This document shows, in pieces, positions 1-35,518 of a stretch of 35,518 nt of DNA. The stretch spans positions 1 through 35,518 of the forward strand of contig NZ_LIQR01000016.1 in assembly GCF_001418575.1 (NCBI RefSeq), written 5' to 3'. How positions within the stretch are numbered: position 1 is the first letter of the stretch; every line of letters begins with the position of its first letter. The notes under the pieces were generated by a model. That model ran no database searches, was not told where the DNA came from, and worked only from the letters and a program-made list of their open reading frames with translations. Made by a program: the position numbers and the translations under genes. Origin of the DNA: Peterkaempfera griseoplana. Its GTDB lineage: Bacteria; Actinomycetota; Actinomycetes; Streptomycetales; Streptomycetaceae.

Positions 1-422
1 GCGCGGGCGGCGCCGCCCGCGTAGCCGGGCAGCTGGCTTCCGCTGCCCGAGGCGACCACCAGGGAGCCGGTCTCGGTGAGCGCCGCGACGCTGCCGACGA
101 TGACGTCAGGGCCGGCGATCAGGCGCCGGATGTCGTCGGCGCAGGTGGCACGGTCCATGGCCAGGACGCGTGGCTTGACGGCGCGGTACCGTCCGCCGGC
201 GTTGATGTCCTCGTCGATGCCGGACAGGCGCAGGGTCTCGCTGGCGGCGGTGAACACATGGGCGCCCTCGGGGATCAGCTCTCCGACGCGGGCACGGGCG
301 GCTGCGGCGTCGTCGAGGACCTCCACGGTGAAACCGTGTGCGGTGAGCGCGGCGGCCGCCCGCTCCAGGCGCTGTGCGGGTGCCGGGTCGGCAAAGGACG
401 CTGCAGGCATGGGAGTGGTCAT
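1..422 (-). CDS. LUD-domain protein (LutC/YkgG-like), partial at 3' end
   Basis: The first about 140 residues are visible; the gene runs off the left edge. The sequence starts MTTPMPAASFADPAPAQR and continues with a helical N-terminus, then the glycine-rich core GSVAALTETGSLVVASGSGS followed by QLPGYAGGA. That core is characteristic of the LUD (DUF162) family, which includes the LutB/LutC lactate-utilisation proteins. Family members take part in L-lactate oxidation or have unknown redox roles, and act in the cytoplasm. The ATG at 422 is preceded by a good ribosome site (AGGAGG about 10 bases upstream). It diverges from the ECF41 sigma gene across a 157-bp gap holding a large palindrome. No lutA/lutB partner is visible here, so the lactate role is only inference. 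Family assignment is fairly sure; substrate is unknown. Confidence 0.75.
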   Translation of the reverse strand, partial: MTTPMPAASFADPAPAQRLERAAAALTAHGFTVEVLDDAAAARARVGELIPEGAHVFTAASETLRLSGIDEDINAGGRYRAVKPRVLAMDRATCADDIRRLIAGPDVIVGSVAALTETGSLVVASGSGSQLPGYAGGAAR

Positions 423-469
423 GAGGTCTCCCGTCCTCCTGTTCACTGGTTGATGAGTCGGTCTCGGCA

Positions 470-541
470 GTTCGACAACACAGCCGCCCTGGATGTGAGG
501 CGCCGCACCGCCTCACATTCCGGCGCGCTGCCGTGTCGAAC
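470..541. promoter_or_regulatory. 72-bp nested palindrome between divergent genes
   Basis: Two perfect inverted repeats share one centre (505.5). The inner arms are ATGTGAGGCG (493-502) and CGCCTCACAT (509-518). The outer arms are GTTCGACA (470-477) and TGTCGAAC (534-541). The bases between inner and outer arms are also partly symmetrical. It lies between the LUD-domain gene and the ECF41 sigma gene, so a dimeric or tetrameric repressor or activator site serving both promoters is the simplest reading. The binding protein is unknown. Confidence 0.6.
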
Positions 542-560
542 CGGTGAGGGCAGTTGCGAC
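534..560 (+). promoter_or_regulatory. Candidate ECF-sigma promoter for the ECF41 gene
   Basis: TGTCGA at 534-539 and CGAC at 557-560 are separated by 17 bases, an arrangement like the -35/-10 elements used by ECF sigma factors. ECF41 promoters, as I recall them, have TGTCACA and CGTC. Transcription would start near 567, leaving a short leader before the ATG at 580. The -35 element coincides with the right outer arm of the palindrome, so a protein bound there could block it. This fits autoregulation but is inferred from the motif only. Confidence 0.4.
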
Positions 561-579
561 GAAGGGAGCCGTTGGCACC

Positions 580-1518
580 ATGACCACCCGATCCGGGCCG
601 GCACCCGGCCGACTCGATCCAGGCCTGGACGCCGTCATGGGCGAGCGGCGTCAGCTGGTCAATGTCGCGTACCGGCTGCTGGGCTCCCTGGCCGAGGCCG
701 AGGACGCCGTCCAGGAGACCTACGCCCGCTGGTTCGCCATGCCCCGGCAGCAGCGGGACGCCATCGTCTCCCCCGGCGCCTGGCTGACGACGGTCGCCAG
801 CCGTATCTGCCTCAACCTGCTCGGTTCAGCCCGGGTCCGGCGGGAGCGCTATGTCGGCGAGTGGATCCCCGAGCCGCTGCCCGACCGTACGGAGTGGATC
901 AGCGGGCGCCCGGCCGGTGCCGCCGTCGACCCGGCCGACCGGGTCACCCTCGACGAGTCGGTCAGCATGGCCTTCCTCGTCGTGCTGGAGTCGATGACCC
1001 CGGCCGAACGTGTCGCGTTCGTCCTGCACGACGTCTTCCGTTACTCCTTCGCCGAAGTCGCCGAGATCGTCGGCCGCAGCCCCGCTGCCTGCCGCCAGCT
1101 CGCCTCCTCGGCCCGCCGCCGCATCCGGGCCGCACGGCCCTCGGCGACCCCGGCGGCCCGACGCGTCGCTGTGGTCCGGGACTTCAGGCAGGCGTGGGAG
1201 GCCAAGGACATCGGCGCTCTCATCGGTCTGCTCGACGCCGGCGCCACAGCGGTCGCCGACGGCGGCGGCCTCGCCACGACGTTCCTGCACCCGATCGCGG
1301 GCGGCGAGCAGATCGCGCACGCCTGGGTGGAGATCGCCCGCCGGAGGCCCGCGGACATGACGTTCCTGGAGCGTACGGTCAACGGGCAGCCGGGTCTGGT
1401 GGCCCGGCAGGGCGGCGTCACCGTGACGGTGTTCGCGTTCGATGTGACGGGTGACCGGATCAGGCACATCTGGGTGGTGCGCAACCCCGAGAAGCTCCGC
1501 CGCTGGACGACGGGCTGA
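580..1518 (+). CDS. ECF41-family RNA polymerase sigma factor with C-terminal SnoaL-like domain
   Basis: 312 residues. Sigma region 2 covers about residues 20-90 ([20 protein letters not shown]) and sigma region 4 about 125-185, ending in a helix-turn-helix ([20 protein letters not shown]). The linker carries VGEWIPEP (Trp95), a variant of the WLPEP motif of ECF41. The C-terminal 120 residues form a SnoaL-like domain that starts with ADGGG (Asp227), the ECF41 hallmark, here followed by Leu rather than the usual basic residue. In this family the C-terminal domain modulates core RNA polymerase binding in place of a separate anti-sigma factor. The ATG at 580 is chosen over one at 544 because homologous sequence begins after it; the ribosome site GAAGGGAG lies upstream. 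The usual ECF41 neighbours (carboxymuconolactone decarboxylase or epimerase) are absent; the flanks are LUD and aldo/keto reductase genes. Confidence 0.9.
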
Positions 1519-1712
1519 CGCGGCCGGAAGTGTCCGGCGCCCGGGTGGCGGCCAGGAGGACGGCGGCGGAGTCCTCAGGGCCGGCGTCCGTCCCGTACAG
1601 CCCCGGCGGGTCTCCCCTCCTGCGGCGCCCGCCCCGTCTACGGTGCGTTGCGGCGCCCTGGGTCGTCGTGCTCGGCGCACCGGAAACGACCACCGAACGA
1701 ACGGGACCCCTT

Positions 1713-2764
<1,052 letters not shown>

Positions 2765-2844
2765 TCACCGGCCGGGGGACGGGAGGTGACCGGAGCAGGC
2801 GGCTCGGCGGCACCCGCGGATCCGCTGCTCCGCGTCGCCGGCGG

Positions 2845-3654
2845 TCAGGGAGCCGGGCGCGCGGAGCCGGCCGTCCTGGGCGGCGCGGGGCGCCGTGCGG
2901 TGAGTACGGGCTGGTGGAACCCGCTGGAGTCCGGCAGGTGCCAGGTGACGTCGGTGAAGCCGGCCGCGGTCACGAAGTCCGTCAGCTGCCCGCGGGTGAG
3001 TGCCCAGGAGGTGGTCCGGCGGACGCGGACGTCCCAGCTCCTCCCGTCGGGGACGAGCTGGAAGTGCTCCAGGTCGTAGTGTTCGCCGTCCTGGTGCCAG
3101 TGCCACAGCTGGAAGGTGACCACGCGCCCCTCGCGCGTCTGCGAGACCTGGGGAGGTGGCGCCGTGGGCCTGGTCCGGCGCGCCTCGTCGTAGTCCCGCA
3201 GGGTGACCATCAGCAGCCCGTCGTCCCGGAGCACGCGCAGCATGCCGGCGAGTGCCGCCTGGACGTCCTCCGCGCGGAGCAGGTGCGGGAGCGCGTTGTC
3301 GGCGGACAGGACGACGTCGAAGCAGGACGGCCCGAAGGGCAGTTGACGCATGTCCGCCGTCGTCACCGGCAGTACGGCGCCCCGGGCGGCCGCCTCGGCG
3401 GCGGCCCGCGCGGTGGCGACCGGGCTCAGGTCGGCGGCGACGACCCGGTGCCCGCCCAGGGCCAGGCCGATCGCCTGGGTCCCGATTCCGCAGGAGCAGT
3501 CCAGCACCCGGTGCGGTCCCGTCCCGAGACCCGCGCGGAGGATCCCGTCCAGCACCTCGGCCTGGTACGCCATGCTCGCGTCCCAGTCGCGGAAGATCAG
3601 GTGGTAGTCGTGGGCCAGTTGGTCGTAGAAGTCCCTCACCGACAGCTCGGACAC
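2845..3654 (-). CDS. Class I SAM-dependent methyltransferase
   Basis: 269 residues. The Rossmann-like SAM-binding fold is shown by motif I, RVLDCSCGIGTQAIGLA (about residues 49-65), an acidic residue after strand 2 (VVAADLS), and FDVVLSADNALPHL as motif IV/post-II. The N-terminus (VRDFYDQLAHDYHLIFRDW) matches small-molecule methyltransferases of the glycine/sarcosine N-methyltransferase-like type, and the C-terminal half has an antiparallel lid with YDLEHF. The substrate is not predictable. The GTG at 3654 is taken as the start because the conserved N-terminal helix follows it and a G-rich stretch precedes it; another GTG lies three codons upstream. It is convergent with the aldo/keto reductase and sits 76 bp after the stop of the MarR gene on the same strand, so readthrough from the MarR gene is possible. 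Confidence 0.85.
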   Translation of the reverse strand: MSELSVRDFYDQLAHDYHLIFRDWDASMAYQAEVLDGILRAGLGTGPHRVLDCSCGIGTQAIGLALGGHRVVAADLSPVATARAAAEAAARGAVLPVTTADMRQLPFGPSCFDVVLSADNALPHLLRAEDVQAALAGMLRVLRDDGLLMVTLRDYDEARRTRPTAPPPQVSQTREGRVVTFQLWHWHQDGEHYDLEHFQLVPDGRSWDVRVRRTTSWALTRGQLTDFVTAAGFTDVTWHLPDSSGFHQPVLTARRPAPPRTAGSARPAP

Positions 3655-3730
3655 GCACCCCACCGTAGTACGCGGCCCCGGGGCTGGGCACCGCCTCGGC
3701 GGAGGGAACGCGGGGGGGCCTCCCGCCGGG

Positions 3731-4171
3731 TCACCGCACCCCGCTGATCCTCCGCAGCATGTCCAGGAACTGCTCACGCTCGGCGGCCGACAGCGGCGCC
3801 AGGAGTTCGTCGTTGGCTCGCCTGGCCGCCCTGGTGCACTCCCTGAGGCGCTGTTCGCCCTCGGGGGTGAGGCTGACGGCGTTCTTGCGGCGGTCGGCGG
3901 GGTCGGGGGTGCGCAGCACGAGGCCCGCCGTCTGCAGGTCGTTGAGCACGCCGACCATGTCCTTGGGGTCGAGCGAGATCGTCCTGCCCAGTTCGGCCTG
4001 GGCGACCGGGCCGAGGTCCGCGACGGCGGCGAGGACGACGTGGTGCCACATCCTCAGGTCGTGCCGCGCGAGCGCCTCCGCGACCAGGCCGCGCCCACGG
4101 GCCGCGGCCCGGCCGAGGAGCCAGCTGGGGAGGGGGCGAATGCGGCTGGGCGCCGGCGGGTTCTCTGCCAT
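3731..4171 (-). CDS. MarR-family transcriptional regulator
   Basis: 146 residues with a winged-helix core. Recognition region: PVAQAELGRTISLDPKDMVG, followed by the wing TPDPADRRKNAVSLTPEG, and dimerisation helices at both ends. MarR dimers usually repress a neighbouring gene and release DNA on binding phenolics, quinones or oxidants. It diverges from a quinone oxidoreductase gene and two 17-bp inverted repeats lie between them, so it very likely represses both. The ATG at 4171 is preferred to one at 4183: a TATGCT -10 box lies exactly 7 bases before it, with TTGGGA 17 bp further up, suggesting a leaderless transcript. No ribosome site is visible. The alternative start would add four residues. 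Confidence 0.9.
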   Translation of the reverse strand: MAENPPAPSRIRPLPSWLLGRAAARGRGLVAEALARHDLRMWHHVVLAAVADLGPVAQAELGRTISLDPKDMVGVLNDLQTAGLVLRTPDPADRRKNAVSLTPEGEQRLRECTRAARRANDELLAPLSAAEREQFLDMLRRISGVR

Positions 4172-4192
4172 GCCCGGCAGCATACGAGAAAA

Positions 4193-4238
4193 CGTTGGCC
4201 CTCCCAACGACCTTCCCCTATCGTTGGGATCTCCAATG
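4193..4238. promoter_or_regulatory. Two MarR-type operators over divergent promoters
   Basis: Site 1 is CGTTGG-N5-CCAACG (4193-4209, perfect). Site 2 is CGTTGG-N5-CCAATG (4222-4238, one mismatch). Their centres are 29 bp apart. Rightward promoter: TTGGCC (4195-4200) and TATCGT (4219-4224), 18-bp spacer. Leftward promoter: TTGGGA (4202-4207, minus strand) and TATGCT (4179-4184, minus strand), 17-bp spacer. Site 1 covers both -35 boxes and site 2 covers the rightward -10 and start, so binding should silence both genes. Confidence 0.75.
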
Positions 4239-4268
4239 AATCTCCAGGGTGTCGGGAGGCGGTCTCGC

Positions 4269-5198
4269 ATGCGGCGCATTCGGTACGAGAACATCGGCGG
4301 ACCGGAGAACCTGTTCCAGGAGGAGGTCCCCGTCCCGGAACCCGGAGCCGGTGAACTGCTCGTCAGAACCGAGGCGATCGGCGTCACCCTCCCCGTCGTG
4401 CGCAAGGTCCGCGAGGCCGCGCAGCCGGTCCCGCTCGGCGGCGAGCTGGCCGGCGAAGTGGTGCGGGTCGGCGAGGGCGTGAGCGAATTCGCCCCGGGCG
4501 ACCGGGTCACCGGCCTCTGCTTCGGGCACGGGTACGCGCAGTACGCGCTGCTGCACACCACCATGGCCACCGCCATCCCGGAGGGCGCCACCGCCAGGGA
4601 CGCCGTCGCCCTGGTCCGCAGCGGAGTGGTGGCGCTCGGCGCCCTGGAGGCCGCCCGCCCGGAGCGGGGCGAGTCGGTCCTGGTCACCGCGGCCGCGAGC
4701 GGGGTCGGCCATCTCGCCCTGCAGCTGGCCAGGTTGCACGGGGCCTCCCGGGTGGTCGCCGCCGTGGGCGACCCCGCCAAGGCGGACTTCGTACGCGCCC
4801 TCGGCGCCGACGCCGTGGTGACCTACGACCAGGAGAGCTGGGGCGAGCCGGTCGACATCGGCCTGGACGCGGTCGGCGGCGAACTGCTCACCCCCGCCGT
4901 CAGGGCCCTCGCGCCGGGTGGACGGCTGGTCGCGTACAGCTCTGGCGGCGGCACCATCGCGGCGTACGACCTCCTCGTCGGCGGCAGATCGGTGACCGGG
5001 TTCCAGGTGGCGCTGGTGGCCAGGACCCAGCCGCAGCGGTATGCGGGGTGGGTCGCGACGTTGTGGCGGCTGTTCGCCGAGGGCGCGCTGCGGCCCGCCG
5101 TCCACGCGGAGTTCGCCCTCGCGGACGCGGCACGAGCGCACGCGACGATCGAGGCCCGGGCCAATCTGGGAAAGGTCGTCCTGGTACCCGAGGGCTGA
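4269..5198 (+). CDS. Zinc-independent quinone oxidoreductase / MDR-family NADPH dehydrogenase
   Basis: 309 residues. The N-terminal GroES-like domain (about 1-110) contains PGAGELLVRTEAIGV and GGELAGEVVRVGEGVSEFAP then GDRV. The nucleotide-binding Rossmann domain has TAAASGVGHLALQLA (near residue 140), the AxxGVG-type motif of QOR/zeta-crystallin proteins. Catalytic-zinc Cys/His residues are absent, so it belongs to the zinc-free quinone reductase branch. It should reduce quinones or activated alkenes with NADPH. The ATG at 4269 has a GGGAGG site 9 bases upstream and is preferred to the ATG at 4236. It diverges from the MarR gene and is probably induced when that repressor is released by a quinone or electrophile. 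It is convergent with the next gene, 542 bp away. Confidence 0.88.
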   Translation: MRRIRYENIGGPENLFQEEVPVPEPGAGELLVRTEAIGVTLPVVRKVREAAQPVPLGGELAGEVVRVGEGVSEFAPGDRVTGLCFGHGYAQYALLHTTMATAIPEGATARDAVALVRSGVVALGALEAARPERGESVLVTAAASGVGHLALQLARLHGASRVVAAVGDPAKADFVRALGADAVVTYDQESWGEPVDIGLDAVGGELLTPAVRALAPGGRLVAYSSGGGTIAAYDLLVGGRSVTGFQVALVARTQPQRYAGWVATLWRLFAEGALRPAVHAEFALADAARAHATIEARANLGKVVLVPEG

Positions 5199-5740
5199 TC
5201 CGCGGAGCGGTTTCCCGGCCCCCCGGTGTGCACGCCGCCCAACGGGCCCGGACATGGTGAAGACCTCGATGTGATGGAGCCGTCCAGGACCGCACCGCAC
5301 AGAGGTCTTCGTGGTCCACCGTAACGCCCAACCGGACGTTCGCAGCGGACCACTCCCCGCCGGGCGTGTCGGGGCCGGGCGTACGGTCATGCCGAGCGGG
5401 GTGGCTCCCCCGCGCCTGATCGCCGGCGGGGCCGGAGGCTGGCCGAGGCCCGCGGCGCCGGCCGCACCACCGGGCCCGGGCGGGCGCCGGTGTTGCCGGG
5501 TCCGGGATCAGACCCGGACCGGCGCCCCGGACCACAACGCCGTCGGAGCGCACATGGGCCACCGTCAGGTCACCGCTGCCGTCGGGGACGCCTCCACGAC
5601 TCCGGGGCGAGGAGCAGCATTCCGCCGTCCGCAGGGCGTGACCGAGCCGCACGGTCCGGGAATCCTCCGCGGCGGTGCCAAGCCCCAGTTTCGGATGCCC
5701 GGTCGGGTAGGGGGGACGCAGCGAGTCCCGGCCCGGCCGG
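5199..5740. other. 542-bp gene-free stretch
   Basis: It separates two convergent genes. No reading frame here has a convincing start, ribosome site or family signature. It holds a 9-bp perfect inverted repeat, GAAGACCTC (5259-5267) and GAGGTCTTC (5302-5310), spaced by 34 bp, and the long hairpin listed separately. It could be a decayed gene, but no family was recognisable in either strand. Confidence 0.5.
5482..5527. terminator. Long two-part hairpin between convergent genes
   Basis: Outer arms GGGCGCCGG (5482-5490) and CCGGCGCCC (5519-5527) are perfect. Inner arms CCGGGTC (5496-5502) and GACCCGG (5511-5517) are perfect with an 8-nt loop. A 5-nt bulge on one side faces a single base on the other. 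It may be a bidirectional terminator, although it lies over 200 bp from each stop codon, or a structured RNA element. Confidence 0.4.
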
Positions 5741-6898
5741 TCAGCCGCGCAGCCCGGCGTTGAGCCGGGCCGCCTGGCGCGTCAGATGGTCGCGTTCCGC
5801 GAGGTTGGGCGCCTTGTGGGCCGCCTCGGCGTACAGCCGCGCCGCCGTCACCAGGTCGCCGTCGCGTTCATGGAGGTACGCCGCCACCGCGGTGTGGCGG
5901 GGCAGCGAGTCGTCCAGCGCCGCGAGCGCGGCCAGCCCGGCACGCGGTCCGTCGGCCTCACCCACGGCGACGGCGCGATTGAGCCTGACGACCGGACTGT
6001 CGGTCAGACGCGTGAGCTCGTCGTACCACTCCACGATCTGCACCCAGTCCGTCTCCTCGGCGGTGGGCGCGTCGGCATGGAGGGCCGCGACGGCCGCCTG
6101 GGCCTGGAACTCGCCCAGCCGGTCACGGGCGAGGGCCGCCTGCAGGATCCCGACGCCCTCGGCGATGACGGCGGTGTCCCACCGGCTGCGGTCCTGCTCG
6201 GCGAGCGGCACCAGGCTGCCGTCGGGCGCGGTGCGGGCCGCGCGCCGGGCGTGGTGGAGCAGCATCAGGGCGAGCAGCCCCGCCACCTCGGGGTGGTCCA
6301 CCCGGGCCGCGAGCTGCCGGGTGAGCCGGATGGCCTCGGCGGCGAGGTCCACATCGCCGGAGTAGCCCTCGTTGAACACCAGATAGAGGACCCGCAGCAC
6401 GGTGGCGACATCGCCGGGCCGGTCGAACCGCACGCCGGAGACGGTGCGCTTGGCCCGGCTGATGCGCTGCGCCATGGTCGCCTCGGGAACCAGGTACGCC
6501 TGCGCGATCTGACGCGTCGTCAGTCCTCCGACGGCCCGCAGGGTGAGCGCGACCGCGGACGCGGGCGTCAGCGACGGATGGGCGCACAGGAAGTAGAGCT
6601 GGAGGGTGTCGTCCACCGCGGGCGCGGGCCCGGGCGCCGGCTCCTCGTCCGCCCGGTCCTCACGCCGGCGGCGGGCGGTGTCCGCCCGGGTCGCGTCGAG
6701 GAACCGGCGCCAGGCCACGGTCACCAGCCAGCCCCTGGGGTCCCTCGGCTGGTCGGCCGGCCAGACGCGGACCGCCTCCACCAGCGCGTCCTGTACGGCG
6801 TCCTCGGCCGCCGCGAAGTCGGCTCCGCGGCGGACGAGGACTCCGATGACACCCGGGGTGAGGCTCCGCAGCAGGGCCTCGTCCATCGGGGAGGTCAC
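5741..6898 (-). CDS. ECF42-family RNA polymerase sigma factor
   Basis: 385 residues, long for an ECF sigma because of a C-terminal TPR-like extension. Region 2 is about residues 20-80 (GADFAAAEDAVQDALVEA, then DPRGWLVTVAWRRFLD). Region 4 covers about 125-180 (LTPASAVALTLRAVGGLTTR, then QIAQAYLVPEATMAQRISRA). The extension begins with VLRVLYLVFNEGYSG and contains the helical repeats of ECF42 (DUF6596), which in this family is needed for activity. ECF42 genes typically lie beside DGPF-domain proteins and are not paired with a classical anti-sigma factor. Here the GTG start overlaps the stop of the DGPF gene in a GTGA, implying translational coupling. A TGTCGA-N17-CGTC promoter precedes the pair, fitting autoregulation. 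Confidence 0.92.
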   Translation of the reverse strand: MTSPMDEALLRSLTPGVIGVLVRRGADFAAAEDAVQDALVEAVRVWPADQPRDPRGWLVTVAWRRFLDATRADTARRRREDRADEEPAPGPAPAVDDTLQLYFLCAHPSLTPASAVALTLRAVGGLTTRQIAQAYLVPEATMAQRISRAKRTVSGVRFDRPGDVATVLRVLYLVFNEGYSGDVDLAAEAIRLTRQLAARVDHPEVAGLLALMLLHHARRAARTAPDGSLVPLAEQDRSRWDTAVIAEGVGILQAALARDRLGEFQAQAAVAALHADAPTAEETDWVQIVEWYDELTRLTDSPVVRLNRAVAVGEADGPRAGLAALAALDDSLPRHTAVAAYLHERDGDLVTAARLYAEAAHKAPNLAERDHLTRQAARLNAGLRG

Positions 6899-7302
6899 TC
6901 CGTGACGGTGGGCGGCGCGGCCAGGAAGGGGCGCAGCTCCAGCCACTCGTGGATCGGCTTGCCGCCCGCTCCGGGGGCGGCCGACAGTTCCCCGGCCAGT
7001 TCGACGGCCCGCTCGTAGCTGTCGACGTCGATCACCATCCAGCCGGCGATGAGGTCCTTGGTCTCGGCGAACGGGCCGTCGGTGACCGGCGGGCGTCCCT
7101 CGCCGTCGTACCGCACCCATGCCCCCTCGGGGGCGAGCGCCTGGCCGTCGACGAACTCGCCCGTCCCCTCCAGGCGGGCCGCGAAGTCGTGCATGTACTG
7201 CATGTGCGCCGAGATCTCCTCCGGCGTCCACTTGTCCATGGGCACGCAGTTGACCGCCTCCGGAGCGCCGCGGTAGTGCTTGAGCAGCAGGTACTTGGCC
7301 AT
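6895..7302 (-). CDS. YCII/DGPF-domain protein, ECF42 partner
   Basis: 135 residues with a ferredoxin-like YCII fold: MAKYLLLKHYRGAPEAV at the N-terminus and the name-giving TDGPFAETKDLIAGW (DGPF at 75-78) in the centre. Small cytoplasmic proteins of this family are the standard genetic partners of ECF42 sigma factors. Their biochemical role is not established; some YCII relatives are enzymes. The start has a clear AGGAGA ribosome site. The stop TGA overlaps the GTG of the sigma gene by four bases. It is the first gene of the two-gene operon and follows the predicted ECF42 promoter by about 50 bp. An 18-bp palindrome, GTGACC-N6-GGTCAC, lies between promoter and start. Confidence 0.9.
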   Translation of the reverse strand: MAKYLLLKHYRGAPEAVNCVPMDKWTPEEISAHMQYMHDFAARLEGTGEFVDGQALAPEGAWVRYDGEGRPPVTDGPFAETKDLIAGWMVIDVDSYERAVELAGELSAAPGAGGKPIHEWLELRPFLAAPPTVTE

Positions 7303-7324
7303 GATCCGTCTCCTCGGTGCTGGT

Positions 7325-7342
7325 GTGACCCATTGTGGTCAC
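7325..7342. promoter_or_regulatory. Palindrome in leader of DGPF/ECF42 operon
   Basis: GTGACC (7325-7330) and GGTCAC (7337-7342) are perfect arms with a 6-bp spacer, just downstream of the predicted transcription start and 23 bases before the DGPF start codon. It could be a repressor site or a weak leader hairpin. Confidence 0.4.
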
Positions 7343-7354
7343 CCTCACCTCCGG

Positions 7355-7381
7355 GACGGAGCAGCCCACGGGTTCTCGACA
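7355..7381 (-). promoter_or_regulatory. Predicted ECF42 autoregulatory promoter
   Basis: On the minus strand TGTCGA (7381-7376) is followed after exactly 17 bases by CGTC (7358-7355). The ECF42 consensus, as I remember it, is TGTCGA with CG(A/T)C. Transcription would start about 7348 and read into the DGPF gene at 7302. Confidence 0.65.
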
Positions 7382-7394
7382 TCCCCGCCGAAGA

Positions 7395-7418
7395 TTTTTT
7401 TTCCGCCGCCTGCGGCGG
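7395..7418. other. T8 run next to a compact hairpin
   Basis: A run of eight T (7395-7402), rare in this GC-rich DNA, abuts CCGCCGC-CT-GCGGCGG (7403-7418). In minus-strand RNA the hairpin comes first and an A-run follows; in plus-strand RNA the U-run precedes the hairpin. Neither is a canonical terminator. It lies after the SDR stop and just upstream of the ECF42 promoter, so it could mark the end of the SDR transcript or act as an AT-rich promoter-upstream element. Confidence 0.35.
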
Positions 7419-7464
7419 GTGTGGGCGGCGGCCGGGCCGCCGCCCGCACCGGGCCTGTCCGCGA

Positions 7465-8181
7465 TCACCACGGCACCGGGGTCCCGTCCCAGGAGAAGAA
7501 CTCCCCGGTCGGCCCGTCGTCCGGCAGGAGCGCCAGCCGTACGGCCCCCTGGGCGGCCTCCGCCGGGTCCCCGCCCGCCGCGGCCGCCCGGGGGTTGAGA
7601 TCGGTGGCCCGCAGACCGGGGGCGAGCGCGTTGATCTTGAAACCCTCCTCGGCCAGGGTCTGGGCGTACAGCACGGTCAGGGCGTTGAGGGCGGCCTTCG
7701 ACGAGCGGTACGCCGCCGCCCCGCCGCTGCCGGTGGCGAACTGCGGGTTGGGGCTGGTGCTCCAGGTCAGCGAGCCGGTACCGCTGGACACATTGACGAT
7801 CCGGGGGTGCGGGGAGCGGCGCAGGGCGGGCAGGAAGGCGTTGGTGACGGCGACGACCCCGAAGACGTTGGTCTCGTAGGTGCGCCGGAACTCGTCCGCG
7901 CCGGTTTCGGTCGGCGGGGCGAGCGACGGCGAGATGCCCGCGTTGTTGACCAGGACGTCGAGGCGGTCGACCCGGCGAGCGGCTGCGGCGATGCCGTCCG
8001 GGTTCGTCACGTCCAGGACCAGCGGACGCGCGCCCTCGCCGATCTCCTCGACGGCCCGCTGGCCGCGCCCGGCGTCCCGGGACCCCACGTACACCAGGAA
8101 GCCCTCCGCGGCGAGCAGACGGGCGATGTCCTTGCCGATGCCCTTGTTGGCACCCGTGACCAGTGCTGTGCGATTGTTCAT
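7465..8181 (-). CDS. Short-chain dehydrogenase/reductase (SDR)
   Basis: 238 residues, classical SDR length. Cofactor motif TGANKGIG (9-16), structural NNAG (79-82), catalytic Ser in VSSGTGS (132-133), and YRSSK with Tyr158 and Lys162. A basic residue in GSRD after strand 2 suggests NADPH. The C-terminus ends GPTGEFFSWDGTPVPW, close to plant- and actinomycete-type carbonyl reductases. It probably reduces a ketone or aldehyde in the cytoplasm. The ATG at 8181 is chosen because the first strand follows directly (MNNRTALVTG); an upstream in-frame start at 8259 would add an unlike 26-residue tail running into the neighbour's start. It diverges from an MmyB-type regulator across 71 bp, an arrangement in which the regulator usually controls the reductase. 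Confidence 0.92.
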   Translation of the reverse strand: MNNRTALVTGANKGIGKDIARLLAAEGFLVYVGSRDAGRGQRAVEEIGEGARPLVLDVTNPDGIAAAARRVDRLDVLVNNAGISPSLAPPTETGADEFRRTYETNVFGVVAVTNAFLPALRRSPHPRIVNVSSGTGSLTWSTSPNPQFATGSGGAAAYRSSKAALNALTVLYAQTLAEEGFKINALAPGLRATDLNPRAAAAGGDPAEAAQGAVRLALLPDDGPTGEFFSWDGTPVPW

Positions 8182-8194
8182 GCAAGCCACGGTC

Positions 8195-8240
8195 CCCTGG
8201 CTGCGCCCACCCTGCCAGGGACAACCTGTACCAGGCAGGG
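8195..8240. promoter_or_regulatory. Overlapping inverted repeats between SDR and XRE regulator
   Basis: CCCTGGC (8195-8201) pairs with GCCAGGG (8214-8220), and CCCTGCC (8210-8216) pairs with GGCAGGG (8234-8240). The repeats interlock in a 71-bp divergent promoter region. They are candidate operators of the adjacent regulator, or alternative hairpins. Confidence 0.5.
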
Positions 8241-8252
8241 GGAGGAGAGCCC

Positions 8253-9086
8253 ATGGCACGGCAGGAACTGGCCCGTTACCTGCGGGAGCGCCGCACGGCC
8301 CTGCGCCCCGACGAGCTCGGCCTGCCCGTCGGCACCCCGCGCCGCACCCCTGGCCTGCGTCGGGAGGAGGTGGCGGAGCTGGCCCACATGTCCGTCGACT
8401 ACTACGTCCGGCTGGAGCAGGCCCGCGGCCCCCGTCCGTCGCCGCGCATCCTGGACGCCCTGGCCCAGGCCCTCCGTCTGGCGCCCGCCGAACGCAGCCA
8501 CCTGTTCCGCCTCGCCGGGACGAGCGCGCCGCCGCCCACCGCGGGCGCGGTCGGGCGCGTCAGCCCTCATGTGTCCCGCATGCTGCAGCGTCTGCCGGAG
8601 ACCGGCGCGATCGTCACCGACGCGGCCTACGGCGTCATCGCCTGCAACCCGCTGGCCCGTGCCCTGCTGGGCGACGACCTCGGCCTGCGGAGGGCGAACC
8701 TGGCCCGGCGCCGGTTCCTCGGCGACGGCGGGATGTACGAGAGCTCCAGCGCCGAGGAGTTCGGGCACATCGTGGTGGCCCGCCTGCGCCGGGCCGCCGA
8801 CCGCTACCCGCACGACCCGCAGCTCGCCGCCCTGCTGGGCGAACTGCGGACCGGCAGCGAGGAGTTCCGCCGGCTCTGGGAGACCCGGCCGGTCCACGCC
8901 CCCGGTCACCGCATCAAGACCCTCGACCATCCGACGGCGGGCAGGCTCCGGCTGAACTGCGACGTCCTCCTGGTCCCCGAGGACGACCAGGAAGTCGTGC
9001 TGATCACGGCCGACCCCGGATCCCCCGAGGCCCGGACCCTGCGCCGGCTGGCCTCGACGGCCCCGTACTCCGGTCTGGCTCCGTGA
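8253..9086 (+). CDS. XRE-family regulator with MmyB-like ligand domain
   Basis: 277 residues. The N-terminal XRE helix-turn-helix (about 1-75) starts ELARYLRERRTALRP, has TPGLRREEVAELAHMSVDYY and VRLEQARGPRPSP. The remainder is the PAS-like MmyB ligand-binding domain: VTDAAYGVIACNPLARALLG, ENLARRRF-type segment (ANLARRRFLGD), and LDHPTAGRLRLNCDVLLVPE. In the family this domain binds fatty-acid-like ligands in at least some members. These regulators are abundant in Streptomyces and usually sit back to back with an oxidoreductase, as here. The start at 8253 has a strong GGGGGAGGAG site. It probably controls the SDR gene and itself. A paralogue lies at 32.8 kb. Confidence 0.92.
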   Translation: MARQELARYLRERRTALRPDELGLPVGTPRRTPGLRREEVAELAHMSVDYYVRLEQARGPRPSPRILDALAQALRLAPAERSHLFRLAGTSAPPPTAGAVGRVSPHVSRMLQRLPETGAIVTDAAYGVIACNPLARALLGDDLGLRRANLARRRFLGDGGMYESSSAEEFGHIVVARLRRAADRYPHDPQLAALLGELRTGSEEFRRLWETRPVHAPGHRIKTLDHPTAGRLRLNCDVLLVPEDDQEVVLITADPGSPEARTLRRLASTAPYSGLAP

Positions 9087-9094
9087 CGGGTGCG

Positions 9095-9110
9095 GCTCCC
9101 TGGGGGGAGC
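9095..9110 (+). terminator. Hairpin after XRE regulator
   Basis: GCTCCC-TGGG-GGGAGC starts 9 bases after the stop codon. The stem is 6 bp with a 4-nt loop and no T-run. Confidence 0.4.
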
Positions 9111-9551
9111 GGTGAGCCGGACGGACCACGTGCGGCACCCCGGCGGACAGCGCGCCGGACGAGGTCGCCATCGCGTCCTACCACCCGGCGGATCCGCAGA
9201 GCGCCGCCCACGTCGAGGAGCCGTGCGGTGACGTCCGGCCGGCCACCCGCCCCCGGACGGCGCGGGCCGGACGGCCGCTGACCGGGGCAGGTCCGCAAGG
9301 CCCCCGCTCGACCCGTCCGGCGGTCCCGTGGCGACCGCGGATGCCGTGCACAGCGGCGGGCGAGGTCCTGATCTGCCGCACCCCCGGCCGTTTCCGCGCC
9401 CCGCCCCGGCGGGGTTCCGTCATAGCCTCGACATTGCTGACAGAGTCGACGGTCCTCATCGCGGCGGACCGCCTTCGCCGGGGCGGCAGGTCCGACGGCC
9501 CCGTCCCCGACGGTCTTTTTTGAATTTCGAAGAGGAAAGAAGGTCGGCGCT
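9111..9551. other. 441-bp intergenic stretch before the E1 gene
   Basis: No gene is supported. The segment around 9145-9220 reads with coding-like bias in one forward frame but has no start or recognisable family. The final 40 bases are AT-richer, with a T6 run at about 9516-9521, and include the purine-rich ribosome site GAGGAAAGAAGG before the GTG at 9552. Confidence 0.5.
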
Positions 9552-12296
9552 GTGACGTCACCATCAAGCAGCGTTTCCTCGGCCGCACGCCCCCAGGAAT
9601 TCGGCATCAACGAGTGGCTCGTGGACGAGATACGGGAACGCTATCTGAGCGATCCCGGCTCCGTCGACGTGACCTGGCGGGAGTACTTCCGAGCGTCCGC
9701 GGCGACAGACGAGGCCAGGCCTGACGGCGCCGGGGCGGCAGCAGACCGGGAAAGCGCCGACTTCGTGGCCAAGGCGGTCCGGGTCGCGGCCCTGATCCAC
9801 TCGTACCGGGTCCGCGGGCACCTGGCGGCCGACACCGATCCCCTCCGTACGGCGCCGGCCTCCGGCCACCCCGACCTGGAGCCTTCCGGGCACGGCCTCG
9901 ACGCTGCGGACGCCGCACGGCAGTTTCCCGTCGACGGCTTCGCCGGCCGCCGGACCATGACACTGCGCGACGTCGTCCAGACGCTTCGCGACTCCTACTG
10001 CGGCACCACGGGCATCGAGTACATGCACATCCAGAATCCGGCGGAACGGCTCTGGATACAGCAGCGCGCCGAGGGGCGGCAGCCGCGGCCCGGACGCCCC
10101 GAGCAGCTGGGGATTCTGCGCCGGCTGGGCGCGGCAGAGGCATTCGAGACATTCCTGCACACCAAGTACGTGGGGCAGAAGCGGTACTCGCTGGAAGGCG
10201 GGGAGTCAGCGATCATCCTGCTGGACGCGCTGCTCGCACCCGCCGCACGCCTGGGCATGCGCGAGGTGGTCATCGGGATGGCGCACCGCGGCAGACTGAA
10301 CGTCCTCGCCAATATCGTGGGAAAGCCCTACGCCCAGATCTTCGGGGAATTCGAGGACGCGGTGGACATCCGGTCCTCGCAGGGTTCGGGCGACGTCAAG
10401 TACCACCTGGGGGCCGCCGGCACCTTCCACACCGCGGACGGTCACACCATCGCGGTCTCCGTGGTCGCCAACCCGTCGCATCTGGAGATCGTGGGCCCGG
10501 TGGCGCAGGGGGTCGTGCGGGGGCGGCAGGAACGCGCTGAGGGCGACCGGGAGGCATTCTCCGTGCTGCCCGTCGTGATCCACGGCGATGCCGCCTTCGC
10601 GGGGCAGGGCGTGGTCGCCGAGACGCTGAACATGTCACAGCTGCCCGGCTATCGCACCGGCGGCACCGTCCACGTGATCATCAACAACCAGCTGGGGTTC
10701 ACCACCGCCCCCGCCGGGGGCCGGTCGAGTGTGTACGCGACCGACGTCGCGCGGACCGTGGAGGCGCCGATCCTCCATGTCAACGGGGACGACCCCGAGG
10801 CGGTCGTCCGGGCGGCCCGGTGGGCCTTCGACTACCGGCAGGCCTTCCACAAGGACGTCGTGGTCGAGCTGGTCTGCTACCGGCGCCACGGGCACAGCGA
10901 GGTCGACGACCCGTCCATCACCCAGCCGGGCATGTACGACCGTATCGCCGCGAGGCCCTCCGTACGGAAGCTGTACGCGCAGTCGCTGCAGGACGCCGGC
11001 GTCATCGGCGAGCAGGAGATCGAACAGGCCCGGCAGATCTACCGGGCCGAACTCGAACGGGCCTTCGCCGAGACCAGCGGGACCCGGTCGGCCGACCGGA
11101 AGTCGTCTTGGCCGGACACCGGGGCGGACCGCCCGGCCCGCCGTGCCGCCACCGCGGTCGGCGAGGAGGCGCTGCGGCTCGTCCTGGGCACCCAGACCGA
11201 CCTGCCCCCGGGCTTCACCCCGCATCCGCGCGTGCTCCCGCAGCTGCGGCGACGGGCGGCCATGCTGGACGCGGGCAACGTCGACTGGGCCACTGCGGAA
11301 GCCCTCGCGATCGGATCGCTGCTTCTGGACGGAGTGCCGGTGCGACTGGCCGGCCAGGACTCCCGCCGGGGCACCTTCGGCCAGCGGCACGCCGTCCTCA
11401 CCGACCGCCGCACGGGCCGGGAGCACACGCCACTGAACTCGCTCGGCCCGGGGGCGGCGCGCTTCGCTCCGTACGACTCGCTGCTGTCCGAACTGGCCGC
11501 GCTGGCATTCGAGTACGGCTACTCACTGGCCCGGCCGGACGCGCTGGTGCTGTGGGAGGCGCAGTTCGGTGACTTCGCCAACGGCGCCCAGACGGTCATC
11601 GACGAGTACATCTCCGCTTCGGAGCAGAAGTGGGGGCAGCGGTCCGGTCTGGCGCTGCTGCTGCCGCACGGCCTGGAAGGACAGGGGCCCGACCACTCCT
11701 CCGCCCGCATGGAGCGTTTCCTGCAACTGTGCGCGGACGACAACATGACCGTCGCCAGCCCCTCCGTGCCGGGCAACTACTTCCATCTGCTCAGGGGGCA
11801 GGGCCTCGAGGTGCGGCGCAGGCCGCTGGTGGTCTTCACTCCCAAGTCCATGCTGCGGTTGAAGGCGGCGACCTCCGGGCTGGAGGAGTTCACCAGCGGT
11901 TCCTTCCGCCCGGTGATCCCCGACCGCACACAGGACCCCGCCCGGATCGAGCGCGTGCTGCTCTGCTCGGGCAAGGTCTTCTACGACCTGGACGCCCAGC
12001 GGCAGCAGTCGGGAGACGACCGGACCGCCATCGTCCGGCTGGAGCGGCTGTATCCGTTCCCCGCCGCGGAACTGCAGGCGGAACTGTCCAGGTACCCGCA
12101 GGGCGTCGAGGTGCGCTGGGTCCAGGAGGAACCGGCCAACCAGGGCGCCTGGACCTTCGTCGGACCTCGTGTCGACCGCCTGCTCCCCGGCCCTGCGGCC
12201 TGTGTGAGCCGGCCTGCCGCCTCCGCTCCGGCCGTCGGGTCCGCCAGCCGTCACGCCGCCGAGCAGCAGGAGGTTCTGCGCCGGGCCTTCGCCTGA
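9552..12296 (+). CDS. 2-oxoglutarate dehydrogenase E1 component, standalone (lacks the actinobacterial E2 domain)
   Basis: 914 residues. The thiamine-diphosphate enzyme decarboxylates 2-oxoglutarate for the TCA cycle. Visible in order: the short N-terminal docking segment (NEWLVDEIRERYLSDPGSV then DVTWREYF, about 20-47), the E1 start (VAALIHSYRVRGHLAADTDP), GMAHRGRLNVLAN (His245), the ThDP/Mg segment HGDAAFAGQGVVAETLNMSQ (Asp346), VIINNQLGFTT, CYRRHGHSEVDDPS, the transketolase-like pyrimidine domain (GQDSRRGTFGQRHAVL), and the C-terminal SGKVFYDL and LERLYPFP. The main actinobacterial enzyme (Kgd/OdhA) has about 1,230-1,270 residues because a succinyltransferase domain lies between the docking segment and E1. 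Here that domain is missing and the parts are joined by a linker of about 25 residues. No sucB or lpd is adjacent. It is therefore likely a paralogue, perhaps a 2-oxo acid decarboxylase or carboligase, or an E1 that works with another E2. GTG start with a good ribosome site. Confidence 0.9.
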   Translation: MTSPSSSVSSAARPQEFGINEWLVDEIRERYLSDPGSVDVTWREYFRASAATDEARPDGAGAAADRESADFVAKAVRVAALIHSYRVRGHLAADTDPLRTAPASGHPDLEPSGHGLDAADAARQFPVDGFAGRRTMTLRDVVQTLRDSYCGTTGIEYMHIQNPAERLWIQQRAEGRQPRPGRPEQLGILRRLGAAEAFETFLHTKYVGQKRYSLEGGESAIILLDALLAPAARLGMREVVIGMAHRGRLNVLANIVGKPYAQIFGEFEDAVDIRSSQGSGDVKYHLGAAGTFHTADGHTIAVSVVANPSHLEIVGPVAQGVVRGRQERAEGDREAFSVLPVVIHGDAAFAGQGVVAETLNMSQLPGYRTGGTVHVIINNQLGFTTAPAGGRSSVYATDVARTVEAPILHVNGDDPEAVVRAARWAFDYRQAFHKDVVVELVCYRRHGHSEVDDPSITQPGMYDRIAARPSVRKLYAQSLQDAGVIGEQEIEQARQIYRAELERAFAETSGTRSADRKSSWPDTGADRPARRAATAVGEEALRLVLGTQTDLPPGFTPHPRVLPQLRRRAAMLDAGNVDWATAEALAIGSLLLDGVPVRLAGQDSRRGTFGQRHAVLTDRRTGREHTPLNSLGPGAARFAPYDSLLSELAALAFEYGYSLARPDALVLWEAQFGDFANGAQTVIDEYISASEQKWGQRSGLALLLPHGLEGQGPDHSSARMERFLQLCADDNMTVASPSVPGNYFHLLRGQGLEVRRRPLVVFTPKSMLRLKAATSGLEEFTSGSFRPVIPDRTQDPARIERVLLCSGKVFYDLDAQRQQSGDDRTAIVRLERLYPFPAAELQAELSRYPQGVEVRWVQEEPANQGAWTFVGPRVDRLLPGPAACVSRPAASAPAVGSASRHAAEQQEVLRRAFA

Positions 12297-12337
12297 GGGC
12301 GCCGCCGAGGCCTGAAACCCGAGGCCTGGGCGGCCGG

Positions 12338-12361
12338 CGACCGGACACAACCGGCCGGTCG
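12338..12361 (+). terminator. Possible terminator after E1 gene
   Basis: CGACCGG (12338-12344) and CCGGTCG (12355-12361) form a 7-bp stem with a 10-nt loop, 42 bases past the stop. It lies between convergent genes. In DNA this GC-rich such stems arise often, so support is modest. Confidence 0.3.
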
Positions 12362-12523
12362 GCCGGGTGCCGCCGCCCACGACAGCGCACCGCATGCATG
12401 GTTGCCACGGGCGGCCCGGATTCGTCCGGGCCGCCCGCAGGCGTTGCGCCGCTGGCCCGGACCGGGCTTCCGCCGCGCGGCCGCTGAGCGGTGCCGGAGC
12501 GGCGGTCGGGGTACGGCCTGGAC

Positions 12524-12988
12524 TCAGCGGGCCGCGGGGTCGTCCGGCGCGCCGATCCCGGCGAGAGCGTTGAGCCAGGCGATCTGCCGTCCCATGCCGC
12601 CGGTGCCCTGCAGCGGGTTGAGGGCGTGCGGCCACACCTTTCGCGCGAGGGCGGTGTGCCGGGCGCCGGCCAGCACGACGACCGGATCGAGTTCGAGCAC
12701 GCCGCGCTGCCGGGCCTGCTGCCGGAGCCGCTCGGCGGTGACGCTGCCGACGCCGTCGAGGGCGGTGTCATAGGGCTCGATGACGTCGTCGAGGGCGACC
12801 AGGCCGTGGAAGGAGGAGAGGATCAACAGGTGGTCGGGGCGCAGCCCCTGGGCCGCCCTGCGGCAGGCACGGTGGTACGGACCGGTGTACAGGTCCGCCG
12901 CTCGCGCCCGGTGGCCGAGTTTGCGGCTGCCGCAGGTGATGAGGACGAGTTCCGGCGACTGGAGCGCGGAACGGTCGGTGGCGGTCAT
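12524..12988 (-). CDS. DUF6884-like protein
   Basis: 154 residues. The sequence has LVLITCGSRKLGHRARAADL followed by YTGPYHRACRRAA, then LLILSSFHGLVALDDVIEPY, and ends with GMGRQIAWLNALAG. The CGxxK strand start, YTGxxF/Y-like segment and SAxHGLV motif are those of the DUF6884 proteins (distantly like YaaA or nucleotide-processing folds). The biochemical role is not known. The ATG at 12988 has a GGAGGG ribosome site; an upstream extension to 13168 lacks family similarity. It is convergent with the E1 gene and diverges from the TDT transporter over 481 bp, with no obvious functional tie to either. A housekeeping or phage-derived nucleotide role would be speculation. Confidence 0.7.
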   Translation of the reverse strand: MTATDRSALQSPELVLITCGSRKLGHRARAADLYTGPYHRACRRAAQGLRPDHLLILSSFHGLVALDDVIEPYDTALDGVGSVTAERLRQQARQRGVLELDPVVVLAGARHTALARKVWPHALNPLQGTGGMGRQIAWLNALAGIGAPDDPAAR

Positions 12989-13469
12989 CGTATGGCCCTC
13001 CGTGGGTGCACCGGCCGGCGGGCCCGGCAGGGTGCCTCGTCGGTGTGGTTCCTGGATCCCGGGCCGCCCGTGCGGCCGGTACCGTCCGTGGCCTTCCCCG
13101 GCGGCACCGTCGAGCCCATCACCGATTGCGCCGCAGGACAGCCGCCGGGACGGTCGCACGGCCCTCACATCGGGACACCGCTGCGCCCGCCCGTGGCCGG
13201 ACCGCCATGGGGTCCGGCAGCGGGCGGGGGCGTGCCGGTGTCCCCGGCCGCTCTTGCCGCTCGGGACAGGCGCTGCCCGTCATGTCCCGATCTGAGGGCG
13301 CCCTGGCACGTGAGGTGGTGTGGCGGGAGTGGTGTGCCGCCATAGCGTCGTACCGCCAACGGGCCGACGGTCACGGCCGCCGCCCGGGAGCTGCCGGGGT
13401 GGGTGCCGGGCGGTCGGCCGATCGCCGAACGGCGGTTTCCCGAGAACAGGAAAGTAGGCGTTCCACGCC
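12989..13469. other. 481-bp divergent intergenic region with an inverted repeat
   Basis: No gene is supported. TCGGGACA (13261-13268) and TGTCCCGA (13283-13290) form a perfect 8-bp inverted repeat with a 14-bp spacer, 180 bp before the transporter start. A further copy of TCGGGACA lies at 13170-13177. These may be regulator half-sites. The ribosome site for the transporter (AGTAGG, 13453-13458) closes the region. Confidence 0.45.
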
Positions 13470-14651
13470 GTGACTCCCCACTCCCCCGGCGCCCCGACGG
13501 TCCCCTCCAGGGACTCGGGCGCGAGGCATTCCGCCGCTGCCCGTGTCCCGCGGCCCGGAGCGGGCGGAAGGACGCGTCCGCCGCTGGGCCCCAGCTGGTT
13601 CGCGGCCGTGATGGGCACCGGTATCGTCGCCGACGCGGCCGTCACCCTGCCGAGGACCTTTCCCGGACTGCGCGACGCCGCCACGGCGGTCTGGCTGGGG
13701 GCCGCGCTGCTGCTGGTCCTGCTCACGGTCGGCTATGTCCGGCAGCGGGCGCTGCGGGTGCACGCCGGTGATCCGGCGCTGGTCCAGTTCTTCGGGGCAC
13801 CGCCGATGGCGCTGCTGACGGTGGGCGCCGGGGCGCTGCTGCTCGGCCGGCGCGTGATCGGGGCGCGGGCGGCGCTGGATGTGGACTGGGTGCTGTGGTC
13901 GCTCGGCACCGTGCTGGGACTCGCCACTGCCTGCACGGTGCCGTACCTGATGGTCACTCGGCACCGCTTCGCGCCCGACGCGGCGTTCGGCGGCTGGCTG
14001 ATGCCGGTGGTACCTCCGATGGTCTCGGCGGCCACCGGCGCGCTGCTCGTTCCGCATGTACCGGCCGGACAGCTGCGGCTGGCGCTGCTGCAGGGCTGCT
14101 ATGCGATGCTCGGGCTCGGTCTGGTGGCGGTCCTGCTGGTGCTCGCCATGGTCTACAGCCGCCTGGTGCACCATGAGGCGCCCACCGGTGCGGTGGTGCC
14201 CACGGTGTGGATCGGCGTGGGCGCACTGGGCCAGGCGGTGACGGCGCTGGGTGCGCTGGCCACGGCCGCACCCGGCACGCTGCCCGCGCCGTACACCCGG
14301 GGCGCCGCCGTCGTGGCGCTGCTGGGCGGGCTCGGTGTGTGGGGCTTCGCCATGCTGTGGCTGGTGCTGGCGACGGCGCTCACCGTGCGGGAGGTCCGGT
14401 CCGGACTCCCCTTCGCGCCGACCTGGTGGTCGTTCATCTTCCCCCTCGGCGCCTGTGTCACCGGCACCAGCGCCCTGGCTGCCCGTACGGGCTCGCAGCT
14501 GTTCGTCTGGATCGCCGTCGCCCTCTACACGCTGCTCGTCGCCGCCTGGGTGGTGGTGGCCTGGCGCTCACTGTGTCACGCCGTCGGGCGCCCGGACCGG
14601 CGGGAGGCCCCACGGGAACCCGGCGGCGCGCCGGCGCCTCCTGGGCGGTGA
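13470..14651 (+). CDS. TDT-family transporter (TehA/SLAC1-like)
   Basis: 393 residues with about ten predicted membrane helices after a 40-residue basic, proline-rich cytoplasmic N-terminus. Family features: GPSWFAAVMGTGIVADA in helix 1, GWLMPVVPPMVSAATGALL in the middle, and FAPTWWSFIFPLGACVTGTS near helix 9. TDT proteins form trimeric anion channels or export tellurite, sulfite, C4-dicarboxylates or malate. The conserved pore Phe of TehA/SLAC1 cannot be assigned without alignment. The GTG at 13470 is the only start with a nearby ribosome site. The gene is followed after 152 bp by a winged-helix regulator on the same strand. Substrate is unknown; sulfite or dicarboxylate export is a family guess. 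Confidence 0.85.
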   Translation: MTPHSPGAPTVPSRDSGARHSAAARVPRPGAGGRTRPPLGPSWFAAVMGTGIVADAAVTLPRTFPGLRDAATAVWLGAALLLVLLTVGYVRQRALRVHAGDPALVQFFGAPPMALLTVGAGALLLGRRVIGARAALDVDWVLWSLGTVLGLATACTVPYLMVTRHRFAPDAAFGGWLMPVVPPMVSAATGALLVPHVPAGQLRLALLQGCYAMLGLGLVAVLLVLAMVYSRLVHHEAPTGAVVPTVWIGVGALGQAVTALGALATAAPGTLPAPYTRGAAVVALLGGLGVWGFAMLWLVLATALTVREVRSGLPFAPTWWSFIFPLGACVTGTSALAARTGSQLFVWIAVALYTLLVAAWVVVAWRSLCHAVGRPDRREAPREPGGAPAPPGR

Positions 14652-14803
14652 GACGGCGCCGTCCGAAGCGGGCGCCGACGGGGCGGCCGGGGGGCGTGGA
14701 ACGTCCGGGCCAGGTTCAGTGGCATGACCATGCCTGTCGGGTCTATTCACGAAAAGATCTGCGTGTATTGTATTTCCGGAATCTCGACCCGAGGGGAGAA
14801 GGC

Positions 14804-15277
14804 ATGAGCACCGCGGAGACGCGATCGGTCTGGACGTTCCTGACGAACCACGCGCGGGTGCTCGCCTTCATCGCCAAGGAGCCCGGCATCCGGTTGCGGG
14901 ATCTCGCCGTGGCGTGCCAGGTGACGGAGCGCACCGTGCAGGGCATCGTCGCCGACCTGGAGGCCGAGGGCTATCTGGTCCGCATCCGCGAGGGGCGGCG
15001 CAACCGGTACGAGGTCATCTACGGCCGGCCGCTGCGGCACCCGGCCGACGCGGGGCACGACGTGGACGGCCTGCTCGCCCTCTTCCTGGCACGTCCCAGC
15101 TCCGACGAGCCGGGGACGGGCGAACCCGGGACGGGCGACCGCGGAACCGACGAACCCCGAACCGACGAACCCCGAACCGACGACCCCGGAACGGACGAAG
15201 CCGGAACGGGCGACCGCAGAACCGACGAACCCGGAACGGACGAACGCGAAGCGGCCGTCCTTCCCGAGCCCGTGTAG
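14804..15277 (+). CDS. Small winged-helix regulator with pentapeptide-repeat tail
   Basis: 157 residues. Residues 1-80 form a winged helix: SVWTFLTNHARVLAFIAKEP, GIRLRDLAVACQVTERTVQG as helix-turn-helix, and EGYLVRIREGRRNRYEVIYG as the wing, as in MarR-like and IclR-like small regulators. From residue 101 on, the protein is a low-complexity acidic tail of ten units with consensus DEPGT, coded by exact 15-bp tandem repeats. The tail is likely disordered. No ligand domain is present. The ATG has a GAGGGGAGAAGG ribosome site. A candidate promoter is TTCACG (14746-14751) with TGTATT (14769-14774). It is 119 bp before the giant histidine kinase gene in the same direction and may be its local regulator. 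Target unknown. Confidence 0.8.
   Translation: MSTAETRSVWTFLTNHARVLAFIAKEPGIRLRDLAVACQVTERTVQGIVADLEAEGYLVRIREGRRNRYEVIYGRPLRHPADAGHDVDGLLALFLARPSSDEPGTGEPGTGDRGTDEPRTDEPRTDDPGTDEAGTGDRRTDEPGTDEREAAVLPEPV
15104..15253 (+). repeat. Coding minisatellite, ten 15-bp units
   Basis: Ten in-frame 15-bp units encode DEPGT, GEPGT, GDRGT, DEPRT, DEPRT, DDPGT, DEAGT, GDRRT, DEPGT and DEREA. Units four and five are nearly identical in DNA. Because the unit is a multiple of three, copy number can change without breaking the gene. Confidence 0.9.
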
Positions 15278-15358
15278 GGGCTGACGCGCGGCGTACCTGA
15301 GGCCTCTGGAGCGAACGGGCCCGCCATGCAGGTATGCCCGCAGCCGGCGACAGACGTC

Positions 15359-15379
15359 GATTCGACCATTGCCCGAATC
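15359..15379. promoter_or_regulatory. Inverted repeat just before kinase ribosome site
   Basis: GATTCG (15359-15364) and CGAATC (15374-15379) have a 9-bp spacer and end two bases before the GGGGGAGGAG ribosome site of the kinase gene. It could be an operator or a leader hairpin that limits ribosome access. Confidence 0.4.
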
Positions 15380-15396
15380 TGGGGGAGGAGTACACG

Positions 15397-18300
15397 ATGA
15401 CGGACACGGTGGAGCGCCCGGTGGGCGGCGGCGGCATCGGTGAGGCCGAACTGCGGCAGCTTCTGGACGGTCTGACCGCTGTGCGTGACGGGGACTTCGG
15501 CACCAGGCTGCCGGACGGCAGCAGCGGCCTGCTGGCCGAGATCTCGTCGGTGTTCAACGGCATGGTGGACCAGCTGTCGCTGTTCACGTCCGAGGTGACG
15601 CGCGTGGCGCGGGAGGTCGGCACCGAGGGTCAGCTCGGCGGCCAGGCCGAGGTCCCTGGCGTCTCGGGCACCTGGAAGGACCTGACCGAGTCGGTCAACG
15701 CGATGGCGGGCAATCTGACCAGCCAGGTCCGCGACATCGCCCAGGTCGCCACCGCCGTCGCCAAGGGCGACCTGTCGCAGAAGATCGATGTGGCGGCCAA
15801 GGGCGAGATCCTGCAGCTGAAGGACACCGTCAACACGATGGTGGACCAGCTCTCCGCGTTCGCCGACGAGGTCACCCGCGTCGCCCGCGAGGTCGGCAGT
15901 GAGGGGCGGCTGGGCGGACAGGCGGAGGTGCCCGGCGTCGGCGGTGTGTGGCGGGACCTGACCGACTCGGTCAACTTCATGGCGGGCAACCTGACCGACC
16001 AGGTGCGCAACATCGCCCAGGTCACCACGGCGGTCGCCAAGGGCGACCTGTCGCAGAAGATCACCGTCAACGCCCGCGGTGAGATCCTGGAGCTGAAGAA
16101 CACCGTCAACACGATGGTCGACCAGCTCTCCGCGTTCGCCGACGAGGTCACCCGCGTCGCCCGCGAGGTCGGCACCGAGGGACGCCTGGGCGGACAGGCG
16201 GACGTCAAGGGTGTCTCCGGGACCTGGCGCGACCTGACCGGCTCCGTCAACTTCATGGCCGGGAACCTCACCGCGCAGGTGCGGTCCATCGCCCAGGTGG
16301 CGACCGCGGTGGCCAAGGGCGACCTCTCGCAGAAGATCACCGTCAATGCGCGCGGCGAGATCGCCGAGCTGAAGACCACCATCAACACCATGGTCGACCA
16401 GCTCTCCTCCTTCGCCGACGAGGTCACCCGCGTCGCCCGCGAGGTCGGCACCGAGGGACGCCTGGGCGGACAGGCGGACGTCAAGGGTGTCTCCGGCATG
16501 TGGAAGGACCTGACGGAGTCGGTCAACGTCATGGCCGACAACCTCACCGCCCAGGTGCGCTCCATCGCCCAGGTCACCACCGCGGTGGCCAGGGGCGACA
16601 TGACCCAGAAGATCCGCGTCGACGCGCGCGGCGAGATCCTGGAGCTGAAGGAGACCATCAACACGATGGTCGACCAGCTCTCCGCGTTCGCCGACGAGGT
16701 CACCCGGGTCGCCCGCGAGGTCGGCACCGAGGGCAACCTCGGTGGTCAGGCCACCGTCCGGGGCGTCTCAGGCACCTGGAAGGACCTGACCGACAACGTC
16801 AATGTGATGGCGTCCAACCTGACCGGCCAGGTGCGCTCCATCGCACAGGTCGCGACCGCGGTGGCCAAGGGCGACCTGTCACAGAAGATCACGGTGGAGG
16901 CCAAGGGCGAGGTCGCCGCACTGGCGGGCGTCATCAACACCATGGTCGACACCCTCTCCGCGTTCGCCGACGAGGTCACCCGCGTCGCCCGCGAGGTCGG
17001 CACCGAGGGCCAGCTGGGCGGTCAGGCCCGGGTGCCCAACGTGGCCGGCACCTGGAAGGACCTCACCGACAACGTCAACTCCATGGCGAACAACCTGACC
17101 AACCAGGTCCGCAACATCGCCCAGGTCACCACCGCCGTGGCCAACGGCGACCTGTCCAAGAAGATCGACGTGGACGCCCGCGGCGAGATCCTGGAGCTCA
17201 AGACCACCATCAACACCATGGTCGACCAGCTCTCCTCCTTCGCCGCCGAGGTCACCCGGGTCGCGCGGGAGGTGGGCAGCGAGGGGCGGCTGGGCGGTCA
17301 GGCCGAGGTCGAGGGCGTCTCCGGCACCTGGAAGCGCCTGACCGAGAACGTCAACGAGCTGGCCGGGAACCTCACCCGGCAGGTCCGCGCCATCGCCGAG
17401 GTCACCAGCGCCGTCGCCCAGGGCGACCTCACCCGCTCCATCACCGTCGAGGCACCGGGCGAGGTCGGGGACCTCAAGGACAACATCAACGCCATGGTGG
17501 AGTCTCTGCGCGAGACCACCCGCGCCAACCAGGAGCAGGACTGGCTGAAGACCAACCTGGCCCGGATCTCCGGTCTGATGCAGGGCAGCCGCGACCTCGC
17601 GGTCGTCGCCGACCAGGTCATGAGCGAACTCGCCCCGCTGGTGAGCGCCCAGTACGGTGCGTTCTTCCTCGCCGAGGACGCCACCGACGGCCCGCGCCTG
17701 CGCCTGATCGGCTCCTACGGCCGCCCCGCCGGGCCCGAACGCCCCGAGACCTGCCCGGTCGGACGCTCCCTGGTGGGCCAGGCCGCCGCCGACCGCGCTG
17801 TGATCAGCCTGGACGACCTTCCCGCCGACTACGTGACCATATCGTCCGGCCTCGGACAGACCCCCGCCCGCTCCCTGATCGTGCTGCCCATCGTGGTGGA
17901 GGAGCAGGTGCTGGGCGTCATCGAACTGGCCTCGCTGCACAGGTTCACCGCGGTGCACCGCGACTTCCTGGGGCAGCTGATGGAGGCCGTCGGGGTCAAC
18001 GTCAGCACGATCGTCGCCAACGCCCGCACCGACGAACTGCTGCAGGAGTCGCAGCGGCTGGCCGGCGAACTGCGGTCCCGCTCCGAGGAACTGCAGGTGG
18101 GTCAGGAGGAGCTGCAGCGCTCCAACGCGGAGCTGGAGGAGAAGGCGGCGCTGCTGGCCGAGCGCAACCGCGACATCGAGGCCAAGAACGCGGAGATCGA
18201 GCAGGCCCGCCAGGAACTCGAGACGCGCGCCCAGCAGCTGTCGCTCGCCTCCAAGTACAAGTCGGAGTTCCTGGCGAACATGAGCCACGAACTGCGCACA

Positions 18301-19950
18301 CCGCTCAACTCGCTGCTGATCCTCGCCCAGTTGCTGGCCCAGAACCCGACCCGCAACCTGATGCCCAAGCAGGTCGAGTACGCCACGATCATCCACTCGG
18401 CCGGCTCGGACCTGCTGCAGTTGATCAACGACATCCTGGACCTGTCCAAGGTCGAGGCCGGGAAGATGGACATCACCCCCGAGCCGGTGGCGCTGGGCCA
18501 GCTCCTCGACTACGTCGAGGCGACCTTCCGTCCGATGACCACGCAGAAGAGCCTCGACTTCCGCATCGTCACCGCCCCCGACGTCCCCCAGGAGATCCTG
18601 ACGGACGACTCACGGCTGCGGCAGATCCTGCGGAACCTGCTGTCGAACGCGGTCAAGTTCACCGAGGCCGGCAGCGTCGAGGTGCGCATCGAACGGGCCG
18701 CCACGGAGGAGGTGCCGGAACAGGTCCGCCACTGGGGCGAGTTCATGGCCTTCCGGGTCACGGACACCGGGATCGGTGTCGCCGAGGAGCAGCTGGAGAC
18801 GATCTTCGGCGCCTTCCAGCAGGCCGACGGCACCACCAGCCGCAAGTACGGCGGCACCGGGCTGGGCCTGTCCATCAGCCGCGAGATCGCCCAACTCCTG
18901 GGCGGTGCCATCAGCGTCCACAGCGCCCCGGGCCGGGGAAGCACCTTCACCCTGCTGCTGCCGGCCGCCAGGCCGGACTTCCGTGCCGTCGCCTCCGCAC
19001 CCCGGACCGCCGCCCCGGCGACCGCGCCCGGCCTGCCCGCCCCGGCCTCGCCGGCGGCCGTCGAGGCGGACCCCGGTACGCCGCGACGAGCGCTGGTCCT
19101 CGAAGCCCGGGTCGGCGGGCTGCTGTCGGTGGTCACCGAGAACGCGGCCGCCAACACCTTCGACCCCGCCGTCGCGGCCTCCCGCGGTCAGCGCGCGGAG
19201 GTGGTCACCGTGCTCAGCGCCGAGGAGGCCGCCGCGGCCCTCGCGGCCGGCTCCTTCCACTGCGTGGTGCTGGAGGGCGCCATGCCGGACGGCTCCACCC
19301 ACCGCTTCCTCGACGCCATGGCCGGGGACCCCGCACTGCAGCACGTACCGATCCTGGTGCACGCCACGCCCCGGCACGCGGCCGACGACCATCTGGCGGC
19401 GGGGGCGGCCGCACCGTCGGTCGAGGTCCTGCGCAGCCTGGACGACCTGCGTGAACGGGTCACCCTGCACCTGACGGCGGAGTACCCGGGCGCCGCCCTG
19501 CCGCTCGTCCGGCCCGAGGAGCTGCCCGCCCCCGAGGTCCAGGAACCCGGCGCTCTCACCGGCCGCACCGCGCTGGTCGTCGACGACGACGCCCGCAACG
19601 TCTATGCGATCAGCGGGATCCTGGAGCTGCACGGCATGACGGTGCTGGACGCCGACAACGGCCGGGCCGGCCTGGAGACCCTCCACGCCCACCCGGAGAC
19701 CGACGTCGTCCTGATGGACGTGATGATGCCGGAGATGGACGGATACGCCGCCACCCGGGCCATCCGGACCTCCCCGGACCTCGCCCACCTGCCGGTGATC
19801 GCCGTCACCGCCAAGGCCATGCCGGGAGACCGTGACAAGAGCCTCGCCGCGGGGGCCGACGACTATGTGACCAAGCCGGTCGACGCCGCGCACCTCGTCG
19901 CCGCCATCCAGCGGTGCCTGGCGGAGAGGGGTGCCACCAGTGAGGTCTGA
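15397..19950 (+). CDS. Soluble poly-HAMP hybrid histidine kinase
   Basis: 1517 residues with no signal peptide or membrane helix, so cytoplasmic. A first HAMP-like unit (about 15-65) is followed by seven tandem 92-residue repeats (66-709), each of two HAMP-like halves ([10 protein letters not shown]...WKDLTxxVN and QVRxIAQVxTAVAxGDLS). Next come a GAF domain (about 735-870), a long coiled coil (870-955), HisKA with SHELRTPLN (phospho-acceptor His964), a HATPase domain ([24 protein letters not shown]), a degenerate receiver (about 1230-1355) with Glu1293 at the phospho-site, and a true receiver with [11 protein letters not shown] (Asp1441) and VTAKAM, ending [14 protein letters not shown]. The layout resembles fungal group III (Nik1/Os1) hybrid kinases, where HAMP arrays sense osmotic or cell-stress signals. 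A strong ribosome site precedes the ATG at 15397. The last 11 bp overlap the phosphatase gene. Confidence 0.93.
15592..17523 (+). repeat. Seven tandem 276-bp coding repeats (HAMP pairs)
   Basis: Repeats begin at 15592, 15868, 16144, 16420, 16696, 16972 and 17248, with exactly 276 bp between starts and no insertion or deletion. Each encodes 92 residues. Central units share long nearly identical DNA blocks, so unequal recombination could add or remove whole units in frame. Confidence 0.93.
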
Positions 19951-22315
19951 GCTGGAGCCGGCCGCCTCCTCCGGGCAGGTTCCGGCGCAGCCCGGCGCGC
20001 TCGCCGCCGAGCCCTCGGGTGCCGCCGGTGGCACCGGGCGGCTGGCCGCCCTGGTGATGCGGCTGCAGAGCGAGGTCGAGGCGGCGCAGTCGGCCGCCGA
20101 GGGCCGCGCGGTCATCGAGATGGCCAAGGGCCTGCTCATGGAACGCCTGGACTGCTCCGCCCGGGAGGCGGACCTGCAGCTGCGCCGGCTCGCCGAGCAG
20201 GCGGGCCTGACGCCCCTGGAGGTCGCAGCCGACCTGGTCCAGGACTCCACCGTCCGCCCCGGCCCGGGCCCCGGCCCGGACACCGCGGACGCCGGGGGCG
20301 CCGCACGGCTGAGAACGGCCGAGAGCGCGGCGCTCGCCGCGCACGACTGCGACGCTGTGGCCCACTCGCTCCTCCAGCACGCTCTCGGGCCGCTCGGGGC
20401 CGTGGCCGTGGCGCTCTGGGCCTCGTCCCCCGACGGCTCGATCACCCTGGCCGGCACCGCGGGTGTCACCGAGCAGGAGAGCCACCGCTGGCGCCACGTC
20501 CCGCCGCGCGTCACCACCCTCGCCCGGCTCGCCCTCTCCCGCCGGGAGGTCCTGCACGCCCGCCGGCTGGCGGACGTCGGCGCGGTGTCCATCGCCGAGG
20601 CCGACCTTGCCGACCACGGCCGGGTCGGCGTCCCGGCGCAGGTGCACGGCCGCACGGTGGGTGTCCTGGAGGTCGTGTGGGGCAGCACCCCGCCCGTCAT
20701 CTCCGCCTCCATCGCCCACCAGCTGGAGAGCCTCGGAGAGGTCGCGGGCCACGCCCTGGACGTCCACGAGCCGCTGCCGACCGCCACCCTGGAGGCGGTC
20801 TACCCCCAGCTGCGTGAGCTCTCGGACCTGGCGGACGGCCTGGACAACGCGGCCGCACTGGTGCTCGCCCCCGCCATCGACCGGCACTCCGCGCTCACCG
20901 ACTTCCGCATCCACCACCTCAACCCCCGCTTCGCGGATCCCGCGGGGCGGCCCCGCACCGCACTGATCGGCAAGGGGCTGCTGGAGAGCTACCCCCTGGT
21001 GGGTGCGCCCGGCGGCCTGTTCGACGCGGTCGAGCACGTCTACGCCACCGGCGAACCCTTCCGCGCGCCGCTGCAGATCTCCGCACTGGTCGACGGAGTG
21101 CCCATCCACTCCCGCGCCCAGGCGAGTCTCAGCCGCCACGGCGCCTGCGTCCTGGTCGTCTGGCATGTGGAGGCCGAGGCCAGCCGTCTGGCCGACCTGC
21201 TCCAGCACGCCCAGCGCCTCGGCCGTATCGCCGGCTTCGAGGAGGACTTCCGCACCGGGGAGATCACCTGGAACGACCAGCTCTTCGACCTGTACGGCCT
21301 CCGGCCGGGCGACAAGCTGGTCCGCCTGGAGGACATCGCCACCTACGTCCACGGCGACGACCACCACGCCGTCCACCGGTTCCTGCGGACCCTGCTGCAC
21401 CACCGCCGCCCCTCGGCGGCCGCGTTCCGGCTCGAACGCGCCGACCAGGTCACCCGGTACATCCGGATCATCGCCGAGCCGGTCCTCGGCCCGTCGAACA
21501 CCCTGGAGGGCGTCCGAGGCGCCTACCAGGACATCTCCGCCCAGCACTGGACCGAGGTCGCCCTGGCCGCCACCCGCGAACAACTCGCCCACACCGAGGC
21601 GGAGGCCAGGGAACGCAACCGCCTCACCCTGCGTCTGCAGCAGGCCATCATGCCGCCGGCCCACGCCGCCACCGGACTGCCCGGTCTGCAGATCGCGGTG
21701 CGCTACCGGCCCGCCGAGCAGGAACACCTGGTCGGCGGCGACTGGTACGACGCCCTCCCGCTGCCCGGCAACCGGGTCCTGCTGTCCGTCGGCGACGTGG
21801 CCGGGCACGGCATCGAGGCCGCCACCGGCATGGTCGCCCTCCGCAACGCCCTGCGCGGGCTGGCAGCCACCGGCGCCGGCCCCGGTCAGCTGCTCACCTG
21901 GCTCAACAGCGTGAGCCACCAGCTCACCGACGAGATCACCGCCACCGCGGTGTGCGCCATCTTCGACCCCGGCACCCGTGAGCTGCGCTGGGCGCGTGCC
22001 GGCCACCTCCCTCCGGTGCTGGTCCGCGACCATGTGCCGACGCCCCTGCCGCTCACCTCCGGGCTGCTGCTCGGCGCCCTCCCGTCCGCCACCTACGAGG
22101 AGCACTCCCTCACGCTGGAGCCGCACGACACCCTGCTGATGTTCACCGACGGCCTCATCGAGCGCCGGGACACCGTGCTGGAGACGGCCCTCAGCGAACT
22201 GCTGACCCACCTGCCGCAGGAGGCAACGCTGGAACAGCTCGTGGACCGGCTGCTCGTCCGCAGTTCCTCCGACACCGACGACGACACCTGCCTGATCGCC
22301 GTCAACATCACCTGA
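19940..22315 (+). CDS. ANTAR-GAF-PAS-SpoIIE (PP2C) protein phosphatase
   Basis: 791 residues. An N-terminal ANTAR domain (about 35-95; GRAVIEMAKGLLMERLDCSA then READLQLRRLA) normally binds paired RNA hairpins to prevent termination. A GAF-like region follows (about 115-260), then a PAS-like region (about 285-410) and a clearer PAS domain (about 430-535; FRTGEITWNDQLFDLYGL). The C-terminal PP2C/SpoIIE domain (about 570-791) has the metal-binding aspartates in VGGDWYDA (Asp601), GDVAGHG (Asp619), FTDGLIE (Asp737) and DDDTCLIAV (Asp782), so it should be active on phosphoserine or phosphothreonine of anti-sigma-antagonist-like proteins. The GTG at 19940 is chosen over the GTG at 19931 because the GGAGAGGGG site is correctly spaced. 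It overlaps the kinase stop by 11 bp, so the two are translationally coupled. Confidence 0.92.
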   Translation: MRSELEPAASSGQVPAQPGALAAEPSGAAGGTGRLAALVMRLQSEVEAAQSAAEGRAVIEMAKGLLMERLDCSAREADLQLRRLAEQAGLTPLEVAADLVQDSTVRPGPGPGPDTADAGGAARLRTAESAALAAHDCDAVAHSLLQHALGPLGAVAVALWASSPDGSITLAGTAGVTEQESHRWRHVPPRVTTLARLALSRREVLHARRLADVGAVSIAEADLADHGRVGVPAQVHGRTVGVLEVVWGSTPPVISASIAHQLESLGEVAGHALDVHEPLPTATLEAVYPQLRELSDLADGLDNAAALVLAPAIDRHSALTDFRIHHLNPRFADPAGRPRTALIGKGLLESYPLVGAPGGLFDAVEHVYATGEPFRAPLQISALVDGVPIHSRAQASLSRHGACVLVVWHVEAEASRLADLLQHAQRLGRIAGFEEDFRTGEITWNDQLFDLYGLRPGDKLVRLEDIATYVHGDDHHAVHRFLRTLLHHRRPSAAAFRLERADQVTRYIRIIAEPVLGPSNTLEGVRGAYQDISAQHWTEVALAATREQLAHTEAEARERNRLTLRLQQAIMPPAHAATGLPGLQIAVRYRPAEQEHLVGGDWYDALPLPGNRVLLSVGDVAGHGIEAATGMVALRNALRGLAATGAGPGQLLTWLNSVSHQLTDEITATAVCAIFDPGTRELRWARAGHLPPVLVRDHVPTPLPLTSGLLLGALPSATYEEHSLTLEPHDTLLMFTDGLIERRDTVLETALSELLTHLPQEATLEQLVDRLLVRSSSDTDDDTCLIAVNIT

Positions 22316-22407
22316 CCCTCCGGGGCACCCGCGTGCGTCCCGGCCCGGCAGCCGGCCGGGGCACCACGCTCCGGGGCGCGGCGGATCCCGTCTGCCGCGG
22401 CCCGCCT

Positions 22408-22425
22408 GCGGACGGCGCGGTCCGC
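22408..22425. terminator. Possible bidirectional terminator
   Basis: GCGGAC-N6-GTCCGC lies in the 133-bp gap between the convergent phosphatase and GlxA-type genes. The stem is short and unsupported by a T-run. Confidence 0.25.
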
Positions 22426-22448
22426 CGTACCGGCCCGTGGTGCCCGGG

Positions 22449-23468
22449 CTACGGCGCGACCGCCCCGGCGGTCGGCTCCGCCGTACCGGCGCCGGCCGTC
22501 CGGAAGCGGGCCCGGAAAGCACCCGGTGTGACACCCACCTGGCGGACGAACGCCCTGCGCAGCGACTCGGGTGAGCCGAACCCGCTGCGCCGGGCCACCA
22601 CCGCCATGGGGTCGTCGCCCGTCTCCAGCAGCACCTGGGCGGCCTCCACCCGCACCTGCTCCACATAGCGGGCCGGGGTGGTTCCCGCCTCCTCGTGGAA
22701 GAGCCGGGTCATGTGGCGGACGCTGACCCCCGCCCGGCGGGCCATGGCCGGGAGGGTGTGGTTGGCGCCGGGGTTCTCCACGACGGCGTCCAGGACCTGA
22801 CGGAGCATCTCCTGGTGGATGTGCGAGGCCCGGGAGCGGACGCTGAACTGGGACTGGCCTCCCGGCCGCTGCAGGAAGATGACCATGTCCTTGGCGACCG
22901 ACCGGGCGACCTCCGCGCCGTGGTGCTCCTCGACGAGCGCCAGGGAGAGGTCGATACCGGTGCTGACCCCCGCCGAGGTCATCATCCGTCCGTCCCGCAC
23001 GAAGATGGCGTCCGCGTCGACCTGTACGGAGGGGAAGCGCAGGGCCAGCTGCCGGGCGTGCCGCCAATGCGTGGTGGCGCGGCGGCCGTCCAGCAGGCCG
23101 GCCGCGGCCAGCAGGAACGCCCCCGTGCACACCGACGCCGTGCGACGGGCCGTCGCGTCGAGTCGCCGGACGGCGTCCAGCAGCCCCTCGTCCTTGATCA
23201 GCGTCTCCCACTCCGGGCCGCCCGGGACCAGCAGGAGGTCGCACGGCCCGCTCAGGTCGTCCACGGACCGGTCGGCCCTGAGCCGGGTCCCCGAGGAGGT
23301 GATCACCTCCGCCCCGTCCTCCGACGCGATCTGCACCCGGTAGCGCCCGCCGAACTCGTTCGCCGAGGCGAACACCTCGATGGGGCCGGTCACATCGAGC
23401 AGCCGCACCCCCGGGAAGACGAACACCGTCACGGTGAGCGGACCCGTGCCAGGGTGCTTGCGGTTCAT
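22449..23468 (-). CDS. GlxA-family AraC-type regulator (DJ-1/PfpI domain plus HTH)
   Basis: 339 residues. An N-terminal class I amidotransferase-like DJ-1/PfpI domain (about 10-175) includes VFVFPGVRLLDVTGPIEVFA, LLLVPGGPEW and the nucleophile elbow ASVCTGAFLL with Cys114 kept. The C-terminal AraC DNA-binding domain (about 215-320) has two helix-turn-helices: LPAMARRAGVSVRHMTRLFH and PMAVVARRSGFGSPESLRRA then F. Such proteins regulate catabolic and stress genes in Streptomyces, often with unknown ligands. The ATG has a CGGAGG ribosome site. It is convergent with the phosphatase gene. Upstream is 333 bp without a gene and then the TetR gene on the same strand, so its target is not evident from context. 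Confidence 0.93.
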   Translation of the reverse strand: MNRKHPGTGPLTVTVFVFPGVRLLDVTGPIEVFASANEFGGRYRVQIASEDGAEVITSSGTRLRADRSVDDLSGPCDLLLVPGGPEWETLIKDEGLLDAVRRLDATARRTASVCTGAFLLAAAGLLDGRRATTHWRHARQLALRFPSVQVDADAIFVRDGRMMTSAGVSTGIDLSLALVEEHHGAEVARSVAKDMVIFLQRPGGQSQFSVRSRASHIHQEMLRQVLDAVVENPGANHTLPAMARRAGVSVRHMTRLFHEEAGTTPARYVEQVRVEAAQVLLETGDDPMAVVARRSGFGSPESLRRAFVRQVGVTPGAFRARFRTAGAGTAEPTAGAVAP

Positions 23469-23801
23469 CGGATGCCTCCGGGTCGTACGGGTGCGGACAC
23501 CGGAGCGACGGCCGCAGCACCGCGGGGTCCGCGGGGGTTCGGCAGGCCGTTCACGACCGCCGTCCCACCGCTGTTCGCCGGATGTCCCTCACGTCATCCT
23601 GCGCCGGCGATCCCCGCCCGGGCCACGACCGGTTTCCTCCCTGCTGGGAGGCCACGCCTTCCAGTCCTCCGCCCGTGCCGCCCCGACGGACCGGCCGCCG
23701 AGCGCGACCGCGGCACACGGACGGCCCCACACGGCGCGGCGCCGCCGCTCCGCCCCGGTCCCGATGTGCACCACAGCCCCGGCAGCGGGCCCTGCCGGGG
23801 C
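23469..23801. other. 333-bp gene-free stretch
   Basis: It contains the promoter region of the GlxA-type gene. No reading frame with a ribosome site, no clear inverted repeat and no RNA gene were seen. Confidence 0.5.
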
Positions 23802-24398
23802 CTATGCGACGGGCTCGGTGCGGGTGCCGTAGCGGAGTCCGTCGACGAGCAGCGTGGTCATCCGCTGGGTGTAGCCCTGGTCGTCCGGGGCGACCAGGTC
23901 GCTCATCGCCCGCAGCAGGTCGTACGGGGCGACGTCGGAGCGGATGTCGCCGGACGCGGCGGCGGCGGCCAGCAGTTCGGTGACCACGGGGACGAAGCGC
24001 TGCTGGAAGTAGGCCGGGAGACTCGCGTAGGCGGGGTCGCCGGAGTGCAGGGCGCTCTTGAGGCCGCGTTTGGCCGCGACGAACTGGGCGAAGCGCTGCA
24101 GCCAGCGGGTGAGGGCCTCGACCGGTTCGTACCGCTCGGAGAGGACGGGGGCCGCCTCGGCGCAGGCGTCGACCTCATGGCGGAAGACGGCGGCGATCAG
24201 GTCCGAGCGCTGCGGGAAGTGCCGGTAGAGGGTGCCGGTGCCGAGGCCCGCCTTGGCGGTGATCTGCCGCACGGGGGCGTCCACACCGTCGGTGGCGAAC
24301 ACCTCGGCGGCCGCCGCGAGCAGGGTGTCGACGCTGCGCCGGGCGTCGGCGCGCACACGCTGACGCGGCTGCTCCGCGCTCGTCGGGCCGTCGTTCAC
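23802..24398 (-). CDS. TetR-family transcriptional regulator
   Basis: 198 residues. The TetR N-terminal DNA-binding domain (about 15-65) is clear: RRSVDTLLAAAAEVFATDGV, then ITAKAGLGTGTLYRHFPQRS as helix-turn-helix. The C-terminal region (SGDIRSDVAPYDLLRAMSDL) matches the SbtR/KstR2-like TetR C-terminal domain common in actinomycetes. It diverges from an aldo/keto reductase gene, and the gap holds a perfect palindrome plus a second copy, so it most likely represses that gene and itself. The GTG at 24398 gives the standard TetR length and follows a G-rich ribosome site; an in-frame ATG at 24416 would add six residues. The ligand is unknown. Confidence 0.92.
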   Translation of the reverse strand: MNDGPTSAEQPRQRVRADARRSVDTLLAAAAEVFATDGVDAPVRQITAKAGLGTGTLYRHFPQRSDLIAAVFRHEVDACAEAAPVLSERYEPVEALTRWLQRFAQFVAAKRGLKSALHSGDPAYASLPAYFQQRFVPVVTELLAAAAASGDIRSDVAPYDLLRAMSDLVAPDDQGYTQRMTTLLVDGLRYGTRTEPVA

Positions 24399-24423
24399 GG
24401 GACACCCACCCTTCATTGCCAAA

Positions 24424-24464
24424 CGGAACACTGTTCCGTATCGTCTAAGTCGAACGCTGTTCCG
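24424..24464. promoter_or_regulatory. Two TetR-type operators
   Basis: Site 1, CGGAACA-C-TGTTCCG (24424-24438), is a perfect 15-bp palindrome. Site 2 (24450-24464) reads TCGAACGCTGTTCCG, a close match with GAAC/GTTC core. Centres are 26 bp apart. They lie between the TetR and aldo/keto reductase start codons, where repressor binding would affect both. Confidence 0.8.
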
Positions 24465-24517
24465 GCTGTGCGAGCATATCGCGCCGCCGGGACCTCGGCA
24501 CACCCATGAGGAGCACC

Positions 24518-25546
24518 GTGGACTACCGCACCCTGGGCCGGACCGGTATCAAGGTCAGCCCCTACTGCCTCGGCGCGATGATGTTCGGCGCCGTCGGCAA
24601 CCCGGACCACGACGAGTCCGTCCGCATCATCCACCGGGCGCTCGACGCGGGCATCAACTTCGTCGACACCGCCGACGCCTACTCACGCGGCGAGTCCGAG
24701 GAGATCGTCGGCAAGGCCCTGAAGGGCCGCCGCGACAACGTCGTCCTCGCCACCAAGGCGCACCTGCCGATGGGCGACGACCCCAACCAGCAGGGGAACT
24801 CCCGGCGGTGGCTCACCCGGGCGCTGGAGGACTCACTGCGCAGGCTCGGGACCGACCACGTCGACCTGTTCCAGGTCCACCGGCCCGCACCCGACACCGA
24901 CGTCGAGGAGACCCTCTCCGCCCTCACCGACCTGGTACGCGCCGGAAAGGTCCGGGCCGTCGGCAGCTCCACCTTCCCCGCCTCCGAGATCGTCGAGGCG
25001 CAGTGGGTCGCCGAACGGCGCGGCCTGGTGCGGTTCCGCACCGAGCAGCCGCCGTACTCGATCCTCACCCGCGGCATCGAGCGCGAGGTGCTGCCCGTCT
25101 GCGAGCGGTACGGCATGGGGACGCTGGTGTGGAGCCCGCTCGCGGGCGGCCTGCTCACCGGCCGCTACCGCAGGGACCGGCAGGCCGACACCCACCGCTC
25201 CGCCTTCGGCTTCCGCCACCTGCGCGACGAGCGCCGGCTCGACGCCGTGGAGCAGCTCCTCCTCCTCGCCGACAAGGCCGGGATCCCGCTGACGCACCTC
25301 GCCATGGCCTTCGCCGTCGCCCACCCGGGCGTGACCTCCGCGATCATCGGGCCGCGCACCATGGACCACCTCGACGACCTCCTCGCCGGCGCCCAGGTCT
25401 CCCTGACCGACGACATCCTCGACGAGATCGACGCCATCGTGCCGCCGGGCACCGACATCGGGACGCTGGACATGGCCTACGACCCGCCCGCCGTCAGGCA
25501 CCCCGCGCTGCGCCGCCGCCCCGCCGGCGAACGCTCCGCCGCCTGA
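24518..25546 (+). CDS. Aldo/keto reductase under TetR control
   Basis: 342 residues. The sequence begins VDYRTLGRTGIKVSPYCLGA, the usual N-terminus of AKR11/12-like enzymes. The catalytic tetrad is Asp50 and Tyr55 (VDTADAY), Lys80 (LATKAH) and His121 (FQVHRP). The C-terminal cofactor loop is AIIGPRTMDHLDDLLAGA. It should reduce aldehydes or ketones with NADPH; the exact substrate is unknown. The GTG at 24518 follows GAGGAG with short spacing; an ATG at 24506 lacks a ribosome site, so the GTG is favoured. It diverges from the TetR gene, with palindromes between, suggesting substrate-induced derepression. It is convergent with the MFS exporter gene. Confidence 0.9.
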   Translation: MDYRTLGRTGIKVSPYCLGAMMFGAVGNPDHDESVRIIHRALDAGINFVDTADAYSRGESEEIVGKALKGRRDNVVLATKAHLPMGDDPNQQGNSRRWLTRALEDSLRRLGTDHVDLFQVHRPAPDTDVEETLSALTDLVRAGKVRAVGSSTFPASEIVEAQWVAERRGLVRFRTEQPPYSILTRGIEREVLPVCERYGMGTLVWSPLAGGLLTGRYRRDRQADTHRSAFGFRHLRDERRLDAVEQLLLLADKAGIPLTHLAMAFAVAHPGVTSAIIGPRTMDHLDDLLAGAQVSLTDDILDEIDAIVPPGTDIGTLDMAYDPPAVRHPALRRRPAGERSAA

Positions 25547-25562
25547 CCCCGGCGCCCCGGGG
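25547..25562. terminator. Hairpin between convergent genes
   Basis: CCCCGG-CGCC-CCGGGG begins on the first base after the aldo/keto reductase stop, in a 48-bp convergent gap. Likely bidirectional. Confidence 0.5.
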
Positions 25563-25594
25563 GACCGCGGTGCGCCGGGACGCCCGGCCGGGGG

Positions 25595-26995
25595 TCATCC
25601 GGCGCCCCCGCCGGCGCGGCGGACCACCGCGACCCGCGCGGCGCAGGCCGCCGCGACCAGCAGCAGGACGGCGAGCGCGACGGCCACCCGCAGCAGTCCC
25701 TCCGCCGACGAAGGCGCCGCGAAGTAGACGCTCCCCAGGCCCGCGACCGCGGTCACCTCGGCGAGCACCGGGCCGGTGGAGTTGAGCGCCGAGACCGCGG
25801 ACGCGTATCGCGGCTCCACCAGCGAGCTGATCTGCGCGATCAGCGGGCTGTAACCGGCGGCGTGTCCGGCCCCGGCCAGCATCAGCAGCGGCAGGGTGCC
25901 CATCGGATGCCACTGGTCACGGTGGAGGACCACCAGCAGGGTGGTCCCGGCCGCGAAGGCGAGGGGACCCGCGACCGGCAGCGCCGACCGCAGCCGCCGC
26001 GGACAGCGGTGCCACGACAGGCCGACCAGTCCGAAGCCGAGGGTGTACGGGACGAAGGCCAGCCCGGCCGCGAGCGGCGAGAGGCCCAGCGCGGACTGCA
26101 GATGCAGGGTCAGGGTGAGCAGCAGGGCCGCGTAGCAGCCCATCACGATCCAGCAGGCCGCCAGTCCCGGCTTCACCCCGGCCGGCCGCAGCACCGCCGG
26201 ATCGAGCAGCGGGTGCGGCGTCCTGGTCTCATGGCGGACGAACAGGGCCAGCAGTACGGCGCCGCACCCCAGCGACGGCCACGCCCAGGCGGGCCAGCCC
26301 CGGTCGGGCCCGAGGACCAGAGGAACGACGAGCGCCACCATCGCGGCGGTCAGCACGGCGACACCGGCCAGGTCCAGCGGGCCCCGCCCGCCGACGGGGC
26401 GCCCACGGGGAAGGACCCGCGGGGCGACCGCCAGCACCGCGGCGCCGATCGGGACGTTGACCAGGAAGACGGGCCGCCAGGAGAGGCCCAGCAGGTCGGC
26501 GCCGGCCACCGTCCCCCCGACGACCTGCCCCAGAGCCACCCCCAGGGCCAGCACCACGCTGTACCACCCGATGGCCCGACGCCGCGCCGCGCCGTCCCAG
26601 CGCAGCTGGATCAGCGCGAAGACCTGCGGTGTGAGCAGCGCCGCCCCGACGGCCTGGGCGACCCGGGTGACCACCAGCGCGGCAGCGCCGGGGGCCAGCC
26701 CGCACAGCAGTGAGGCGACGGTGAACCAGGCCAGCCCGGCCAGGAAGACGCGCCGGTGCCCCAGCAGGTCGCCGAGGCGGGCGCAGGTGACCAGCAGCAC
26801 TCCGGTGGTCAGCAGGTAGCCGGAGACGACCAGTTGGACGGCGGCGCCGCCGGCGTGCAGGTCCGCGCGGATGGTCTGCGCCGCCACCGACACGATCGAG
26901 CCGTCCATGGAGGCCATGACCTGGCCGGTGAGCAGCACCGCCAGCACCGGGCCGAGGCGGGTGGCCGTGACCGGCCGGGCAGTGTGGGTGAGCAT
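25595..26995 (-). CDS. MFS transporter, DHA2-type (14 helices), drug exporter-like
   Basis: 466 residues, almost entirely hydrophobic helices. The first helix carries LLTGQVMASMDGSIVSVAAQ, equivalent to motif D1 (LDxTIVNVALP) of the DHA2 family. The loop-2 motif is GRL-like (CARLGDLLGHRRVFLAG), and antiporter motif C is in helix 5 (VVLALGVALGQVVGGTV). The loop WRPVFLVNVPIGA matches the WRWIFLINVPIG signature of DHA2 exporters. It probably exports a small toxic molecule with proton antiport. The ATG at 26995 has only a weak ribosome site. It diverges from an AraC-family regulator with 83 bp between start codons, so that regulator probably controls it. Confidence 0.92.
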   Translation of the reverse strand: MLTHTARPVTATRLGPVLAVLLTGQVMASMDGSIVSVAAQTIRADLHAGGAAVQLVVSGYLLTTGVLLVTCARLGDLLGHRRVFLAGLAWFTVASLLCGLAPGAAALVVTRVAQAVGAALLTPQVFALIQLRWDGAARRRAIGWYSVVLALGVALGQVVGGTVAGADLLGLSWRPVFLVNVPIGAAVLAVAPRVLPRGRPVGGRGPLDLAGVAVLTAAMVALVVPLVLGPDRGWPAWAWPSLGCGAVLLALFVRHETRTPHPLLDPAVLRPAGVKPGLAACWIVMGCYAALLLTLTLHLQSALGLSPLAAGLAFVPYTLGFGLVGLSWHRCPRRLRSALPVAGPLAFAAGTTLLVVLHRDQWHPMGTLPLLMLAGAGHAAGYSPLIAQISSLVEPRYASAVSALNSTGPVLAEVTAVAGLGSVYFAAPSSAEGLLRVAVALAVLLLVAAACAARVAVVRRAGGGAG

Positions 26996-27065
26996 GCCCG
27001 AAGGATCGGTCCGGCGCCCGGCCGCGGTCTTGAAGAAATATGCGGATCGCCGAGCCCGTGGTGCC

Positions 27066-27071
27066 TACAGT
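27066..27071 (+). promoter_or_regulatory. -10 box for a leaderless AraC transcript
   Basis: TACAGT (TANNNT pattern) ends 7 bases before the GTG at 27079, the spacing expected if transcription starts at the start codon. No convincing -35 was seen. Confidence 0.5.
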
Positions 27072-27078
27072 CGGAAGC

Positions 27079-27885
27079 GTGCGCACCGCGAGGAAGGTCG
27101 TCGAGAGTTCCGGGGTCGAGATCCGGGCGGTGGAGTGCTCGGACGAGCAGTCCGGCTGGTCCCCGCCCGAACCGGTGTCCGCCGCGCGGATCGTCCTGGT
27201 CCGCCGGGGGAGGTTCCGGCTCGACTGCGACGGCCGGCGGGTGACCGTCGAGCCCGCCGGCGGCTATCTGCACCGGCCCGGCGAGGTGGTGCGCTTCGCC
27301 CACCCCGCGGGGGGCGACCTGTGCACCTCGGTCACCGTCGCCGGCGGAGTGCTGACCGACGGGCTGGAGGCCGCCCGCTCTCCCTCCGTCCGGGTGGACG
27401 CGCGTCTTGAACTGGCCCATCGGATGCTGCTGCGCACCGGAGCCGATCCGGACTTCGGCGCCGTGGAGGCCGTTCTGGAGCTGCTGCGGCTGGCGCTGCG
27501 CAGCGAGCCCGACGACCTGCCCGCGCCCGGCCGGGCCGAACTCGCCCATCGGGCACAGGAGCTGATCCTCGACCAGGAGTCTTCCGGGACCGGACTGGTG
27601 GAGCTCGCCCGGCTGCTGGAGTCCTCACCGTCCCACCTGAGCCGGACCTTCCGTCACCATGTGGGCATGTCGTTGAGCCGCTACCGCAACCGGGTGCGGA
27701 TCAGCCGGGCGCTGCTCCGCATCGACCAGGGCGAGACCGACCTCGCCGCGCTGGCGGCCGCTCTGGGCTTCAGCGACCAGGCGCACTTCACCAGGGTCAT
27801 GCACCGGGAACTGGGCCGTACTCCCGGCCGGGTCCGCGCCCTCCTGGGCCCCGCACCGGCGGGTGACGGCAGCGGCCGCGACTGA
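27079..27885 (+). CDS. AraC-family transcriptional regulator
   Basis: 268 residues. The N-terminal cupin-like ligand domain (about 20-100) includes IVLVRRGRFRLDCDGRRVTV and PGEVVRFAHPAGGDLC. The C-terminal AraC/XylS domain (about 165-255) has GLVELARLLESSPSHLSRTF as the first helix-turn-helix and ALAAALGFSDQAHFTRVMHR as the second, ending ELGRTPGRVRALLG. The GTG at 27079 is chosen because a -10 box sits 7 bases upstream, indicating a leaderless message; an ATG at 27040 would place the -10 box inside the gene. It diverges from the DHA2 exporter and probably activates it when a substrate is bound. It is convergent with the HbpS-like gene. Confidence 0.88.
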   Translation: MRTARKVVESSGVEIRAVECSDEQSGWSPPEPVSAARIVLVRRGRFRLDCDGRRVTVEPAGGYLHRPGEVVRFAHPAGGDLCTSVTVAGGVLTDGLEAARSPSVRVDARLELAHRMLLRTGADPDFGAVEAVLELLRLALRSEPDDLPAPGRAELAHRAQELILDQESSGTGLVELARLLESSPSHLSRTFRHHVGMSLSRYRNRVRISRALLRIDQGETDLAALAAALGFSDQAHFTRVMHRELGRTPGRVRALLGPAPAGDGSGRD

Positions 27886-27901
27886 TCGCGCGGCAAACGT
27901 G

Positions 27902-27927
27902 GTGAGCCTCACCGCCCTCGGGCTCAC
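27902..27927. terminator. Bidirectional terminator hairpin
   Basis: GTGAGCC (27902-27908) and GGCTCAC (27921-27927) form a 7-bp stem with a 12-nt loop in the 43-bp gap between convergent AraC and HbpS-like genes. Confidence 0.5.
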
Positions 27928-27928
27928 A

Positions 27929-28354
27929 TCATGACGCTGGAACGGCAGCCGTGGACAGGAGACCGAGCCCGACATCGGCGCACTGGTCGTCCTGTTCGAA
28001 CGTCCCTCCGGCGACGGCGATCGCACCCACGACGACACCGTCACGCCGGATCAGCCGTGCGGCCAAGCCGGCCACGATGGGCGCTCCCGCCACATCGATG
28101 ATCTGCGCGAACACCGCCGGGTACGCCTGCTGCAGACCCATCAGGTCACCGCCGTCGCGGTGAAACAGCGCGACACCGGATGCCTTCGCCGGGGCGATAC
28201 GGGCCGACATCGGAGACGCACCGTCCATGCGATCGAGAACCTGCAGGTGCCCGCCACCGTCGACGATGGCGATCGTGACCGTCGCGCCGAGTCCGGCGGC
28301 GTGTTCGCGCACGCGGTCGCTGGCGGCCCGAGCCTCATCCAACGTGAGTAACAT
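27929..28354 (-). CDS. GlcG/HbpS-family protein (DUF336), with a TTA codon
   Basis: 141 residues. The family pattern is clear: VTIAIVDGGGHLQVLDRMDG, SARIAPAKASGVALF, and the glycine-rich end VVVGAIAVAGGTFEQDDQCA. Relatives include HbpS, an extracellular haem-binding sensor partner in Streptomyces, and GlcG of glycolate loci. This copy has no signal peptide, so it is likely cytoplasmic. Function is otherwise open: haem or small-ligand binding is a family inference. The ATG at 28354 has GGTGGA upstream; an in-frame TTG at 28369 is possible but unneeded. Codon 2 is TTA, the rare leucine codon read by the bldA tRNA in Streptomyces, so translation may depend on development. It diverges from a MarR gene across three operator-like repeats. 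Confidence 0.85.
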   Translation of the reverse strand: MLLTLDEARAASDRVREHAAGLGATVTIAIVDGGGHLQVLDRMDGASPMSARIAPAKASGVALFHRDGGDLMGLQQAYPAVFAQIIDVAGAPIVAGLAARLIRRDGVVVGAIAVAGGTFEQDDQCADVGLGLLSTAAVPAS

Positions 28355-28373
28355 CGCTTCCACCTTCAATCTC

Positions 28374-28430
28374 TTGGATCGACCAACCTTGGACGGACCC
28401 AGGGTACGCCGGATTCATGGGACGGACCAA
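28374..28430. promoter_or_regulatory. Three TTGG-N5-CCAA-type MarR operators
   Basis: TTGG-ATCGA-CCAA (28374-28386, perfect), TTGG-ACGGA-CCCA (28389-28401, one mismatch) and TGGG-ACGGA-CCAA (28418-28430, one mismatch). Centres are 15 and 29 bp apart. The third sits just upstream of the MarR -10 box (TAGGCT, 28440-28445). They lie between the HbpS-like and MarR genes and share their core with the operators at 4193-4238. Confidence 0.7.
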
Positions 28431-28451
28431 GGGATCGGCTAGGCTTCGCGC

Positions 28452-28946
28452 ATGCAGATGGACGAGGCGCCAACCCGTTTGCGCTGCAAACCGAGCTGGC
28501 TGATCAACAAGGTCTCCACGCGGGCGCATCGACTCATCGGAGAAACGATGGCCGCTGCCGGCGGACACGCCTATCACTTCGCCATCCTCGCGGCGCTGGA
28601 CGAGTTCGGACCGGACAGCCAGGCGCAGATCGGCCAGCGGTGCGGAATCGACCAGAGCGACATGCACGCGATGCTCAACACCCTGGTGGAACAGGGTCAC
28701 GTCGCGCGCACCCCGGACCCCGCCGACCGGCGCCGCAACCTGATCACCCTGACCACCGCCGGGCGGCGCCGCCTCCAGGAACTGGACAGGACGCTCACCG
28801 AGGTCCAACACGACATCCTGGACGCCCTGTCGGCCACCGAGCGCGAGACGCTCACCGCGCTGCTCACCCGCATCCTCGACCAGATCCCCGCGCCGGACCG
28901 ACCCGCCGCCCCATCGGACCTCACACCGACCACACGCGAGCGATGA
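28452..28946 (+). CDS. MarR-family transcriptional regulator
   Basis: 164 residues. Winged-helix core: SQAQIGQRCGIDQSDMHAML as helix-turn-helix and TPDPADRRRNLITLTTAGRR as the wing, flanked by dimerisation helices. The wing is close to that of the MarR protein at 3.7 kb (TPDPADRRKN). The ATG at 28452 is preceded by TAGGCT with 6 bases between, suggesting a leaderless transcript; a second ATG two codons on is possible. No ribosome site is visible. It diverges from the HbpS-like gene and probably represses both through the repeats between them. The ligand is unknown; oxidised phenolics or haem-related stress would be guesses. It is convergent with the large NB-ARC gene. Confidence 0.9.
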   Translation: MQMDEAPTRLRCKPSWLINKVSTRAHRLIGETMAAAGGHAYHFAILAALDEFGPDSQAQIGQRCGIDQSDMHAMLNTLVEQGHVARTPDPADRRRNLITLTTAGRRRLQELDRTLTEVQHDILDALSATERETLTALLTRILDQIPAPDRPAAPSDLTPTTRER

Positions 28947-29038
28947 CACGGCCGGCCCCGACCGGGAACTGAGCCGCCACCGCGTGCAACGCCGGTGGGC
29001 CCCACCCCTCCCGTGCGGTCGGCCGCCGCCGGGACGGG

Positions 29039-31696
29039 TCAGTCGACGGCGGCGCTCTCCAGGGCGGTCAGTCGCTCGGCCGCCTCGGCGGTCGCCGGGG
29101 ACTCCAGCCGCCGGTACACGGCGACGGCCTGCCGGATCTCGGCCAGGGCCGTCGCACGGTCGCCGAGGGCGAGGGCGCAGCAAGCGGCGCCGTCCAGGGC
29201 CCTGGCCTCGTCCAGCGGATTGCGGGCGCGCCGTGCGAGCAGCAGGGCCTGCCGGTAGAGCGGGAGCGCCGCCCGGGGGCCCTCGGTCGTGACGGTCAGG
29301 GTGCCCAGTTCGAGGAGTGTGCCGGTCTCCCCGGGGCGGCTGCCGAGGTCGCGGTAGATCGCCAGCGCCTGCCCGTACAGATCAGCGGCGGCCCGGTGGT
29401 CGCCGAGCGCCTGGCGGGCACGGCCCAGACCGCGCAGCGAGTCGGCCTCTCCGTGGCGGCTGCCGACCTCCCGGCAGGCGTCCAGCGACCGCTGGTGGAG
29501 GTCGGCCGCGCCGCGGTGGTCGCCGAGGGCGTGGCGCACCCGGCCCAGGCCGCGCAGGGCGTTGGCGAGCCCCTGGGCGCTGCCCAGCTCCTGATAGATC
29601 GTCAGGGCCTGTCCGTAGAGCTCCCCCGCGCTGCCGCGGTCCCCTCTCTCGTCCAGTACGAAGGCCAGGTCGTGCAGCGCCGCGGCCTCGCCGCGGCGGT
29701 CGCCCAGGGTGCGGTAGAGGGCGACGACCTGCCGGGTCAGGTCGGCGGCTGCGGAGGAGTCGCCGGAGGAGTGCCGGGTCCGCCCGAGGTCGCAGAGCGT
29801 ACGGGCCTCGCCGAGGTGGTCGCCGAGGTCCCGGAAGATCTCCAGGGCGCGCTCGTGCAGATGCCCCGCCTCCTGGGTCTCCCCGGTCAGCAACCGGATC
29901 CGGCCGAGTTCATGGAGGTCGTTGGCCTGGCCGTGGCGGTCGCCCAGTTCCTGGTGGATCAGCAGCGCCTGCTCGTACAGGTGCGCCGCGGCCCGGTAGT
30001 CGCCGGTCGCATGCCGCACCCGGCCCAGGTCGCACAGGGCGTCCGCCTCGCCGAGGCGGTCACCGCTGCGCGCCGCGGTGGTCGCCGCCGACTGGTGCAG
30101 GGAGGCGGCCTGCGCCCAGCGGCCGTCCAGCAGCAGGAAGGCCGCCAGGTCCATGGAGAGGGCCACGGTGAGCGAGGGGTGGGCCGCCGCCGCGGGATGC
30201 GCGAGGAAGGCGAGGACGTTCTGGTGCTCGGTCCGCATCCACGCCAGGGCACCCCCACGGTCGGTCAGCGCGGGCACCGCCACGGGCTCCCCTGAGGTCG
30301 CGGACCGGCCGGGGCGGGTACGGCGGGCCAGGTGCTGGTTGGCCCGCGCGGCGGTGTACCGGTAGTAGTCGGCGAGCCTCCGCAGCGGCTCGTCATGCTC
30401 CGCCCCACCATCCTGACGGCCGGTCATGGTTCGTGCGTAGAGCCCGATGAGGTCGTGGAACCGGTAGCGGCCGGGGTCGCGCTGGACGAGCAGATTGTGG
30501 TCGAGCAGCGTCTCCAGGAGCCGTTCCGCCGTGAGGTGGTCGGTGCCGAGCAGGTTCCCGGCCGTGTAGGCGTCGAAGTCCTGGCCGGGGAAGCGGCCCA
30601 GCCGGCGGAAGAGGTCCTGCTCCTGCCCGGACAGGGCCGCGAAGGAGGTGCCGAAGGCGGCGGCCAGGCTGCGGTCCTCGTCCATGAGGTGACCCAGCCG
30701 CCGGTGCTCGTCACGCAGCTGCTCGACGAGGCTCTCCACCCGCAGACTGCGGCTGTGCCGCAGCCTGGCCGCGGCGATCCGGATCGCCAGCGGCAGGTGG
30801 CCGCACAGGCCCACCAGCTCGGCGGCGGCCGGGTCACCGGCGGCGATGCGGCCGGCCCCGGCGCCCTCCCGGAGCAGGGCGACGGCGTCCGGTACGGGCA
30901 GCACGTCCACAGTGAGGATGTGGGCGTCGTCCAGGCTGGTGAGGCGCTTGCGGCTGGTGATCAGCACCAGGCATCCGGGTGTTCCCAGCAGCAGGGGCCG
31001 CACCTGGGCGGCGCTCGCGGCGTTGTCGAGGACGATCAGGGTGCGGGTGTCGGCCAGTCGTTCCCGGTACAGGGCGGCGCGGGTGCTCAGGTCTCCGGGT
31101 ATCTGCTGGGGCGGGACGCCCAGGGAGCGCAGGAGCCAGTCCAGTGCCTCGTCCGCGGTGAGCGGGGCGGTGCCGGCCGTGTGGCCGTGCAGGTCCACGA
31201 AGAGCTGTCCGTCGGGGAAGTGCGCGCGGGCCCGGTGCGCGGCCCGGACGGCCAGTGCGGACTTGCCGACGCCGCCCATCCCGTTGATCGCCGAGACCAC
31301 CACCATGCCTGCTGCACTTCCCGCGGGTGCTGCCCGGGCCAGCGCCAGGAGCTGGTCGAGCTCCCGGGCCCGTCCGGTGAACAGCCTCGTGTCGTAGGGG
31401 AGTTGGCAGGGCATCCCCGTCCCCCGCGGCCGGTCCTCGGCTGCGGGCACCGCGGCGGTACGCGCCGGGGCCTGGGCGGTGCGGGCAGCGGCGATCAGCT
31501 GTCCACGGCGGTGGGTGTCGAGGTGCAGGGCGTCCGCGAGCCGGGCGACCGAGGACAGCCGCGGCAGGCGCCGTCCCGCCTCCAGCACGCTGATCGAGTG
31601 CGCGGACACCCCGGAACGGTCGGCGAGTTCGTCCTGTGTCCAGCCGGCCAGCAACCGGCAGTCGCGAAGGAGTTCACCGAAGGCGCTGCCAGCCAC
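29039..31696 (-). CDS. XRE/NB-ARC/TPR regulator (AfsR-like STAND protein without SARP domain)
   Basis: 885 residues. The N-terminal XRE helix-turn-helix (about 5-70) has LLAGWTQDELADRSGVSAHS. The NB-ARC/STAND ATPase (about 95-410) has the P-loop INGMGGVGKSALAVRAA (Lys145), Walker B-like TLIVLDNAAS, and GCLVLITSRKRL followed by the CGHLPLAIRIAAARL (GxP) motif. The C-terminal half (about 545-880) contains about eight TPRs of 40 residues (repeating GDHRAAADLYGQALAIYRDL-type units). STAND proteins are ATP-driven switches; in Streptomyces, AfsR-like proteins of this design control secondary metabolism. The GTG at 31696 is preferred to a TTG at 31813 because the housekeeping promoter spans the latter. 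A STAND defence role is possible but no effector domain is present. Confidence 0.88.
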   Translation of the reverse strand: MAGSAFGELLRDCRLLAGWTQDELADRSGVSAHSISVLEAGRRLPRLSSVARLADALHLDTHRRGQLIAAARTAQAPARTAAVPAAEDRPRGTGMPCQLPYDTRLFTGRARELDQLLALARAAPAGSAAGMVVVSAINGMGGVGKSALAVRAAHRARAHFPDGQLFVDLHGHTAGTAPLTADEALDWLLRSLGVPPQQIPGDLSTRAALYRERLADTRTLIVLDNAASAAQVRPLLLGTPGCLVLITSRKRLTSLDDAHILTVDVLPVPDAVALLREGAGAGRIAAGDPAAAELVGLCGHLPLAIRIAAARLRHSRSLRVESLVEQLRDEHRRLGHLMDEDRSLAAAFGTSFAALSGQEQDLFRRLGRFPGQDFDAYTAGNLLGTDHLTAERLLETLLDHNLLVQRDPGRYRFHDLIGLYARTMTGRQDGGAEHDEPLRRLADYYRYTAARANQHLARRTRPGRSATSGEPVAVPALTDRGGALAWMRTEHQNVLAFLAHPAAAAHPSLTVALSMDLAAFLLLDGRWAQAASLHQSAATTAARSGDRLGEADALCDLGRVRHATGDYRAAAHLYEQALLIHQELGDRHGQANDLHELGRIRLLTGETQEAGHLHERALEIFRDLGDHLGEARTLCDLGRTRHSSGDSSAAADLTRQVVALYRTLGDRRGEAAALHDLAFVLDERGDRGSAGELYGQALTIYQELGSAQGLANALRGLGRVRHALGDHRGAADLHQRSLDACREVGSRHGEADSLRGLGRARQALGDHRAAADLYGQALAIYRDLGSRPGETGTLLELGTLTVTTEGPRAALPLYRQALLLARRARNPLDEARALDGAACCALALGDRATALAEIRQAVAVYRRLESPATAEAAERLTALESAAVD

Positions 31697-31785
31697 GTTC
31701 TCCCCTGGGACGCAGTCAGCCGCCGAGGCGGCACAGACCGGGAGGACCGGGTTGCGTCCCGGCGTCTCCCGCTCAACCGCCGTGC

Positions 31786-31813
31786 AAACTACCACCTGGC
31801 GACGCCGCGTCAA
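31786..31813 (-). promoter_or_regulatory. Housekeeping-type promoter of the NB-ARC gene
   Basis: On the minus strand TTGACG (31813-31808) and TAGTTT (31791-31786) have a 16-bp spacer. The -35 box is nearly ideal. Transcription should start near 31779, giving a leader of about 80 nt before the GTG at 31696. Confidence 0.65.
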
Positions 31814-32107
31814 CCTCCGGCTCGGCGACCGGGGACCTGTCGGTTTTCTGCGGATTTCCGTTGGTGTACGACCCCCTGGACGTGCCTCCTTCTCCGGAAC
31901 CCGGCGTGCCCCGGTCCACGGGTGGCCGGAGGTGTGATCGCGGCACCGAGCCGCCGGGGCCGCCCTCCGGACCTGTTCCCCCCGTCGTCCCCAACGGCCC
32001 GTCCTGCCAGGCCCGGTCCGACGGTTCGCGCCCGGGCGCGCTGGACGCCCGGCGGGAGTGACCGAAGGGCCCGGGACCCGGGGCTCCGCGGCCGGTGAGG
32101 GGGAACG
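31814..32107. other. Intergenic stretch upstream of NB-ARC promoter
   Basis: No gene, ribosome site or repeat is convincing here. It lies between the terminator of the small secreted-protein gene and the NB-ARC promoter. Confidence 0.5.
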
Positions 32108-32140
32108 CCGCAGGGGCGCCCTGGGTGGGCGCCCCTGCGG
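32108..32140 (-). terminator. Strong 14-bp stem terminator
   Basis: CCGCAGGGGCGCCC (32108-32121) and GGGCGCCCCTGCGG (32127-32140) form a perfect 14-bp stem with a 5-nt loop. It starts 33 bases past the stop of the secreted-protein gene and has no T-run, as is usual in Streptomyces. Confidence 0.75.
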
Positions 32141-32173
32141 TCTCCGGTCCGACCCCCGTCCGTACCGGAGGTG

Positions 32174-32551
32174 TCAGTAGAGCGAGGTGCAGGCCTGCTG
32201 GCCCACGTTGTAGTAGTCGCTGTGCACGCAGACCTTGTCCTGGTACCCCGGGCCGTCGTAGTAGGGGTTGGGCGTGTAGGGGGTCCACCAGCCGGTGGAG
32301 GCACCCTGGTTGCCGTTGATGTACTGGGTCATCTGCACCCAGCAGCCGGGGTTGTCCACCGCCAGCTGGGCGGTCTGGTACTCGTGCGAGCTGTTGCCGT
32401 AGCCCTCCAGGATGACCTGCTCGACGGTGCAGTTGCCGATGGTCGCCGTCGTGCGGATCCAGGAGGAGGTGGTGGCGGACGCCGGGCCGGCGGCCGCCAG
32501 TGGCACGACGACCAGCCCGAGTGCTCCGGCCGCCACGGCCAGCTTCCTCAT
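32174..32551 (-). CDS. Small secreted protein with four cysteines, function unknown
   Basis: 125 residues. A Sec signal peptide is evident: MRKLAVAAGALGLVVVPLAA then AGPASA, with cleavage predicted after Ala26. The mature 99 residues hold four cysteines (in IGNCTV, NPGCWV, DKVCVH and QQACTS), enough for two disulfides, and many Tyr, Trp and Asn (TGWWTPYTPNPYYDGPGY). No family was recognised. A small secreted protein of this kind could be an inhibitor, a surface protein or a toxin; there is no evidence to choose. The ATG at 32551 follows a GGGGA site; a GTG directly before it is possible. It has its own strong terminator and a region of 11-bp direct repeats 106-138 bp upstream. No immunity or processing gene is adjacent. 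Confidence 0.8.
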   Translation of the reverse strand: MRKLAVAAGALGLVVVPLAAAGPASATTSSWIRTTATIGNCTVEQVILEGYGNSSHEYQTAQLAVDNPGCWVQMTQYINGNQGASTGWWTPYTPNPYYDGPGYQDKVCVHSDYYNVGQQACTSLY

Positions 32552-32656
32552 CACAGCAGTCCCCTTTGTCTCTCAGGGGCGATGGGTTCCCCCTCTGGTC
32601 CCCGGCTCCCGCCCCTGCTCTGCACCACATCCTCTGGGCACGCGGCCGGCGACTCC

Positions 32657-32689
32657 ATGACGTTGGGATGACGTTCCCCTGGCGTTCCG
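32657..32689. repeat. Three 11-bp direct repeats upstream of secreted-protein gene
   Basis: ATGACGTTGGG (32657-32667), ATGACGTTCCC (32668-32678) and CTGGCGTTCCG (32679-32689) share a core at exact 11-bp spacing. Head-to-tail 11-bp repeats on one DNA face are typical of OmpR/PhoP-type response-regulator boxes. They lie in the 266-bp gap before the secreted-protein gene. Confidence 0.5.
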
Positions 32690-32817
32690 GACGGCAAGCG
32701 GGGACGGCCCGGACGGCGACCCGGGACGGCCCGGCGGCCGGAGGCTCCGCCGTGCTCGGGGCCGGGACCGGGTCCCCTCTCCCGCCCTGCGGCGGCTGCG
32801 CTGCGGCGCCGCGCGCC

Positions 32818-33699
32818 TCAGGCGCCGACGGCCTGGCGACCAGGTCCGGTGAGGGCCGCGGCGCGTGCGGCGACCAGCCGGCGCAGTACGCGCTCCGCTG
32901 CCGCGTCGGCCGGGGTGACGGCGACCAGGCACTGTTCCGAACCCTGGAGGGTGGCCAGCGCGTCGTAGCAGACCGTCAGGTCGCCGCCGGTCGGATGCCG
33001 CAGCCGTTTGGTGCCGTGGGCGCGCTGCCGGATGGTGTGGTCATCCCACCAGGACGCGAAGTCGGCGTCGGCGTCGCGCAGTTCGGCGACCAGGCGGCGC
33101 AGCGGGGCGTCGTCGCGGTGGCGGGCCAGGTTGGCGCGCAGGTTGCCGACGGTCTCCCGCGCCACCCGCTCCCAGTCCAGCTGCATCTCGCGGATGTCCG
33201 GCAGCAGGAAGAGCATGCGGGCGGTGTTGGCGGCGTCGCCCGTGCCGAAGTCCTCCCCGAAGAGCGCCCGGGCCGCGGCGTTGTGGGCCAGGACGTCGAA
33301 GCGGAAGTCGACCACGTACGCGGGCAGCAGCGGCATTCCGTCCAGCAGGACGCGCAGTGACGGCTCGACGGGGGCGGGGACGTGCGGGGCGACCGGGGCC
33401 TCGCCCCTGGAGATCACATGCAGATGGCGCCGTTCGGACGGTGACAGACGCAGCGCCTGCGCCAGGGCGTCGAGCACGGCGGTGCCGGGGGTGCCGACCC
33501 GGCCCTGTTCGAGCCGGATGTACCAGTCGACGCTGACGGCCGCCAGCTGCGCCACCTCCTGCCGCCGCAGCCCGGGGGTGCGGCGGCGGTCCGTCCGGGG
33601 CAGGCCGACGTCCTCCGGCCGCAGGCGTGCCCGCATCGCTCGCAGGAACTGCGCCAGTTCGGTCTGCTGATGTGCCTGTCGCCCCGTCACACGCTCCAT
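32818..33699 (-). CDS. XRE-family regulator with MmyB-like ligand domain (second copy)
   Basis: 293 residues. The XRE helix-turn-helix (about 10-85) has RRTPGLRRQEVAQLAAVSVD followed by WYIRLEQGR. The MmyB-like PAS fold follows: PAYVVDFRFDVLAHNAAARA then LFGE, ANTARMLFLLPDIREMQLDW, and KRLRHPTGGDLTVCYDALAT. It is a paralogue of the protein at 8.25 kb with the same plan but only moderate identity. It diverges from a secreted PEBP-family gene with a 136-bp gap that contains a long-distance inverted repeat. It may regulate that gene, though MmyB-type regulators more often face oxidoreductases. No ribosome site is obvious before the ATG at 33699. Confidence 0.92.
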   Translation of the reverse strand: MERVTGRQAHQQTELAQFLRAMRARLRPEDVGLPRTDRRRTPGLRRQEVAQLAAVSVDWYIRLEQGRVGTPGTAVLDALAQALRLSPSERRHLHVISRGEAPVAPHVPAPVEPSLRVLLDGMPLLPAYVVDFRFDVLAHNAAARALFGEDFGTGDAANTARMLFLLPDIREMQLDWERVARETVGNLRANLARHRDDAPLRRLVAELRDADADFASWWDDHTIRQRAHGTKRLRHPTGGDLTVCYDALATLQGSEQCLVAVTPADAAAERVLRRLVAARAAALTGPGRQAVGA

Positions 33700-33719
33700 G
33701 ATCGGGACCGCCGGCCGCC

Positions 33720-33807
33720 TGGTCCACTCCGCATCCTGGTATCCCGCACACCAGCATCCGGCGGGCCTCCCTGTCCGCCGCGCGACCCGTGATCGTGGAG
33801 TGCACCA
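33720..33807. promoter_or_regulatory. Spaced inverted repeat between XRE regulator and PEBP gene
   Basis: TGGTCCACTCC (33720-33730) and GGAGTGCACCA (33797-33807) match as an inverted repeat in 10 of 11 positions, 66 bp apart. Such distance would suit two regulator dimers or a loop. The right copy lies about 30 bp before the PEBP start codon. Confidence 0.4.
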
Positions 33808-33835
33808 CAGGATCGACGATCAGCGGGAGGGCATC

Positions 33836-34471
33836 ATGAAGCGACACCTGAAGGCCGGTACGGCTCTGCTGGCGACCGCCGCGGTCGCGACCACCGTCGG
33901 CACCTCGGCGGCGTCCGCCCTGGGCCGCAGCCCGGCCTCCGGCCCGGCGCAGGACGGCGGCTACGGCTACACCCGGGTACGAGCGGGCGTCCCGGACTCC
34001 GCCGCGCGTTTCACGGTGACCAGCCCGGACGTACGCGACGGGGGCACCTTCCCCGCCGGTGCCTGGGCGGACGCCTTCGGCTGCACGGGCGCCAACCGCC
34101 AGGTCCGGCTGTCCTGGAGCGGCGCACCCCGGGACACCCGCAGCTACGCCGTCACCATGTTCGACCCGGACGCGCCGACGGGGTCGGGGTTCTGGCACTG
34201 GCTGGTCTGGGACATCCCGGCCACGACCCCCTCGCTGGGCGACACCCTGCCGGACGGTGCGGTGGCGGGTACGGACGACGCCGGCCGTACCGGCTACCTG
34301 GGGCCGTGCCCGCCCGCGGGGGACGTCCCGCACCGGTACGAGATCACCGTGTACGCGCTGGATGTGCCGAGTCTGCAGCTGGCGGCGTCGACTCCGGCGG
34401 CGGTCACGGCGTTCACCATGTCGGGCCATGTCGTCGGCCGGGCCCGGCTGACCGCGACCGCCCGGCGGTGA
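33836..34471 (+). CDS. Secreted YbhB/YbcL-type PEBP-family protein
   Basis: 211 residues. A signal peptide is seen (MKRHLKAGTALLATAAVATT then VGTSAASA, cleavage near 28). The mature part carries the phosphatidylethanolamine-binding-protein signatures: LSWSGAPRDTRSYAVTMFDP with DPDAP, then FWHWLVWDIPA, and GPCPPAGDVPHRYEITVYAL. Bacterial members (Raf-kinase-inhibitor-like) have an anion-binding pocket; their roles are mostly unknown, some inhibit proteases. Secretion suggests an extracellular or cell-wall role. The ATG at 33836 has GGGAGG upstream. It diverges from the MmyB-type regulator and is followed by a strong hairpin terminator. Confidence 0.92.
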   Translation: MKRHLKAGTALLATAAVATTVGTSAASALGRSPASGPAQDGGYGYTRVRAGVPDSAARFTVTSPDVRDGGTFPAGAWADAFGCTGANRQVRLSWSGAPRDTRSYAVTMFDPDAPTGSGFWHWLVWDIPATTPSLGDTLPDGAVAGTDDAGRTGYLGPCPPAGDVPHRYEITVYALDVPSLQLAASTPAAVTAFTMSGHVVGRARLTATARR

Positions 34472-34549
34472 GGCCGCGGGACGGGCGGCGCGGGGCCGGT
34501 GGGCTTGTCCGGCGGTCCGCGCCGGTGGGGCGCGCGGCGTCCGGTGCGT

Positions 34550-34580
34550 GCCCCCCTCGCCGAAGGCGGGCGAGGGGGGC
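34550..34580 (+). terminator. Strong hairpin after PEBP gene
   Basis: GCCCCCCTCGCC (34550-34561) and GGCGAGGGGGGC (34569-34580) form a perfect 12-bp stem with a 7-nt loop, extended by GTGCG/CGCAC after a small internal loop. It sits in the 313-bp gap between convergent genes, which holds no other feature I could support. Confidence 0.7.
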
Positions 34581-34784
34581 GCATCGCACGGCGGAGGACC
34601 GGCCTCGGACCAGGCGTAACCGGCCGACTCCGACGGCGCGGCGAGGTGCCGTGCCGTGCCCGGGGGTAACTCCCGGCCGTCGGGCCGGGGCGGGCACGGT
34701 TCGGACGCGCCCTGGGCCCGCCCCGCGGCGGGGCGTCCGCCGGCAGGTGGGGCGCGACGACCTCGTGCGGTGGTCGGGACGGCG

Positions 34785-35513
34785 TCAGAAAACGCGCGTC
34801 TCCGGGCTGGGGACGAACCGGTCGGCCCGGACGAACTGGTTGTAGGCGACGACGTCGGTGAAGAAGAGCGGGATGGGGATGGTGAGCCCCACCGGCAGCG
34901 GCGGGGGCATGTCGGGGGTGAAGGTCACCGGGAGCAGCCCCAGCAGCTTTCCGCTCAGCACCCTGGTCAGCAGCAGCACCCGGCCGTCGGCTGCCACGGA
35001 GTGCCCCGGAGGGCCGTAGGCCTCCAGCCTGCGCTGGCAGGGGTACCAGGGGCCCGGTGCGCCGCGGTCGACGGAACCGATGCCGGGAATGCCCATGCCG
35101 AGCAGCGGCAGCGGGAGTCCGGGGATGCCGTGGAACGCCGGATACGGCGGCCGCCACCCCTGGCGCAGTCCGCAGTCGGGCGGCAGCAGCGGCGCGGTCT
35201 GCCGGGGGTTCAGGGCGTCCAGGCGGCCCGCCGTGAAGACCAGGACGCGCTGTCTGCCGAACCGGGTGGGCACCGCCGCGACGCCGTGGAAGGTCAGGCC
35301 GGTGAGGACCAGCAGAGGCGTGAGGAGCCGGAAGGGCTGGGCGGCTGCCCGGACGCGGGACCGCTCGGCATCCCTGGACAGGCCGAGCGGCACCGACGTC
35401 AGGCACCAGGGCGAGGGGGTGGCCCGCCCTCCGAGGTCCAGGCCCGGGGGGAGCACCGACAGCAGGCGGCCCGGCCCACTGGCCGCGGGGAGCGGGGGAA
35501 GGGCCAGTTGCAC
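34785..35513 (-). CDS. Unrecognised protein, possibly partial at 5' end
   Basis: At least 242 residues, rich in Pro, Leu and Gly. No family was recognised. A moderately hydrophobic segment lies near residues 60-80 (FRLLTPLLVLTGLTFHGVAA), and the C-terminus repeats short hydrophobic-proline stretches (LGLLPVTFTPDMPPPLPVGL then TIPIPLFFTD) ending VAYNQFVRADRFVPSPETRV. Codon use fits a real gene. The first possible start in the window is the GTG at 35513, only a few bases from the edge and without a visible ribosome site, so the true start may lie outside. It is convergent with the PEBP gene. No function is suggested. Confidence 0.55.
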   Translation of the reverse strand: MQLALPPLPAASGPGRLLSVLPPGLDLGGRATPSPWCLTSVPLGLSRDAERSRVRAAAQPFRLLTPLLVLTGLTFHGVAAVPTRFGRQRVLVFTAGRLDALNPRQTAPLLPPDCGLRQGWRPPYPAFHGIPGLPLPLLGMGIPGIGSVDRGAPGPWYPCQRRLEAYGPPGHSVAADGRVLLLTRVLSGKLLGLLPVTFTPDMPPPLPVGLTIPIPLFFTDVVAYNQFVRADRFVPSPETRVF

Positions 35514-35518
35514 ATGGG

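Follow-up and report, generated by a model that had tools for sequence, protein, structure and literature searches.

Actinobacteria are described in the available text of PMC10415282 as reliant on a fused, two-in-one OdhA, and that text and the available part of PMC10581250 report that fused OdhA receives the lipoyl groups of E2p in trans, so that for an actinobacterial E1 it is normal to work on the lipoyl domain of another protein. Stand-alone E1o proteins (SucA) are found in Proteobacteria and others, and DHTKD1 (human E1a, the 2-oxoadipate dehydrogenase E1) is a second E1 beside the housekeeping one. The window analyzed here, a stretch of 35,518 nucleotides that makes up the whole of one contig (C68) of the Peterkaempfera griseoplana draft genome (8.24 Mb in 802 contigs), encodes an E1 that can be compared with each of these. 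With its parent group Kgd/OdhA (M. smegmatis KGD, here MsKGD, and C. glutamicum OdhA) it shares the docking segment, the E1 domains and the catalytic histidines; lipoyl groups must come in trans in those proteins, and would have to in this one. It differs, along with a clade of close relatives, in the absence of E2o, in four substitutions (F506Y, N748S, R745H and G563D in MsKGD numbering), in the loss of the fusion-specific W413, and in being accessory and patchily distributed, with its own neighborhood of SLAC1, DUF6884 and DJ-1/AraC genes.

The order of docking segment and E1 without an E2, and a similar length, are shared with SucA, but the clade is only 43-47% identical to SucA, lost an E2 that it once had, and has no adjoining E2 gene. 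DHTKD1 likewise has a tyrosine at the F506 position; its Tyr370 and Ser263 pocket changes, however, are absent from the clade, it is eukaryotic, and its structural chain is a more distant match to the window E1 than the KGD or SucA chains. In the literature searched, which covered few subscription papers, nothing was found on an actinobacterial Kgd lacking E2. In this conserved clade the fusion has been reversed, with docking segment and catalytic core kept. Such proteins can, moreover, be credited by database models with an E2 activity that they lack: the copy on the NBC_01558 plasmid is annotated as "multifunctional oxoglutarate decarboxylase/...dihydrolipoyllysine-residue ...".

The E1 gene and its host genome

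The gene and the parts of its product are as follows.

9530..9543, + strand: Shine-Dalgarno-like purine run 5' of the GTG start (read from sequence)
9552..12296, + strand: E2-less Kgd-type 2-oxo acid dehydrogenase E1, 914 aa, intact GTG-started frame (Pfam, NCBIfam)
9600..9689, + strand: N-terminal docking segment, residues 17-46, motif in 19/19 clade members (Pfam, alignment)
9690..9770, + strand: unconserved linker, residues 47-73, sited where fused Kgds have linker and E2o (alignment)
10137..11078, + strand: E1_dh domain, residues 196-509 (Pfam)
10185..10187, + strand: Tyr212, MsKGD F506Y (residue comparison; the DHTKD1 Tyr190 position in the available text of PMC8146983)
10887..10898, + strand: His446-Gly-His448-Ser449, catalytic H747 retained between R745H and N748S (residue comparison)
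11280..11858, + strand: Transket_pyr (transketolase pyrimidine-binding) domain, residues 577-769 (Pfam)
11874..12290, + strand: OxoGdeHyase_C (2-oxoglutarate dehydrogenase C-terminal) domain, residues 775-913 (Pfam)

Among NCBIfam models the protein is best matched by that for Kgd (PRK12270; 1340 bits against a cut-off of 878, best stretch 67-914), with the SucA models below it at 1158 and 1005 bits. The docking segment corresponds to Pfam 2-oxogl_dehyd_N (residues 18-48, 33.9 bits, cut-off 27), and a Pfam scan of the protein found no 2-oxoacid_dh (E2, PF00198) domain. Between the docking motif and the conserved start of E1 lies a linker of only 27 aa (25-36 aa across the clade). The initial annotation had described an E1 paralogue without the fused E2, its docking segment joined almost directly to E1, and both parts of that description hold. 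An AlphaFold model, built on an alignment of 20 sequences (the window protein, 16 fused Kgd and 3 SucA, with the E2-less relatives left out), has a mean pLDDT of 76; helices are predicted in the docking region at 14-33 and 40-51, linker residues 51-64 fall below a pLDDT of 50, and the nearest solved structure is M. smegmatis KGD (2xt6, E 4.2e-78). When the frame upstream of the start is translated and aligned, a Lys-Lys-Ala stretch stands directly before the start in 17 of 18 relatives, consistent with a common ribosome site across the clade. A promoter scan found no sigma-70-like site; a weak terminator-like site at 9501-9513 is at about chance level.

One other E1 of Kgd type is present in the host genome: a fused E2-E1 Kgd on contig C532, whose E1 part is about 62% identical to the window E1. 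Its frame is cut by the contig edge within an Ala/Pro-rich linker, and the docking segment of a sister-species Kgd, used as a query, matched only the window's own segment, so that the Kgd docking piece seems to be missing from this assembly; the whole fused gene is present in the sister species (G002). The full-length Kgd that the initial annotation had proposed to look for elsewhere in the genome was thus recovered in its E2 and E1 parts, without its N-terminus. E2 domains (PF00198) are found on C800, C300, C524, C532 and C40, while C288 and C679 give partial matches; on C484 an Lpd-like frame (read by eye) adjoins a lipoyl domain. Whole-genome profile searches placed neither an E2 (PF00198) nor a lipoyl domain (PF00364) on C68, and neither E2 nor E3 was found among the window genes scanned. 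The earlier remark that no E2 or E3 gene is near is borne out for E2 and, among the genes scanned, for E3, and the case of an only E1 with a nearby E2 is excluded.

Distribution and origin of the E2-less clade

In a family sample of 394 genomes, that of the host included, 23 others had at least two matches to the E1 C-terminal domain, and the window protein was searched against these 23, single-match genomes being left out. Fifteen full-length E2-less relatives were found in 14 genomes (two in G150), 69-80% identical to the window E1 in that search and 67-80% by BLAST, and all 14 encode a long fused Kgd as well. In G011, G128, G152, G192 and G098 there is a second long Kgd frame and no E2-less copy; E2 was checked in both frames for G011, G128 and G192 and in one for G152 and G098. 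A protein search of a 293-genome order sample added one carrier (G784, 67% identical), and none was found in 15 genomes from the order's other two families. Among the matches listed for a 394-genome class sample, the only ones above 1175 bits are those of three family members, G000 (the host), G063 and G112. Three Streptomyces plasmid records (NBC_01340, NBC_01558 and NBC_01450) also carry an E2-less E1, and these, the window protein and the 15 genome relatives make up the 19-member set used throughout. In the first samples (60 relatives, and 80 named loci kept of 591) other long matches did not exceed about 64% identity, and actinobacterial frames with an uncut start were all fused to E2; the idea of an orphan gene was overturned by the larger family sample. 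Some decay is visible elsewhere: G266 holds a fragment, and the G784 copy has one in-frame stop.

With the housekeeping E2 as query, the 18 relatives of the window E1 lack E2 both in the frame and in the stretch fetched around it, which measured 12 kb at L179 and 19.9-20.7 kb at the other 17 loci. For the window protein, the Pfam search took in all of C68. Over all frames the E2 BLAST test scored E2 as present in 111 and absent in 55, some loci contributing the same gene twice, and at SucA loci it detected a separate E2 frame in 14 of 17, the other three being short contigs. Several loci were set aside as E2-less candidates: the frames of L184 (G473), L183 (G059) and L078 are cut at contig ends, E2 was found in L185 (G434), and in L108 (Thermochlorobacter) it occupies a separate upstream frame. 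An 802-contig draft in which the housekeeping Kgd is itself cut at a contig edge might raise the suspicion of an assembly artefact or a pseudogene, but the 18 other loci are intact, single-contig genomes and linear plasmid records among them, and dN/dS is 0.13-0.33 for 8 pairs within the clade (0.28 for the window against L165); these results refute the suspicion and leave it with almost no probability.

The 19 E2-less rows form a single clade (SH-aLRT 100) inside fused Kgd/OdhA in a 109-row tree (145 rows collected, 36 removed for thinning), with fused forms of Acidobacteriota, Bacteroidota, Rhodothermota and Acidimicrobiaceae branching below it. The nesting agrees in a 53-row LG+C20 tree containing 10 of the 19, where some supports are 91-95. 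A constraint that grouped the 38 fused rows to the exclusion of the E2-less rows was rejected in an AU test (p 0.00185), implying that the ancestor was fused and that its E2 was later lost. Placement of the clade within the fused proteins differs between the two trees, and AU tests rejected neither its grouping with Streptomycetaceae Kgd (p 0.36) nor a position below all class-Actinomycetes Kgd (p 0.155); the trees contain long branches, and the AU tests share the model's bias. Judged from these phylogenies, the clade is the product of E2 loss by a fused E2-E1 ancestor. Its SucA-like domain order could instead reflect an ordinary SucA from outside actinobacteria, or descent from E1 proteins without any fusion in their past. 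Against this, the Kgd model scores above the SucA models; identity is 53-64% to class-Actinomycetes Kgd as opposed to 43-47% to the SucA loci; the clade is nested among fused proteins in both trees, with the fused-only grouping rejected at the p value above; and an E2 gene is adjacent in none of the 19 E2-less loci, compared with 14 of 17 SucA loci. On present data score, identity, trees and AU test refute this origin, and we consider it very improbable. The comparison with Kgd and SucA that the initial annotation had called for therefore puts the clade inside fused Kgd and excludes an ordinary SucA.

Active-site residues and gene neighborhood

Residues were compared, in MsKGD numbering carried over by alignment, among the 19 E2-less proteins, 16 SucA and two sets of fused proteins, 99 Kgd from class Actinomycetes and 8 from elsewhere. 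The catalytic His539, His579, His747 and His1020 are unchanged in all 19. Position 506 is Tyr in 19/19 and Phe in every class Kgd (99/99), other fused protein (8/8) and SucA (16/16); position 748 is Ser in 19/19 and Asn in all 123 other E1s; position 745 is His in 19/19, as it is in 7/16 SucA and 3/8 other fused, and Arg in 99/99 class Kgd; position 563 is Asp in 19/19 and in 2/8 other fused, and Gly in 99/99 class Kgd. W413 is present in all 107 fused rows (99 class, 8 other) and in no E2-less protein (0/19) or SucA (0/16), and thus marks the fusion; it may contact E2o. Arg781, reported as an E2 contact in the available text of PMC10415282, is found in every class Kgd (99/99), in half of the other fused proteins (4/8) and in 8/19 of the E2-less ones.

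The available text of PMC8146983 places DHTKD1 Tyr190 at the MsKGD Phe506 position, and that of PMC7340257 lists Tyr190 among the DHTKD1 pocket changes favoring 2-oxoadipate; F506Y accordingly suggests that the E2-less enzymes may have an altered substrate. It can do no more than suggest this, since the two other DHTKD1 changes are absent (positions F682 and Y578 are Kgd-like, Phe and Tyr, in 19/19, with no DHTKD1-type Tyr682 or Ser578), and since Tyr190, although its replacement by Phe costs DHTKD1 about 5.7-fold with 2-oxoadipate, is called not crucial for binding (PMC8146983, in the portion available). That just one of the three pocket positions at which DHTKD1 departs from MsKGD is altered counts against the reading of a changed substrate. 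The other conspicuous site would be the counterpart of DHTKD1 His435, which lies in loop 2 and is said to engage E2 (PMC7340257, available text): by alignment this would correspond to MsKGD His747 with N748S. In such a lipoyl-arm loop, N748S and R745H could weaken acyl transfer, which would count against work with a lipoyl domain in trans.

Neighboring genes in the window that recur at other E2-less loci are the following.

12524..13168, - strand: DUF6884 gene (Pfam PF21818, 83 bits), near in 14/19 loci
13470..14651, + strand: SLAC1/TDT-family anion or dicarboxylate transporter (Pfam PF03595, 239 bits)
22449..23468, - strand: DJ-1/PfpI-AraC (FtrA-like) regulator, 12 kb from the window E1; relative in L170

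As a control, 49 fused-Kgd loci of named, other genomes were taken with flanks of about 6 kb, and a comparable distance was used in the E2-less loci; because the latter share ancestry, the neighbor counts are not independent. A SLAC1-family gene is near E1 in 16 of the 19 E2-less loci and in none of the 49 controls: 13 loci have one type, two further loci a second and one a TehA-like third, and no such gene is near E1 in L165, in L166 or in L179, a locus at a contig edge. The DUF6884 gene is likewise absent near all 49 control genes, as is a strong DJ-1/PfpI-AraC gene, which is close by in 13/19 E2-less loci, with the window's own somewhat farther off; L186 has only a weak AraC match (35%, 7 kb away). 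Other neighbors are an HxlR regulator (6/19 against 0/49) and a generic SDR gene (10/19 against 3/49), while the window's histidine kinase, used as a query, matches 1/19 E2-less and 11/49 fused-Kgd loci. Gene order and strand vary among loci, indicating conserved proximity rather than one operon. In L187 the transporter, annotated as a "tellurite resistance/C4-dicarboxylate transporter family protein", lies 217 bp upstream of E1 on the same strand. The linked transporter and DJ-1/AraC regulator suggest that the E1 is induced when a certain organic anion has to be used or otherwise dealt with; shared by related species and set beside a conserved anion transporter and regulator, it is probably a specialized accessory enzyme.

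Possible roles of the E2-less E1

Whether the protein is an accessory E1 for a 2-oxo dicarboxylate, working in trans with a shared lipoylated E2/E3, is in our estimate about an even call from sequence comparison. The strongest case for action within a complex comes from the docking segment: the motif FG.N.W.V.E....Y...P.SV...W...F is kept in 19/19 E2-less proteins next to an unconserved linker, and a related short motif occurs in 85 of 111 fused frames, the remainder being cut or divergent. Of the two functions put forward in the initial annotation, a free decarboxylase or carboligase and the borrowing of an E2 domain, this conservation leans toward the one that involves a complex. For human E1o, the available text of PMC8146983 regards the N-terminal region as a possible binding domain for E2o and E3. 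With docking segment and E1 machinery kept and E2o gone, the simplest reading is that the protein joins the same core and relies on an acyltransferase in trans. The docking segment would bind the E2p/E3 core of a hybrid pyruvate/2-oxoglutarate complex; the E1 would decarboxylate a 2-oxo dicarboxylic acid, either 2-oxoglutarate or, as proposed from F506Y, an acid somewhat longer or more polar than that; the acyl group would be handed to a lipoyl domain, and the acyl-CoA would be made in trans by E2p, by a branched-chain E2 or by the housekeeping Kgd with its E2o domain. Candidate partners in the host genome are the E2 genes on other contigs and the Lpd-like frame beside the lipoyl domain on C484. 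A point against this reading is that no additional E2 gene accompanies the E1: PF00198 counts, in which a dedicated E2 was sought, do not differ, with 78 in 15 carriers and 75 in 15 non-carriers, fragments included. A fuller version would combine an undone E2-E1 fusion, a second E1 parallel to DHTKD1 with a changed pocket (F506Y, N748S), a shared pyruvate/2-oxoglutarate complex and a mobile SLAC1 and DJ-1/AraC cassette, all serving one longer or more polar 2-oxo dicarboxylic acid; as a whole this is unlikely.

Another possibility, a doubtful one, is that the protein acts on its own as a non-oxidative decarboxylase or a carboligase. With E2o gone, the ThDP-enamine would leave as a semialdehyde (with 2-oxoglutarate, succinate semialdehyde) or be coupled to an aldehyde; an aldehyde dehydrogenase would then take the product, or it would be exported. 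Loss of the E2 domain would fit, as would N748S and R745H, which flank H747 in what is by alignment the loop said to engage E2, and a SLAC1-family carrier could serve for export. The gene next downstream of E1 encodes a CoA-acylating semialdehyde dehydrogenase in L177, and in L167 and L168 a gene for DXS, a second ThDP enzyme, is directly downstream. Such an enzyme would, however, have no need of a docking segment, which all 19 members keep, and an aldehyde dehydrogenase was noticed in only 1 of the 19 loci (there was no systematic count).

E1 enzymes of the Kgd/SucA family are dimers, and a regulatory isoform that pairs with the housekeeping Kgd through the latter's E1 part, so that mixed complexes would have fewer E2o or altered FHA (GarA/OdhI) control, would be in keeping with the similarity of the two E1 parts in this genome. 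We regard it as improbable. Some FHA-contact positions do vary (D795 is found in 11/19 E2-less proteins), but others are kept (Glu or Asp at 801 in 19/19, R802 in 17/19), and the presence of F506Y and N748S in every member, together with the transporter link, would be left unexplained.

Genes around the E2-less E1 in the window

Between the window's SLAC1 transporter and DJ-1/PfpI-AraC regulator genes, a very large sensor protein gene is followed directly by a SpoIIE phosphatase gene. The window also holds a large regulator gene.

Window 15334-22315: sensor protein (1538-aa frame; HAMP matched seven times, plus GAF, histidine kinase and receiver), then SpoIIE phosphatase (also ANTAR, GAF and PAS domains)
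Window 29039-31813: large HTH / NB-ARC / TPR regulator gene

Neighbours and decaying copies in relatives

In two genomes, a 1-deoxyxylulose-5-phosphate synthase gene lies directly 3' of the E2-less E1 and on its strand; the copy tested, in locus L168, scored 574 bits, exceeding the cut-off for this identity. At locus L174 (11601-13133), the SLAC1 transporter is fused to an N-terminal DUF488 domain. Two copies of the E2-less E1, in genomes G266 and G784, are in decay: the former is a fragment that the SLAC1 and DJ-1-AraC genes still adjoin, and the latter carries one in-frame TAG.

L167 11428-13422, E1 strand: 1-deoxyxylulose-5-phosphate synthase gene
L168 11392-13320, E1 strand: 1-deoxyxylulose-5-phosphate synthase gene
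G266:C1:8447271-8448005 (L180): E2-less E1 fragment
G784:C190:20957-23701: E2-less E1 copy with the in-frame TAG

Kgd and fused E2-E1 proteins in other genomes

Two long frames for Kgd, the normally fused actinobacterial protein, are present in each of genomes G011, G128, G152, G192 and G098, the second G098 frame having only 56% identity to the window protein. E2-E1 fusions also occur beyond Actinomycetota, in Rhodothermota, Acidobacteriota, Bacteroidota, Ignavibacteriota and Chlorobiota (loci L102, L103, L110, L121 and L125); in the tree, these branch below the actinobacterial fused proteins.
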